Shown: positions 1-64,000 of the stretch, piece after piece | Numbering within the stretch: the stretch's first letter is position 1 | How the letters are laid out: each line of letters begins with the position of its first letter | DNA from: Enterobacteriaceae endosymbiont of Donacia sparganii | GTDB lineage: Bacteria; Pseudomonadota; Gammaproteobacteria; Enterobacterales; Enterobacteriaceae | Reading direction: 5' to 3' | Assembly: GCF_012569045.1 (NCBI RefSeq) | Contig: NZ_CP046196.1 | Location: 129,290-193,289, forward strand | Length of the DNA stretch: 64,000 nucleotides | The notes under the pieces: model-generated | The model's database searches: none | What the model was told of the DNA's origin: nothing | Seen by the model: the letters and a program-made list of their open reading frames with translations, nothing else | Translations under genes and position numbers: made by a program

Positions 1-300
1 ATATCTTAAAGAAAATATTTGAGCTAATCTTACAATAGTATCATAAACTGCATTATCTCCATGAGGATGATATTTTCCTATAACATCACCTACTATTCTT
101 GCTGATTTTTTATAAGGTTTATTCCATGTATTTCCTAATACATACATAGCGTATAATATACGTCTATGTACTGGTTTTAATCCATCTCTTACATCTGGTA
201 ATGCTCTTCCTATTATAACTGACATAGCATAATCTAAATAAGAATTTTTTAATTCTTCTTCAATATTAATTAATTTTATTTCTTTAGCAAAAGAATTCAT
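1..300 (-). CDS. gyrA: DNA gyrase subunit A, N-terminal fragment (cut by window edge)
   Basis: Partial gene: the 100 N-terminal residues of GyrA are read leftward from the ATG at 298-300 and the rest lies outside the window. GyrA is the DNA breakage-reunion subunit of gyrase, which introduces negative supercoils. The fragment aligns without gaps to E. coli GyrA, including the conserved stretches [27 protein letters not shown] and GKYHPHGD. The quinolone-resistance region is present and reads [10 protein letters not shown], so the residue matching E. coli Ser83 is Asn and Asp87 is kept. The catalytic Tyr122 is beyond the edge. The 213 bases between this gene and mutS are featureless A/T. Confidence 0.97.
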
Positions 301-513
301 ATAAATAAATATCCTTTAAACTTAATTTTATAGGTTAAATATTTATCATTTATATTTATAAATATATAAATTTATTACAAAATTTATAAAAAAGTATAAA
401 TAAATTTTTTGATAAAATAAATTTTTGTATTTTTATATTCATATAATTATAATAATTATATTAATATAATAAATATATATATTTTATATAATACTAAATT
501 TTTTAAAATATTT

Positions 514-2910
514 TTAACTTAAAGTATTATAATTTTTTAATTGTTTAATTTTTTTTTTTGCTTGATTAATAACTTCTTTAGGAATTCCTGCTAAAGATGC
601 TACAAATAAACCATAATTTTTATTAATTGATCCAATTTTAACTTTATGTAAAAAAACAATAGAATTGTTTAATTCTATTGCATCAAAATATACATTTTTT
701 ATACATTTATTTTTAATTTTTAAGTTAGTTAATTCAATATAGTTAGTTGCAAATAAAGTAAGTGATTTATTTTTTTTTGCAATATTTTCTGCACAAGCCC
801 AAGCAATAGCTAAGCCATCATGAGTGGATGTTCCTCTTCCTATTTCATCCATCAATACTAAACTTTTTTGTGTTGCATTTCTTAAAATATTTGCAGTTTC
901 TATCATTTCTACCATAAAAGTAGATAATCCAGAAGAAATATCATCTGTTGATCCTATTCTAGTAAAAATTCTATCTATTGGTCCTATAATAGCTTTATCT
1001 GCAGGAACATAACTACCTATATAAGTCATTAATATAATTAATGCAACTTGCCTCATATAAGTACTTTTTCCCCCCATATTAGGACCTGTTATTAACAATA
1101 TATTATGATTATTATTTAATAATACATTATTAGCTATAAATGGTGATTTTATAATATTTTCAACAATAGGATGTCTAGAATTAATTAAAGATATTCCTAT
1201 TTTTTTTTTTATTATAGGACAAGTATAATTTAAAGTTAAAGATCGTTCAGCTAAGTTACATAATACATCTAATTCTGATAAATATAATGATAATTTTTGT
1301 AAATTTTTTAAAAAAGGATTAATGTAATCAAATAATTCTTCATATAATTTTTTTTCTAAATTTATAAGTTTTTCTTTTGAATTTAGAATATTTTTTTCGT
1401 ATTTTTTTAATTCTGGAATTGTATATCTATTAAAATTTTTTAAAGTTTGGATTTGAATATATTTATTAGGTATATCAGATTTATAACTTTTATTAATCTG
1501 AATATAATATCCATGAATTGTATTAAATCCAATTTTTAATTTTTCTAATTTTAATAAATTACGTTCTTTTTGTTCTAAAAAAGATAGATATTTATTAGAA
1601 TCTTTTGAAAATTTTCTTAATTCATCTAATAATATATTATATCCAGAAGCTATAACGTCTCCCTCTCTTAAGGATAAGGAAGGTTTTTTTTTTATAGATT
1701 TTTCTAATAAATTTTTTAATGAAAGAAATGATCCTAAATTTAAAATTTTAGTTTTTATTTCACAATTATCTATATTTTTAAAAATTTTATAAAAATAAGG
1801 TAAATAATTTAATGTTTGTCTTAAAGAAACTAAATCATGTGGTTTAGCAGTTTTTAATGCTAATCTAGCAATAATTCTTTCAATATCTCTAATTTTTAAT
1901 AAAATTTTTTTAAAATCAAAATAATATTTTTGTAATATTGAAATATTTTTTTGTCTATTTAAAATAATTTTTATATCCCTTATAGGGTTATTTAACCATC
2001 GTTTTAATAAACGACTACCCATACTAGTAGTAGTATAATCTAATACTTTAATCAAAGTATTCTCATTATTTCCTGAAATACTGTTAATAATTTCTAAATT
2101 TTTACGAGTATTTTCATCCATAATAATTTCATTATTATGATTTTCTAAAAAAATATTATTAATATGCGGTAAATATACTCGTTGAGTATCTTTAACATAT
2201 TGTATTAAACATCCTGCAGCTCTAACAGCTATAAGTGATTTTTCAATACCAAAACTTTTTAAATTTTTAGTTCCAAATTGCATATTTAATTGTTGAAAAG
2301 CTGTATCTATATCAAATTCCCACAATGGTCTACGTCTAATACAGTTTCTTTTTTCTATTAAACTTATATTTGTAAAATTTTCAGAATATAATAATTCTGT
2401 AGGGTTAGTTCTTTCTAATTCTCCTGCAATTATATTAATATCTTTATTTTCCATAATTCTAAAATCACCAGAACTAATATTTAATGTGGCATAACCAAAT
2501 CCTAATTTTATATCTTGATATATTGCACCTAATAAATTATCAAAGTAATTATTTAATAAAACATCATCACTGACTGTTCCTGGTGTAATAATACGAACTA
2601 TTTTTCTATCTAAAATTTTTTTTTTAGATAATATTTTTTTTTTTTGTATTTGTTCACAAATTGCTACTGATTCTCCTAATTTAATTAATTTTGATAGATA
2701 ATTTTCTATACTATTAACAGGTATACCTGCCATAGGTATTGGTTTTCCATTTAATTTTCCTCTTTTAGTTAAGACAATATTTAATAATTTTGAGGCTTTT
2801 TTTGCGTCTTCAAAAAACATTTCATAAAAATCTCCTAATCTATAAAATAATAGAATATTAGGATATTGTTTTTTTAATTTAAAATATTGATCTATCATGG
2901 GTGTAGACAT
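514..2910 (-). CDS. mutS: DNA mismatch repair protein MutS
   Basis: MutS recognises mismatches and recruits MutL. This protein has 798 residues against 853 in E. coli. The N-terminal mismatch-reading motif is intact (GDFYEMF, the Phe-x-Glu wedge). The C-terminal ABC ATPase has Walker [11 protein letters not shown], signature STFMVEM and Walker [13 protein letters not shown]. Two oddities are visible. The H-loop His (E. coli His728, FATHY) is Asn here (FATNY). The protein also stops soon after the helix-turn-helix, so it lacks the last ~50 residues that in E. coli carry the beta-clamp motif and tetramer domain. mutL is also present (47832-49547). Both can act without these parts to a degree, so activity is likely but not certain. 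Confidence 0.97.
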
Positions 2911-3029
2911 GTTTTTGTAATTTTTTAATATTTACTATTTTGAAAATTTATATTTCTTAATTTAAACAAAAATATTTTATATTAATAAAAATAAATAATC
3001 TATAAACAATTTTTATTTAAAAATAATTA

Positions 3030-3761
3030 TTATTTATCATCATTATTATCATTAGTATCAATTAATCTTAGTATTATAAAAAATAAATTAATAAAGTCTA
3101 AATACAACATAAGTGCACCTAAAATAGCATATCTTCTTAAATTATCTTTATCATTTATATTTAAACTAATTTTTTTTGCAATATTTTTTAATTTTTGAGT
3201 ATCATACGCAATAAGTAATGTAAAAAAAATTACACCAATATAATTTATTATAGATGCTACAAAATTATTTTGTAACCATAAATTTACAAATGAAGCTATA
3301 ATTATACCAAATACACCCATTAATATAGTATTACCTAAATAACTTAAATCTTTTTTTGTATAATACCCCCAAATACACATAGATAAAAAAGTAAGTGATG
3401 TAGTTATAAATGCTGTAAAAATAGTATTTTGATTATATGTGCAAAATATTCCTGCTGTAGTTAACCCAGTTAAAGATGAATAAAACATAAATAAAGTAGT
3501 TAGTGTTTTTCCAGATAATCTATTTAAAAGATTTGAAATAGTAAATACTAGTACAAATTGTAAAAAACATAAACCTAATAAAAAGAATTTATTATTTAAT
3601 ATATAATTCATTATTTGAATTGTACTAGATACATACCATGCAACAAATGCTGTTAATAATAACCCACAAGACATCCACCCGTATACTTTTCTAAAGTATG
3701 TTTGTATATGATATTTTTCTTGTTTTAATGTAGTACTTTTAAAATTTGGATATTCTATCAT
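3030..3761 (-). CDS. ybhL: Bax inhibitor-1 family inner-membrane protein YbhL
   Basis: A 243-residue polytopic membrane protein with about seven hydrophobic segments, of the BI-1/YccA/YbhL family (putative ion or pH-responsive channel; physiological role in bacteria unclear). It closely follows E. coli YbhL: the opening QTYFRKVYGWMSCGLLLTAF, a central GYYTKKDLSYLGN, and the family signature AYDTQKLKN followed by GALMLYLDFINLF, which holds the conserved Asp residues of the proposed pore. The gene stands alone between mutS and rsmH, far from its E. coli neighbours. Retention of a poorly understood membrane protein in such a small gene set suggests it is not dispensable. Confidence 0.93.
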   Translation of the reverse strand: MIEYPNFKSTTLKQEKYHIQTYFRKVYGWMSCGLLLTAFVAWYVSSTIQIMNYILNNKFFLLGLCFLQFVLVFTISNLLNRLSGKTLTTLFMFYSSLTGLTTAGIFCTYNQNTIFTAFITTSLTFLSMCIWGYYTKKDLSYLGNTILMGVFGIIIASFVNLWLQNNFVASIINYIGVIFFTLLIAYDTQKLKNIAKKISLNINDKDNLRRYAILGALMLYLDFINLFFIILRLIDTNDNNDDK

Positions 3762-3895
3762 AATTACACCTTTTAAAAAATTTAACCAAAATTTTAAAAT
3801 AAATATTTTTATAAAAAAATATATTTTAACTATATTAATATTATATTATATAATATGTAAAATATATAGTATTTAATTTAAATATATATCATATA

Positions 3896-4828
3896 ATGAA
3901 TCATATACCTGTTTTATTAAAAGAATCTGTTCATAGTTTAAATATTAAAAAAAATGGAATATATATAGATGCAACCTATGGTTGTGGAGGACATACAAAA
4001 TTAATTTTATCTAAATTAGGAAATTATGGACGAATATATGCCATAGATTGTGATATAAAAACAATATTAAAATATAAAATTATGGATAATAGAATTATTT
4101 ATATCCATAATAAATTTTCAAATTTAAAATTAATTTTAAATAAAATGATAGGTAAAATAGATGGAATTTTTTTTGATCTAGGTATTTCTTCTTTTCAATT
4201 AAATAATCCTAAAAGAGGCTTTTCTTATATGTCTAATGGCCCATTAGATATGCGTATAAATCAAAATAATAAAATAACTGCTTTAAATTTATTAAAAAAT
4301 ATAAGTGAAAAAAAAATATCTGAAATATTAAAAAATTATGGTGAAGAAAGATATCATAAAAAAATAGCATATAATATAAAAAAATATATTTTAAAAAATA
4401 AATTACATAATACATATGATTTATCAAATTTAATTTGCTCTACAATTATTAAAAATAATAAATTTAAACATCCAGCAAAAAGATCTTTTCAAGCTATAAG
4501 AATCTTTTTAAATAAAGAAATAGAAGAACTTAAAAAGGTTTTAAATATTTCATTAGAATTATTAAAAAAAAATGGCATTATATCAATAATTAGTTTTCAT
4601 TCAATAGAAGATAGAATTATTAAGAATTTTATGAAAAAACATAGTCCTTATTATAAGGGTAATATTAATAGTAAATTACCTTTAACTGAAAAAGAAATTA
4701 ATTATTTATATTATAAAAATAATAAATTTAAATTAAAGATTATTAACAGAGTTTTTCCAAGTAAAAATGAAATTTTTAAAAATCCAAGAGCAAGAAGTGC
4801 AATATTACGTATTGCAAAAAAAATATAA
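3896..4828 (+). CDS. rsmH: 16S rRNA m4C1402 methyltransferase RsmH
   Basis: RsmH (MraW) N4-methylates C1402 of 16S rRNA in the ribosomal P site, using SAM. It has 310 residues against 313 in E. coli. The start is HIPVLLKESV and the SAM loop is DATYGCGGHT, followed by DGIFFDLGISSFQ and the C-terminal ISFHSIEDRIIKNF, all family hallmarks. It opens the dcw cluster as in E. coli, but mraZ is absent upstream and ftsL and ftsI are absent downstream: murE begins 64 bases after the stop. Confidence 0.97.
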   Translation: MNHIPVLLKESVHSLNIKKNGIYIDATYGCGGHTKLILSKLGNYGRIYAIDCDIKTILKYKIMDNRIIYIHNKFSNLKLILNKMIGKIDGIFFDLGISSFQLNNPKRGFSYMSNGPLDMRINQNNKITALNLLKNISEKKISEILKNYGEERYHKKIAYNIKKYILKNKLHNTYDLSNLICSTIIKNNKFKHPAKRSFQAIRIFLNKEIEELKKVLNISLELLKKNGIISIISFHSIEDRIIKNFMKKHSPYYKGNINSKLPLTEKEINYLYYKNNKFKLKIINRVFPSKNEIFKNPRARSAILRIAKKI

Positions 4829-4892
4829 AAAATAATAAATTTTATTTCTTTTATAGATTTAATAAAAATATTTTAAATTAAGGATTTAATCA

Positions 4893-6395
4893 TTGAATTC
4901 TTCTTTATGTAGTTTACAAAAATTATTAAATAATTATATAAAAAATAATTTAATAAAAAATATTTTAATAGATAGAATAGTTTTAGATAGTAGAAAAATT
5001 AAAGGAAAAAATTGTCTTTTTATAGCAATAAAAGGACATAAAAATGATGGTAAAAATTTTATAGAACATGCTATCTTAAAAGGTGCTATTGCTATAATAA
5101 CTTATTCAGATAATAAGGTACCATCTTATAGTATTTTATTTAAAAAAAATATACCTATTATTTATTTACCTAATTTACATAAATATATTTCATACATTGC
5201 AGGAATCTTATATAATCATCCAAGTAAAAAAATACCTGTTATAGGAATTACCGGAACTAATGGCAAAACAAGTATAACACATTTTTTAATGCAATGGATT
5301 ACATTATTAGGAGGAAAACCAGCTGTTTTAAGTACAATAGGAAATGGTTTTTTAGAAAAATTAGTTAAAACTAAAAATACAACAGATTCAGCAATAAAAA
5401 TACAATCTACATTAAAAAATTTTATAAAACAAAAAGCTAATATTATAATAATGGAAGTTTCATCTCATGGATTAACTCAATTTAGAGTATCAAATATACT
5501 ATTTTCTATAGGAATTTTTACTAATTTAACTAGAGATCATTTAGATTATCATAAGAATATGCATAATTATGAATTATCTAAATTAAAATTTTTTACCGAT
5601 CATAAAGTAAAAAAAAAAATTATAAATATTGACGATAATATAGGATTTAAATGGTTTAAAAAATTATCTAATGTAATATTAGTTACTACAAAAAAAAAAT
5701 TTTTATGTAAATCTAATTTATTTATTTATGTAAAACATATAACTTATTCATCTGATAAAACAATTATTGTATTTAATTCTAGTTGGGGTAATGGAAAATT
5801 AAAAATTAATCTTATAGGTAAGTTTAATGTTATAAATATTATTTTAAGTATGGCTGCATTATTAAATTTAAATTATCCTTTAAAGAAATTAATAAAAACA
5901 GTATCTAAAATACATTCCGTGAAAGGAAGAATGGAAAAAATATTTTTTAAAAAAAAATATTCTAACATAATAATAGATTATGCTCATAATCCTGATTCTT
6001 TAAAAAATTTATTATTAACTATAAGAAAAAATAATTATGGTAAAATATGGTGTATTTTTGGATGTGGAGGAGAAAGAGATATAGGAAAAAGAAAAATAAT
6101 GGGATATATAGCTACTAAATATGCTGATAATATAATCTTAACAACTGATAATCCTAGAACAGAAAATATAAATAATATAATTAAAGATATAAAAAAAGGA
6201 TGTAGTAAATTAAATAATGTTTTTACTATTTTAGATAGGACTAAAGCTATTTCTTATGCAATCTTTAATTCTTCTAGAAAGGATATTATTTTGGTAATTG
6301 GTAAAGGTCATGAAAATTATCAAATTATTGGTAAAAAAATTTTAAATTATTCAGATTTTGATACTATTAACAATATATTAAGAAATATTAAATGA
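4893..6395 (+). CDS. murE: UDP-MurNAc-L-Ala-D-Glu:meso-DAP ligase MurE (TTG start)
   Basis: MurE adds meso-diaminopimelate to the growing peptidoglycan stem peptide in the cytoplasm. It has 500 residues (E. coli 495). ATP loop GITGTNGKTS, MEVSSHGL and NLTRDHLDYH are present, and the DNPRTE motif identifies the DAP-specific rather than Lys-specific enzyme. The start is a TTG at 4893, chosen because an AAGGA ribosome site lies at about 4880-4884 and the reading frame then matches the family N-terminus; no in-frame ATG fits. The stop TGA overlaps the murF ATG (ATGA, 6392-6395), implying translational coupling. Confidence 0.96.
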   Translation: MNSSLCSLQKLLNNYIKNNLIKNILIDRIVLDSRKIKGKNCLFIAIKGHKNDGKNFIEHAILKGAIAIITYSDNKVPSYSILFKKNIPIIYLPNLHKYISYIAGILYNHPSKKIPVIGITGTNGKTSITHFLMQWITLLGGKPAVLSTIGNGFLEKLVKTKNTTDSAIKIQSTLKNFIKQKANIIIMEVSSHGLTQFRVSNILFSIGIFTNLTRDHLDYHKNMHNYELSKLKFFTDHKVKKKIINIDDNIGFKWFKKLSNVILVTTKKKFLCKSNLFIYVKHITYSSDKTIIVFNSSWGNGKLKINLIGKFNVINIILSMAALLNLNYPLKKLIKTVSKIHSVKGRMEKIFFKKKYSNIIIDYAHNPDSLKNLLLTIRKNNYGKIWCIFGCGGERDIGKRKIMGYIATKYADNIILTTDNPRTENINNIIKDIKKGCSKLNNVFTILDRTKAISYAIFNSSRKDIILVIGKGHENYQIIGKKILNYSDFDTINNILRNIK

Positions 6396-7762
6396 ATAAA
6401 TTAATTAGTTTAAAAAAAATATCAAAAATAGTCAATGGAATATTAATAGGTAATGATATTAAAATAATAAATTTTTCTATAAATAGTAGAAAAATAAAAA
6501 AAAAATGTATGTTTATTGCTATTTATGGTAAAAAATTTGATGGACATCATTTTATTAATGATGCCATTAAAAATGGAGCTTTAGCTATATTAGTTAATAA
6601 ATATATTAATGTTAATATTCCTCAAATAATTGTATTAGATACTATCCTAGGATTAGGCAAATTAGGTTTATGGAAAAGAAATCAGTTTACAAATAATATA
6701 ATAGGTATTACTGGTTCATCTGGTAAAACATCAGTTAAAGAAATGACAGTATCTATTTTAAAAAAAAAATATAAAACTATTTTTACTAAAAAAAATATGA
6801 ATAATCATATCGGTATACCTTTAACATTATTAAATTTAACTAATAAATATAGATATGCCGTAATTGAAATAGGTGGTAATCAACTTAATGATATTTCTTA
6901 TACTAGCAGTTTAGTAAAACCTAATATAGCAATAATTAATAATATATCAGAATCACATTTAGAAGGTTTTAAGTCATTAAAAAATATTATTAAAAGTAAA
7001 AGTAATATTTTTAATTATTTAACTGATAAAGGCACTGCAATTATTAATTATGATGATAATAATCAAAAAAAAATTTTAGAAAAATTAAATTATAATAAAA
7101 ATATTTTAACTTTTTCCTTAAATAATAAAAAAGCTAATTTTTTTTCAAAAAATATAATAATTTTATCAAATAAAATTCAATTTATTTTAAATTCTCCTAT
7201 AGGAGAAATATTAATTCAATTATTTCTTATCGGTGGAGGTATACATAATATTAATAACGCATTAGCATCTGCTGCATTATCTTTTGCAGTTGGATCTTCT
7301 TTAGAAGAAATATCTAATGGTTTAAAATATTTTAAACCTATTCAAGGAAGAATGTATCCAATTATTATTAATCATAATAAATTAATCATAAATGATACAT
7401 ATAACGCTAATCCTAATTCTGTAAATATAGCTATTAATGTTCTTAAAAATTTTCCTGGTAAAAAAATTTTAGTTATTGGAGATATGTTAGAATTAGGTAT
7501 ATATACATCATTTTATCATCAAAAAATAAAAAATTTAGTTTTTGTATCTAATATAGATTATATTTTTAGTATTGGTAAATATAGTAAATGTATTACTGAA
7601 AATAATATAAGAGCAAAACATTTTTCAAATAAAAATTTATTAATAAATGAATTATTTATAATTATTAAAGAATTAAAAAATTATACAATTTTATTTAAAG
7701 GATCACGTAAAAATAAAATGGAAATATTAATTAATATTTTACTGGAGAAATTAAAATGTTAA
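6392..7762 (+). CDS. murF: UDP-MurNAc-tripeptide:D-Ala-D-Ala ligase MurF
   Basis: MurF attaches the D-Ala-D-Ala dipeptide, finishing UDP-MurNAc-pentapeptide. It has 456 residues (E. coli 452). The Mur-ligase domains are visible in order: N-terminal substrate domain, ATP loop GITGSSGKTSVKEM near residue 108, a central SESHLEGF, and the C-terminal QGRMYPIIINHNKLIINDTY with NANPNS and GDMLELG. It overlaps murE by four bases at the start and mraY by seven bases at the end, so murE-murF-mraY is one tightly coupled unit. Confidence 0.97.
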   Translation: MNKLISLKKISKIVNGILIGNDIKIINFSINSRKIKKKCMFIAIYGKKFDGHHFINDAIKNGALAILVNKYINVNIPQIIVLDTILGLGKLGLWKRNQFTNNIIGITGSSGKTSVKEMTVSILKKKYKTIFTKKNMNNHIGIPLTLLNLTNKYRYAVIEIGGNQLNDISYTSSLVKPNIAIINNISESHLEGFKSLKNIIKSKSNIFNYLTDKGTAIINYDDNNQKKILEKLNYNKNILTFSLNNKKANFFSKNIIILSNKIQFILNSPIGEILIQLFLIGGGIHNINNALASAALSFAVGSSLEEISNGLKYFKPIQGRMYPIIINHNKLIINDTYNANPNSVNIAINVLKNFPGKKILVIGDMLELGIYTSFYHQKIKNLVFVSNIDYIFSIGKYSKCITENNIRAKHFSNKNLLINELFIIIKELKNYTILFKGSRKNKMEILINILLEKLKC

Positions 7763-8820
7763 TAATATTATTTAAATATTTAAATTTATTTTTAATTAAT
7801 TTTAAATTACGTTTTATAATGACATTTTTATCATCATTTTGTATAACTTTTTTTTTTAGTCCCCTACTTATTAGTTACTTTAATCAAAAAAAAATTTCTC
7901 AAATTATTAGAAAAAATGGGCCTATTACACATTATTATAAAAACAATATTCCTACTATGGGTGGTTTAATTTTATTATTATCTATTTTAATTTCTGTTAT
8001 TTTTTGGTCTAATTTATCAAATAAATATATTATTTATTCATTATTTATTATGATATTATATTCTATAATAGGTTTTATAGATGATTATTATAAAATAATT
8101 TTTAATAACTCAAAAGGATTAGAGCCATATAAAAAACTTTTTTTACAATTAATAGCCACTACTATAATTATAGTTATTATTTATATAAATAATAAAGAAA
8201 AGCTATATATACAATTTATTTTACCTTTTATTAATCAAATAATAAAATATAAATTAAATTTAACTATATATTTAATAATATCTTATTTAATTATTATAGG
8301 AATAAGTAATTCTGTAAATTTAACTGATGGATTAGATGGTTTAGTAATTATGCCTATAATTTTTATTTCTTTAGGATTATCTTTATTATGTTATTTTTCA
8401 GGAGATATATTTTTTTCTCAGTATTTTAATTTTATTTATGTAAAAAACGCAAAAGAATTAATAATTATATGTTTATCTATTGTTGGTTCTGGATTAGGTT
8501 TTTTATGGTATAATACATATCCTGCAAAAATTTTTATGGGAGATGTAGGATCATTATCTCTAGGAGCTATTATATCAATAATAGCTATTTTAATAAGACA
8601 AGAATTTTTATTTCTTATAATGTGTGGTATATTTATATTAGAATCACTATCTGTAATAATCCAAGTTATAAAATTTAAATATAATAAAAAACGTTTTTTT
8701 TTAATGGCTCCTTTACATCATCATTATGAATTACAAGGAATTGCTGAACCTTGTATTATTATTAGATTTTGGATTATTTCGTTAATATTAGTACTATTTT
8801 CTTTAATTTTAATAATATAA
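7756..8820 (+). CDS. mraY: phospho-MurNAc-pentapeptide transferase MraY
   Basis: MraY transfers phospho-MurNAc-pentapeptide onto undecaprenyl phosphate, giving lipid I at the inner membrane. It has 354 residues (E. coli 360) and about ten membrane spans. Catalytic and signature motifs are intact: GFIDDYYK (the Asp pair), NLTDGLDGL, FMGDVGSLSLG and the MAPLHHHYE histidines. The start at 7756 overlaps the last codons of murF and gives a full-length N-terminus. The gene is followed after 12 bases by murD, as in E. coli. Confidence 0.97.
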   Translation: MLIILFKYLNLFLINFKLRFIMTFLSSFCITFFFSPLLISYFNQKKISQIIRKNGPITHYYKNNIPTMGGLILLLSILISVIFWSNLSNKYIIYSLFIMILYSIIGFIDDYYKIIFNNSKGLEPYKKLFLQLIATTIIIVIIYINNKEKLYIQFILPFINQIIKYKLNLTIYLIISYLIIIGISNSVNLTDGLDGLVIMPIIFISLGLSLLCYFSGDIFFSQYFNFIYVKNAKELIIICLSIVGSGLGFLWYNTYPAKIFMGDVGSLSLGAIISIIAILIRQEFLFLIMCGIFILESLSVIIQVIKFKYNKKRFFLMAPLHHHYELQGIAEPCIIIRFWIISLILVLFSLILII

Positions 8821-8832
8821 AAATTTTGTAAA

Positions 8833-10146
8833 ATGAAAAAAAAAATTCTTATTATAGGATTAGGTATAACAGGCATATCATGCGTAAATTTTCTTTTAAA
8901 AAAGAAAATTATACCATCTGTAATGGATAAATGTATTAATCCAAAATTAATAGAAAAAATACCATCTTACATTCCATGTCATTTAGGATCTTATAAGAAA
9001 GATTGGATATTAAATTCTAATTTAATTATTTTAAGTCCTGGTATATCAATATTTAATAATTTTCTATTAGAAGCACAACAAAAAGGAATTGAAATAATAG
9101 GAGATATAGAATTATTTGCTCGTTATAATACTACTCCTGTAATAGCTATTACAGGTACAAATGGTAAAAGTACCGTTACTAATATGATTAGTAAAATTAT
9201 GAAAAAAAATAATTTTAATATTAGTATAGGGGGTAATATAGGATATCCAGTATTAGATTTATTATCTTTTACAAAAGATTTCTATATTCTAGAAATATCT
9301 AGTTTTCAATTAGAAACAATAAAACAATTAAATATATATATTGCCGTTATTTTAAATATTTCACAAGATCATATGGATAGATATCCTTTAGGTATTAAAC
9401 AATATCGTAACTTTAAATTACGTATTTATAAACATTCATCTATTTGTATATATAATTCTGATGATAAATTATGTTATCCTCATTATTTTTCTCCAAAAAA
9501 AAAATATATAACTTTTGGTAAAGTTTCTGGTAAATATAAATTATGTTATTATAAAAATAATATATATTTACAAATTAATAATAAAAAAATTTTAAATTTT
9601 AATAAAACAAAATTAATTGGTATCCATAATTATGTAAATGCTTTAGCTGTATTAGCTGTGACAGATACATTAAAAATTTCCAAAAAAATTTCTTTACAAG
9701 AAATAACTAATTACTTAAATATGAATCATATTTTACAAATAATCCATGTAGAAAATGGAGTTACTTGGATTAATGATTCAAAATCTACAAATATTAATAG
9801 TACTAAAGCAGCTTTAAAATATTTAGATAAAAAAAAAATTTGGTTATTATTAGGAGGATATGACAAAAATTGTGAATTATATTTATTAAAAAAATACTTA
9901 CAAAAAAGAGATAATATTAATATTTACTGTTTTGGAATATCAAGTAAAAAAATATTATCTATTTATCCTAAAGCAATACTAGTAAAAACAATATATCAAG
10001 GAATTAAAAAAATAATTAAATTAGTAAAATTTGGAGATTTTGTATTATTATCTCCTGCATGTTCTAGTATTGATCAATTTAAAAATTTTAAACATCGTGG
10101 TAACGAATTTATTAGATTAGTTAAAAAATTTCATAATATTGAATAA
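8833..10146 (+). CDS. murD: UDP-MurNAc-L-Ala:D-Glu ligase MurD
   Basis: MurD adds D-glutamate to UDP-MurNAc-L-Ala. It has 437 residues (E. coli 438). It shows an N-terminal Rossmann start (KKILIIGLGITGISC), the ATP loop AITGTNGKSTVTNM, EISSFQLETI and the C-terminal NDSKSTN and LSPACSSIDQF. In pathway order MurD acts before MurE, but its position in the cluster is the ancestral one. In E. coli ftsW follows; here it is missing and a 66-base A/T spacer with a hairpin leads to murG. Confidence 0.97.
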   Translation: MKKKILIIGLGITGISCVNFLLKKKIIPSVMDKCINPKLIEKIPSYIPCHLGSYKKDWILNSNLIILSPGISIFNNFLLEAQQKGIEIIGDIELFARYNTTPVIAITGTNGKSTVTNMISKIMKKNNFNISIGGNIGYPVLDLLSFTKDFYILEISSFQLETIKQLNIYIAVILNISQDHMDRYPLGIKQYRNFKLRIYKHSSICIYNSDDKLCYPHYFSPKKKYITFGKVSGKYKLCYYKNNIYLQINNKKILNFNKTKLIGIHNYVNALAVLAVTDTLKISKKISLQEITNYLNMNHILQIIHVENGVTWINDSKSTNINSTKAALKYLDKKKIWLLLGGYDKNCELYLLKKYLQKRDNINIYCFGISSKKILSIYPKAILVKTIYQGIKKIIKLVKFGDFVLLSPACSSIDQFKNFKHRGNEFIRLVKKFHNIE

Positions 10147-10169
10147 TATTTTTTTATTAAAAAATATTA
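10144..10169 (+). repeat. A/T hairpin at the site of the lost ftsW
   Basis: Perfect 11-bp inverted repeat (10144-10154 and 10159-10169, loop TATT) that starts on the murD stop codon. It is all A/T, so it is a weak structure. It may be a remnant terminator, a processing site or simple chance in A/T-rich DNA. It lies exactly where ftsW would begin in E. coli. Confidence 0.4.
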
Positions 10170-10212
10170 TATAATTAAAATATTTTAATTTATATCAAAA
10201 TATTTTTAAATT

Positions 10213-11277
10213 ATGAAAAAAAACAAAAAAATTCTTATAGTAGCTGGAGGAACAGGAGGACATATTATTCCTGCTTTAAATATAGCATATACATTAATAA
10301 AAAAAGGATGGGAAGTACGTTGGTTAGGAACATATTCTAGAATGGAGTCTAAAATTATTCCTAAAAAAAATATACGTATTTATTTAATAAAATTTTTTAG
10401 ATTTAAAAAAAAAAATATTTTTTCAATTATTATTACTATAATTAAATTATTTATATCTACTTATAAATCAATTTTAATTTATAAAAAATATAAACCACAC
10501 TTAGTATTAACAATGGGAAGTTATATTTCTGGACCTAGTGGTTTAGCTGCATGGTTATGTAAAATACCATTAGTCATACATGAACAAAATAATATTCCAG
10601 GTATAACAAATAAAATATTATCTAAAATTGCTACAGTCGCAATGCAAGCATATCCAAATACATTGCAGAATGCAATAGTAGTAGGAAATCCTTTAAGTGA
10701 AAAAATTATTAAATTATCTTTATATAAGAGATCTATTTTAAAAATTCATAAACCAATTCATTTATTAATTACAGGAGGTAGTCAAGGATCAAATATAATA
10801 AATAAAATAGGTATAAAATTAGCTTATATTTTAAAAAATAAAATATCAATTTTACATCAAGTAGGAAAAGGTAATTTAAAAAAAATATTTCATAAATATA
10901 AAAAAAATAAAATTAATAATTTAATTATAAAAGAATATATTAAAAATATGCATCAAGCATATGAATGGGCTGATATTATTATCTGTAGATCAGGAGCTAT
11001 GACTGTAAGTGAGATTACTGCAATAGGATTACCTGCTATTTTTATACCATTTCAACATAAAGATAAACAACAATATTTTAATGCAATAAATTTACAAAAA
11101 ATAGGAGCTGCTAAAATTTATGAACAACATAATTTAAATATTAATAATATTGTAAATACTATATTATCTTTAAATACCAAAAAAATGCTAAGTATATCAA
11201 AAAAATCTTATAATCTATCTATTATAGATTCTACAAAATTGATTTATAAAGAATTAAATAGAATAAAAATTAATTAA
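10213..11277 (+). CDS. murG: UDP-GlcNAc:undecaprenyl-PP-MurNAc-pentapeptide GlcNAc transferase MurG
   Basis: MurG makes lipid II from lipid I on the inner face of the cytoplasmic membrane (GT28 fold). It has 354 residues (E. coli 355). The glycine-rich loop VAGGTGGHIIPALNIA opens the protein, followed by TMGSYISGPSGLAAW and HEQNNIPGITNK. The C-terminal donor site shows TGGSQGSNIIN and CRSGAMTVSEI. It is 30 bases upstream of murC. Confidence 0.97.
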   Translation: MKKNKKILIVAGGTGGHIIPALNIAYTLIKKGWEVRWLGTYSRMESKIIPKKNIRIYLIKFFRFKKKNIFSIIITIIKLFISTYKSILIYKKYKPHLVLTMGSYISGPSGLAAWLCKIPLVIHEQNNIPGITNKILSKIATVAMQAYPNTLQNAIVVGNPLSEKIIKLSLYKRSILKIHKPIHLLITGGSQGSNIINKIGIKLAYILKNKISILHQVGKGNLKKIFHKYKKNKINNLIIKEYIKNMHQAYEWADIIICRSGAMTVSEITAIGLPAIFIPFQHKDKQQYFNAINLQKIGAAKIYEQHNLNINNIVNTILSLNTKKMLSISKKSYNLSIIDSTKLIYKELNRIKIN

Positions 11278-11307
11278 TTTAATATTTACATAAGATGAAA
11301 ATTAAAA

Positions 11308-12795
11308 ATGTTTAGTAAAAAAATTTTTAATAAAATACCAAAAATGAAAAATATTAATCATATATATTTTATTGGTATTGGTGGTTCTGGAATGGGGGGG
11401 ATTGCGACTATATTGGCAAAACAAGGATATAAAATTAGTGGTTCAGATTTATTTTCTAATTTTATTATAAAAGATCTAACTTTATTAAATATAAAGATAT
11501 ATTTTAAACATGATGCTAAAAATATAACAAATAATATAGATCTCGTTATAGTATCTACTGCTATAAAAAATGATAATCCAGAATTAATTACTGCAAAAAA
11601 ATTAAATATTACTATACTTAGTAGAGCACAAATGTTGGCAAAATTAATGAAATTTTCTTATGGAATAACTATTACAGGAACTCATGGAAAAACAACAACT
11701 ACAGCTATGATATATGAAATATATAAATTAGCTGGATTAAATCCTACATTTATAAATGGGGGTATTTTAAAATCTTCTAAAAAATACGCTTATTTAGGTT
11801 CAAGTAAATATTTTATTGCAGAGGCAGATGAAAGCGATGGATCTTTTTTACATTTAAAACCTATTATAAACATCATTACAAATATTGAAAATGAACATTT
11901 AGATTTTTATGAACATAATATTGAAATATTAAAAAAAACATTTTTAAAATTTTTAAAAAAACTTCCATCTTATGGATGTATAATTATTTGTATAGATAAT
12001 ATACATAACTATGATTTAATCAAAAAAAATAAACATCTTTTAAAAAAAAATATTATTACATATGGATTTCATAAAGATGCTGATATACAATTGTTTAATT
12101 ATAACCAGAATGGTTATAAAACTAGTTTTTTTTTATTAGAAAAAAAAAAAAATTTATATTTAAAAATAAAATTAAATATTCCTGGTTATCATAATGTATT
12201 AAATGCAACAGCTGCATTTGCAGTATCATCTTATATTGGTTTAAATTATTCAATAATTTTAAGATCTTTAAAAAAATTTCAAGGTATTAAAAGAAGATTT
12301 GATATTTTAGGAATGTTATTTCCTTATAAAAATATAAATAATAAAAAAAATATAATTATTATTGATGATTATGGTCATCATCCAACTGAAATAAAAATGA
12401 CTATAAATACAGCTCGTAAAATATGGCCAAATAGAAATTTAATCATGATTTTTCAACCACATCGTTATTCTAGAACTAAAAATTTATCAAATGAATTTGT
12501 AAAAATATTATCAAAAGTTGATAAATTATTTTTATTAAAAATTTATTCTGCAGGAGAAAAATTTATAAAAAATGCTAATAGTGAATATTTATTTAAAAAA
12601 ATTAAAAAATTAGGAATTATAAAACCTATTTTGATTAAATCGAAAAATTATTATATTATTATAAATAATATATATTCGCAATTAATAGGAAATGAAATAT
12701 TAATTTTTCAAGGAGCAGGTGATATAAATAATATATCTTCATTATTAATGAAATATAAATTTAAAAATAAAAAAATTAATAATCAAAACTTATAA
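11308..12795 (+). CDS. murC: UDP-MurNAc:L-alanine ligase MurC
   Basis: MurC is the first Mur ligase and adds L-Ala to UDP-MurNAc. It has 495 residues (E. coli 491). It shows an N-terminal GIGGSGMGGIA, the ATP loop ITGTHGKTTTTAM, AEADESDGSF and NIENEHLDFY, and the C-terminal DDYGHHPTEI and QPHRYSRT. A run of 13 consecutive A residues at about 12140-12152 encodes Glu-Lys-Lys-Lys-Asn in frame; such tracts are prone to replication and transcription slippage. The gene remains open across it. ddlB follows after 17 bases. Confidence 0.97.
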   Translation: MFSKKIFNKIPKMKNINHIYFIGIGGSGMGGIATILAKQGYKISGSDLFSNFIIKDLTLLNIKIYFKHDAKNITNNIDLVIVSTAIKNDNPELITAKKLNITILSRAQMLAKLMKFSYGITITGTHGKTTTTAMIYEIYKLAGLNPTFINGGILKSSKKYAYLGSSKYFIAEADESDGSFLHLKPIINIITNIENEHLDFYEHNIEILKKTFLKFLKKLPSYGCIIICIDNIHNYDLIKKNKHLLKKNIITYGFHKDADIQLFNYNQNGYKTSFFLLEKKKNLYLKIKLNIPGYHNVLNATAAFAVSSYIGLNYSIILRSLKKFQGIKRRFDILGMLFPYKNINNKKNIIIIDDYGHHPTEIKMTINTARKIWPNRNLIMIFQPHRYSRTKNLSNEFVKILSKVDKLFLLKIYSAGEKFIKNANSEYLFKKIKKLGIIKPILIKSKNYYIIINNIYSQLIGNEILIFQGAGDINNISSLLMKYKFKNKKINNQNL

Positions 12796-12812
12796 TAAAT
12801 TTTAATTAAATT

Positions 12813-13736
12813 ATGTCTAGAAAAATAGCTGTATTATTTGGGGGTAATTCTCCAGAAAGAGAAATTTCTTTAAAATCTGGTAAAGCAATTTTAAATGCTT
12901 TAGTAAAATTAGGTATTAATGCTATTGGGATAGATCCAATAAACTTCCCATTATTATATTTAAAAAAATATGGATTTAAAAAAATTTTTATATCTTTACA
13001 CGGTAAAGGTGGAGAAGATGGTACTGTACAAGGAATATTAGATTATCTTAATATTCCTTATACTGGAAGTGGATTATTATCTTCTGCAATAACTATGAAT
13101 AAATTTATTACAAAAACTCTTTGGAGAGAGTATGGATTACCTGTTGTCTATCCTTATTTTTTATTAAATAAAAAAAAATTTATAAAATCAAATTATTTAA
13201 AAATAGAAAAAAAAATTTTAAAATTTAAATTACCTATTTTTATAAAACCTAATTGTAATGGATCTAGTTTAGGTATTTCAAAAGTAAATCATTTAGATAA
13301 TTTATTTGATGCAATAAAAAAAGCATTTATATATAGTGAGGATATTTTAATTGAAAAATATATAAAAGGTGAAGAATATACAGTTGGAATTCTAGATAAA
13401 AAAATTTTACCTCCTATAAAAATAGAATATTCTAGTTCTTTTTATAATTATCAAGCTAAATATTATTTAAATACTACTAAATATTTTTGTCCTAGCGGAT
13501 TAAATAAAAATAAAGAAAAAGAATTAGAAAAAATAGTTTTAAATGCTTGGAATGTTGTAAAATGTAATACATGGGGAAGAATTGATATTATTTTAGATGA
13601 AAATAAAAATTTTCAATTATTAGAAATAAATACTATACCTGGTATGACTTCTCAAAGTTTGTATCCAATAGCAGCTAAAAAAGCAGGATTATCTTTTTAT
13701 GATTTAGTTATAAAAATTTTAAATTTAACTAAATAA
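12813..13736 (+). CDS. ddlB: D-alanine:D-alanine ligase DdlB
   Basis: DdlB makes the D-Ala-D-Ala dipeptide used by MurF (ATP-grasp fold). It has 307 residues (E. coli 306). Motifs: VLFGGNSPEREISLKSG at the start, LHGKGGEDGTVQG, the ATP-grasp loop KPNCNGSSLGISKV, and the C-terminal EINTIPGMTSQSLYP with metal ligands. It is the last dcw gene here. ftsQ, ftsA, ftsZ and lpxC, which follow in E. coli, are absent, and the next gene is convergent. Confidence 0.97.
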   Translation: MSRKIAVLFGGNSPEREISLKSGKAILNALVKLGINAIGIDPINFPLLYLKKYGFKKIFISLHGKGGEDGTVQGILDYLNIPYTGSGLLSSAITMNKFITKTLWREYGLPVVYPYFLLNKKKFIKSNYLKIEKKILKFKLPIFIKPNCNGSSLGISKVNHLDNLFDAIKKAFIYSEDILIEKYIKGEEYTVGILDKKILPPIKIEYSSSFYNYQAKYYLNTTKYFCPSGLNKNKEKELEKIVLNAWNVVKCNTWGRIDIILDENKNFQLLEINTIPGMTSQSLYPIAAKKAGLSFYDLVIKILNLTK

Positions 13737-13785
13737 ATTTTTCTATATAAAATAATTTATTTAATAAAAATTAATTTAAATTTTA

Positions 13786-14271
13786 TTAATAATAGGCTAT
13801 TTTAATAAATCTTTTTATTATATAACCTAATTTTTTAGGACTTTTTTTTGCAATATTTAATAATAATTTAGCACTATATTTCGTTAATAAATTTTTTTCT
13901 AAATTATATTTATTATTAATATTATTTTTAATAAATGTTGTTTTTAAAAAAACAGGATTAATTTTAATATCTATCTTTTTTAAAGATGGAATAACATATT
14001 TTTTTAGATAAACTAAAATAGTTGATTTTATAGATAAAAATCTCATTAAGGAACTTGCATTATATGTTTCTATAATTAGAATATTATTTTTTAAATTTTT
14101 AACATTATACCAATGGTGTAATTGTACAGGTAAATATTTTTTGATAATTTTATTAATTTTTATTAAAATATCTGTATGTATATATATTTTATGTAATATC
14201 TTCGTATAAGAAGAATAATATTTTTTTTGAAAAATTGTATTAATTAATAATAATTTATTATTACGCATCAT
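13786..14271 (-). CDS. dciA: DUF721/DciA-like protein, putative replicative helicase loader
   Basis: A 161-residue basic protein convergent with ddlB and divergent from secA. Residues ~35-110 fit the DUF721 (DciA) pattern: a helix ending LPVQLHHWYNV, then strands ILIIETYNASSLMRFLS, a helix and IDIKINPVF. In bacteria that lack a DnaC-type loader, DciA loads DnaB helicase. In several gammaproteobacteria a DUF721 gene sits beside secA/lpxC, which matches this position. E. coli uses DnaC and has no such gene. No catalytic residue is expected. The family call rests on pattern and position only. The 115 bases to secA contain no secM. Confidence 0.68.
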   Translation of the reverse strand: MMRNNKLLLINTIFQKKYYSSYTKILHKIYIHTDILIKINKIIKKYLPVQLHHWYNVKNLKNNILIIETYNASSLMRFLSIKSTILVYLKKYVIPSLKKIDIKINPVFLKTTFIKNNINNKYNLEKNLLTKYSAKLLLNIAKKSPKKLGYIIKRFIKIAYY

Positions 14272-14386
14272 TTTTGTCTTTTAAAGTTTTTTATAAAAAA
14301 TTATAAATATTTTTTATATTTTTGTTAAAATAAATATTAAATAATATTTATAATTATACAATTATATTTTTATTAAGAGTATTTAT

Positions 14387-17134
14387 ATGTTAAAAAAAAT
14401 TTTTACTAAAATTTTTGGTAGTAATAATGATCATGTTTTACGACGTATTCAAAAAACAGTAAATATTATTAATGATATGGAAATAGAATTTGAAAAATTA
14501 ACTAATTTTGAATTACAAAATAAAACTTTATTTTTTAAAAAAAAATTACAAAATAATTTTTCTTTAGAAAATATTTTACCAGAAGCTTTTGCAACAGTTA
14601 GGGAAGCTAGTAAAAGAGTATTTGGTATGCGTCACTTTGACGTTCAATTAATAGGAGGTATTGTATTAAATAATAATTGTGTAGCAGAAATGAAAACTGG
14701 AGAAGGTAAAACATTAACATCTACATTACCAGCATATCTTAATGCTCTTACTGGTAAAGGAGTCCATATTGTTACTGTTAATGATTATTTAGCAAAACGT
14801 GATGCTATAAATAATAAAATATTATTTAAATTTTTAGGATTAAATGTCGGTATTAATATATCAAATATGTCATTACAAGAAAAAAAAATTGCTTATCAAG
14901 CAGATATTACTTACGGGACTAATAATGAATATGGATTTGATTTTTTAAGAGATAATATGGTTCTTGATTATAATGATAAAGTACAACGTAGTTTAAACTA
15001 CGCTATTATAGATGAAGTTGATTCAATATTAATTGATGAAGCTCGCACTCCTTTAATTATTTCAGGATCTGCTGAAGATAGTTCAGATTTATATATTAAA
15101 ATAAATAATATTATACCTCATCTAATATATCAATCAAAAGATGATTCTCCTTCTTATCAAGGTAAAGGACATTTTTTTATAGATGAAAAATCTCGTCAAG
15201 CATATTTAACTGAGAAAGGTTTAATTTATTTAGAAAAAATATTAATAGAAAAAAAAATAATAAATATAGGAGAATCTTTATATTCTAAAAATAATATTAT
15301 TATTTTACATCATATTATTTCTGCATTAAGAGCACATAAACTTTTTAAAAAAAATGTTGATTATATATTAAAAAATAATAAAATTATAATAGTAGATGAA
15401 CATACTGGAAGATTAATGGAAGGTAGAAGATGGTCAGAAGGATTACATCAGGCTATAGAAGCTAAAGAAAATGTTAAAATTAATAATGAAAATCAAACTC
15501 TAGCATCTATAACATTTCAAAATTATTTTAGATTATATAAAAAATTATCAGGAATGACAGGTACCGCTATTACAGAATCTTTTGAATTTAAAGAAATTTA
15601 TAAATTAGATACAATAGTTGTTCCAACTAATAAACCTATGATTAGAAAAGATTTAGCAGATTTAATTTATTTAACTAAAAAAGAAAAAATAAAAGCTATA
15701 ATTAAAGATATAAAAGAAAAACACCTAAAAGGTCAACCTATATTAGTTGGTACTGTTTCTATAAAAAAATCAGAATTAATTTCTCAAAAATTAAAAGAAA
15801 TAGGTATAAAACATAATATTTTAAATGCTAAATTTCATGCTAAAGAAGCAGAAATAATTTCAAAAGCAGGTATAAAAAATGCAGTAACTATTGCAACTAA
15901 TATGGCAGGTAGAGGGACAGATATTGTTTTAGGTGGTAATTTTATATTTAGTAATAATAAATATAATTTAGATAAAATAAAAAATTTAAAATTACAATGG
16001 CAAGAAAAACATAATGAAATTGTAAAATTAGGTGGTTTATATGTTATCGGAACTGAACGTCATGAATCTAGAAGAATTGATAATCAATTAAGAGGTCGTT
16101 CTGGTAGACAAGGAGATAAAGGTATATCAAGATTTTATTTGTCAATGGAAGATTCTTTAATGCGTATTTTTGCTCCTAAAAATATGTTATTTTTAATGAA
16201 TAAACTTGGTATGAAATCTAATGATTATATTGAACATCCTTGGATAACTAAAGCTATATCTACAGCACAAAAAAAAGTAGAACATTATAATTTTGATATA
16301 CGTAAACAATTACTTGAATACGATGATGTAATAAATGATCAACGTTTAGCAATATATTTACAAAGAAATAAATTATTAAAATCATTAAATATTAATCAAA
16401 TAATTAAAAATTTTAGAATTGATGTTTTTACAAAAATAATAAATAGTTATATAAAATCTGATAGTTTTATCAAAGAAAAGTGGAATTTAAAAAAACTAAA
16501 AATTTATTTTTTTAATGTTTTTAATTTACAATTTCCTATTAAAAATTGGATACATAAATATCAAGAAAAAAATAAAAAAAAAATTAATAAAAATTATTTT
16601 TTTAAAAAAATTATTAATTTTTCAGAACAAGAATATATAAAAAAAATAAATACTCTAGATATTAAAACAGAATATATAAAAATTTTTGAAAAAAATATTG
16701 TTTTACAGATTTTAGATAGTTTATGGAAAGATCATCTTGCTGCAATAGAATATTTAAAACAAGGTATTCATTTAAGAGGCTATGCACAAAAAGATCCTAA
16801 ACAAGAATATAAACGTGAATCTTTTCATATGTTTAATATTATGTTGGATACTTTAAAAAAAGAAGTTATTATTACTTTAAGTAAAATAGAAAATGAAATA
16901 ATAAAAAATTATCATAAATCTTCAAAAAAATCAGAAAAAACTAGAATTTTTAACGATTATATAAAAAATAATAACTTAATTATTATAAAAAAAATATCTG
17001 ATTCTTCTATAAATAATACAAATAAATATTTAAATAATACAAATTTTCTTCAAAAAAAAATAGGTAGAAATGAAAAATGTCCTTGTTTTTCAGGAAAAAA
17101 ATATAAATTTTGTCATGGTTTAATAATAAAATAA
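14387..17134 (+). CDS. secA: preprotein translocase ATPase SecA
   Basis: SecA is the motor of Sec-dependent export at the inner membrane. It has 915 residues (E. coli 901). It shows Walker [30 protein letters not shown], the NBD2 motifs [14 protein letters not shown] and [12 protein letters not shown], and an intact C-terminal zinc motif [14 protein letters not shown] that in E. coli binds SecB and lipids. An AAGAG ribosome site precedes the ATG. The arrest-peptide regulator SecM is absent upstream. The stop codon lies inside the arm of the long palindrome shared with dnaJ. Confidence 0.98.
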
Positions 17135-17207
17135 CTCTCATAATAATAGAGGGTATAAAAAATAAATTTATTTTTTATACCCTCTATTATTATGAGAGTT
17201 ATTTTAT
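17126..17207. terminator. 82-bp perfect palindrome, bidirectional terminator of secA and dnaJ
   Basis: Two 41-bp arms (17126-17166 and 17167-17207) are exact reverse complements with no spacer and no mismatch. The TAA of secA (17132-17134) and the TAA of dnaJ (17199-17201) sit at mirror-image positions within the arms, and both genes end in the same nine bases ATAAAATAA. The central part is A/T-rich and the GC core of each arm is about ACTCTC to GAGGG. A transcript from either side would fold into a very long hairpin ending the convergent mRNAs. It is far longer than a usual intrinsic terminator. Confidence 0.93.
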
Positions 17208-18308
17208 ATTATAAAAAAAATTTTTAATATTATCTAAAAATTTTCTTATTTTAGGAAAATTTTTATAACTAGAAAATTCATTAAAACTTTCATCTAATTG
17301 ATACAAAATATTTTTTTGTTTATTATTTAAATTAATTGGTGTTTCAATTATTATCTTACATAATAAATCACCAAAAATACTATTTTTTCTAATTGATTTT
17401 ATTCCTTTATTACGTATTCTAAACATCTTACCTGTTTGAGTCCCTTCAGGAATTTTTAATTTTACATAACCATTTAACGTAGGTATTTTTATATTACCAC
17501 CTAATGTAGCTGTGATAAAATTAATAGGTAATTCACAATATAAATTACTTCCTTCACGAATAAAAAGAGAGTGTTTTTTAATTTTAATTTCTATATATAA
17601 ATCTCCAGATTTAGCTCCATTATTACCTATTTCTCCCTCCCCATTTAATCTAATACGATCTCCAGTATCAATACCACTAGGTATTTTAACTGATAACGTT
17701 TTATAAACTTCTAATTTTCCTTGACCTTTACAATAAAAACAAGGATTTTTAATAAAATTACCTTGTCCATGACATCTAGGACAAGTTTGTTGTACAGTAA
17801 AAAAACCTTGGCTCATTTGTATTTGTCCATGTCCATTACATGTGTGACATTTTTGTAAAGAACCTTTAGCACCTGTTCCATTACAATAATTACAAGTTTT
17901 TAAAATAGGAATTTTTATTTCTTTAGTTATACCTTTTATTGCTTCTTCTAATGAAATTTCAATTAAATATTTTAAATCAGCACCTTTTTTAGATTTTTGA
18001 TTACTTCTTGAACTACCAAATATATCACCAAAAACATCTCCAAAAATATCACTAAAATCAGTTGTATTACTTATGTTTTCTTGCTCAAAAGCAGAATGTC
18101 CATATTGATCATAGGCATTTCTTTTTTTTACATCACTTAAAATTTCATAAGCTTGTTTAATTTCTTTAAACTTATTTTCAGCCTCTTTATTTCCCGGATT
18201 ACGATCGGGATGAAATTTCATAGCTAAACGTTTATATGCTCTTTTAATCTCACGATCTTCAGCATTTTTAGCAACACCTAAAATATCATAATAATCTTTT
18301 TTTGCCAT
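17199..18308 (-). CDS. dnaJ: Hsp40 co-chaperone DnaJ
   Basis: DnaJ delivers substrates to DnaK and stimulates its ATPase. It has 369 residues (E. coli 376). The N-terminal J domain carries HPD (FHPDRNPGN). The zinc domain has four CxxCxGxG repeats ([32 protein letters not shown]), followed by the substrate-binding C-terminal domains. The Gly/Phe linker is shortened: the glycine run after the J domain in E. coli is replaced by ENISNTT, while the DIF repeats ([15 protein letters not shown]) are kept. It lies 116 bases downstream of dnaK and is probably co-transcribed with it. Confidence 0.98.
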
Positions 18309-18345
18309 AATAAATTACACTATTCTAATCTAACTTCATAATTTT

Positions 18346-18384
18346 ATTAATACCGATCACTTTTAATAAATAAACGGTACTAAT
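18346..18384 (-). terminator. hairpin between dnaK and dnaJ
   Basis: In the dnaK-dnaJ transcript a 10-bp stem forms between 18384-18375 and 18355-18346, with one G-U pair and a 19-base loop. It contains the only G/C-rich bases of this spacer (TACCG/CGGTA). No clear U-tract follows, so partial termination or mRNA processing that lowers dnaJ relative to dnaK is more likely than full termination. Confidence 0.5.
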
Positions 18385-18424
18385 AATATTTTTTAATAAT
18401 TTATTTATAGAAATAATTAAATAA

Positions 18425-20341
18425 TTATTTTTTTTTATCTTTAATTTCTTCAAATTCAGCATCCACAACTTCATTATCCTGATTTTCAGGTTTTATATTA
18501 TTATTTTTTTCTTCTTTAATATTATCATTATTTTTAGTTAAATTCATAATATTACTAGATACTTCTATTAATTTTTGTATTTTTGTTTGTATATTATCTT
18601 TATCTTCTGTTTTAAGGGATTTATTTAATTCATTAATTGCATTTGTTATTAATAATTTATCTTCTTTTTTAATTTGATTGTTTATTTCTTTAATTTTTTT
18701 TTCAGTATTATGTATAAGTTGATCCCCTTCATTACGTATTTTTACTAATTCTTCAAAAATACGATCAGATTCAGTATTAGCTTCTGCATCTCTTATCATT
18801 TTTTCTACTTCTTGTTTATTTAAACCTGATGATGCTTGTATAGTAATTTTCTGTTCTTTACCACTTTTTTTATCTTTAGCAGAAACATGTAAAATTCCAT
18901 CTGCATCTATATCAAATGTTACTTCTATTTGAGGAATACCTCTAGGAGCAGGACTAATTCCATCTAAATTAAATTGTCCTAAAGATTTATTATCATTTGA
19001 TCTTTTACGTTCTCCTTGTAAAACATGAATTGTAACAGATGATTGATTATCTTCAGCTGTTGAAAAAACTTGACTATGTTTAGTAGGGATAGTTGTATTC
19101 TTATTAATTAAGGATGTCATTACTCCACCAATAGTTTCTATACCTAAAGATAATGGAGTTACATCTAATAATAATACATCTTTTACATCTCCTGATAATA
19201 CTCCACCTTGAACTGCTGCTCCTATAGCCACTGCTTCATCAGGATTTACATCTTTTCTTGGTTCTTTACCAAAAAAAGCTGCTACTTTATTTTGAACCAT
19301 AGGCATACGAGTTTGCCCACCAACTAAAATTACATCACTTATATCTGAAGTAGATAAATTAGCATCTTTTAAAGCTATTTTAAGAGGTTTAATTGACGTA
19401 TCTACTAAATCTTCTACTAAAGATTCTAGTTTAGCTCTTGTTAATTTAATATTTAAATGTTTTGGTCCTGAAATATTTGCTGTAATATAAGGTAGATTAA
19501 CATCAGTTTGTTGTGCTGAAGATAATTCAATTTTAGCTTTTTCTGCAGATTCTTTTAATCTTTGCATAGCTAATGGATCATTTTTTAAATCTATTCCTTG
19601 ATCTTTTTTAAATTCTGTTACTAAATAATTAATTATACGACTATCAAAATCCTCTCCTCCTAAATGTGTATCACCATTTGTGGATAATACTTCAAAAGTT
19701 TTTTCACCATCAACATCATCTATTTCGATAATAGAAATATCAAAAGTTCCTCCACCTAAATCATATACAGCTATAGTACGATTACCATGTCCTTTATCTA
19801 ATCCATATGCTAAAGCAGCCGCGGTAGGTTCGTTTATAATTCTTTTTACTTCTAATCCAGCTATTCGTCCTGCATCTTTAGTAGCTTGACGTTGAGCATC
19901 ATTAAAATAAGCAGGTACTGTAATAACAGCTTCATTTACTTTAACACCTAAAAAATCTTCAGCTGTCTTTTTCATTTTTTTTAAAACTTCAGCTGAAATT
20001 TGTGGTGGTGCCATTTTTTTACCTTTAATATCTATCCATGCATCACCATTATCTGATTTAATAATTTTATATGGCATTATTTTTATATCACGTTGTACTT
20101 CTTCATCATCAAATCGTCGACCAATTAATCTTTTAATAGCAAAAAGAGTATTTTGGGGATTAGTAATAGCTTGACGTTTTGCTGGTTGTCCTACTAAAAT
20201 TTCTCCATCTTGGGTATAGGCAATTACCGAAGGTGTAGTTCTATCCCCTTCTGCATTTTCTAAAACTCTTGGTTTATTACCATCTATAATTGCTATACAA
20301 GAATTGGTTGTACCTAAATCGATACCAATTATTTTACTCAT
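18425..20341 (-). CDS. dnaK: Hsp70 chaperone DnaK
   Basis: DnaK is the ATP-driven Hsp70 that folds and refolds proteins with DnaJ and GrpE. It has 638 residues, exactly the E. coli length. The nucleotide domain has [25 protein letters not shown] and [10 protein letters not shown]. The substrate domain and lid follow, and the C-terminus ends [14 protein letters not shown], close to the E. coli tail that helps bind DnaJ and substrates. Base composition is less A/T-extreme than in neighbouring genes, as expected for a strongly expressed chaperone. A sigma32-type promoter lies about 110 bases upstream of the ATG. Confidence 0.99.
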
Positions 20342-20649
20342 ACAAATTACTCCTATAAATTTATAATTATTTTATGATATAAAATTTAATATATAAATAT
20401 TTATAACATATTTATTATGTATTAAATAAAGCATAATCCCTAATGAAGAGGAAATGGGGACACATATTAATGTGTCAAGGGGGTAATACATTTTTTTTTT
20501 AAAATATAAGATTTATTTATTTTATTATAAAATATTTTTGTTAAAATAATATTACATATTAAAGTAATAATTACCTATTATTTCAAATTACAAAATATAA
20601 AATTATACTTTATTTAAATTATTTTTATTTCTATTTTTGGAGATTATAA
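20342..20649. other. divergent dnaK/pepA intergenic region
   Basis: 308 bases without a gene. The dnaK side holds a clear sigma32 promoter (20452-20483) followed by an A/T leader of about 100 bases. The pepA side is A/T-only, with a weak ribosome site (TTTGGAG) just before the pepA ATG. No other structure is seen. Confidence 0.75.
20452..20483 (-). promoter_or_regulatory. sigma32 (heat-shock) promoter of dnaK-dnaJ
   Basis: Read on the minus strand the -35 is CCCCCTTGAC (20483-20474) and the -10 is CCCCATTT (20459-20452). The 14-base spacer matches that of the E. coli dnaK P1 promoter, whose elements are CCCCCTTGAT and CCCCATTT. These are the only C/G-rich runs in the region. The spacer contains a 7-bp dyad, GACACAT-4-ATGTGTC (20459-20476), that joins the two elements. 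No CIRCE (HrcA) operator is present. Confidence 0.92.
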
Positions 20650-22149
20650 ATGAAATATACAGCAGAAAAAATAACTTTTTTAAATAAAAATTTATTAGAT
20701 TGTATAGTAATACCTATATTTGAACAATATAAATTTTCTGAAATTACAAAAAAAATAAATAAAATATCTAATAATTATATATTAGATACTTTAAAAAAAA
20801 ATAATGTACAAGGGAAAATAAATCAAAATATAATTTTATATAATATTCCTAATTTTTTATGTTCTAAAACAATAATTATAGGTTGTGGAGTTAGAAGTAA
20901 ACTTAATAGAGAAAAAAATAAATTAATTATATATAATGTTATTAATATTTTAAAAAAACATTTAATTAAAGAAATTAATTGGTACCTTACAGATTTAGAA
21001 ATAGATAATTATCAATTATATTGGAATATAAGAGATACAATTACCATTATTGAAAAAAATATTTATTTATTTAATAAATTTAAGAAAAATAAATTATCTT
21101 TTTCATCTAAAATAAAATTTATTATTACTAATAATAATGATGAAATTTACTTTAATGCTATAAAGCATTCAATAGCTATTAATTTAGGTATTAAAAAAGC
21201 TAAAAATATGGCTAATTTACCTCCTAATATATGCACTCCTAAATATTTATCTATTAAATCAACAAAATTAACAAAAAAATATAAAAATTTTTCTATTAAA
21301 ATTATTGATGAAAAAATGATGCAAAAAATAGGTATGAATGCTTATTTAGCTGTAAGTCAAGGATCTAAAAACAAGCCTTTTATGTCTATAATAGAATATA
21401 AAAATAATAATAAGTTACAACCTATAATTTTATTAGGTAAAGGAGTGACTTTTGATTCAGGAGGTATATCTTTAAAACCTAGTAAAAATATGGAAGAAAT
21501 GAAATATGATATGTGTGGTGCAGCTGCTGTATACGGGACTATGTATGCAATAGCAGAATTACAGTTACCTTTAAATATTATTGCTATTTTAGCTGGTTGT
21601 GAAAATATGCTTAGTGCTAATTCATATAGACCTAGTGATATTATAAAAACAATGTCAGGTACTACTGTAGAAATTATAAATACAGATGCCGAAGGACGTT
21701 TAATTTTGTGTGATGTATTAACATATATTAAAAAATATAATCCTAAATATGTAATTGATATTGCTACCCTAACAGGAGCTTGTGTTATTGCATTAGGTAA
21801 TAATATAAGTGGTTTAATGTCTAACAATAAAAAATTATCTAATGAAATCATAAAAGCTTCATTAGAAGCAGATGATAGAGTTTGGGAATTACCTATTAAT
21901 GATATAAATTATTTTAATAAATTAAAATCTAATATTGCTAATTTAGTTAATAGTAGTGATGGTGTTGCAGGTACAATAACTGCTGCTTGTTTTTTATCTC
22001 AATTTACTAAAAAATATAAATGGGCTCACATAGATATAGCAGGAACAGCATGGTATTATATAAATAATAAATCAACTGCTTCAGGAAGACCTATTAATAT
22101 GTTATGTCAATTTTTGATTAATCAAGCTATAATTATAAATAATAATTAA
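20650..22149 (+). CDS. pepA: leucyl aminopeptidase PepA
   Basis: PepA is a hexameric M17 zinc/manganese aminopeptidase that recycles peptides; in E. coli it also binds DNA at cer sites and at carAB. It has 499 residues (E. coli 503). The catalytic C-terminal domain is well kept: LGKGVTFDSGGISLKP and NTDAEGRLILCD hold the metal ligands and catalytic Lys and Arg. The N-terminal domain is more divergent, so the DNA-binding role may be lost. holC, which lies between pepA and valS in E. coli, is missing; valS follows after 44 bases. Confidence 0.97.
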   Translation: MKYTAEKITFLNKNLLDCIVIPIFEQYKFSEITKKINKISNNYILDTLKKNNVQGKINQNIILYNIPNFLCSKTIIIGCGVRSKLNREKNKLIIYNVINILKKHLIKEINWYLTDLEIDNYQLYWNIRDTITIIEKNIYLFNKFKKNKLSFSSKIKFIITNNNDEIYFNAIKHSIAINLGIKKAKNMANLPPNICTPKYLSIKSTKLTKKYKNFSIKIIDEKMMQKIGMNAYLAVSQGSKNKPFMSIIEYKNNNKLQPIILLGKGVTFDSGGISLKPSKNMEEMKYDMCGAAAVYGTMYAIAELQLPLNIIAILAGCENMLSANSYRPSDIIKTMSGTTVEIINTDAEGRLILCDVLTYIKKYNPKYVIDIATLTGACVIALGNNISGLMSNNKKLSNEIIKASLEADDRVWELPINDINYFNKLKSNIANLVNSSDGVAGTITAACFLSQFTKKYKWAHIDIAGTAWYYINNKSTASGRPINMLCQFLINQAIIINNN

Positions 22150-22193
22150 TAATATTAATATAAATTTTATTTATATACAGGATAGTTTTTATC

Positions 22194-25031
22194 ATGGATA
22201 AAATATATAATCCAAATATTTTTGAAAAAAAAATTTATAATTATTGGAAAAATAATAATTATTTTAAAAATAAATTAGATAATTCTAAAAAATGTTTTTC
22301 TATTATGGTCCCTCCACCTAATATTACAGGTTATTTACATATAGGACATGCATTACAATATACTCTTATAGATATTTTAGTACGATATAATCGTATGTTA
22401 GGTAAAAATATATTATGTCAAGTAGGTATTGATCATGCAGGTATTGCAACACAAAATTTAATAGAACAAAAAATTTTTAATGAAACAGGAAAAACAAAAA
22501 ATGATTATAGTAAAAAATTTTTTTTAGATTATATTTGGAAATGGAAAAATAAATACTGTAATATTATTTATGATCAAATGAAACGATTAGGTTTATCTGC
22601 AGATTGGGAAAAAACAAGATTTACTATGGATGATAAATTTACTAAATCTGTAAGAGATATTTTTATAATTCTTTATAATAAAGGATTAATTTATAAAAAA
22701 AAGAGATTAATACATTGGGATTTTAAACTTAAAACAGTAATATCTGATTTAGAAGTAGAATATAAAAAAATTAAAACTAATATATGGTATATACGATACC
22801 TTTTTGTAGATCAAATAACAACCTTAAATAAGAAAAATTATTTAACTATAGCTACAACTAGACCAGAAACATTATTAGCTGATAGTGCAATAGCTATTAA
22901 TCCTTTAGATAAGAGATATAATAACTTAATTGGTAAATTTGTAATTATTCCTATAATTAATCGAAAAATACCTATTATAGCAGATCATTACGCTAAAATT
23001 ACAAAAGGAACTGGGTGTGTTAAAATTAGTCCTGCACATGATTTTAATGATTATCAAGTTGCCATAAGACATAATTTACCTTTAATTAATATTTTTGATC
23101 TAGAAGGTAATATATTAAAAAAATGTCAAATTTTTAATGTAAAACAACAAGTAATTAAATTTAATAATAACATACCAAAAAATTTACAAAAAATTAATTT
23201 TATAAAAGCAAGAAGTATAATTATAAAAAAAATTAAACAACAAGGATTACTAGATAAATATAAAATAAAATCTACATTAATTCCATTTAGTATTCGTAGT
23301 AATACAATTATTATCCCTATGTTAACAAATCAATGGTATTTAAATGTTAAAATTTTATCTAAAAATGCAATAAATGCTGTAAAAAATAAACAAATTATAT
23401 TTTTTCCTAAAAAATATAAAAATATGTTTTATGCATGGATGAATAATATTCAAGATTGGTGTATATCTCGTCAATTATGGTGGGGACATAAAATACCTGT
23501 TTGGTATGATAAACAAAATAAAATTTATGTCGGAAATAATGAAAAAGAAATAAGAAGAAAATATAATTTAGATCAAAATATTAATTTAACACAAGATCCT
23601 GATGTTTTAGATACTTGGTTTTCTTCTAGTTTATGGACTTTTATTACTTTAGATTGGCCTAATAATAAAAATTTTTCTTTTTTTCATCCTACTAGTGTTA
23701 TTATTAGTGGTTTTGATATTATATTTTTTTGGATATCTAGAATGATAATGATAACAATGCATTTTGTTAAAAATAAAGATAATACACCTCAAATTCCCTT
23801 TAAAAATATTTTAATGACAGGTTTAATAAGAGATGATAAAGGAAATAAAATGTCAAAATCAAAAGGTAATGTTATTAATCCTTTAGATTTTATTGATGGT
23901 TCTTCCTCTATAAATTTTTTAAAAAAAAATAATTTTTTAAAAGATAATAAAATTAATTTAATTAAAAAATTAAAAAAAAAAACATTATATAATAAAATTT
24001 ATGGAGCAGATGCATTAAGATTTACATTAACTGCTTTATCATCTACAGGTCGTGATATATATTGGGATATAACTAGATTAGAAGGATATCGTAATTTTTG
24101 TAATAAAATTTGGAATGCAAGTATTTTTATTTTAAAGAATATAAAATATGAATTTATTAATAAAAAAGAAAATTTGTCTCTAATAGATAGATGGATTTGG
24201 TCTGAATATTTTTTAGTTGTAGATTATTATATAAAATCATTAAACAAATATCGTTTTGATCATGCTGCTAATATTTTATATAATTTTATATGGAATAAAT
24301 TTTGTAATTGGTATTTAGAATATAGTAAAATAATTTTTAAAGAAAATAATCAATTTAATTATATTGGAACACATTATACTTTATATAATCTTTTTGAATC
24401 ATTATTACGATTATCTCATCCAATAATTCCATTTATTACTGAAGTTATATGGCAAAAAATAATTAAAAATAAAAAAAATATATCTAATAGTAGTATTATG
24501 ATACAATCTTTTCCTAAAGTAAATAAAATAGAAATAGATAAAAAAATTATAAATATTTTTAATATATTTATTAATGTAATTATAATTATTCGTAATCATA
24601 GAATAGAAATGAATATTAAAAATACTAAAAAAATTAATTTATACATAAAAAATATAAGTAATGAATTTGATATATTTTTGAAAAAAAATATAAATATTTT
24701 AAAAAAATTTGTAAATTTAAATAAAATTATTTTTATTGAAAAAAATCTTGATTTTCCTAAAAAAACATTAATTAATAAAATTAATAATATTGAATTTGCT
24801 ATTCCATTAAATAATAAAATTATTAATCAAAAAAAAATATTAAATCAAATTAATAAAAAATTACATGATAATCAAAAAATAATAAATATTTTAAATAAAA
24901 ATATAAAAAATAAAAATTTTTTATCTAAAGCACCTAAACCAATTATACAAAAAACTTTAGAAAAATTAAAAAATTGTAAGATTTTAAAAAAAGAATTATT
25001 ACAAAAAAATTTATTGATTAAAAATTTATAA
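22194..25031 (+). CDS. valS: valyl-tRNA synthetase
   Basis: ValS charges tRNA-Val (class I synthetase). It has 945 residues (E. coli 951). Signature motifs are GYLHIGHALQ (HIGH) and GNKMSKSKGN (KMSKS). The editing domain lies between them, with TTRPETLLAD, and a Lys-rich C-terminal coiled coil ends the protein. The near-universal proline triplet next to the active site is present at residues 40-42 (MVPPPNITG). Translating it needs EF-P, whose whole modification set is encoded at 51322-53942. Confidence 0.98.
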   Translation: MDKIYNPNIFEKKIYNYWKNNNYFKNKLDNSKKCFSIMVPPPNITGYLHIGHALQYTLIDILVRYNRMLGKNILCQVGIDHAGIATQNLIEQKIFNETGKTKNDYSKKFFLDYIWKWKNKYCNIIYDQMKRLGLSADWEKTRFTMDDKFTKSVRDIFIILYNKGLIYKKKRLIHWDFKLKTVISDLEVEYKKIKTNIWYIRYLFVDQITTLNKKNYLTIATTRPETLLADSAIAINPLDKRYNNLIGKFVIIPIINRKIPIIADHYAKITKGTGCVKISPAHDFNDYQVAIRHNLPLINIFDLEGNILKKCQIFNVKQQVIKFNNNIPKNLQKINFIKARSIIIKKIKQQGLLDKYKIKSTLIPFSIRSNTIIIPMLTNQWYLNVKILSKNAINAVKNKQIIFFPKKYKNMFYAWMNNIQDWCISRQLWWGHKIPVWYDKQNKIYVGNNEKEIRRKYNLDQNINLTQDPDVLDTWFSSSLWTFITLDWPNNKNFSFFHPTSVIISGFDIIFFWISRMIMITMHFVKNKDNTPQIPFKNILMTGLIRDDKGNKMSKSKGNVINPLDFIDGSSSINFLKKNNFLKDNKINLIKKLKKKTLYNKIYGADALRFTLTALSSTGRDIYWDITRLEGYRNFCNKIWNASIFILKNIKYEFINKKENLSLIDRWIWSEYFLVVDYYIKSLNKYRFDHAANILYNFIWNKFCNWYLEYSKIIFKENNQFNYIGTHYTLYNLFESLLRLSHPIIPFITEVIWQKIIKNKKNISNSSIMIQSFPKVNKIEIDKKIINIFNIFINVIIIIRNHRIEMNIKNTKKINLYIKNISNEFDIFLKKNINILKKFVNLNKIIFIEKNLDFPKKTLINKINNIEFAIPLNNKIINQKKILNQINKKLHDNQKIINILNKNIKNKNFLSKAPKPIIQKTLEKLKNCKILKKELLQKNLLIKNL

Positions 25032-25081
25032 AATTTTATTTTTTATTATTTTAAAATTATTTATAAATCAGGACTTAAATT

Positions 25082-26110
25082 ATGAATCAATTTTATAATA
25101 AACATTTTTTAAAATTATCAGATTTTTCTAAAAAAGATCTTTATGAATTAATTAAAATTTCAGAAAAATTAAAATATAAAAAAAAAAAATTTAAAGAAGA
25201 AAAAAAATTAATTAATAAAAATATTATTTTAATATATGAAAAAAATTCAACAAGAACAAGATGTTCTTTTGAAATAGCTTGTTTTGATCAAGGAGCAAAT
25301 ATTACTTATTTAAATATAAAAGATAGTCATATAGGTTACAAAGAATCTTTAAAAGATTCTGCTAGAATTTTAAGTAATATGTATCATGGATTACAATATA
25401 GAGGACAATATCAAAAAAATATAGAAGTTATTGCAAAATATGCTTCTATTCCTGTATGGAATGGATTAACAAATGAATTTCATCCTACTCAAATATTAGC
25501 AGATTTATTAACTATTAAAGAAAATTTAAAAAATAAAAAAATTGAACAAATTAAATTATCATATATAGGTGATATAAATAATAACATATCTTATAGCTTA
25601 ATAGAAGCATCAATTATAATTGGATTTAAATTATGTTTAATTTCTCCACAAAAATTAAAATCAAATAATAATAAATATATAAATAATATAATAAAAAAAA
25701 TTAAATATAATAATAATATTCATATTACTAATAATATTAATTTTGGTATAAAAAATACAGATTTTATTTATACTGATGTCTGGTTATCTATGGGAGAAAA
25801 AGAATCTCCCCAATTATGGGAAAAAAAAATAAAAGAATTACACACTTATCAAGTTAATAAATCACTATTAATGAAGAGTCAAAATAATAATATTAAAGTT
25901 ATGCACTGTTTACCTTCATTACATTTATATAATCATTATAAAAATTTATTTAATAAAGCTATAATAGCTAAATATAATTTATATAATGGATTAGAAATAA
26001 CAGATGAAGTTTTTGAATCTAATAATAGTATTATTTTTCAACAAGCAGAAAATAAAATTCATACCATGAAAGCTATAATTATTACTTCTTTATTAAAAGA
26101 AAAATATTAA
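25082..26110 (+). CDS. argI: ornithine carbamoyltransferase
   Basis: Catalyses ornithine + carbamoyl phosphate to citrulline in arginine synthesis; the carbamoyl phosphate would come from CarAB, also in this window. It has 342 residues (E. coli 334). Carbamoyl-phosphate loop STRTR, QYRG, HPTQ, the ornithine motif TDVWLSMGE and HCLP with the active-site Cys are intact. One oddity is that the conserved Arg319 of E. coli (AENRMHT) is Lys here (AENKIHT). An AGGA ribosome site precedes the ATG. argI and argF paralogues cannot be told apart; position near valS favours argI. Confidence 0.95.
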   Translation: MNQFYNKHFLKLSDFSKKDLYELIKISEKLKYKKKKFKEEKKLINKNIILIYEKNSTRTRCSFEIACFDQGANITYLNIKDSHIGYKESLKDSARILSNMYHGLQYRGQYQKNIEVIAKYASIPVWNGLTNEFHPTQILADLLTIKENLKNKKIEQIKLSYIGDINNNISYSLIEASIIIGFKLCLISPQKLKSNNNKYINNIIKKIKYNNNIHITNNINFGIKNTDFIYTDVWLSMGEKESPQLWEKKIKELHTYQVNKSLLMKSQNNNIKVMHCLPSLHLYNHYKNLFNKAIIAKYNLYNGLEITDEVFESNNSIIFQQAENKIHTMKAIIITSLLKEKY

Positions 26111-26519
26111 AATTTATTATAAAAAATTTTTATAAATAAAATTTTAATAAATTATTTTAAAAATTAAATAATAGATTTTTTATAAAAAAATATTTTAACT
26201 AAAATTTACTATTTCGATAAGACCATGTATATGAAATATTAAAATTAAAAATAAAATTTGTGTTTTGAAAAAAAAGTCATATTTTACAAATTTAATAAAT
26301 AAAGTGTTAAAATTTTTAAAAATATAAAATATATATTTTAAAAAAATAAATTTTTCATTAGTCTTATAACAAAGATTATAATTTTTTTTTAAAAATACTA
26401 AAAATTATTAACTAAAATTTTTTTAAAAATATCTAATTTATCTAAAAATGTAAAAATTTAAATTTAAGTTATTAAAATTAAATATAAATAATTTAAATAT
26501 ATTTATAAGGTTTAATAAA
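26111..26519 (+). other. 409-base gene-free spacer before potD
   Basis: No open frame of note on either strand. Directly after argI an imperfect A/T hairpin (about 26109-26145) may end that transcript. The rest is A/T with poly-A/T runs and no recognisable protein remnant. potA, potB and potC, which precede potD in E. coli, are not here; the spacer could be their eroded remains or those of another gene, but nothing supports a choice. Confidence 0.5.
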
Positions 26520-27581
26520 ATGTTTTTATTTTTTAGAATAATATGTATTATTTTTATAATAATATTATTACCAATAACAAAAAAATATTTTAATAATACA
26601 AAATTGCATCAAGATACTATTTTTTTTTACAATTGGACAGAATATGTTCCTCAAGAAATTTTAAATAAATTTACTCAAGAAACAGGTATTAAAGTTATTT
26701 ATTCTACATATGAATCTAATGAAAGTATGTATACTAAATTAAAAACTTATAAAAAACAATCATATGATTTAGTTGTACCTTCTACATATTTTGTAGCTAA
26801 AATGAAAAATGAAGGTATGATACAAAAGATAGAAAAAAAAAAAATACCTAATTTTTCAAATTTAGATCATAAATTTTTAAATAAACCATTTGATTTAAAT
26901 AATGAATATTCTATACCATATATGTGGGGAGCAACAGCTATAGGAATTAATACAAATGTTATAAATCCTAATTCTATTAATAGTTGGAATGATTTATGGA
27001 ATTTAAAATATCATAAATCTATTTCTTTAATAGATGATGCTAAAGAAGTATTTCAAATGTCATTAATAAAATTAGGTTTACCAGGAAATACTACAAATCC
27101 TAATCATTTTAAAAAAGCTTTTATAGATTTAAAAAAATTAATGCCTAATATTATTTCATTTAATTCTGATAATCCTGGATATCCTTTTATTGAAGGTTCA
27201 GTAAATATAGGAATGATTTGGAATGGTTCTGCTTTTTCTATACAAAAATTAGGTATTCCTTTAAAATTTATTTGGCCTAAAGAAGGAGGTATTTTTTGGA
27301 TGGATAGTTTTGTTATTCCTAGTAACGCAAAAAATATTAAAGGAGCGTTAAAATTAATTAATTTTTTATTAAGACCAGATATTGCAGCACAAATAGCTGA
27401 AAAAACAGGTTTTTCTACCCCAAATTTAAAAGCTAAAAAATTATTACCATTAGATATAATTAATAATAATATATTATATCCTAATGATGAAATAATTAAT
27501 AAAGGTATATGGCAAAACGATATTGATATTAATATAAGTAAAAAATATGAAACTTATTTTCAAATATTAAAAAATTTATAA
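26520..27581 (+). CDS. potD: spermidine/putrescine-binding periplasmic protein PotD
   Basis: PotD captures polyamines in the periplasm for the PotABC importer. It has 353 residues (E. coli 348). A hydrophobic N-terminal stretch of about 20 residues acts as signal or anchor. The mature part follows E. coli closely: FYNWTEYVP, YSTYESNESMYTKLKTYK, YDLVVPSTYFVAKM, IPYMWGATAIG, GMIWNGSAF and WPKEGGIFWMDSF, which hold the aromatic and acidic ligand residues. An AAGG site precedes the ATG. The transporter genes are not in this window, so it is either an orphan or pairs with genes elsewhere. Confidence 0.95.
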   Translation: MFLFFRIICIIFIIILLPITKKYFNNTKLHQDTIFFYNWTEYVPQEILNKFTQETGIKVIYSTYESNESMYTKLKTYKKQSYDLVVPSTYFVAKMKNEGMIQKIEKKKIPNFSNLDHKFLNKPFDLNNEYSIPYMWGATAIGINTNVINPNSINSWNDLWNLKYHKSISLIDDAKEVFQMSLIKLGLPGNTTNPNHFKKAFIDLKKLMPNIISFNSDNPGYPFIEGSVNIGMIWNGSAFSIQKLGIPLKFIWPKEGGIFWMDSFVIPSNAKNIKGALKLINFLLRPDIAAQIAEKTGFSTPNLKAKKLLPLDIINNNILYPNDEIINKGIWQNDIDINISKKYETYFQILKNL

Positions 27582-27663
27582 TATTAAATTAATTTTTAAA
27601 TTTTAATTAAAATTAATTATATATTTTTATATAAAAATACTAGTTATATAAACTATATGTTAG

Positions 27664-27688
27664 TATATTTTCTAAGTTAGAAAATATA
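27664..27688 (+). terminator. hairpin after potD
   Basis: Perfect 11-bp stem (27664-27674 with 27678-27688) and a three-base loop, 83 bases after the potD stop and just before the tRNA-Asn promoter. It is followed by ATTTTCTT. It probably ends the potD transcript and insulates the tRNA promoter. Confidence 0.55.
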
Positions 27689-27694
27689 ATTTTC

Positions 27695-27724
27695 TTGACA
27701 GATAAATAATATTTATATTATATT
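27695..27724 (+). promoter_or_regulatory. sigma70 promoter of tRNA-Asn
   Basis: A perfect -35 TTGACA (27695-27700) is followed after 17-18 bases by a TTATAT/TATATT -10 at 27718-27724. The expected start is about 11 bases before the tRNA. Confidence 0.7.
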
Positions 27725-27742
27725 AGTTTATAAATTATATTT

Positions 27743-27815
27743 TCCTCTGTAGTTCAGTTGGTAGAACGGCGGACTGTTAATCCGTATGTCACTGGTTCGA
27801 ATCCAGTCAGGGGAG
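27743..27815 (+). tRNA. tRNA-Asn (GTT)
   Basis: 73-nt cloverleaf. The acceptor TCCTCTG pairs with CAGGGGA (one G-U), the discriminator is G, the D-arm contains AGTTGGTAGA, the anticodon loop is CTGTTAA with anticodon GTT, and the T-arm reads CTGGTTCGAATCCAG. CCA is not encoded, so the tRNA nucleotidyltransferase must add it. Confidence 0.97.
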
Positions 27816-27899
27816 TAAAATAATTAAAATTTTTATATCATAAAATATATTTTTATATTTAAATTAATTAATATATAATTTTATTATGGGATATATTAT

Positions 27900-28808
27900 A
27901 TGATAATAAAACTACAACATCTTCTTAAAAAAAAAATTATATATGAATTATTATCTATCCAAGATATTGTACGTTGGATAGCAAGCTGTTTTAGTATGTC
28001 TAATTTATGGTATGGTCATGGTAATGATAATCCTTGGGATGAAGCTTTAAATTTAGTATTACCAGTATTAGGGTTACCTCCTTATTTATGGATTAATGTT
28101 TATAAATCTAGATTATCTCTTAAAGAACGTAAATTAATTTTTGAATTAGTATTAAAACGTATAAAAAAAAGAATTCCTGTAGTATATTTAACAAACAAAA
28201 CTTGGTTTTGTGATCATGAACTCTATATTGACAATAGAGTATTAATACCTAGATCTCCAATTTCTGAATTAATTAATAATAAATTCAAATCTATTATTTC
28301 ATCTAATAGTAAACCTAAATATATATTAGATTTATGTACTGGAAGTGGCTGTATAGCTATTGCTTGCGCATATTTATTTCCTAACGCATATATAGATGCT
28401 GTAGATATTTCAATAGATGCAATTAATGTAGCAGAACATAATATTCAATTACATGGATTAGAAAATCGTATTACTCCTATATGTAGTAATTTATTCGATA
28501 AATTAAAAAAATCTACTTACGATTTAATTATAACTAATCCTCCATATGTAAATAAAAAAGATATGGCTTTCTTACCAAAAGAATATTCATATGAACCTAA
28601 AATAGGATTAATTTCTAATAATAATGGTATAGAAATTATTGAAAAAATAATATCTAAATCACCTTTTTATCTTAAAAAAAATGGAATTTTAATTTGTGAA
28701 GTAGGAGATAAAATGTTAGATATTATAGAAAAATATCCAAATATATATTTTCAATGGCTCAATATAAAAAATGGAGGTATAGGTATTTTTAAAATAAAAA
28801 ATATATAA
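27900..28808 (+). CDS. prmB: ribosomal protein uL3 glutamine N5-methyltransferase PrmB
   Basis: PrmB methylates Gln150 of ribosomal protein L3. It has 302 residues (E. coli 310), lacking only a few C-terminal residues. Signature features are NLWYGHGNDNPWDEA near residue 40, VYLTNKTWFCDHELY, the SAM loop LDLCTGSGCIAIACAY and the catalytic NPPY (TNPPYVNKKDM). It precedes aroC by 58 bases, the E. coli order. Confidence 0.96.
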   Translation: MIIKLQHLLKKKIIYELLSIQDIVRWIASCFSMSNLWYGHGNDNPWDEALNLVLPVLGLPPYLWINVYKSRLSLKERKLIFELVLKRIKKRIPVVYLTNKTWFCDHELYIDNRVLIPRSPISELINNKFKSIISSNSKPKYILDLCTGSGCIAIACAYLFPNAYIDAVDISIDAINVAEHNIQLHGLENRITPICSNLFDKLKKSTYDLIITNPPYVNKKDMAFLPKEYSYEPKIGLISNNNGIEIIEKIISKSPFYLKKNGILICEVGDKMLDIIEKYPNIYFQWLNIKNGGIGIFKIKNI

Positions 28809-28866
28809 GGTATTTAACACTTAAATTTCATAAATAATTTTTTTATAAATCTAGGAGCCAATATTT

Positions 28867-29946
28867 ATGTCAGGTAATAGTATCGGCAAATTATTTAAAG
28901 TTACAACTTTTGGTGAATCACATGGTACATCTTTAGGATGTATAATAGATGGAGTTCCTCCTAAAATTCCTTTAAAAATAATAGATATACAAAAAGATTT
29001 AGATAGACGTAAACCAGGATCATCAAAATATACTTCTCCTCGTAAAGAAATAGATAAAATCCAAATTTTATCAGGTGTATTTAATAATTTAACAACAGGA
29101 ACAAGTATTGGATTATTAATCAATAATATGGATATTAGATCTAAAGATTATAATAATCTTAAAAATCTCTTTCGTCCCGGTCATGCTGATTATACTTATG
29201 AAAAAAAATATGGTATTAGAGATTATAGAGGTGGTGGACGTTCATCAGCTAGAGAAACAACTATGCGTGTAGCAGCAGGAGCTATTGCTAAAAAATATTT
29301 GCTAATGAAATATAATATAAAAATTAAAGGATATTTATCCCAAATAGGAGATATTATTTGTGATTTTGATGATTGGAAAGAAGTAAATAAAAATCCTTTT
29401 TTTTGTCCAAATAAATATCAAATAAAATCTTTACAAGATTTAATAAATAATTTAAAAAAATCTGGTAATTCTATTGGCGCTAAAATTAGTATTATTGTAG
29501 AAAATGTACCAGTAGGTTTAGGAGAACCTGTATTTGATAAATTAGATGCTGAATTAGCTCATGCTATCATGAGTATTAATGCAGTAAAAGGTATTGAAAT
29601 CGGTGATGGTTTTAATTCTATAAATAAATTAGGAAGTAATTATAGAGACGAAATAAAAAAAAATGGATTTCAAAGTAATAATTCTGGAGGTATTTTAGGA
29701 GGAATTAGTACAGGACAAAACATAATTATACATTTTGTAGTAAAACCAACTTCTAGTATTTCTATACCAGGAAAAACAATAAACTTATTAGGAGAAGAAG
29801 TATGTTGTATTACACAAGGACGTCATGATCCTTGTGTAGGAATTAGAGCTGTCCCGATAGGAGAAGCAATGGTTGCTATAATTTTAATGGATCATTTATT
29901 ACGTTATCGAGCACAATGTATTGACAATTTTAGTTATAAAAATTAG
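28867..29946 (+). CDS. aroC: chorismate synthase
   Basis: AroC converts 5-enolpyruvylshikimate-3-phosphate to chorismate using reduced FMN, the last common step to aromatic amino acids. It has 359 residues (E. coli 361). Motifs: [32 protein letters not shown], the [10 protein letters not shown] loop and [14 protein letters not shown]. The ribosome site AGGAG is good. Its stop codon overlaps the stop of the convergent peroxiredoxin gene by three to four bases. It is a typical nutritional-symbiont gene. Confidence 0.98.
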
Positions 29947-30548
29947 GATAATTCATCTATATTTTTAGATAAATAATTACTTATTCCTTTAGTAGTTGGA
30001 ATTATACTTGTTTTACCTTTTTCCCACTGTGCAGGACATACATCTCCATATTTTTCATTATGTTCTAAAGCATCAACTATACGTATTATTTCATCAACAT
30101 TTCTTCCAAATTGGAGATCATTTACTAATTGATGTCTTATAATTCCTTTTTTATCTATTAAAAATAAAGCTCTTAATGCTATACCTAATTTAGGATGTTC
30201 AATACCGTAAGATTTTTGTATATTTTTTGTAATATCTGATATCATTATAAAATTAATATTTCCTATACCTCCTTTAATAATAGGAGTATTACGCCAAGCA
30301 TAATGTACAAATTGTGAATCACAAGATATACCTAGTATTTTAACATTTCTTTTTTTAAAATTATTATATTGTTTATTTAATGCTATAATTTCTGTAGGAC
30401 AAACAAATGTAAAATCTAAAGGCCAAAAAAATAATAAAGTTACTTGGTTTTTTGAATATTCATATAAATTAAAATTATCAATAATTGTTCCATTAGGAAG
30501 CACAGCAGATGCATTAAAATCTGGAGCTTTTTTTGTTACCAAAATCAT
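29943..30548 (-). CDS. typical 2-Cys peroxiredoxin (PrxC/Tsa type)
   Basis: A thiol peroxidase that reduces hydrogen peroxide and organic peroxides. It has 201 residues. The peroxidatic Cys50 is in FTFVCPTE, the catalytic Arg is near 126 and the resolving Cys171 is in DVCPAQW. The opening [13 protein letters not shown] and the length fit the PrxC/Tsa group of typical 2-Cys enzymes rather than E. coli AhpC (187 residues). No ahpF is next to it, so thioredoxin is the likely reductant. It is convergent with aroC and divergent from secD. Confidence 0.92.
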
Positions 30549-30690
30549 ATTTTCCTCATAAATTTTATTTGATATAATATAATTATATATGTTATTTTAT
30601 ACAAAAATTTTATATTTATATATAATATTTTTATAAAAAAATTAAAATTACAATAAAAAATATTTATAATTTATTACAATTAATTATTTT

Positions 30691-32532
30691 ATGTTAAATA
30701 AATATAATATCAAACAATATATTTTAATAATTTTACTATTAATATTTAGTATCATATATTCTTTACCAAATATATATAAAGATATTCCTATTATTCAAAT
30801 AAAATTTTTAAATAAAAAAAATTTAAATTTTATTATTTTTAATAATATTAATAAAATTTTAAAAAAAAATAATTTAATTTATATTAAAGCTTTTTTATAT
30901 AGAAAAAATATAGAAATTATATTTAATAATATTGAAGATCAATTAAATGCATATAAAGTAATAAAAAATAATCTAAATATAGATAATCATTTTATTAATA
31001 TTACTACTAAATTAATATCTTCTCTTCCTAATTGGTTAAAATATATAAAAGCTAAACCGATTAACTTAGGTTTAGATTTAAAAGGAGGAATATATTTTTT
31101 ATTACAAATTGATAATAATTATGTTTTAAAAAAAATAAAAGAACAAAATATTGAAAACATAAAAAAAATTGTAAATATAAAAAATATATCTTTTATTAAA
31201 GATGAAAAATTTAATAATTTTAATTATAAAATTTTTTTTAAAAATAAAAAAAGTAGAAATAAAGTATTTTATAAATTAAAAAAAAAAAATAATAATATAA
31301 TTATTAATTATAAAATTATTGATAATAATGGAATTAAAATATTTTTAAATAAACATGAATTAAATAAATTTAAAAACTTTATTATGGAAAAAAATATTAA
31401 TGTATTACGTAATAGAGTAAATCAAATAGGAGTTACTGATACTGTAGTTCAAAAAAAAGATTTAAATCATATAATTATAGAACTTCCAGGAGTACAAAAT
31501 TTTCAAGAAGCAAAAAATATATTAGGTAATACATCAACATTAGAATTTCATTTAATTAATAAAAATAACTTTATTAATAATAAAAATGATTTTTATACTT
31601 TTTATTTAAAAAATAAAACACCTATTTTTATAAATAAAAAAAGTATAATAGATGGTTCAAATATAATAAATGCTACTTATAATAAAAATGAATATAATAA
31701 ACCTCAAGTAAATATTTTTTTAGATAATAAAGGAAGTAATATTATATCTAAATTTACTCAAAAACACATTGGTGATAGTATAGTTACTTTACTTGTAAAT
31801 TATATAAATAATAAAAAAAATATAAAAAATAATAATTCTATAATTAGAAAAATAAAAATTATTAATATAGCAGTAATTAAAACACAAGTTAATAATACTT
31901 TTAGTATTATAGGTCTAACTAATTTTAAAGAAGCAAAAAAATTAGCTTTTTTATTAAAATCTGGTAAATTAAGTTCTCCTGTAAAAATTATACAAGAAAA
32001 AATAATAGGTCCTTCTATTGGAAGGAAAAATATTATTCAAGGAATAAAAGCTTGTTTAATAGGGATTTTAATATGTATTATTTTTATGGTATTTTATTAT
32101 AAAATTTTTGGTATTATTGCAATAATAGCATTATTTATAAATATACTTTTAATTATTAGTTTTTTTTCTTTATTACCAGGTTTAACCTTAACTATGTCAG
32201 GGATTACTGGTATAGTATTAACATTAGTTATAGCATTAAATACTAATATTTTAATAAATGAAAGAATAAAAGAAGAAATAAATAAAAAATTATTTATTCA
32301 TAAAGCAATTTATTTTGGATATAAAAAAACTTTACCTAGTATTTTAGATATTAATATAATTACTATTATTAATACTTGTATTTTAAAAATTTTTGGATCT
32401 AGAGAAATGCAAGGTTTTGCTATTACAACTTTTATTGGGATTATTACATCTATATTTACTTCTGTATTTATAACTTGGTTAATTGTGAATTTTTTATATA
32501 GTAATAAAAAAATAAAAAAATTATCTATTTAA
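30691..32532 (+). CDS. secD: protein translocase subunit SecD
   Basis: SecD with SecF uses the proton gradient to help pull exported proteins into the periplasm. It has 613 residues (E. coli 615). There is one N-terminal membrane span, then a long Lys/Asn-rich periplasmic region containing INLGLDLKGGIYFLLQ and NVLRNRVNQIGVTD, and five C-terminal spans with TGIVLTLVIALNTNILINERIKEE. The first periplasmic part is diverged but length is kept. yajC and tgt are absent upstream; secF follows after 38 bases. Confidence 0.96.
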   Translation: MLNKYNIKQYILIILLLIFSIIYSLPNIYKDIPIIQIKFLNKKNLNFIIFNNINKILKKNNLIYIKAFLYRKNIEIIFNNIEDQLNAYKVIKNNLNIDNHFINITTKLISSLPNWLKYIKAKPINLGLDLKGGIYFLLQIDNNYVLKKIKEQNIENIKKIVNIKNISFIKDEKFNNFNYKIFFKNKKSRNKVFYKLKKKNNNIIINYKIIDNNGIKIFLNKHELNKFKNFIMEKNINVLRNRVNQIGVTDTVVQKKDLNHIIIELPGVQNFQEAKNILGNTSTLEFHLINKNNFINNKNDFYTFYLKNKTPIFINKKSIIDGSNIINATYNKNEYNKPQVNIFLDNKGSNIISKFTQKHIGDSIVTLLVNYINNKKNIKNNNSIIRKIKIINIAVIKTQVNNTFSIIGLTNFKEAKKLAFLLKSGKLSSPVKIIQEKIIGPSIGRKNIIQGIKACLIGILICIIFMVFYYKIFGIIAIIALFINILLIISFFSLLPGLTLTMSGITGIVLTLVIALNTNILINERIKEEINKKLFIHKAIYFGYKKTLPSILDINIITIINTCILKIFGSREMQGFAITTFIGIITSIFTSVFITWLIVNFLYSNKKIKKLSI

Positions 32533-32570
32533 ATTATAGTGTAAAATAAAATAAAATAAAATTAAATTAT

Positions 32571-33503
32571 ATGTATCTTTTAAATAATAAAATTACTAAA
32601 TTTATAAAAAATAAAAAATTAAAATATTATAATTTTATGAAATGGAATAAATATGCTTTTACTATTTCTAGTATATGGATTATATTTTCTCTTATAATTA
32701 TTTATTTTAATCATTTTAATTGGGGATTAGATTTTACAGGAGGAACTATAGTTGAATTAAGTTTTAATAAACCAATAAAAAATGTTAAAAAAATAAAGTT
32801 TTTATTACAAAAAATATTTATATCAAAAATTAATATTATTTTTTTTAAAAAAAAAAATATTATTTTAATTAAATTATCAAAAAAATTTATAAATAATAGA
32901 TTTATAAAAAAAAAATTATTAATCATATTTAATAATTTTTTAAAATATCAATATAAAATTAAAAAAATAGAATTTTTAGGTCCTAATATAGATAAAAACT
33001 TTATTTTTTCTGGATTTGCAGCTGTTTTAGCAGTATTTTTAAGTATAAGTTTATATATTGGATTTAGATTTGAATGGAATTTATCATTTAGTATAATTTT
33101 ATCTTTATTACATGATTTAATTATTACTATGGGATTAATTTCTTTATTACATATTGAAATAGATTTAACTATAATTACATCTTTTATATCAATAATTAGT
33201 TATTCTTTAAATGATAGTATCATAATTTTAGATAGAATAAGAGAAAATTGTTTTTTTATTAAAAATAAAAATATTATAAATATTATTAATTTATCTATAA
33301 ATCAAACTATTAAAAGAAGTATTATTACTTCAAATATATTATTAATAATGTTATTAAATTTATATTTTTTTGGAGGAATTTTATTAAAAAATTTTGCATT
33401 TATTATGATTATAGGTATAATAATAGGAACTTTATCTTCAATATATATTGTATCTGCAATAGCATCAAAAATAGGGATTGATATAGATCATATTAATAAT
33501 TAA
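32571..33503 (+). CDS. secF: protein translocase subunit SecF
   Basis: Partner of SecD in the SecDF complex. It has 310 residues (E. coli 323) and six predicted spans. Motifs: WGLDFTGGTIVELSF after the first span, LGPNIDKNF, and the C-terminal SISLYIGFRFEW, DLIITMGL and SYSLNDSIIILDRIRE. The N-terminus is rich in Lys/Asn. The gene ends 47 bases from the convergent rsmC. Confidence 0.95.
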   Translation: MYLLNNKITKFIKNKKLKYYNFMKWNKYAFTISSIWIIFSLIIIYFNHFNWGLDFTGGTIVELSFNKPIKNVKKIKFLLQKIFISKINIIFFKKKNIILIKLSKKFINNRFIKKKLLIIFNNFLKYQYKIKKIEFLGPNIDKNFIFSGFAAVLAVFLSISLYIGFRFEWNLSFSIILSLLHDLIITMGLISLLHIEIDLTIITSFISIISYSLNDSIIILDRIRENCFFIKNKNIINIINLSINQTIKRSIITSNILLIMLLNLYFFGGILLKNFAFIMIIGIIIGTLSSIYIVSAIASKIGIDIDHINN

Positions 33504-33550
33504 TAATTAATTAATATTTATTTTTTTTTACAAAAAAATTACTTTAAAAT

Positions 33551-34594
33551 TTATATATTTTTTATTTTATATACAGAAAATTTTTTATTTTTAGATAAAA
33601 TAAAAAATTTATATGTAAAATTATTAAAAATTTTTTTATATGGTATAAAATTATTAGCTACAAATAATAATTCTCCTTTATATTTTATATTTTTTTTAAA
33701 TTCATCTATCATTTGATAAATAAATGTTAAGGAATATTTTAAATCATCATGAAAAGGGGGATTAGATATGATGAAATCAAATTTGTCTTTAATATTAGAA
33801 TAAATATTACTAGGAAATACATGAATATTTTTTATTAAATTTTCTTTTAATGTTTTTTTAGTTGAATAAACTGCTTTAGCATCTATATCTACCGAATATA
33901 TTGAATATTTTTTTTTATATTTTCTCATATTATTATTTATAATTATAGAAATAATTCCAGAACCACAACCTAAATCTAATATCTTACCTTTTATTAAAGA
34001 ATAATTATTAATAGTAGAAATTAGTAATTCACTACCATTATCAATCTTATTACCTCCAAATACTCCAGGTAAATTATATATTTTATAATTATTATAATTA
34101 TAATAATTCCAATAATTATTTATATTAAAAGAAATATGTTTAGTTAAAATTCCATAAAAAATAATATGTTTCCTTGCATTAATAGTATTTTTAAAATTAA
34201 TTATTTTAAATTTTTCTAGATTATGAAGGCTTCTAACTCCACTATTATTAGCACCTAAAATAAATATTTTAGTTTTTAAAGATAAAAATGATAAAATATT
34301 ATTTAAAATAAATATAGATTCTTGTTTATTTTTTAACCAAAAAAATATAAGAACATTAAAATTATATTTTTTATATTTATTTTTCATAATTCCATAACAT
34401 AAATTTTTTTTACAAAAATTTTTTTTTAACCATGTATAATAGTTATAATTATAAGTATTAATAAAACTAAATAAAGTATTTAAATATATAGGTATTTTAT
34501 CTTTAATATTCCCTGCAAAAATAATTTTTTTATTTAAAAATTTATCTTTAAACAAATTTATAAAATACTTATTTATTGGTGATAATACATACAT
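33551..34594 (-). CDS. rsmC: 16S rRNA m2G1207 methyltransferase RsmC
   Basis: RsmC N2-methylates G1207 of 16S rRNA in assembled 30S subunits. It has 347 residues (E. coli 343). The N-terminal non-catalytic domain is highly diverged but recognisable (IFAGNIKDKIPIYL, LGANNSGVRSLHNLE). The C-terminal catalytic domain has LPGVFGGNKIDNGSELL, ILDLGCGSGIISI and the catalytic ISNPPFHDD. It starts one base after the apaH stop, so it is probably translated from the apaH transcript; in E. coli it lies elsewhere. Confidence 0.94.
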   Translation of the reverse strand: MYVLSPINKYFINLFKDKFLNKKIIFAGNIKDKIPIYLNTLFSFINTYNYNYYTWLKKNFCKKNLCYGIMKNKYKKYNFNVLIFFWLKNKQESIFILNNILSFLSLKTKIFILGANNSGVRSLHNLEKFKIINFKNTINARKHIIFYGILTKHISFNINNYWNYYNYNNYKIYNLPGVFGGNKIDNGSELLISTINNYSLIKGKILDLGCGSGIISIIINNNMRKYKKKYSIYSVDIDAKAVYSTKKTLKENLIKNIHVFPSNIYSNIKDKFDFIISNPPFHDDLKYSLTFIYQMIDEFKKNIKYKGELLFVANNFIPYKKIFNNFTYKFFILSKNKKFSVYKIKNI

Positions 34595-34595
34595 T

Positions 34596-35432
34596 TTAAA
34601 TTATACAATTTATATTATAAAATTTTTTTTTTTCCCATGAAAAAATTGTTAAATTTTTTCCCCAACAACATCCAGTATCTAATCCTATAATATTTTTAGG
34701 AGTATATTGTCCACCTTGTAAATCAGACCAATGACCAAAAAATATTGTATATTTATTATATAAGTTATTAGGAATCCAAAACCATGGTTTTAATATTTTA
34801 GAAGTAATATCATTAGGAGCTTTTTTAGTTAACATTTCTAACTTACCATCTGGATAACAATATCTCATTTTTGTTAATGCATTAATAATAAAATTAAAAC
34901 GTTGAAATCCTATTAATGTATTTTTTTTCCAGTCATTTATTTGATATTTTTCATTATTCATATAATCTAAAAATATTTTATTATTTTTCCCAGATATTAT
35001 ATTTTGCGCTTCATTAGAAGCGGATAATATAATATTAATATTATCCCATTGGGGGGTAATACCTGCATGTGACATTAAAATTTTTTTATTTTCATCATAT
35101 TGAACTAAGGGTTGATATTTTAACCAAGAATTAATAATAAATCTTATTTTATTATCTTTTAATAAATTTAAAATTTCTTGATCATTTATATAATTAATAT
35201 TAGTCCCTAAAATTAGGGATATTAAATATAAATCATGATTTCCTAAAACTAATTTTATAGATTTTTTAATAGAATATAAAAAATATAAAACTTTTATAGA
35301 ATCTGGTCCTCTAGATATAAGATCACCTGTGATCCACAATTGATCTTTTTTATAATTAAAATTAATTTTTTTTAATAAGGAAATAAATTCATTATAGTGA
35401 CCATGAATATCTCCAATAAAATAAGTAGTCAT
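34596..35432 (-). CDS. apaH: diadenosine tetraphosphatase ApaH
   Basis: ApaH symmetrically cleaves Ap4A and removes NpnN caps from RNA. It has 278 residues (E. coli 280). The metallophosphatase motifs are in order: GDIHGHYNEF, GDLISRGPDS, GNHDLYL and SHAGITPQW, with GLDTGCCWGKNL near the end. It follows apaG by 22 bases in the surA-rsmA-apaG-apaH order of E. coli. Confidence 0.97.
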   Translation of the reverse strand: MTTYFIGDIHGHYNEFISLLKKINFNYKKDQLWITGDLISRGPDSIKVLYFLYSIKKSIKLVLGNHDLYLISLILGTNINYINDQEILNLLKDNKIRFIINSWLKYQPLVQYDENKKILMSHAGITPQWDNINIILSASNEAQNIISGKNNKIFLDYMNNEKYQINDWKKNTLIGFQRFNFIINALTKMRYCYPDGKLEMLTKKAPNDITSKILKPWFWIPNNLYNKYTIFFGHWSDLQGGQYTPKNIIGLDTGCCWGKNLTIFSWEKKKFYNINCII

Positions 35433-35454
35433 ATTTTTTTATATAATAATTGTA

Positions 35455-35835
35455 TTAATGAATATAAGTTTTAATTGCTAAACGGAATATAGGAATATCT
35501 ATATGATAGACATGATTATTTTCATCTATCATTATATAATGTCCTTGCATAATTCCAATCGGAGTTTTTAAAATTGTACCACTAGTATAGTGAAAATCAT
35601 TTCCTGGTTTAATATATGGTTTATGACCTATTATTCCTTCACCGTATATTTGAGTTTTTTCACCATTACCATTAGTAATGGTCCAATAACGACTAATTAA
35701 TTGTAAAATTTTTTTTCCTAAATTATGTATAGTAATTGTATAAGCGAAAACATAACGATTAACAGCAGGTATTGATTGTGATTCTATATAAATACTATGT
35801 ACTTTTATATAAACTTGAGATAATAATGATTTCAT
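35455..35835 (-). CDS. apaG: ApaG protein
   Basis: A 126-residue ApaG/DUF525 domain protein (E. coli 125), an immunoglobulin-like fold of unknown biochemical role, linked to Co2+ resistance in enterics. Conserved stretches are FAYTITIHNLG, SRYWTITNGNG, GEGIIGHKPYIKPG and YTSGTILKTPIGIMQGHY. It lies four bases after rsmA and 22 before apaH, clearly in the same operon. Confidence 0.96.
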   Translation of the reverse strand: MKSLLSQVYIKVHSIYIESQSIPAVNRYVFAYTITIHNLGKKILQLISRYWTITNGNGEKTQIYGEGIIGHKPYIKPGNDFHYTSGTILKTPIGIMQGHYIMIDENNHVYHIDIPIFRLAIKTYIH

Positions 35836-35839
35836 AAGT

Positions 35840-36640
35840 TTATAACCTTTTATTATTTAATTCTAACCAATGAGCTAATTGACAATATTCTGATATTGAA
35901 ACATTTTCAGCACGAATTTTATGATCAATACCTAAATAATTTAATTCTTCTATGGAAAATAAATTTCTTAAACTATTTCGTAAAATTTTTCTTCTCATGC
36001 TAAAAGCTTGTTTTATAATTTTTGTTAAAAAAAAAATATTTTTAAAATTATAAGGATTATTAATATAAGGTCTCATATACACCATAGTAGAAAATATTTT
36101 AGGTTTAGGGAAAAAAGAATTTGGTTTAATTTCTATTAAAGATTTTATTTTACAAAATAATTGCGTCATTATACTTAAACAACCATAATTTTTTTCTCCA
36201 GGATGAGCAGTTAAACAATTTACTACTTCTTTTTGCATTATAAAATTCATATCTTTAATATTATATAAGTATTTAAATAAATAAAATATTATTGTAATAG
36301 AAATATTATACGGTAAACTACCAAATATACGTATTCTTTTTTTATATTTTTTTATTAAAATTAAAAAATCAAAATTTAATACATTATTTAAAATAATATT
36401 TACATTTGAATCCATTAAAATCTTATTTTTTTTTAAAAGATTAACAAAATTTTGATCAATTTCAATTATTGAAATATTTTTATTATAATTAATAATTGGA
36501 ATAGTTAATGCTCCTAAACCTGGCCCTATTTCTACCATAATATGGTAATATTTAGGATTTATAAAAGATATAATTTGTTTTATAATTTTTCTGTTAACTA
36601 AAATATGTTGACCATATTTTTTTTTAAAAAAAATTTTCAT
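35840..36640 (-). CDS. rsmA: 16S rRNA dimethyladenosine transferase RsmA (KsgA)
   Basis: RsmA dimethylates A1518 and A1519 near the 3' end of 16S rRNA, a late 30S assembly checkpoint. It has 266 residues (E. coli 273). It shows KKYGQHILVN at the start, the SAM loop VEIGPGLGALTIPI, and a C-terminal KAFSMRRKILRNSL. The catalytic NLPY motif reads SLPY here (FGSLPYNIS), an Asn-to-Ser change at a position that is nearly invariant in this family. pdxA, which separates surA and rsmA in E. coli, is missing (89 bases only). Confidence 0.96.
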   Translation of the reverse strand: MKIFFKKKYGQHILVNRKIIKQIISFINPKYYHIMVEIGPGLGALTIPIINYNKNISIIEIDQNFVNLLKKNKILMDSNVNIILNNVLNFDFLILIKKYKKRIRIFGSLPYNISITIIFYLFKYLYNIKDMNFIMQKEVVNCLTAHPGEKNYGCLSIMTQLFCKIKSLIEIKPNSFFPKPKIFSTMVYMRPYINNPYNFKNIFFLTKIIKQAFSMRRKILRNSLRNLFSIEELNYLGIDHKIRAENVSISEYCQLAHWLELNNKRL

Positions 36641-36729
36641 ATTATTAATATATAATATTTTTATTTTATCAAAAATTTATTATTTATATATATCTAATAT
36701 TAGATATTAATACAATAATATTTTTATAA

Positions 36730-38016
36730 TTAAATTATATTTTTTATATACATATTTTGGGATTTTTCATAAATCAATAAATCAGCTTCTTTTTCTATAC
36801 TTTCTGTTAAAATAATTTGATATGCTTTTTTTTTAAAAAATAATTTATTATTTAAAATATTTTTTTTATCTAATAATTGTATTATAAAAAAACTATCAGA
36901 TTCTTTAATAGGTAAACTAAATTCATTTATTTTTAATTTTTTTATAATTTTTTTAAATTTTGGAGAAAAATTATTTAATAATATCCAATTTTTATTATCT
37001 CCATATTTAATAGTTATTATATCATCAGAAAATAATTGAGCTGCTTTTTTAAAGGTAATTTTTTTTTTTAAAATATTAAAATATATATTATTAATTTTTT
37101 TATAAAAATCTTTATTACTTAAATTTTTTTTTTTAATAAATATAAATCTTAATAAAACTTTTTCATTATCTAAATTATCTATTAATTTAATATTATTTAT
37201 TTGTAAAATTAGTAATTTTGAATTTAAATATATTGGTCCTATTACATCTTTTTTTTTAGAATTATCTAAATAATTAATAATATTTTTTGATAATTTATTT
37301 TCTATATTTTTTAAAATTATTTTTTTTATATTAAAATGAGAAATAAATATTTTTATATTATATTTTTTTGTATTATTATTTAATTTTTTATTTTTTAAAA
37401 TATTTACTAATTGATTTAATAATATAATTTTATTATGAAAATTATTTTTTAAAGATTTTTTATTAATTAAAAAATAAAAAATAGTAATATTATATATTTT
37501 ACGGTTTTTTGATTTTTGATATAATTGATTAGTTAATGAATTAATTTCTTCATCATAAATATTAATATCTTTTTGTACTAATTTAATTTTCAATATATTT
37601 ATTAAAATAATTTCTTTTAAAATATTAAAATATCTTTGATAATTAATATTTTTAATTAAAAAATTTTTTTTTAATATATTTTCATTAATATTATTAAGTT
37701 TATATATTTTAAATATAATATTATCTACATTTTCTTCTGAAAAAGAAAAATCAGAACTTTTCATTATTTGTAAAAAAATATAATGTTTTATTATATCTTT
37801 AGTATTTTTAATATTTAAAATAGAATATAATTGTGGATATATACTATTATTAATTTTTTTTGTAAAAGATAAAATATTATCTATATCTTGTTTTAAAAAA
37901 ATATCTTCATTTATAATTATTTTAATACTATTAATATTTTGCATAGACATACATTTAGAAATATTGAATATACAGCAAAATAATACTATAATATAAATTA
38001 TTTTTCGAATTATCAT
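36730..38016 (-). CDS. surA: periplasmic chaperone/peptidyl-prolyl isomerase SurA
   Basis: SurA escorts outer-membrane proteins through the periplasm. It has 428 residues, as in E. coli. It starts with a signal peptide (KIIYIIVLFCCIFNIS). The N-terminal chaperone region is diverged and Lys/Asn-rich. The second parvulin domain is recognisable near the C-terminus (FSDDIITIKYGDNKNW then IIQLLDKK); the first is degenerate. Position upstream of rsmA-apaG-apaH supports the call. lptD, which precedes it in E. coli, is gone, so OmpA-like proteins are the likely clients. Confidence 0.88.
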   Translation of the reverse strand: MIIRKIIYIIVLFCCIFNISKCMSMQNINSIKIIINEDIFLKQDIDNILSFTKKINNSIYPQLYSILNIKNTKDIIKHYIFLQIMKSSDFSFSEENVDNIIFKIYKLNNINENILKKNFLIKNINYQRYFNILKEIILINILKIKLVQKDINIYDEEINSLTNQLYQKSKNRKIYNITIFYFLINKKSLKNNFHNKIILLNQLVNILKNKKLNNNTKKYNIKIFISHFNIKKIILKNIENKLSKNIINYLDNSKKKDVIGPIYLNSKLLILQINNIKLIDNLDNEKVLLRFIFIKKKNLSNKDFYKKINNIYFNILKKKITFKKAAQLFSDDIITIKYGDNKNWILLNNFSPKFKKIIKKLKINEFSLPIKESDSFFIIQLLDKKNILNNKLFFKKKAYQIILTESIEKEADLLIYEKSQNMYIKNII

Positions 38017-38139
38017 TTTTAATCCTATTAGGTAGATAGATAAGTATAAATATATATTATTAATATATAATAAAAAATTTTAATTTATTAAATTTCTATT
38101 ATTAAAAATAATATTTAATTATAATAATTTTATATATTA

Positions 38140-38161
38140 ATTATCTATTATAATAGATAAT
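38140..38161. promoter_or_regulatory. 22-bp perfect palindrome in the surA/djlA divergent spacer
   Basis: Perfect palindrome of 11-bp arms without spacer (ATTATCTATTA and its complement), with one G/C pair per arm. It lies in the divergent surA/djlA region, 36 bases before the djlA start. It could be an operator or overlap a -10 box (TATAAT is inside it). Chance cannot be excluded at this base composition. Confidence 0.35.
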
Positions 38162-38197
38162 ATGAATTATAATTTAAATATATTTATTGAGGAAAAT

Positions 38198-39076
38198 ATG
38201 TTTTCTTTTTTAACATTATTATTATTTTTAATAAAATTTATAATTAATTATAATATAAGTTATAATTTATTAAATATAATAATATTTATATTAATTAGTT
38301 ATTTTATTAATAAAATAACTAAATTTTATAATAAAAAACGTTATGTTAACTATATAAATAGTATAAGAAAAATATTTCTTCAAACTAATTTTGAAGTTAT
38401 GGGATATATAAGTAAATCTAAAGGTTTTATAAGTAAAAATGATATAAATTTTACAATTATATTAATGAAAAAAATAAATTTAAATAATAAAGAAATAAAT
38501 TTTGCTAAAAAAGCATTTAAAAATGGTAAGAAAAAAAATTATCCTTTAATTTTTAAATTAAATAATTTAAATTATTTAATTTATAAAAATATAAATTTAA
38601 TAAATAAATTTATAGAAATACAAATTGAACTATCTTTTATAAATAGATATTTACATTCTAAAACTAGAAAAATATTAAATATTATTTTTGAAGAATTTAA
38701 TATATCATCTTATGAACTTTTATCCATAATAAATAAATTAAAATATAATAATAACCATATTAATGAAGAAGATTTATTTTTTAATTATAATTTTAATAAA
38801 GAAAAAAATAATAACTATCATCATAGTAATAATGATAATAAGTTTCAAAATATAAATAATCATAAAACAGATTTAGAGAAAGCATATGAATTATTAGGTA
38901 TTAAATATAATGACAATCTTTTAACCATAAAAAGAGCATATCATAAATTAATTAGTAAATATCATCCAGATAAATTAATTTCAAAAGGTTATTCATTAAA
39001 AAAATTAGAAATAGCAAAAATTAAAACACAAAATATACATAAAGCATATAGTATAATTAAAAAACATATTACATAA
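38198..39076 (+). CDS. djlA: membrane-anchored DnaJ-like co-chaperone DjlA
   Basis: DjlA is an inner-membrane J protein that activates DnaK. An ATG at 38162 also opens the frame, but the start at 38198 (292 residues) is preferred because GAGGAAA lies just before it and it places the membrane span at the N-terminus as in E. coli (271 residues). Order: one or two spans, a central TerB-like helical domain (TNFEVMGYISKSKG), an Asn-rich linker, and a C-terminal J domain with HPD (KYHPDKLISKG). It is divergent from surA, as in E. coli, where lptD lies between them. It ends two bases from acpS. Confidence 0.93.
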   Translation: MFSFLTLLLFLIKFIINYNISYNLLNIIIFILISYFINKITKFYNKKRYVNYINSIRKIFLQTNFEVMGYISKSKGFISKNDINFTIILMKKINLNNKEINFAKKAFKNGKKKNYPLIFKLNNLNYLIYKNINLINKFIEIQIELSFINRYLHSKTRKILNIIFEEFNISSYELLSIINKLKYNNNHINEEDLFFNYNFNKEKNNNYHHSNNDNKFQNINNHKTDLEKAYELLGIKYNDNLLTIKRAYHKLISKYHPDKLISKGYSLKKLEIAKIKTQNIHKAYSIIKKHIT

Positions 39077-39078
39077 TA

Positions 39079-39471
39079 TTAAATTTTATATGTTTCAATT
39101 ATAACTATTGCACAAGTATATTTTTTTTCATCTGATAATGAAACATGAACTTTATATTTGAAAACTATATTTTTTAAAAAATTTAAAGTTTTTTTATAAA
39201 ATTTTATTTTTGGTTGACCTGTTACATAATGAGATAATTCTATTTGATTAAAAAATATACCATTAGTAAAACCAGTACCCAAAGCTTTTGAAGCTGCTTC
39301 TTTTACTGTAAAATATTTTGCTAAAATTTTAGCTTTATTATTATTTTTTTTATATATATTTAATTCATACTTAGTAAGTATTTTATATGCAAAACGTTCA
39401 CCAAAACGCATAATAATTTTTTTTATTCTACTTACTTCTATAATATCAATACCAATACCAATAATTTTCAT
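39079..39471 (-). CDS. acpS: holo-[acyl-carrier-protein] synthase AcpS
   Basis: AcpS transfers 4'-phosphopantetheine from CoA to acyl carrier protein. It has 130 residues (E. coli 126). The metal-binding GIGIDIIEVSRI is at the N-terminus and FTVKEAASKALGTG is in the middle. It is the last gene of a lepA-lepB-rnc-era-acpS unit. recO and pdxJ, which lie between era and acpS in E. coli, are absent. It faces djlA tail to tail with a two-base gap. Confidence 0.96.
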   Translation of the reverse strand: MKIIGIGIDIIEVSRIKKIIMRFGERFAYKILTKYELNIYKKNNNKAKILAKYFTVKEAASKALGTGFTNGIFFNQIELSHYVTGQPKIKFYKKTLNFLKNIVFKYKVHVSLSDEKKYTCAIVIIETYKI

Positions 39472-39506
39472 ATTAATAATTTTAATTTACATAAATTTTT
39501 TATAAA

Positions 39507-40334
39507 TTATTTTATTTTTATCCATATATTTAAATTTATTTTTTTTTTAAAAAATTTTTCTATACTTTTTTCAGATCTATATTTAATTAATTTTAATGTT
39601 GTAGCATTTTTACCTATTATTATTTTTTTTTGGTTTATATTTTTTATTAATAAAAAAATTTTTATTTTATTTGGTATTATTTTAAATTTTTTATAAAAAA
39701 AAACTTTAATATCTATTAAATAGGGTAATTCTTTATGTAAATATTTAATGATACTTTCTCTTATAATTTCTTTTAAAATAATTTCTTCTGTTTGATTAGT
39801 AATATAATTTTTAGGGTACTGATGTTTTTTTTTAGGTAAGTTTTTACAAATTATATTATTAATATCAATAGTATATAATTTATATTTAGCTGAAACCATA
39901 AATAAATAAATAAATTTTATTTTATTTTTAAGAAAATTTATATATGGTAATAATATACTTTTATTATTAATTTTATCTATTTTATTAAGAATTAAAATTA
40001 TTGGTATATTTGTTTGATTTAAAATTTTTACAAATTTATTTTCAATAAAATTCCATTTATTTCTATCTAAAATAAATAATATATAATTATATTCATTATT
40101 TTTTAATGAATTTATAATATTATTATTATAAAATATATTTCCTGGAGTATCAATATACTTTATTTGATAAGAACCTTTATTATATATTCCTGTAATACTA
40201 TAATTAGTAGTATTAATTTTATGAGAAATAATAGATATTTTTTTACCTATTAATGTATTTAATAAGGTAGATTTTCCGGCATTAGATCTACCTAAAATTA
40301 AAATACTTCCGTAATATTGAGATATTATTTTCAC
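39507..40334 (-). CDS. era: ribosome-assembly GTPase Era
   Basis: Era is a GTPase with a KH domain that binds the 3' end of 16S rRNA during 30S maturation. It has 275 residues (E. coli 301). G1 is GRSNAGKSTLLN, G3 is DTPGN and G4 is NKID. The KH domain is present but its GxxG loop reads GKNA (E. coli GNKG), and the last ~25 residues are missing. GTPase function looks intact; RNA binding may be weakened. Partners RsmA and RNase III are encoded nearby. Confidence 0.93.
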   Translation of the reverse strand: MKIISQYYGSILILGRSNAGKSTLLNTLIGKKISIISHKINTTNYSITGIYNKGSYQIKYIDTPGNIFYNNNIINSLKNNEYNYILFILDRNKWNFIENKFVKILNQTNIPIILILNKIDKINNKSILLPYINFLKNKIKFIYLFMVSAKYKLYTIDINNIICKNLPKKKHQYPKNYITNQTEEIILKEIIRESIIKYLHKELPYLIDIKVFFYKKFKIIPNKIKIFLLIKNINQKKIIIGKNATTLKLIKYRSEKSIEKFFKKKINLNIWIKIK

Positions 40335-40364
40335 ATAAATTACCTTTTATTATAAATAAATAAA

Positions 40365-41045
40365 TTATTCAAGCCCAAGCTTTTTTAAAGCTTTTTCAGC
40401 AGCAGATTGTTCTGCTTTACGACGGCTTGAACCTATTCCTGTAATCATTGCAGATACCCCACTAATTTTACATTGTATTGTAAATTTTTGATTATGTACT
40501 TCTCCATTTATTTGTATTATAAAGTAATAAGGCAAGGGAAGATGTGATCTTTGTAAATATTCTTGTAATCTTGTTTTAGGATCTTTTTGATTATTTCCAG
40601 GTAATATTCTTTTTAATCTAAATTGATACCAAAGTAAAATAATTTTTTCTACTACTTTAATATTACTATCTAAACAAATACTTCCTATTAAAGCTTCCAT
40701 TGTATCAGCTAAAATAGATTCTCTATTATATCCTCCATTTTTAAATTCTCCAGGACCTAAAAATAAATATTCACCTAATCTAAATTCTCTTGCGATACTT
40801 GCTAGTGTATTTCCTCTAACTAGAGTAGCACGCATACGACTCATATTACCTTCATTAACATCAGGAAATTTATTATATAATGCTTTAGCTATTATATAAC
40901 TTAAGATAGAATCTCCTAAAAATTCTAATCTTTCATTATGTTTACTACTTGCACTTCTATGTGTTAAAGCTTGATATAATAAATTTTGATGATTAAAAAT
41001 ATAACCTAATTTTTCTTGTAATTGACTAATCATAATAAAATTCAT
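40365..41045 (-). CDS. rnc: ribonuclease III
   Basis: RNase III cleaves double-stranded RNA, processes rRNA precursors and degrades sense-antisense duplexes. It has 226 residues, exactly the E. coli length, and is unusually well conserved for this genome: [20 protein letters not shown] contains the catalytic Glu/Asp residues, followed by [12 protein letters not shown] and [14 protein letters not shown]-terminal dsRNA-binding domain ends [19 protein letters not shown]. It lies between lepB and era as in E. coli. Confidence 0.98.
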
Positions 41046-41101
41046 ATAATTGTATTTTTAATATATAATATTTTATATAAATAAGTAATATTTTAAATAA
41101 A

Positions 41102-41998
41102 TTAATTAATTTTATGTATTCTATTAAATCTAATTTTAAAAAACCATGAATTTGTTTTTTTTTGAATACTTAACCAAATGAATACAGCTTTTCCTAATAA
41201 AAATTTTTCATGAACAAATCCCCAATATCTACTGTCAAAACTATCATCACGATTATCACCCATAACAAAATAACATTTATTAGGAACTTTCCAAGTATAT
41301 AATGGCATGTTTTTTTGTTTATATATTTTTAATGTTTCATCTTTTATTTCTGGTATAAATAAAATTTTATGTGATAATCTATTTATATGTTCTGTATATT
41401 GTAAAAATCTTAATTTTTTTAACAAAATATATTTTGTAGGATTTTCATAAAAATTAATTAAATTACTTTTTTCAAGATGTTTATATTTTATAATATATGT
41501 TTTTATATATTTTTTATTATATAATGTAATTTGTTTATTTTTATAATTATAAAAAATTATATCTCCTGGTAATCCAATAATTCTTTTAATATAATTTATT
41601 TTAACATTTTTAGGGTATTTAAAAACAATTACATCTCCTCTTTGAGGAAATTTATTATTAACAATAATTTTATTATTTAAAGGATTTTTAATCCCATAAA
41701 TAAATTTATTAACTAAAATAAAATCACCTTCTACTAAAGAAGGAATCATAGATCCTGAAGGTATATAAAAAGGTTCATATATAAATAAACGGATAATAAA
41801 AATTAATAATATTATAGGAAATAAAGAAACTATTTGTTTTATCAAATATTTTTTGTTTAACATACATATTATGTAATTATATATGTTAAAATTTTTATTT
41901 GAGTAAAAATAATTTAAAGTGATTATTTTATAATAAATCCATATACAACTAATTATTAAAAAACTAAAAAGAAATATTTTTGTATATATATTATTCAT
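41102..41998 (-). CDS. lepB: signal peptidase I LepB
   Basis: LepB removes signal peptides from exported proteins at the outer face of the inner membrane. It has 298 residues (E. coli 324). Two N-terminal spans are followed by the catalytic Ser83 in YIPSGSMIPSL and the general-base Lys138 in YIKRIIGLPGD, then box E GDNRDDSFDSRYWGFV. It follows lepA by 19 bases. Clients in this window include OmpA, SurA and PotD. Confidence 0.97.
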   Translation of the reverse strand: MNNIYTKIFLFSFLIISCIWIYYKIITLNYFYSNKNFNIYNYIICMLNKKYLIKQIVSLFPIILLIFIIRLFIYEPFYIPSGSMIPSLVEGDFILVNKFIYGIKNPLNNKIIVNNKFPQRGDVIVFKYPKNVKINYIKRIIGLPGDIIFYNYKNKQITLYNKKYIKTYIIKYKHLEKSNLINFYENPTKYILLKKLRFLQYTEHINRLSHKILFIPEIKDETLKIYKQKNMPLYTWKVPNKCYFVMGDNRDDSFDSRYWGFVHEKFLLGKAVFIWLSIQKKTNSWFFKIRFNRIHKIN

Positions 41999-42017
41999 AT
42001 GATATATTCTAAACCAA

Positions 42018-43808
42018 TTATTTATTTATTTTTAACAAAGCTAAAAAAACTGAAGATGGTAATTTAATATTACCAATATTTTTCATCCTTTTTTTCCCTT
42101 CTTTTTGTTTTTGAATTAATTTTTTTTTTCGACTAACATCTCCTCCATAACATTTAGCAATTACATTTTTACGTAATTGTTTAATATTTACACTAGAAAT
42201 AATTTTTTTCCCAATTGCTGCTTGAATCACAATATCAAATTGTTGTCTAGGAATTAATGTTTTAATTTTATTTACTAATAGACGACTATAAGCATAAATT
42301 TTACTTTTATAAGTAATTGTTGTTAAAGCATCAACACATTTTTTATTAATTAAAATATTTATACACATTAAATCAGATTTTTTAAATTTTAAAAAACTAT
42401 AATCTAAAGATCCATATCCTTTAGTAATAGATTTTAGTTTATCAAAAAAATTTATAATTACTTCAACCATAGGTATTTCATAAATTAAAATTACTTGATT
42501 ATTATGATAAATTATATTTCTTTGTATACCATGTTTAGTAATACATAATTTAATAATTTTACCTATGTATTTAATAGGAGAAAGAATTTTACATTTTAAA
42601 ATAGGTTCTCTTATTTCTTTTATTAAATAAGATGCTGGAAATTTTGATGGATTATCTATGTATAAAATATCTTTATTAATTTTTTCTATTTGATATTTTA
42701 CAGTAGGCATTGTTGTAATAATATTTATATTATATTCATTAAATAAACGTTGTTGTATAATTTCCATATGTAATAAACCTAAAAAACCACATCTATATCC
42801 ATAACCTAATACATCAGAATTTTCTGGTTCAAAAAATAAAGCTGAATCATTTAAACTTAATTTTTTTAATGCATTACTAAAATTTTTATATTCATTTGAT
42901 ATAACTGGAAATAAACCAGCAAATACTTTAGGAATACTTTTTTTAAATCCAGGTAATATTATATTAGATGGTTTTAAAGATGATGTTATTGTTGCTCCTA
43001 TGGGAATTTCATTTATATTTTTTATACCTAAAACTATCCAACCTACTTCACCACTATTTAATAAATTTAAATTAATTTTTTTAGGTGTAAAAATACCTAT
43101 TTTTTCTACAAAATATTTTTTTTTCGTATTTAAAATAGTTATTTTCATACCTTTATGAATTTGACCATTTTTAATACAAACTAATGCAACTACTCCTAAA
43201 TAATTATCAAACCATGAATCTATAATAAGAGCTTGTAATAATTCATGAATACTTCCTTTAGGAGGAGGAATATTTTTAATTAAATTTTCTATTACTTCTC
43301 TAACTCCTAAACCAGTTTTAGCTGAACATTTAAGATATTCTTTAGATTTAATACCTATAATTTCTTGTATATCTTTTTTTATTTTTTTAATATTTACAGT
43401 TAATAAATCAATTTTATTAATAACTGGTAATACTTTTAATCCCATTTCAATAGCAGTATTACAATTAGATAAAGTTTGTGCTTCTATTCCTTGTGAAGCA
43501 TCTATTAATAATAAAGCTCCTTCGCATGCTGCTAAAGATCTAGAAACTTCATAAGAAAAATCTACATGTCCTGGAGTATCAATAAAATTTAATTTATAAA
43601 AATTATTATCATATGATTTATAATTTAAAGAAACACTTTGTGCTTTTATTGTAATACCTCTTTCTTTTTCTAAAATCATACTATCTAATACTTGTGATGT
43701 CATTTCTCTTTTAGATAATCCACCGCAAATTTCTATTAATCTATCTGCAAATGTTGATTTACCATGATCAATATGAGCAATAATTGAAAAATTTCTTATA
43801 TTTTTCAT
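42018..43808 (-). CDS. lepA: translation elongation factor 4 (LepA)
   Basis: LepA/EF4 is a translational GTPase that back-translocates or remodels ribosomes and aids 30S biogenesis. It has 596 residues (E. coli 599). G1 [13 protein letters not shown], switch [14 protein letters not shown] and G4 NKID are present, and the LepA-specific C-terminal domain includes [21 protein letters not shown] proline triplet is at residues 181-183. It heads the lepA-lepB-rnc-era-acpS unit. Confidence 0.98.
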
Positions 43809-43864
43809 AAAATAATATTTTTAAAATCCTATTTATATAAAAATAAATTTTAAAATATACATAA

Positions 43865-45907
43865 TTATATTTTAATTCCTCTTTGTATAAGTAAAGCATT
43901 ACTATCTAATTCTCTACCTCTAAATTTTTTGAATAAAATAGTAGGTTCTTCAGAACTACCTAAAGATAAAAAATTTTCTAAAAATTTTTTTCCAATAATT
44001 GGATTAAATAACCCATTTTCTTTAAAATAAAAAAAAGAATCAGCAGCTAATTGTTCTGCCCATAAATAACTATAATATCCTGCTGCATATTCTCCTCCAA
44101 ATATATGATTAAATACATTAGTATATTTATTCCAAATAGGGAGTGGAGATATTGTTACTAAATTTTTTCTTATTTCTTCTATTAAATTAGATATTTGATT
44201 ATTTTTTTTTATATTAAATTCATTATGAATTCTTATATCAAATAAACTTAATTCTATTTGACGCATAAGAGATAAAGCAGCATTATATTTTTTAGATTTA
44301 ATTAATTTATTAATTATATTTATTGGAATATTATTTTTTTTTTCATAATGTTCAGATATTAAATTTAAAGATTTATTTTCCCAACACCAATATTCCATAA
44401 ATTGACTAGGAAATTCAACAATATCTAAGAGTATACCATTAATACCTGATATATTTGGTATATCTATTTTTGAAGTAATATGATGTAAAGCATGTCCAAA
44501 TTCATGAAATAAAGTTAAAACTTCGTTGTGATTAAGTAAAAAAATATTATTTATAGAAGGAGTAAAGTTACAATTAACATAAGCTACAGGATGTTGTAAT
44601 ATTCCATTATTTTTTAATATTCTAGATTGACATATATCCATCCAGGCACCACTTCGCTTTTCGGAACGAATATATAAATCAAAATAAATACTTCCATATA
44701 ATTTATTATGAGAATCGAAAACATTAAAAAAAGTAACATTTTTATTCCAAACTGATACTTTTTTTTGCTTAAAAACTAAACCATAGATTTTATTAGTAAT
44801 GTTAAACATACCTTTCATTACAATATTAATTGGAAAATAATCACGAATAATATTATCATTTATACCATATAAATAAAATTTATATTTTTCTGAAAAAAAC
44901 GCTACATCCCATGGTTTAATATTAATAATATTATATTTTTTTTTAATAAATCTTTTTAAATTTAAAACTTCTTTTTGAGCTTGTTTTTTAGATAATTTTA
45001 TTAATTTATATAAAAAAGATAAAACTTTATCGATTTTTTTTGCAGATTTATTTATTAAAGATTGTTCAGAATAAGAATTATATCCTAATAAATTAGATAA
45101 TTTAAAACGTAAAGATAATTCTTTTATTATAATTGGTTCATTATTTAATTTAGATGAATTAGTTTCTATAGAAGAAGCTCTTGTATTATACATATAATAT
45201 ATTTTTTGTCTTAAATCTTTATTTTTACAGAATGTAATTATTGCTAAATAAATAGGATTATCTAAAGTAATTAGATATCCTTTTTTTTTTTTTAAAATAG
45301 CATTTTTTTTCATAATATTTATTATATGATTTGGAATACCATCTAATTTTTTTTTATCTAAAATATTTTTTTCTAATTGTTGAGTACTGTCAAAAACATT
45401 ATTATTAAAATTATTTTGTAATTTTAATAAATTAGTAATTATTTTTAAATATATATTCTTTTTTTCTTTAGATAATAAAATTCCTGATAATTCAAAATCA
45501 CGTATTATATCTTTAATAGATTTTATTTGCAATTTATTTAAATTTAAAATATTTTTATTATTTTTTACTTTTATATAAGCATTATATAAATATTTATTTT
45601 GTTTAAACCATATATTATAATTAGTTATTATTTGAATAATAATTTCATAATTTTTCCTTATTTCATTATTATTACATACATAATTTAAATGATTTATAGG
45701 TGAAAAAATACGATATAATTTTTCATCTAATTCTAATATTTTTTGACAAAAATTTTTCCAATTATAATTATTTTTATTTTTATTTAAAATTTGATCAATC
45801 TTTTTTTTAGTCTGATTAATTGTAATTTCTATTGCAGAAACCATACAATCATTTGTTATTTTATCAAAAGGAGGTAATAGGAAATCAAGTAATAAAGGAT
45901 TATTCAT
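43865..45907 (-). CDS. prlC: oligopeptidase A (M3 zinc metallopeptidase)
   Basis: PrlC/OpdA degrades cytoplasmic peptides, including cleaved signal peptides. It has 680 residues, equal to E. coli. The zinc motif HEFGHALHH and the downstream Glu region (GILLDIVEFPSQFMEYW) are intact, and the C-terminus has FNHIFGGEYAAGYYSYLWAE. The N-terminal half is diverged. Its place after lepA is not the E. coli one. With LepB present, it may recycle signal-peptide remnants. Confidence 0.96.
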   Translation of the reverse strand: MNNPLLLDFLLPPFDKITNDCMVSAIEITINQTKKKIDQILNKNKNNYNWKNFCQKILELDEKLYRIFSPINHLNYVCNNNEIRKNYEIIIQIITNYNIWFKQNKYLYNAYIKVKNNKNILNLNKLQIKSIKDIIRDFELSGILLSKEKKNIYLKIITNLLKLQNNFNNNVFDSTQQLEKNILDKKKLDGIPNHIINIMKKNAILKKKKGYLITLDNPIYLAIITFCKNKDLRQKIYYMYNTRASSIETNSSKLNNEPIIIKELSLRFKLSNLLGYNSYSEQSLINKSAKKIDKVLSFLYKLIKLSKKQAQKEVLNLKRFIKKKYNIINIKPWDVAFFSEKYKFYLYGINDNIIRDYFPINIVMKGMFNITNKIYGLVFKQKKVSVWNKNVTFFNVFDSHNKLYGSIYFDLYIRSEKRSGAWMDICQSRILKNNGILQHPVAYVNCNFTPSINNIFLLNHNEVLTLFHEFGHALHHITSKIDIPNISGINGILLDIVEFPSQFMEYWCWENKSLNLISEHYEKKNNIPINIINKLIKSKKYNAALSLMRQIELSLFDIRIHNEFNIKKNNQISNLIEEIRKNLVTISPLPIWNKYTNVFNHIFGGEYAAGYYSYLWAEQLAADSFFYFKENGLFNPIIGKKFLENFLSLGSSEEPTILFKKFRGRELDSNALLIQRGIKI

Positions 45908-46035
45908 AGTAAATTTCCAATTTTTATTAAGAAATATATAATTAAAATATTTAAAAAATATTTATTAAATATATAATATATTTTTTTAAAAAAAAATTAT
46001 ATTTTATATTAAATTATAGTAAGATTAGTTTTTAA

Positions 46036-46779
46036 TTATAAAAAATAATTTTGTCTAGTTATTTCGAATAAACAAATTCCTGTAGCTACAGAAACATTTA
46101 AAGAATTTAAATTATTAAACATAGGTATAGAAAATAATAAATCACATTTTTTTTTAATAATAGGTCTTATTCCTTTATTTTCAGACCCAATAATTAAACA
46201 TATTGGATATTTTAGTTTTTTACTATAAATAATATTATTTTTTTTATTACTATCTGTACCAGCTATATATATATTATAAGATTTTAAAATATTAATAATA
46301 TTTATTAAACTTTTTACAAAAATTATAGGTATATCTTCTGCTGTTCCACAAGATATTTTTTTTACTGTAGCGTTTATTTTAACAGAATGATTTTTTGGTA
46401 ATATAATCATATTAACATTAAATGCAACAGCATTTCTTATACATGCACCTAAATTATGAGGGTCTGTAATACGATCTAAAATAAGAATTAATATATTTTT
46501 TGATATATTTATAATTTTTATTATATCTTCTTCATTTAAAGATTTAGATATATTTATTATACCCATAATTCCTTGATGTATACTATTATTAGTTTTTTTA
46601 TCTAACCATTTTTTATTTACTTTATGTATATTAATATTATATTTTTTTACATAATAAAATAATTCTTTTATCTTATTAGATTTTTTTTTACTATTTAATA
46701 TAAAGATTTCTTTTAAAGAAATTGGTTTTTTTTTCAAAGTATTAATAATAGAATGCATACCAAAAATAATATCTTTCAT
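46036..46779 (-). CDS. rlmB: 23S rRNA Gm2251 2'-O-methyltransferase RlmB
   Basis: RlmB is a SPOUT enzyme that methylates G2251 in the peptidyl-transferase P loop. It has 247 residues (E. coli 243). An N-terminal substrate domain is followed by LDRITDPHNLGACIRNA, LIIGSENKGI and SLNVSVATGICLFEITRQ, which form the knotted SAM site. It is 93 bases downstream of miaA. In E. coli hfq, hflX, hflK, hflC, purA, nsrR and rnr lie between the two. Confidence 0.96.
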   Translation of the reverse strand: MKDIIFGMHSIINTLKKKPISLKEIFILNSKKKSNKIKELFYYVKKYNINIHKVNKKWLDKKTNNSIHQGIMGIINISKSLNEEDIIKIINISKNILILILDRITDPHNLGACIRNAVAFNVNMIILPKNHSVKINATVKKISCGTAEDIPIIFVKSLINIINILKSYNIYIAGTDSNKKNNIIYSKKLKYPICLIIGSENKGIRPIIKKKCDLLFSIPMFNNLNSLNVSVATGICLFEITRQNYFL

Positions 46780-46872
46780 ATTATTTTAATGAATAATTTA
46801 TAATAAATAAATATATCATAGAATATAAAAATTTCTTATAAAATTTATAGTTTAAATAAAAATTTTACTTAA

Positions 46873-47823
46873 TTAATTTATTTTTTTTGTAATAAATTTT
46901 ATAATATCATTATAAGCTTTATTAATATGATTACTATCAAACCAATATATGTTTTTCCAATAACGTAACCAAGTTAATTGTTTTTTTGCTAAATGACGTG
47001 TCGCAATAGTAGTATTTTTTATCATTTCTTTATAATTTATTTGATTTAAAATATATAGAAACATTTGTTTATACCCAATACATCTAATTGCTGGAAAATT
47101 AATTTTTAAATATTTATTTTTGATTAGATTTTTTACTTCTTCTTCAAATCCTAATTCTAACATTTTAAAAATTCTATTTTCTATATTTTTATATAGAATT
47201 TGACGATCATAATAAGTTAAACCAAATTGATATATTCTATAGGGAATTTTATTTCCTGGAATTTTTTTAATTTCATTTAAAGTTTTTCCTGTTAAAAAAA
47301 ATATTTCTAAAGCTCTTAAATTTCTTTGTATATCATTACAATGAATTTTATTTGCAGAAAAAATATCTATTGTTTTTAACATATCATGATATGATTTATA
47401 TAATTGATTATCTATTTTTTTCTTAATCATATTACGTATTTTAAAATTAGCTTTAGGTAATAAGGGAGACATAGTATTTATTAATTTATTATAGTAAAAC
47501 ATACTTCCTCCAACTAATAATGGTATTTTCCCTTTTTTACTAATATTATTCATAATTTTTAATGCATCATTATAAAATTCCATAACAGAATAAGATTCAT
47601 AAGGTTCTTTAATATTAATTAACCAATGTTTTTCATAAAAAATATCAGTTTTTTTAGGTTTATCTGTTCCTATATTTAATTTTTTATAAATTAAAGAAGA
47701 ATCTACGCTAATTAACTCAACAGGTAAAATTTTAGCTAAACGAGTAGCTAAATAAGTTTTTTTAGATGCTGTTGTACCCATTAAAAAAATGGCTATTGGT
47801 AATTTTTTTATTTTTTTATTCAT
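46873..47823 (-). CDS. miaA: tRNA dimethylallyltransferase MiaA (altered P-loop)
   Basis: MiaA adds dimethylallyl to A37 of tRNAs that read UNN codons, such as the tRNA-Phe at 56457. It has 316 residues (E. coli 316). Conserved parts are LPVELISVDSSLIYK, IPLLVGGSMFYY and the tRNA-contact segment RCIGYKQM. The Walker A motif, GPTASGKT in E. coli, reads GTTASKKT here: the Gly before Lys is changed to Lys (GGA to AAA), which would normally harm phosphate binding. The rest looks under selection. It starts eight bases after mutL. Confidence 0.95.
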   Translation of the reverse strand: MNKKIKKLPIAIFLMGTTASKKTYLATRLAKILPVELISVDSSLIYKKLNIGTDKPKKTDIFYEKHWLINIKEPYESYSVMEFYNDALKIMNNISKKGKIPLLVGGSMFYYNKLINTMSPLLPKANFKIRNMIKKKIDNQLYKSYHDMLKTIDIFSANKIHCNDIQRNLRALEIFFLTGKTLNEIKKIPGNKIPYRIYQFGLTYYDRQILYKNIENRIFKMLELGFEEEVKNLIKNKYLKINFPAIRCIGYKQMFLYILNQINYKEMIKNTTIATRHLAKKQLTWLRYWKNIYWFDSNHINKAYNDIIKFITKKIN

Positions 47824-47831
47824 TTTTTAAA

Positions 47832-49547
47832 TTATAAATTAATCAAACAAAATAATTTTTTTATTGAAAAACTATTATATTCTAATTTTAATAATTCTAA
47901 TTCCATTAATAAATCTATAATTTTAGAAAAATTCCATATTATATGGACATTAATTATATACTTAATTATCCATTTTTTAATTTGATTTAAAGATATTTTT
48001 TTTATGTTTAAAAAATATTTTAATAAATTAAGAAAAAATTCTTCTATATTATAATATGATAAAAATATAGGTACATATATTATATATACTGTATTATTAG
48101 TATCAAATTTTAATTTAAAACCTAATTTCATTAATTTTTTTTCAATATTAAATAATATAAAATATTCTTCTTTTTTAATTTTAATTGTAAAATTAATTGT
48201 TATATTATTTAAAATATTTTTATTTTGTAAGTGTAATTTAAATTTTATTTTTAATAAAAGAGAAATTATTTTTTTTATTAAAATAGAATATAAAAGTTTT
48301 TTTTTTTCTATAATAATATAAGTATTTTTAATAATGGTTAAATATTTACCAAAATTTTTAAAATTAAATATTGGATAATTATCTAGAAATACTAATTTTT
48401 TTTTTTCAATATTATTGAATAATAATTTATTCTTAGTTGAAAGTTTTTTTTTAATAAAAAAAGTTTCTAAATTTTTTAAATTTAATTGATAATTTTTATT
48501 ACTTTCTATTAAAATAGGTTTTATATTATTATTAATTTTTTTTATAGAATTAGATAGTAATGTTGTAATATTTTCATATATAAAATTATATATTAATTTT
48601 ATGTTATAAAAACATATATCTGTTTTTTGAGGATGTATATTTATATCAATTTGATTAGGTTCTATTTCTAAGTAAAATAAAAAAGAATATTTATAATCAA
48701 TATTAAGTTGAGTATATAATATTTCTTTAATAATACGATAAATAAAATTAGTATGTATAATACGATTGTTAACATAAAAATATCTAAATAAATGATTTAT
48801 TAATTTTTTTTGATTAAAAAAGATAATCCATCCATGTAATTTTAAATTTTTATAAGTTGAATTAATTTCTAATGCATTTTTTAAAAAATTACTACCATAA
48901 ATAATTTTTATTCTATTTAAATAAGAAACATTATCTGTTACTTTTTTAAAATTATAAACAATTTTATTATTATATTTAAATTTAATTCCTATACCAAATT
49001 TCATTAAAATAATTTTTTTAATAATATTTTTAATATAAATAAACTCAATACTTTCATTAGAAAGAAATATTCTCCTAGCAGGAAAATTATAAAAAAGATC
49101 AGATAAAATTATGGTAGTACCTATAGGATGAGAAATCGGTTTTAAGTAAATTATTTCTTCATTAAATCCTTCTGTATATAACTGCCAAGCAATTTGTTGT
49201 TTTAATGTTTTTGATGTAATAGTCATTCTAGATATAGATTTTATACTTGTTAAAGCTTCTCCTCTAAAACCAAAACTTTTAAAAGAATCTAAATCATTTA
49301 AATTTTTTATTTTGCTTGTAGCATATTTTTTTATACATAAAACTAAGTTTTTTTTATTCATTCCTATTCCGTTATCATTTATATAAATATATTTTATTCC
49401 TCCTTTTTCTATACATAAATTTATTTGTGATGCTTTTGCATCAATACTATTTTCAATTAATTCTTTAATTACAGTTGCAGGTCTATCGATAACTTCTCCA
49501 GAAGCTATCCTTTTTATAACATTTTTTGGTAGAATTTTAATAGACAT
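47832..49547 (-). CDS. mutL: DNA mismatch repair protein MutL
   Basis: MutL is the GHKL ATPase that links MutS to downstream repair enzymes. It has 571 residues (E. coli 615). The N-terminal ATPase motifs are intact: ELIENSIDAKA, DNGIGM and FGFRGEALTSI. The linker and C-terminal dimer domain (after ~330) are very Lys/Asn/Ile-rich and barely recognisable. The MutH/endonuclease partner is not in the window. amiB, upstream in E. coli, is absent. It is followed closely by miaA. Confidence 0.96.
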   Translation of the reverse strand: MSIKILPKNVIKRIASGEVIDRPATVIKELIENSIDAKASQINLCIEKGGIKYIYINDNGIGMNKKNLVLCIKKYATSKIKNLNDLDSFKSFGFRGEALTSIKSISRMTITSKTLKQQIAWQLYTEGFNEEIIYLKPISHPIGTTIILSDLFYNFPARRIFLSNESIEFIYIKNIIKKIILMKFGIGIKFKYNNKIVYNFKKVTDNVSYLNRIKIIYGSNFLKNALEINSTYKNLKLHGWIIFFNQKKLINHLFRYFYVNNRIIHTNFIYRIIKEILYTQLNIDYKYSFLFYLEIEPNQIDINIHPQKTDICFYNIKLIYNFIYENITTLLSNSIKKINNNIKPILIESNKNYQLNLKNLETFFIKKKLSTKNKLLFNNIEKKKLVFLDNYPIFNFKNFGKYLTIIKNTYIIIEKKKLLYSILIKKIISLLLKIKFKLHLQNKNILNNITINFTIKIKKEEYFILFNIEKKLMKLGFKLKFDTNNTVYIIYVPIFLSYYNIEEFFLNLLKYFLNIKKISLNQIKKWIIKYIINVHIIWNFSKIIDLLMELELLKLEYNSFSIKKLFCLINL

Positions 49548-49613
49548 TTATGTACATATTTAATAATAAGATTTTTAAGAAATAATATTATGATATAAAA
49601 TTTTTATATAAAA

Positions 49614-49690
<77 letters not shown>

Positions 49691-49737
49691 TAAATATATT
49701 TATAAATAAATTTTATATTTATAAAATAATTTATTTA

Positions 49738-49767
49738 ATAATATTAAATATATGTTTTATTTGTCAA
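49738..49767 (-). promoter_or_regulatory. sigma70 promoter of tRNA-Gly
   Basis: On the minus strand a perfect TTGACA (49767-49762) is followed after 18 bases by TATTAT (49743-49738). It lies between the orn stop and the tRNA, leaving a short leader of about 40 bases. Confidence 0.65.
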
Positions 49768-49773
49768 TCTATT

Positions 49774-50325
49774 TTAATTTTTTTTTAAAAAAATATAATT
49801 TTTATAAAATTTTAATTCATTAATAGATTCATATATATCATGAAAAGCACTATGTTTATTATTTTTTTTTTTTAACCTAGAATAAATTTTTGGATTCCAT
49901 ATTTTTACAAGTTCTTTTATTGAACTAATATCAATGTTACGATAATGAAAATATTTTTCTAATTTTGGCATATAATTAGCTAAAAATATTCGATCTTTAT
50001 AAATACTATTACCACACAAAGGTGTGCTTTTAGGTTTAATCCATAATTTTAAAAAATTTAAAATATATATTTCTGCTTTTTTTTCATTAAATTTACTATT
50101 TTTAATTTTTTTAATTAATCCATTTTTTTTATGTATATTTTTATTCCATGAATCCATCAAATTTAAAATTTGATTTGATTGATATATTGGTATATTTAAT
50201 CCTTTATTTATAATTTCTAAATTAGAATTAGTGATAAGAATAGCAATTTCAATTATATGATCTTTATTAGGATTAAGACCTGTCATTTCTAAATCTAACC
50301 ATATTAAATTATTATTTTCTTGCAT
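49774..50325 (-). CDS. orn: oligoribonuclease Orn
   Basis: Orn degrades 2-5 nt RNA leftovers to mononucleotides and is essential in E. coli. The frame is open to an ATG at 50394, but the ATG at 50325 (183 residues; E. coli 181) is chosen because AAGGA lies eight bases before it and the protein then starts MQENNNLIWLDLEMTG, matching the family. DEDD residues are seen in LDLEMTGL, CGNSIYKDRIF and HSAFHDIYESI. rsgA, between orn and psd in E. coli, is missing. Confidence 0.95.
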   Translation of the reverse strand: MQENNNLIWLDLEMTGLNPNKDHIIEIAILITNSNLEIINKGLNIPIYQSNQILNLMDSWNKNIHKKNGLIKKIKNSKFNEKKAEIYILNFLKLWIKPKSTPLCGNSIYKDRIFLANYMPKLEKYFHYRNIDISSIKELVKIWNPKIYSRLKKKNNKHSAFHDIYESINELKFYKNYIFLKKN

Positions 50326-50427
50326 AAATAATATCCTTATATTAAATTTTAATAAAAAATATAAATATTTAATAATATTAAATTTATATATCACATTAAA
50401 ATATTTTATAAAATTCTTATTAATAAA

Positions 50428-51300
50428 ATGAAAAAAAAAATATATTTATATATACAATATTTATTACCAAAACTATTAATTACAAATTTTTTTGGTTATA
50501 TTTCAAAAAAAAAACTTAATATTATAACTACTTCTTTAATATTTTTATATATTAAAATTTATAAAATAAATATGAAAGAAACACAAAATCCTAATATTTT
50601 TTATTATAAAACTTTTAATAAATTTTTTATAAGAAAATTAAATATGAATAATAGACCAATTGATAATAATAAAAATCACATTATTCAAAACACAGACGGT
50701 GTAATTAATGAATTAGGTGTTATTAAAAAAAATAAACTTTTTCAATTTAAAGGTTGTCAATATTCACTTTATAACCTCATAGGTCAAGATAATAATATAA
50801 ATAAAATTTTTACTAATGGATATTTTATAAATGTATATTTATCACCTCAAGATTATCATAGAGTACATATGTCTTGTAGTGGAATTTTATTCAAAATGAT
50901 ATATATTCCTGGAAAATTATTTCCTGTAAATAATATAGTTTCTGAAAATTTATGTAATTTATTTATTTTAAATGAAAGAGTTATTTTTGTATTTAAAACA
51001 TCATTTGGTTTTATGATAAAAATTTTAATTGGAGCACAAATAGTAGGTAGTATTTATACTTCTTGGTATGGAAGAATAATACCTCCTAGAAAAAATAAAA
51101 TTAAAATTTGGAATTGGCCTTATATAGATAATTTTAATAAAAAAGATTTTATTTTTTTAAAAAAAGGAGAAGAAATGGGTTATTTTAATATAGGATCAAC
51201 TGTAATTACTTTATTTCCCCCTAAAACAATTAAATTTAATCCTATTTTAAAAAAAGGATTAAAAATTAAAATTGGAGAATTATTAGCTTCTATTATTTAA
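50428..51300 (+). CDS. psd: phosphatidylserine decarboxylase proenzyme
   Basis: Psd makes phosphatidylethanolamine at the inner membrane, using a pyruvoyl group made by self-cleavage. It has 290 residues (E. coli 322; the acidic C-terminal tail is missing). Motifs: TDGVI, YLSPQDYHRVHM and the cleavage site IGST within YFNIGSTVITLF (LGST in E. coli). It indicates that the symbiont still makes its main phospholipid. It is convergent with epmA, 21 bases away. Confidence 0.95.
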   Translation: MKKKIYLYIQYLLPKLLITNFFGYISKKKLNIITTSLIFLYIKIYKINMKETQNPNIFYYKTFNKFFIRKLNMNNRPIDNNKNHIIQNTDGVINELGVIKKNKLFQFKGCQYSLYNLIGQDNNINKIFTNGYFINVYLSPQDYHRVHMSCSGILFKMIYIPGKLFPVNNIVSENLCNLFILNERVIFVFKTSFGFMIKILIGAQIVGSIYTSWYGRIIPPRKNKIKIWNWPYIDNFNKKDFIFLKKGEEMGYFNIGSTVITLFPPKTIKFNPILKKGLKIKIGELLASII

Positions 51301-51321
51301 TTAATTAATAATTTTTTAAAA

Positions 51322-52302
51322 TTAAGATTTTTTTATAGAAAAACTAATAGATTTATGAATAGATTTTTTTTTTAATAAAAACATAATGAATCTATCTAAA
51401 CCTATAGCCATACCTGAACAGTGAGGAATACCACTATATTTCATTGCTTTTAATAAATAAATATCCATTTTTTTATATGGTAACCCCATTAATTTTCGTT
51501 TATTATTATCTTGATTAAATCTTTTTTTTTGTTCTAAACTATCAGTTAATTCTTGAAATCCATTACCTAATTCAACTCCTTTAAAAAATACTTCAAATCT
51601 ATTTGCTATGTATTTCTTATTTTTATTTATAGTTTCAGTTGTTTTTTGTGATGCTGGAAAATTATATATTAATATAGGAGATGTAAATCCTAATTTAGGA
51701 ACAATATATAAATCAAATATTATTTGTAAATAATCATCTACTATATTAGTAGTATTATTATTATTTTTATTATTTATAAAACCTATATTTTTTATTAAAA
51801 ATAATAATTTTTTCTTACTTACCTGAAAAGGATTAATATTTAAATATTTTAAAAAAATTTTTTTATATGAATATTTTTTAAGTTTATTAAATCCAAATTC
51901 TATAAAAAAATTATCTACTTCTAATATTAATTGTTTTAAATTATATTTATAATGATACCATTCTAATATAGTAAATTCTGGATTATGATATTTACTTAAT
52001 TCTCCATTACGAAAACTATGACATATTTGATAAATTGATTTATTTATTTTAGATGCAAGTATTCTTTTCATATGATATTCAGGACTAGTGATTAAAAATA
52101 ATTTTTTTTTATTTTCATAATTAACAAAATTTGTATTGAATTGTTGTAAATGAATATTTGTATTTTCAAACTGAGTTAATATAGGTGTTTCTACTTCAAT
52201 AAAATTTTTTTTATCAAAAAAATTTCTTATTTTTTTTATTATGATAGAACGTTTAATTAAATCATTTATTTTTGCACTAGTTAAGTAATTAAAATTTTTC
52301 AT
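51322..52302 (-). CDS. epmA: EF-P--(R)-beta-lysine ligase EpmA
   Basis: EpmA, a truncated lysyl-tRNA synthetase paralogue (GenX/PoxA), attaches beta-lysine to Lys34 of EF-P. It has 326 residues (E. coli 325) and no anticodon-binding domain, which excludes LysS. Class II motifs are FIEVETPILTQFENTN, FRNGELSKYHNPEFTILEWY and CSGMAIGLDRFIMFLL. It lies 29 bases downstream of efp on the same strand, so the modifier and target are probably co-transcribed. Confidence 0.96.
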   Translation of the reverse strand: MKNFNYLTSAKINDLIKRSIIIKKIRNFFDKKNFIEVETPILTQFENTNIHLQQFNTNFVNYENKKKLFLITSPEYHMKRILASKINKSIYQICHSFRNGELSKYHNPEFTILEWYHYKYNLKQLILEVDNFFIEFGFNKLKKYSYKKIFLKYLNINPFQVSKKKLLFLIKNIGFINNKNNNNTTNIVDDYLQIIFDLYIVPKLGFTSPILIYNFPASQKTTETINKNKKYIANRFEVFFKGVELGNGFQELTDSLEQKKRFNQDNNKRKLMGLPYKKMDIYLLKAMKYSGIPHCSGMAIGLDRFIMFLLKKKSIHKSISFSIKKS

Positions 52303-52331
52303 ATAATGATTTTTAAAATTATTTATTTTTA

Positions 52332-52898
52332 TTATTTATCACGAGAAATATATTTTTTTTTTCTTGTATCAATTTTAATTATATCTCCAATCTTAATAAA
52401 AGATGGAACTTTTATTATTTCGCCATTACTAATGGTAGCTTGTTTATTATTATTTATTGTATCTCCTTTTAAAACAAAACTTGTATTTATTACTTTTAAT
52501 TTTATAAAATTAGGTAATGTTAAAAATATAGGAATTTTATTCCAAAATGTTATGATATAATCATATTGGGATATTAACCATTTTTTTTTATTTTTAATAA
52601 TTTTATGATAAATCATAATTTGTTCAAAATTATTTTTATACATAAAATAGTAAAAAATTTTTTTTTCATTATATAAATATTTTAATTTTTTTTCAAAAAT
52701 ATCTGCAGTATCTAAATGATCAGTAGATCTAAATGTTTTATCAATTAATTTTTCTGTAATTAAATTACGCATTTTAATTCTAACAAATGATTGTCCTTTA
52801 CCAGGTTTTACAAATTCATTATCTTCTATAATATAAGGTTGATTAGAAAATATAAATTTCATCCCAATTTTAAAATTATTACTATAATAATTAACCAT
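52332..52898 (-). CDS. efp: translation elongation factor P
   Basis: EF-P enters the ribosomal E site and rescues stalling at proline runs. It has 188 residues, equal to E. coli. The modified residue Lys34 is in place (FVKPGKGQSF), and the C-terminal OB domain ends IGDIIKIDTRKKKYISRDK. epmA lies downstream and epmB is divergent 66 bases upstream, so all three genes needed for beta-lysylation are together. Confidence 0.98.
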   Translation of the reverse strand: MVNYYSNNFKIGMKFIFSNQPYIIEDNEFVKPGKGQSFVRIKMRNLITEKLIDKTFRSTDHLDTADIFEKKLKYLYNEKKIFYYFMYKNNFEQIMIYHKIIKNKKKWLISQYDYIITFWNKIPIFLTLPNFIKLKVINTSFVLKGDTINNNKQATISNGEIIKVPSFIKIGDIIKIDTRKKKYISRDK

Positions 52899-52964
52899 TT
52901 ATTTTCTCTATTTCAAAAAATATTATTTTATAATAATATATATTTATAAAAATTAAATAATTTT

Positions 52965-53942
52965 ATGAAAGAACTATGGTTACAACAATTAACTAATATT
53001 ATTAATAATAATATTGATTTTATCAAAATATTAAAAATAAATAAAAAAAATAGTAAACAATTTTTATATAGACAAAAAAATATATTTTTTAATGTCAAAA
53101 TACCTATAATTTTTACAAAAAAAATAGAAAAAACAAATTATAAAGATCCAATTTTATTACAATTTATTTTTAATAAAAAAGAGTTAATTATACATAAAAA
53201 ATATAATAATAATCCATTAAATGAAAAATTTATTATTCCAGGTATGATACATAAATATAAAAATAGAATATTAATATTAATAACAGGTATTTGTGCGGTA
53301 CATTGCAGATATTGTTTTCGTAAAAATACAAAACAAATTAATTCCATTAAAATGTGTCATTGGAATCAAATAATTAATTATATTAAAAAAAATTCAGAAA
53401 TTAATGAAATTATTTTTTCTGGAGGAGATCCATTAATTTTGAATGATAAAAAAATTGATTTTTTTATTAATGATATAAAAACTATATCTCATCTTAAAGT
53501 ATTAAGAATTCATACTAGGATAGTATCTATCCTTCCTGAAAGGATTACAATAAATTTATTAAAAATATTTAGTAAATGTAATTTTCATATTGTAATAGTT
53601 ACACATATTAATCATTATAATGAAATTAGTGAAGAATTATTTAATAAAATTTCTTTATTAAGAAAAATAGGTTTAACTATTTTAAATCAAAGTGTTTTAT
53701 TAAAAAATATTAATGATCATGATAAAATTTTAATTAAATTAAGTAATACTTTATTTAGTATTGGAATAATTCCTTATTATTTACATCTTTTAGATAAAGT
53801 ACAGGGTAGTAAACATTTTCATGTTTCTGAAAATAAAGCTAAAAAAATTATGAAAAAAATTTCATCATCATTATCAGGTTTTTTAGTTCCTAGATTAGTT
53901 AAAGATATTTATGGTAAAAAAAGTAAAAATTTTATTATTTAA
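52965..53942 (+). CDS. epmB: lysine 2,3-aminomutase EpmB
   Basis: EpmB (YjeK) is a radical-SAM, PLP-dependent enzyme that makes (R)-beta-lysine for EF-P. It has 325 residues (E. coli 342). The iron-sulphur motif CxxxCxxC is at GICAVHCRYCFRKN, followed by EIIFSGGDPLIL and LRIHTRIVSILPERI. PLP supply may depend on outside sources because pdxA and pdxJ are missing from their usual places. It converges with groEL over a terminator. Confidence 0.97.
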   Translation: MKELWLQQLTNIINNNIDFIKILKINKKNSKQFLYRQKNIFFNVKIPIIFTKKIEKTNYKDPILLQFIFNKKELIIHKKYNNNPLNEKFIIPGMIHKYKNRILILITGICAVHCRYCFRKNTKQINSIKMCHWNQIINYIKKNSEINEIIFSGGDPLILNDKKIDFFINDIKTISHLKVLRIHTRIVSILPERITINLLKIFSKCNFHIVIVTHINHYNEISEELFNKISLLRKIGLTILNQSVLLKNINDHDKILIKLSNTLFSIGIIPYYLHLLDKVQGSKHFHVSENKAKKIMKKISSSLSGFLVPRLVKDIYGKKSKNFII

Positions 53943-53972
53943 AATATAAAATTTAAATTTTTTATAATAAAA

Positions 53973-54001
53973 AAGCTGTGCTTAAAATTCATGCACAGCT
54001 T
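53973..54001. terminator. bidirectional terminator between epmB and groEL
   Basis: A 9-bp stem AAGCTGTGC/GCACAGCTT (53973-53981, 53993-54001) with an 11-base loop, flanked by an A-run on the left and T/A on the right. It is G/C-rich against its surroundings and sits between convergent genes, so it can serve both. Confidence 0.82.
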
Positions 54002-54080
54002 ATATTAATATTTTAATAAATTAATAAAATAACAATTTAAATATTTTAAAATAAATAAAAATTTTTATTTATTTTAAAAT

Positions 54081-55739
<1,659 letters not shown>

Positions 55740-55805
55740 TTAAATTCATTTATATTAAATTAATTACATTTTCTATAATTTTATTTATTTAATGACAAAT
55801 TCTTA

Positions 55806-56096
55806 TTATTTAATAATAGCCAAAATATCACTTTCAGACATTATAAGTACTTCTTCATCATCAATTTTTTCTGTTTTAACACTATAACCATCATTAAAAA
55901 TGATTATATCACCTTTCTTAACATCTAATGGCTTTACTACACCATTATCTAGTATACGTCCTTTTCCTACTGCTAATACTTCTCCTCTAGTAGATTTTCC
56001 TGCTGCAGAACCTGTTAATACAATTCCACCTGCAGATTTAGATTCAACTTCTTTTCTTTTTACAATAACACGATCATGTAATGGACGAATATTCAT
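55806..56096 (-). CDS. groES: co-chaperonin GroES
   Basis: GroES is the seven-subunit lid of GroEL. It has 96 residues (E. coli 97). It shows [11 protein letters not shown] at the start, a mobile loop around [10 protein letters not shown] with the GroEL-binding Ile-Val-Leu, and a roof region near residue 50. An AGGAG ribosome site precedes the ATG. A sigma32-like promoter lies about 80-100 bases upstream. Confidence 0.99.
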
Positions 56097-56173
56097 TTAA
56101 TAATTCTCCTTTTAAGAAGTTTAGTCAAAGTCTTATAAATTAATATTAATTTATTTTAATAATGTGAATTGAA

Positions 56174-56203
56174 AGATAAGGACATATAGCTTATGTTTCA
56201 AGG
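56174..56203 (-). promoter_or_regulatory. sigma32-like promoter of groES-groEL
   Basis: On the minus strand a -35 CCTTGAAA (56203-56196) and a -10 CCTTATCT (56181-56174) are separated by 14-15 bases. The -35 is perfect; the -10 has decayed from CCCCATNT. The spacer holds a 5-bp dyad ACATA-5-TATGT, like the dyad in the dnaK promoter. Confidence 0.78.
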
Positions 56204-56407
56204 TCTATTTAAAAATTTTTATTTTTTATCAAAATTTTTATTTCTTCTAATCTTTATAAAAATTTATAATTTTTTTAAAAAATAAAAAAATAAACATAAA
56301 TAAATAATAATTTTAACATAATTAAATGTTAATTTTTTATTTATACAAAATAAAATTAAAATATTTTAAAATTTAAAATTAATATTAAAAAATTTTAATA
56401 AAAGTTA

Positions 56408-56437
56408 TTGACGTATTATTATAAATATTGTCATAAT
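56408..56437 (+). promoter_or_regulatory. sigma70 promoter of tRNA-Phe
   Basis: -35 TTGACG (56408-56413), spacer of 18 bases, -10 CATAAT (56432-56437). The expected start is about a dozen bases before the tRNA 5' end. Confidence 0.68.
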
Positions 56438-56456
56438 ATAATTAATTTATATATAT

Positions 56457-56529
56457 GCCCGAATAGCTCAGTTGGTAGAGCAGTGGACTGAAAATCCCCG
56501 TGTCGGTGGTTCAATTCCGCCTTCGGGCA
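56457..56529 (+). tRNA. tRNA-Phe (GAA)
   Basis: 73-nt cloverleaf. The acceptor GCCCGAA pairs with TTCGGGC, the discriminator is A, the anticodon loop is CTGAAAA with anticodon GAA, and A36-A37-A38 is kept as the MiaA target. The anticodon stem GTGGA/TCCCC has a T-C mismatch at 28-42. The T-arm has one G-U pair. CCA is not encoded. Confidence 0.96.
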
Positions 56530-56571
56530 TTTAAAAGTTATTTATGTAAATATTATATTTTTTAAAAAAAT

Positions 56572-56607
56572 AAAAAATGCAGAAATAAATTATTTTCTGC
56601 ATTTTTT
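56572..56607. terminator. bidirectional terminator between tRNA-Phe and ompA
   Basis: A 14-bp perfect stem (56572-56585 and 56594-56607) with an 8-base loop. Its core is TGCAGAAA/TTTCTGCA, with a six-A arm on the left and a six-T arm on the right, so it works as an intrinsic terminator on both strands. It lies seven bases from the ompA stop. Confidence 0.88.
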
Positions 56608-56613
56608 ATTTTT

Positions 56614-57933
56614 TTATAATTTAAATAAATTTAAATTATTGATTATTTCATCTATTGAAAATAGAATTATTGGGATTTGAAACATTTGTTCTAATTTTTT
56701 TCTAAAAATTAAATTATTTTTATATTGATCATAATAATTGTTATATGTAAAAAAATTATTTTCATTATTAAATTTATTAAAATCATCATAGTTGTGATTC
56801 ATTAAACCATTTTTATAAAAAACATGTTTTTTCTTTATTTGAGGGATTTTTAAAATTTTTATTTCTACATATCTATCTATAATTAGACATTTTTTTAAAA
56901 GTTCATAATTTTTTATTTTTTTACATTTTTCATTAATTAATAAATTACTTCCTAATCCTTTAATAAAAATTATTTTTTTTAATAAATTTTTATTTTTAGA
57001 TGTTAAATATTTAGCAACTTCTTCAGCTCTTTTTTTTGATAAAATATTATTAGTATCTTTTTCAAGATAATCAGAATGGCCTAAAATTACTATTTCACTT
57101 TTACTATCTGTAGATAAATTTTTATTTTTAATATTATTATTTAATTTTTTATTTAAAATTATTTTATCTTTTTTTTCAAGAATACTATTATCAAATTTAA
57201 AATAAACTTTTATTTTTGATAAAATATTATTTTTACCATAATTATTATAAAATTTATTTCTTGCTTTATTTAGTAAGTTTGTTATTGAAGGTAAATGATA
57301 TTTATCAACAAATGTATATACTATACTAATAGTAAACATAGAATTATTTGTTTTTTGACCTAAATCATCATCATTATTATTCCCAATATTTTGTACAAAT
57401 TGATATTCCGCTCTTGATGAAATATGATCATTTATTTTAAAATCTCCTCCTATAGCTAATAATGGAGAAGCACTATAATATGAATTATTTAAAAAAAGAC
57501 TAGAATTATATTTACTATATTGTTTATTATTTGATTTTACAAATAAACCTCCTAAACGACTATATAAATATAAATTTTTAAATATAGGATATCTAAAATT
57601 AGAAGTTAATTGTATACCTTTAGATTCAAAAAAATTTGTAATATTTTTATCTTCAATATTTTTTTTAATAACACCTAACCAATCAAATCCTATTTCAAGA
57701 CCTAAAAAATTATTTGCTTGATATCCAAAAAAAATTCCATTTCCTATTTTATTAAAAATAGTATATTCTTTATTATCAATATCCTTTCCTAATAATTTAA
57801 TATGATCATATTGAGATAATCCAAGTTTAGAGCCAAAATACCAATAATTTTTAAAATTGGATTCAGATGCAGCATTAGCAATATTATAAATACTCATTAA
57901 AATTATTGTAAAAATAATAGTTATTTTTTTCAT
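56614..57933 (-). CDS. ompA: OmpA-family outer-membrane porin with extended C-terminus
   Basis: OmpA is an eight-strand outer-membrane barrel tethered to peptidoglycan. It has 439 residues against 346 in E. coli. It starts with a signal peptide (ending about ANA), then the barrel beginning YWYFGSKLGLSQYDH. The Pro/Ala hinge is replaced by a Lys/Asn linker. The OmpA-like domain follows (VYFKFDNSILEKKDK, GHSDYLEKD, SKKRAEEVAKYL, DRYVEIKI), retaining the Asp and Arg that grip diaminopimelate. A further 75 residues of unknown origin follow (QIKKKHVFYK onward), rich in Asn, Tyr and Phe. The rest of the pathway (SurA, LepB, SecA) is present. Confidence 0.93.
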   Translation of the reverse strand: MKKITIIFTIILMSIYNIANAASESNFKNYWYFGSKLGLSQYDHIKLLGKDIDNKEYTIFNKIGNGIFFGYQANNFLGLEIGFDWLGVIKKNIEDKNITNFFESKGIQLTSNFRYPIFKNLYLYSRLGGLFVKSNNKQYSKYNSSLFLNNSYYSASPLLAIGGDFKINDHISSRAEYQFVQNIGNNNDDDLGQKTNNSMFTISIVYTFVDKYHLPSITNLLNKARNKFYNNYGKNNILSKIKVYFKFDNSILEKKDKIILNKKLNNNIKNKNLSTDSKSEIVILGHSDYLEKDTNNILSKKRAEEVAKYLTSKNKNLLKKIIFIKGLGSNLLINEKCKKIKNYELLKKCLIIDRYVEIKILKIPQIKKKHVFYKNGLMNHNYDDFNKFNNENNFFTYNNYYDQYKNNLIFRKKLEQMFQIPIILFSIDEIINNLNLFKL

Positions 57934-58040
57934 TTTTTTATATAAACCTTTTATTTTTAAATAAAAATATTTAAATATGATTAAAATTTAAAAAATAAAT
58001 ATATAATTTATATATATTTTAAAAAAATAATTTTTTTTTA

Positions 58041-59054
58041 TTATTCAAAAATCTTAATAATAAAAAAAATACTTTTTTTATCTTTTTTAAATCTAATTAA
58101 AGAATTTTTTAAAATATTATTTTTTAATATAAGTTGTATCCAAATTAAATTTGATTTTAATATTAACGATTTTAAAATAATACTACCTCTTATTATTTCC
58201 CATTTTTTAGTTTTATTATTTTTAAATTCTAATAAATCATTATATGATGGTAAAAAATTTGCTTGTCCTTCTAGTAAACATAACTGATTATCTTTTTTTT
58301 TTTTAAATTTTAAACTACTAATTATTTCTTGCCCTAAATAACAACCTTTATTAAAATCAATAGAATTAAATGCCTCCATATTACTTTGTTGAGGTAAAAA
58401 TAAATTATAATTATTATTAATATCAATAATAGGATAACCTATTTTCATATAAAATTTATCTAAAAAATTATATTTTTTTGATAAATAAATTAGTTTTTTA
58501 GAAAAAAAATCTTGTATAAAAAAATTAATATTTTTTTCTGATAAAATCATTAAATAATAATTATTATAATAACAAAATTTTAAAAAAATATCTTTTTCAA
58601 AAAAAGATAATGTTTCTTTTTTAAAAAAAATATTTTTTTTTTTTAAAATTGTAAATATATTTTTTTTTAATTTTATATCACTAGATACTCCAAAAATATT
58701 TTCTTTTAAATTTAAAAAAATTTTTATATCATAAAATATAGTATATTTTTTAATGTCTTTTAAATATTTTTTTACTATATTTTTTCTAATAATATATTTA
58801 TAATGATTATCAAAATTTTTAAAAATATGCATATTTGTTAATATTTTTCCTTGAGAACTGCAATGTATGGCATTAAAAAAATTTATATTATTATCTAATT
58901 TATTTATATCAATTGTTAATTGATTTTGTAAAAAAATTTTACTATCAGGTCCTTTTATATTTATAACTTGTAAATCATTTAAATTATCGAATTTTAATAA
59001 ATTATTAAAATTATTATTTTTTTTTATTTTTAATTTTTTTATATTATTTAACAT
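58041..59054 (-). CDS. ygfZ: folate-binding iron-sulphur cluster repair protein YgfZ
   Basis: YgfZ (IbaG/IBA57 family) binds tetrahydrofolate and supports certain Fe-S enzymes such as MiaB and radical-SAM proteins. It has 337 residues (E. coli 326). The family signature with its key Cys, KGCYLGQEIISSLKFKKK, is intact and INIKGPDSKIFLQNQLT lies near the start. The remainder is diverged and Lys-rich. A 12-base A-run encodes part of the Lys stretch just after the signature. Its likely local client is the radical-SAM EpmB. Confidence 0.92.
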   Translation of the reverse strand: MLNNIKKLKIKKNNNFNNLLKFDNLNDLQVINIKGPDSKIFLQNQLTIDINKLDNNINFFNAIHCSSQGKILTNMHIFKNFDNHYKYIIRKNIVKKYLKDIKKYTIFYDIKIFLNLKENIFGVSSDIKLKKNIFTILKKKNIFFKKETLSFFEKDIFLKFCYYNNYYLMILSEKNINFFIQDFFSKKLIYLSKKYNFLDKFYMKIGYPIIDINNNYNLFLPQQSNMEAFNSIDFNKGCYLGQEIISSLKFKKKKDNQLCLLEGQANFLPSYNDLLEFKNNKTKKWEIIRGSIILKSLILKSNLIWIQLILKNNILKNSLIRFKKDKKSIFFIIKIFE

Positions 59055-59122
59055 TTAATTTTATAAAGATATTATTAATTTAAAATATGATAATACTTAT
59101 TTATCATTATAATGTAAAAAAA

Positions 59123-62100
59123 TTATTTTTTTAATAACATTTTATGTAATTCTTGTAAAGAAAATACTCTTTTTTTAAAATTATTTTGCATAGAAATAAC
59201 TGTAGCTATAACACCATTAATAGTTGTACTGTAATATATATTATTTTGTAAAGCTAAAATTCTAATTAATTTAGAATTATGAGTAGAATTTGTTTCCTGT
59301 ATAGTATTTATAATATAAGTATATCTTTTATTTTTTATAAAATTTATTATATTTGGTTCTTTCTCTGTAGATTGTCTAACTATTTTAACTGATAAATTTA
59401 ATTTTTGTAAAAATTTAGCTGTATCATAAGTAGCTTCAATTATATAACCATAATTTATTAATTTTTTAATTAATGGAAAAATTAGTTTTTTATCTTGATC
59501 CTGTATAGATATTAATACAATACCTTTTTTCTTTATATATACTTTTGTTCCTAACATTGCTTTATAAAAAGCTTCTGCAAAAGAAAATCCTATACCCATA
59601 ACTTCTCCCGTAGATCTCATCTCAGGACCTAAAATAGGATCTATATTATTAAATTTATTAAAAGGTAAAATTACTTCTTTTACAGAAAAATATGGAGGAA
59701 TAATTTCTTTTTGAAGATTTAATTCTAATAAAGTTTTACCTATCATAACTAATGCACCTATTTTTGCTAATGGAATATTTATTGCTTTAGAAATAAAAGG
59801 AATTGTTCTAGATGCTCTAGGATTAACTTCTATTATATATATTTCTTTATTTTTAATAGCAAATTGTATATTTATTAATCCACATACATTAATTTTAATA
59901 GCTAATTTTTTCGTTTGAATTTTAATATTATTTAAAATATCTTTACTTAAAGTTCGTGTAGGAAAAGAACAAGCAGAATCTCCAGAATGTATTCCTACTT
60001 GTTCTATGTGTTCCATTATACCACCTATAAAAACATTTTTTTTATCACAAATAGCATCTACATCAATTTCTATTGCATTATCTAAAAATTTTTCTAATAA
60101 AACAGAAATATTATTTTTTATATTTAATAAATAATATTTTTTTAAATTATTTTCATTATATACTATTTTCATAAATCTTCCTCCTAAAACATAAGAAGGT
60201 CTTACTATTATAGGGTATCCTATAATATTTGCTTTTTCTAAAGCTTTATCTAAATTTTTTACTATAAAATTAGGTGATTGTTTTAATTTTAAAGTATTAA
60301 TAATATGCTGAAATTTTTTTCTATTTTCAGCAAGATCTATTGATTTTGGACTTGTTCCAATAATATTAATACCCTCATTTTCTAATTCTTTAGCTAAATT
60401 TAATGGAGTTTGTCCTCCATACTGGACAATTACACCTTGTGGTTTTTCTATTCTAATAATTTCTAATATATTTTCTAAAGTAATAGGTTCAAAATATAAC
60501 CGATCTGAAATATCATAATCTGTAGAAACAGTTTCTGGATTACAGTTAATCATAATTGTTTCAAAATTATGTTTACGTAATATCATTGATGCATGTACAC
60601 AACAATAATCAAATTCAATACCTTGTCCAATTCTATTAGGACCACTTCCTAAAATTATAATTTTTTTTTTATTATTACTAGGATTAGCTTCAGATTCTAT
60701 TTCATATGTTGAGTATATATAAGCAGTATTTGTTTTAAATTCAGCAGAACATGTATCTACTCTTTTATATACTGGATGGATATTTAATTTATATCTTAAA
60801 TTTCTAATTTCTTTTTCAGAAATATTTAATAAATCAGCTATTCTACCGTCAGAAAATCCTTTTTTTTTTAATTGAAAAAAATTTTTTTTATTATGTAAAT
60901 ATTTAATACCTAATATTTTTATTTTTTCTTCAATATTAATTAAATCTTCTATTTGAAATAAAAACCATGGATCAATTTTAGAAAAATTATGTATTTCTTT
61001 AACAGATATACCAATTCTTATAGCATCTGCAACAAACCTGATTCTATCAGGACCAGGTTTTTTTAATTCTTTTATAATTAAATTATAATTTTTTTTATTT
61101 TTAATTAGGTTAATTTTTGATTTAAATCCATCAATTCCTATTTCTAAACTACATAATGCTTTTTGTATTGATTCTTGAAAAGATCTACCTATAGACATAA
61201 CTTCACCAACTGATTTCATTTGTGTTGTTAATCTATCATTAACATTATTAAATTTTTCAAAATTAAATCTAGGTATTTTAGTTACTATATAATCAATAGA
61301 AGGTTCAAAAGCAGCTGTAATATGATTACTTGTTATATCATTTATTAATTCATCCAATGTATAACCAATAGAAAGTTTAGCTGATATTTTTGCAATTGGA
61401 AATCCTGTAGCTTTAGAGGCTAAAGCTGAGGAACGTGAAACACGAGGATTCATTTCAATTACTATTAATTTTCCTGTTATAGGATTAATAGCAAATTGTA
61501 CATTAGCTCCTCCAGATTCAATACCCATTGCTTCTATAATTGATATAGAAGCATTTCTCATTATTTGATATTCTTTATCAGATAAAGTTTGTGCAGGTGC
61601 TACTGTAATAGAATCACCTGTATGAATACCCATCGGATCTATATTTTCAATAGAACATATAATAATAGAATTTCCATTTTTATCTCTTATAATTTCCATT
61701 TCATACTCTTTCCATCCTATTAAAGATTCATCAATAATTAATTCATTATTAGGAGATAAATCTAAACCATTTTTACAAATTTTTTTAAATTCTATTATAT
61801 TATTTGCTATTCCTCCGCCACTTCCTCCCATAGTAAATGATGGCCTAATAATACATGGAAAATTAATTTTTTTAATATAATTTATTGCTTCATTCATATT
61901 ATGAACAATAAAAGAATTAGGAACGTTGAAACCTAAATCTTTTATAATATTTGCAAAATAAAAACGATTTTCTGCTTTATTTATAGTATCAATTGATACA
62001 CCAATAGTTTTTACATTAAATTTATTTAAAATATTATTTTTATGTAATTCTAAAATACAATTTAAAGCAGTTTGCCCCCCCATAGTAGGTAAAATAACAT

Positions 62101-62350
62101 CAGGTTTTTCTTTTTCTATAATTTTAGAAATAATTTTCCAATTCATAGGTTCTATATAAGTAATATCAGAAACATTAGGATCAGTCATAATAGTAGCTGG
62201 ATTAGAATTAACTAAAATTAAATTATATCCTTCTTCTTTTAAAGCTCTACATGCTTGAGTACCAGAGTAATCAAATTCACAAGCTTGTCCAATAATAATT
62301 GGCCCAGCTCCTAAAATCATAATATTTTTTATATCAGTACGTTTCGGCAT
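59123..62350 (-). CDS. carB: carbamoyl-phosphate synthase large subunit
   Basis: CarB makes carbamoyl phosphate from ammonia, bicarbonate and two ATP, for arginine and pyrimidines. It has 1075 residues (E. coli 1073). Both ATP-grasp halves are well kept ([20 protein letters not shown] and [18 protein letters not shown]), as is [20 protein letters not shown]. In the C-terminal allosteric domain several UMP-binding residues are changed (E. coli G976 to Asp, K993 to Gln, T1017 to Ile) while K954, T974, T977, N1015 and the ornithine-site T1042 are kept. It starts one base after the carA stop. Confidence 0.98.
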
Positions 62351-62351
62351 T

Positions 62352-63509
62352 TTATAATCTCTTATATTTTATTACACAATATTTTTGAATTAATTCTATA
62401 AAATAATCAAATAAAATAGATGCATCATGTGGTCCTGGACTAGCTTCTGGATGTCCTTGAAAACCAAAAACAGGTTTATTTATAAAATGAATTCCTTGTA
62501 TAGTATTATCAAATAAAGATTTATGTGTTATTTTTAAGTTTTTAGGAAAATTATTTATATCAATAGTAAATCCATGATTTTGAGTAGTAATTAAAACTTT
62601 ATTATTTTTTAAATCTTTAACAGGATGATTACTACCATGATGCCCTATATCCATTTTTTTTATTTTTGCTCCACTTGCAATAGCTAATATTTGATGACCA
62701 AAACAAACACCAAAAATTGGAATATTTGTTGTTAATATTTTTTTTATATTCTTTATTATAGAAAAACATGGTCTAGGATCTCCTGGACCATTAGATAAAA
62801 AAATACCATCGGGATTTAATAACATTATTTCTTTATAGCTAGTAAAAGCAGATATAACTGTAACTTTACATTTTCTATCAACAAACATTTTTAAAATACT
62901 GGTTTTTACACCAAAATCTAATACTATAATATGCATTGAAAATAAATATTTTTTAATTATTTTAATATTTTTATTTCCTTCAATCCAAGAATAATTTACA
63001 GTTGTTGTAATATCTTTAATTAAATTTAATCCCTGTAATCCATTAAAATAATTAATTTTTTTTATAATATTTTTATAATTAAAATATTTTTCAGTAACAA
63101 TTAATCCTATTTTATTTATTTTTTTATTACGTATTAATCTAGTTAAATATCGAGTGTCTATTCCTTCAATAGCAACAATATTATTTTTTTTTAAAAATAT
63201 ATCTAATTTTTCTGTACTACGATAGTTACTTGATATTTTTGATAAATTATTAATAATAAGTCCTTTTAAATAAATTTTTGATGATTCATTATCTTCAGAA
63301 TTAATACCTGTATTACCAATATGAGGATATGTAAAAGTTAAAATTTGTTTATAATAAGAAGGATCAGTAATTATTTCTTGATAACCAGTAATAGCAGTAT
63401 TAAATACTATTTCTCCTATAACTATTCCATTAACTCCTATAGATTTTCCAAAAAGCTTAGTTCCATCTTCCATTAATACTATGGCTTGATTATTCAATTT
63501 ATTCTCCAA
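62352..63509 (-). CDS. carA: carbamoyl-phosphate synthase small subunit (glutaminase)
   Basis: CarA hydrolyses glutamine and channels ammonia to CarB. It has 385 residues (E. coli 382). The glutaminase active site is complete: nucleophile Cys in [11 protein letters not shown] and His/Glu in [14 protein letters not shown]. The N-terminal domain starts [18 protein letters not shown] and contains [11 protein letters not shown]. It is first in the carA-carB operon. An AAATTGGAG-like ribosome site precedes the ATG. dapB, upstream in E. coli, is absent. Confidence 0.98.
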
Positions 63510-63853
63510 AATTTACAATAATTTATATAAAAATATATTTTTAAAAAATTAATTATATTTAATTTTAATATTTTTACTATTTTTTATATAAAATTATAAT
63601 ATATAATATTTATATAAAAAAATAATATTTAAAATTAATAATAGATATAAATTAACTTTAAAAATTAAATTTAATATATTAATATTAAATATTATTATTT
63701 TATAATTTGTAAAAAAAGATTTTTATAAGATAATTTTTTATAAATAAAATATTTAATATAGATTATTAGTAAAATAATTAATAAAAAATATAAAATTAAT
63801 ATTTTTAAAAAATACTCTCTTTATAAAAAAATAAAAAGAGAGTAAATTATTAT
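63510..63853. other. spacer between ilvC and carA
   Basis: 344 bases of almost pure A/T on the leader side of carA. The ilvC terminator (63813-63844) occupies the far end. No ArgR or PurR-type operator, riboswitch or small gene can be recognised; the carA promoter must lie here but I cannot place it. Confidence 0.6.
63813..63844 (-). terminator. terminator of ilvC
   Basis: A 10-bp stem TACTCTCTTT/AAAGAGAGTA (63813-63822, 63835-63844) with a 12-base loop, starting nine bases after the ilvC stop. On the minus strand it is followed by ATTTTTTAAAAAT, providing a U-tract. Confidence 0.8.
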
Positions 63854-64000
63854 TTATAATTTAAAATTAGTTAAAGATTTCATATGAATCATATAACTTC
63901 TTAAGAGATAACCTATTTTTTCAATAGGATGATTTCTAATATTATAATTTAAATCACGTAAATATTTATTTTTTATGCATTTATTTTTTATTTTTGAAAT
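63854..64000 (-). CDS. ilvC: ketol-acid reductoisomerase, C-terminal end (cut by window edge)
   Basis: Partial gene: the last 48 residues and stop, with the remainder outside the window. The segment LRDLNYNIRNHPIEKIGYLL followed by RSYMIHMKSL aligns with the end of E. coli IlvC ([20 protein letters not shown], then RGYMTDMK). IlvC catalyses the second step of valine and isoleucine synthesis. The long C-terminus is that of the class II enzymes of enterics. The call rests on this short match only. Confidence 0.87.
   Translation of the reverse strand: MSKIKNKCIKNKYLRDLNYNIRNHPIEKIGYLLRSYMIHMKSLTNFKL

Follow-up and report, generated by a model that had tools for sequence, protein, structure and literature searches.

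The window, a stretch of 64,000 nucleotides with a GC content of 19%, belongs to the genome of the Enterobacteriaceae endosymbiont of Donacia sparganii, which comprises 471,720 bases in two contigs. On the minus strand, an open reading frame of 161 codons sits between two plus-strand genes, which by eye are taken to be ddlB and secA, with a gap of 49 bp on the ddlB side. By sequence comparison, this frame is solidly assigned as an ortholog of dciA. The earlier note had described a 161-residue protein beside secA, and this is confirmed: the frame is open in the symbiont genome, and an ortholog (44-76% identity, 155-171 aa) is found in all 23 congeners searched. The locus is organized as follows.

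12813..13736, plus strand: ddlB; only dciA lies between it and secA
13786..14271, minus strand: dciA (DUF721) ortholog; 161 codons if the first ATG is used, but a start at the second (14268), giving 160, is likelier
13798..13890, minus strand: predicted C-terminal helix-hairpin region, residues ~128-158, aligning with the LH-DH-binding part of Vibrio cholerae DciA
13954..14196, minus strand: putative KH-like (DUF721) region, residues ~26-106, from a weak PF05258 match, 8a3v alignments and the model
14272..14386, no strand: divergent intergenic region dciA/secA, 115 bp, from the ORF positions
14387..17134, plus strand: secA, described as a conserved dciA neighbour in beta- and gammaproteobacteria (PMC5109545)

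The coordinates of the KH-like and hairpin regions are derived from residue numbers; for the former, the weak PF05258 match covers residues 38-100, and model residues 15-111 superpose on 8a3v. The dciA frame opens with two consecutive ATG codons. The leading ATG begins ‘MR...’ in 17 of 20 genus loci and so corresponds to the second ATG here, which makes a length of 160 aa likelier than 161.

In the E. coli order assumed for this comparison, ftsQ-ftsA-ftsZ-lpxC-secM lie between ddlB and secA; none of ftsQ, ftsA, ftsZ, lpxC and secM was found within this interval of the symbiont genome. A ddlB motif and the secA start flank dciA in all 20 genus loci fetched. Among 13 dciA loci outside the genus, an LpxC motif lies within ~1.5 kb in 11, SecA in 11, and both in 9. 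The location beside secA, between secA and lpxC in gammaproteobacteria, was published in 2016 by Brezellec (PMC5109545). Of this family-typical location, the secA side is seen in 20/20 genus loci, and lpxC is absent from the interval of the symbiont.

In the part of the window that spans 10147-14386 and includes the dciA locus, no ftsW lies between murD and murG, which are separated by 66 bp. The murE (4829-6395) and era (39507-40365) genes appear truncated if ATG starts alone are allowed; frameshifts were suspected, but each frame continues open in the upstream direction beyond its first ATG, and a start codon other than ATG is likely.

Homology and predicted fold of the protein

The PF05258 profile, proposed in the earlier note as a check, gives a weak match to the window protein of 13.7 bits, below the Pfam cut-off of 24. 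In the multi-genome search the same locus scores 14.4 bits (E 0.016), no match is obtained in the symbiont genome at E<=0.001, and the NCBIfam scan of the protein returned none. This weakness extends through the genus: at the dciA locus of the symbiont and its 23 congeners, PF05258 matches 21 (11.6-23.9 bits) and misses 3, and the cut-off is reached in 1 of the 24, G019, together with its neighbours in the frame. Of 19 profile members scanned singly, 7 match at E<=0.01, the window protein not among them. Its sub-cut-off score is treated as a limit of detection.

Membership of the family, as claimed earlier, is supported by profiles built within the genus. The genus-only profile (19 rows) matches chain C of 8a3v, V. 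cholerae DciA in complex with DnaB, at E 1.2e-12 over positions 25-158, with the next-best match after 8a3v at E 0.34; the window sequence alone matches 8a3v at E 8.1e-4. Aligned by hhalign to a profile of 10 DciAs from outside the genus, the genus profile reaches 99.7% (E 6.1e-27) over nearly the full length. The window protein also matches the DciAs of five larger genomes of the same family and order (G026, G035, G039, G031 and G027), with E-values from 3.6e-18 to 2.1e-13; the PF05258 scores there are 38-62 bits. It is 27-36% identical to four aligned family members. With 32 Lys+Arg against 4 Asp+Glu, the protein is strongly basic, which is weak evidence, as an AT-rich genome favours Lys; DciA has been described as a highly basic polypeptide (PMC5109545).

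Positions 25-158 of the genus profile cover the KH-like domain, linker and C-terminal hairpin of V. cholerae DciA (PDB 8a3v, PMC9912922), and both the family alignment and the profile-profile comparison show the symbiont protein to retain the hairpin pattern. Compared with V. cholerae DciA, the symbiont protein is strongly diverged, and the eight genus DnaBs read carry no DciA-type docking-helix serine. The two systems differ further in DnaA, which V. cholerae has and which is undetected in the symbiont.

An AlphaFold model of the window protein, computed from two sequences and of low confidence (pLDDT 49.2), has 8a3v as its best structural match, as the earlier note's expectation of a KH-like fold would have it (Foldseek E 7.3e-5). 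In VIA-align 2, 8a3v is again the best match (Z 9.1, rmsd 4.2, 95 residues), a Z value that is not decisive alone because other KH folds score Z 7-8. The Deinococcus DciA (7ykm) ranks fifth in the Foldseek list. The N-terminal part is predicted to adopt a KH-like fold consisting of a long helix, two strands, a helix and a strand. Helices 134-143 and 145-160 are predicted in the C-terminal region of the same low-confidence model; together with the sequence, they indicate a helical hairpin of the LH-DH-binding type, whose binding role would follow by analogy.

Retention of dciA and the family-wide alternation with DnaC

A chance origin of the frame was rejected. Simulation of 5000 sequences from the dinucleotide composition of the ddlB-secA interval, with the ORF left in, gave longest open frames of 46 codons in the median and 126 at most, far shorter than the gene; none reaches 164. 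The gene is intact in 24/24 genomes, and a pseudogene was rejected on this ground; apparent premature stops in G010 and G021 proved to be the gene end, marked by a TAA inside the matches. A possible remnant in G030, a match with three internal stops, was left uncounted, and the longest frame in the 5 kb around it resembles MurJ by eye.

Selection on dciA is relaxed but present. By the Nei-Gojobori method, which is rough for sequences this AT-rich, the median dN/dS of dciA is 0.49 in 70 pairs with secA dS<0.35 (20 of the 24 genomes), compared with 0.23 for secA (5' part) and 0.52 for priA in the same pairs. Over all 190 pairs, the median for dciA rises to 0.63, with values up to 1.26. Pairs were ranked by secA dS, as choosing 14 pairs by low nonsynonymous difference biases dN/dS downwards; among the 16 closest pairs in this ranking, 15 range from 0.29 to 0.48, and the remaining one reaches 0.80.

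The earlier note asked for dnaC, dnaT and dnaB to be sought in the complete genome, and the outcome is in line with its proposal. DnaT at E<=0.1 and DnaC (NF005931) at E<=1e-10 have no match in the symbiont genome, and one DnaB is present (556 bits). NF005931 was used because PF01695 is too unspecific for DnaC, matching 60/60 genomes at E<=0.1; the five weak PF01695 matches in the symbiont include three listed, in frames whose length of 426-781 aa exceeds that of a DnaC. With DnaC and DnaT searched, DciA is the only helicase loader detected. In E. coli, DnaC is an AAA+ protein of phage origin, unrelated to DciA. DnaC and DnaT serve the same step there, and the LH-DH site on DnaB is the target of DnaC as well (PMC9912922); both are undetected in the symbiont.

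In 392 genomes of the family, DciA (E<1e-5) is found in 186, after removal of two weak rows (G086 and G131) from 188, and a DnaC-like protein (E<=1e-10) in 215. DnaC without DciA occurs in 182 genomes, DciA together with some DnaC-like protein in 33, and neither in 24. At a strict limit of E<1e-104, DnaC remains in 176 genomes, of which one, G150, has DciA as well; among genomes no larger than 1.2 Mb (rounded sizes), DciA occurs in 35 and DnaC in 56, never together. DciA and resident-type DnaC thus behave as alternatives, an exclusion described in 2016 (Brezellec, PMC5109545), and the symbiont lies on the DciA side, which bears out the suggestion that the gene is informative for phylogeny. G150 (4.3 Mb; DciA 1.9e-57, DnaC homolog 1.1e-121) is a possible exception, whose DnaC may reside on a mobile element. 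In three reduced genomes of a 60-genome sample (G029, G030 and G058), DnaB is present and no credible DciA, DnaC, DnaA or PriA was found.

At its own cut-off, PF05258 finds 180 of the 392 genomes, and those missed relative to the 186 are five genomes of the symbiont's own genus and G329. Standard Pfam scoring hides the loader in 23/24 genomes of the genus, and the lineage would mostly be called loader-free. Brezellec counted 49 species in which neither DciA nor DnaC was found, of which 32 have small genomes or live in association with hosts, and conceded that diverged loader genes may be missed (PMC5109545). In Moranella, the replisome is described as complete except for DnaT and DnaC (PMC3620526). 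Larger-genome Enterobacterales of the DciA type resemble the symbiont in having a protein of the same family beside secA and no resident dnaC/dnaT (PMC5109545); the symbiont differs from them in the absence of lpxC from the locus, the undetected DnaA and the PF05258 score below cut-off. The main texts of two papers on reed beetles (PMC7289800 and PMC12508126) contain no dnaA, priA, DciA or DUF721; transcriptomes of such symbionts are covered in PMC12508126, and a literature search found no earlier report of dciA or PriA in reed-beetle symbionts.

DnaA, PriA and the delivery of DnaB to DNA

DnaA normally recruits the helicase at oriC. DnaA (TIGR00362) has no match at E<=0.1 in the symbiont genome or in any of the 23 congeners. 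Judged from hand-made lists at E<=1e-30, it is absent from 20 (of 10 genera) of the 35 small genomes with DciA as well as from 19 of the 56 with DnaC, so the loss is not special to DciA genomes, and loaders of both kinds outlive DnaA. Symbionts are well known to lose dnaA, which has been interpreted as placing replication under the control of the host (PMC3620526). The proposal that the symbiont loads DnaB in the ancestral way is supported: DciA is present, DnaC and DnaT are undetected, and neither outcome that the earlier note named as refuting was obtained. As a description, ‘the ancestral way’ is incomplete, because DnaA was not found. An ordinary dciA gene is kept within an unusually stripped-down replication system.

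PriA (TIGR00595) is over cut-off in the symbiont genome (288.8 bits; contig 1, 406853-408349, outside the window) and in all 23 congeners. In an alignment of the 24 genus PriAs with nine from outside, all eight zinc cysteines are kept in 24/24. In the Walker A columns, by comparison, both glycines are kept in none of the 24, the lysine in 13 and the threonine in 1; the Walker B aspartate remains in 2, and the EEH following it in 22. The alignment-free patterns GxGK[TS], DE[EA]H and GRxGR are each absent from the 24 genus PriAs versus present in 8/8 larger-genome relatives (1.7 Mb and more, which need not be free-living), and SATP of motif III remains in 3/24. In the three genus PriAs scanned with Pfam (the symbiont's own, G001 and G009), the 3'-DNA-binding and C-terminal domains are over cut-off, and neither the winged helix nor any helicase domain is.

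These sequences mark the genus PriA as a candidate pseudohelicase derived from PriA rather than a helicase. Its ATPase activity appears to have been lost, with EEH and some SATP remaining. A PriA without working Walker motifs alongside DciA is likewise known from Deinococcus radiodurans (PMC4504706; DciA PDB 7ykm), where PriA is an experimentally shown pseudohelicase with evidence of DnaB binding, and clear priB and dnaT are lacking (PMC4504706). In Deinococcus-Thermus PriAs, the Walker A lysine is replaced by arginine, and motifs I and II are poorly matched (PMC4504706); in the symbiont, by contrast, the P-loop pattern has disappeared entirely and no DnaA was detected. The genus pseudohelicase probably arose separately from that of Deinococcus, because 8/8 larger-genome relatives keep the motifs. 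In G028, a 0.5 Mb genome of another genus with DciA and no DnaA, the PriA Walker A is degraded (glycines lost, KT kept), GRAGR and the three patterns above are absent, and the DEAD domain is still over the Pfam cut-off (28.9 vs 26).

The symbiont DciA is very probably the replicative-helicase loader of this lineage, fast-evolving but functional. In V. cholerae, the C-terminal hairpin of DciA and part of its KH-like domain make the contact with the LH-DH module of DnaB (PMC9912922); by analogy, the symbiont hairpin and KH-like domain would dock on the same module, and the docked DciA would help to place DnaB on single-stranded DNA. Since DnaA is undetected, another factor must guide DnaB to DNA. 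The best candidate for this place is PriA, which is kept in 24/24 genomes and has lost its ATPase motifs but not the zinc cysteines, the DNA-binding domain or the C-terminal domain; it would direct DciA-DnaB to DNA for initiation as well as restart. In E. coli, the PriA/PriB pathway of restart still functions with a PriA deficient in ATPase (PMC9713433), and action of DciA with PriA has been suggested for Caulobacter (PMC9825169). Replication start and restart without DnaA may depend on a catalytically dead PriA that serves as a DNA-structure-reading scaffold and hands DnaB-DciA to DNA, evolved independently of Deinococcus, a bold proposal that is possible but less likely than not. How DnaB is loaded after the loss of DnaA is a question about minimal cells, for which DciA with an apparently ATPase-dead PriA is a concrete candidate; if true, PriA and DciA would form a two-protein replacement for the DnaA/DnaC initiation system.

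Co-retention of the two proteins fits such a unit. Among the reduced genomes (up to 0.6 Mb) outside the genus in the 60-genome sample, G028 has DciA and PriA without DnaA; G029, G030 and G058 lack a credible DciA, a PriA over cut-off and DnaA; and G033 has DnaC and DnaA and no PriA over cut-off. With two genera against four, this is a lead and not proof. It also bears on the idea that DciA alone binds single-stranded DNA at SSB-covered forks and places DnaB without PriA, which would be kept for another role. In Caulobacter, the DUF721 and N-terminal regions of DciA do bind such DNA, which was proposed to help at SSB-covered stalled forks (PMC12547741), but the reduced genomes without credible DciA (G029, G030, G033 and G058) are also those without PriA over cut-off, and in the genus PriA has kept all zinc cysteines in 24/24 despite the loss of its ATPase motifs. 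This account is possible and somewhat doubtful.

A role of DciA confined to fork maintenance and restart, with host factors or transcription directing initiation, is unlikely. The milder effect of DciA depletion in Caulobacter, a delayed S phase compared with the strong initiation arrest on DnaA depletion (PMC9825169), would suit it, as would the reading of dnaA loss as host control; initiation would still need DnaB to be loaded, however, and no other loader is detected.

That dciA is a non-functional relic on its way out is very improbable: the sub-cut-off PF05258 score, a dN/dS about twice that of secA and the 24 family genomes with neither loader detected would be expected of a decaying gene, but it is intact throughout the genus at 19% GC, where chance frames stay far shorter, shows low ratios in all but one of the closest pairs, and has outlasted the genes that adjoin it in relatives. 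KH folds are widespread, and the structural neighbours of the model include many RNA-binding KH domains, ribosomal and other, but a KH-like RNA-binding protein of another role, lying here by chance, is scarcely credible given that DciA is the best match in both sequence and structure, that the sequence match includes the C-terminal hairpin, and that the gene lies beside secA.

One residue of the docking helix of DnaB has been published as a marker of the loader type (Ser for DciA, Gly for DnaC); it is not kept in the genus and gives no clear indication of the loader. The eight of 24 genus DnaBs read carry Thr (2), Asn (5) and Gly (1) at this position. Asn is also found in G029, G030 and G058, where no loader was detected, Ala and Arg in G036 and G037, and Ser in G055. 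In 17 other DciA genomes, the residue is Ser in 16 and Lys in one (G028). The DnaC genomes G024, G025, G032 and G034 carry Gly, and G033 (DnaC) and G059 (DnaT beside a DnaC-like frame) carry Ser.
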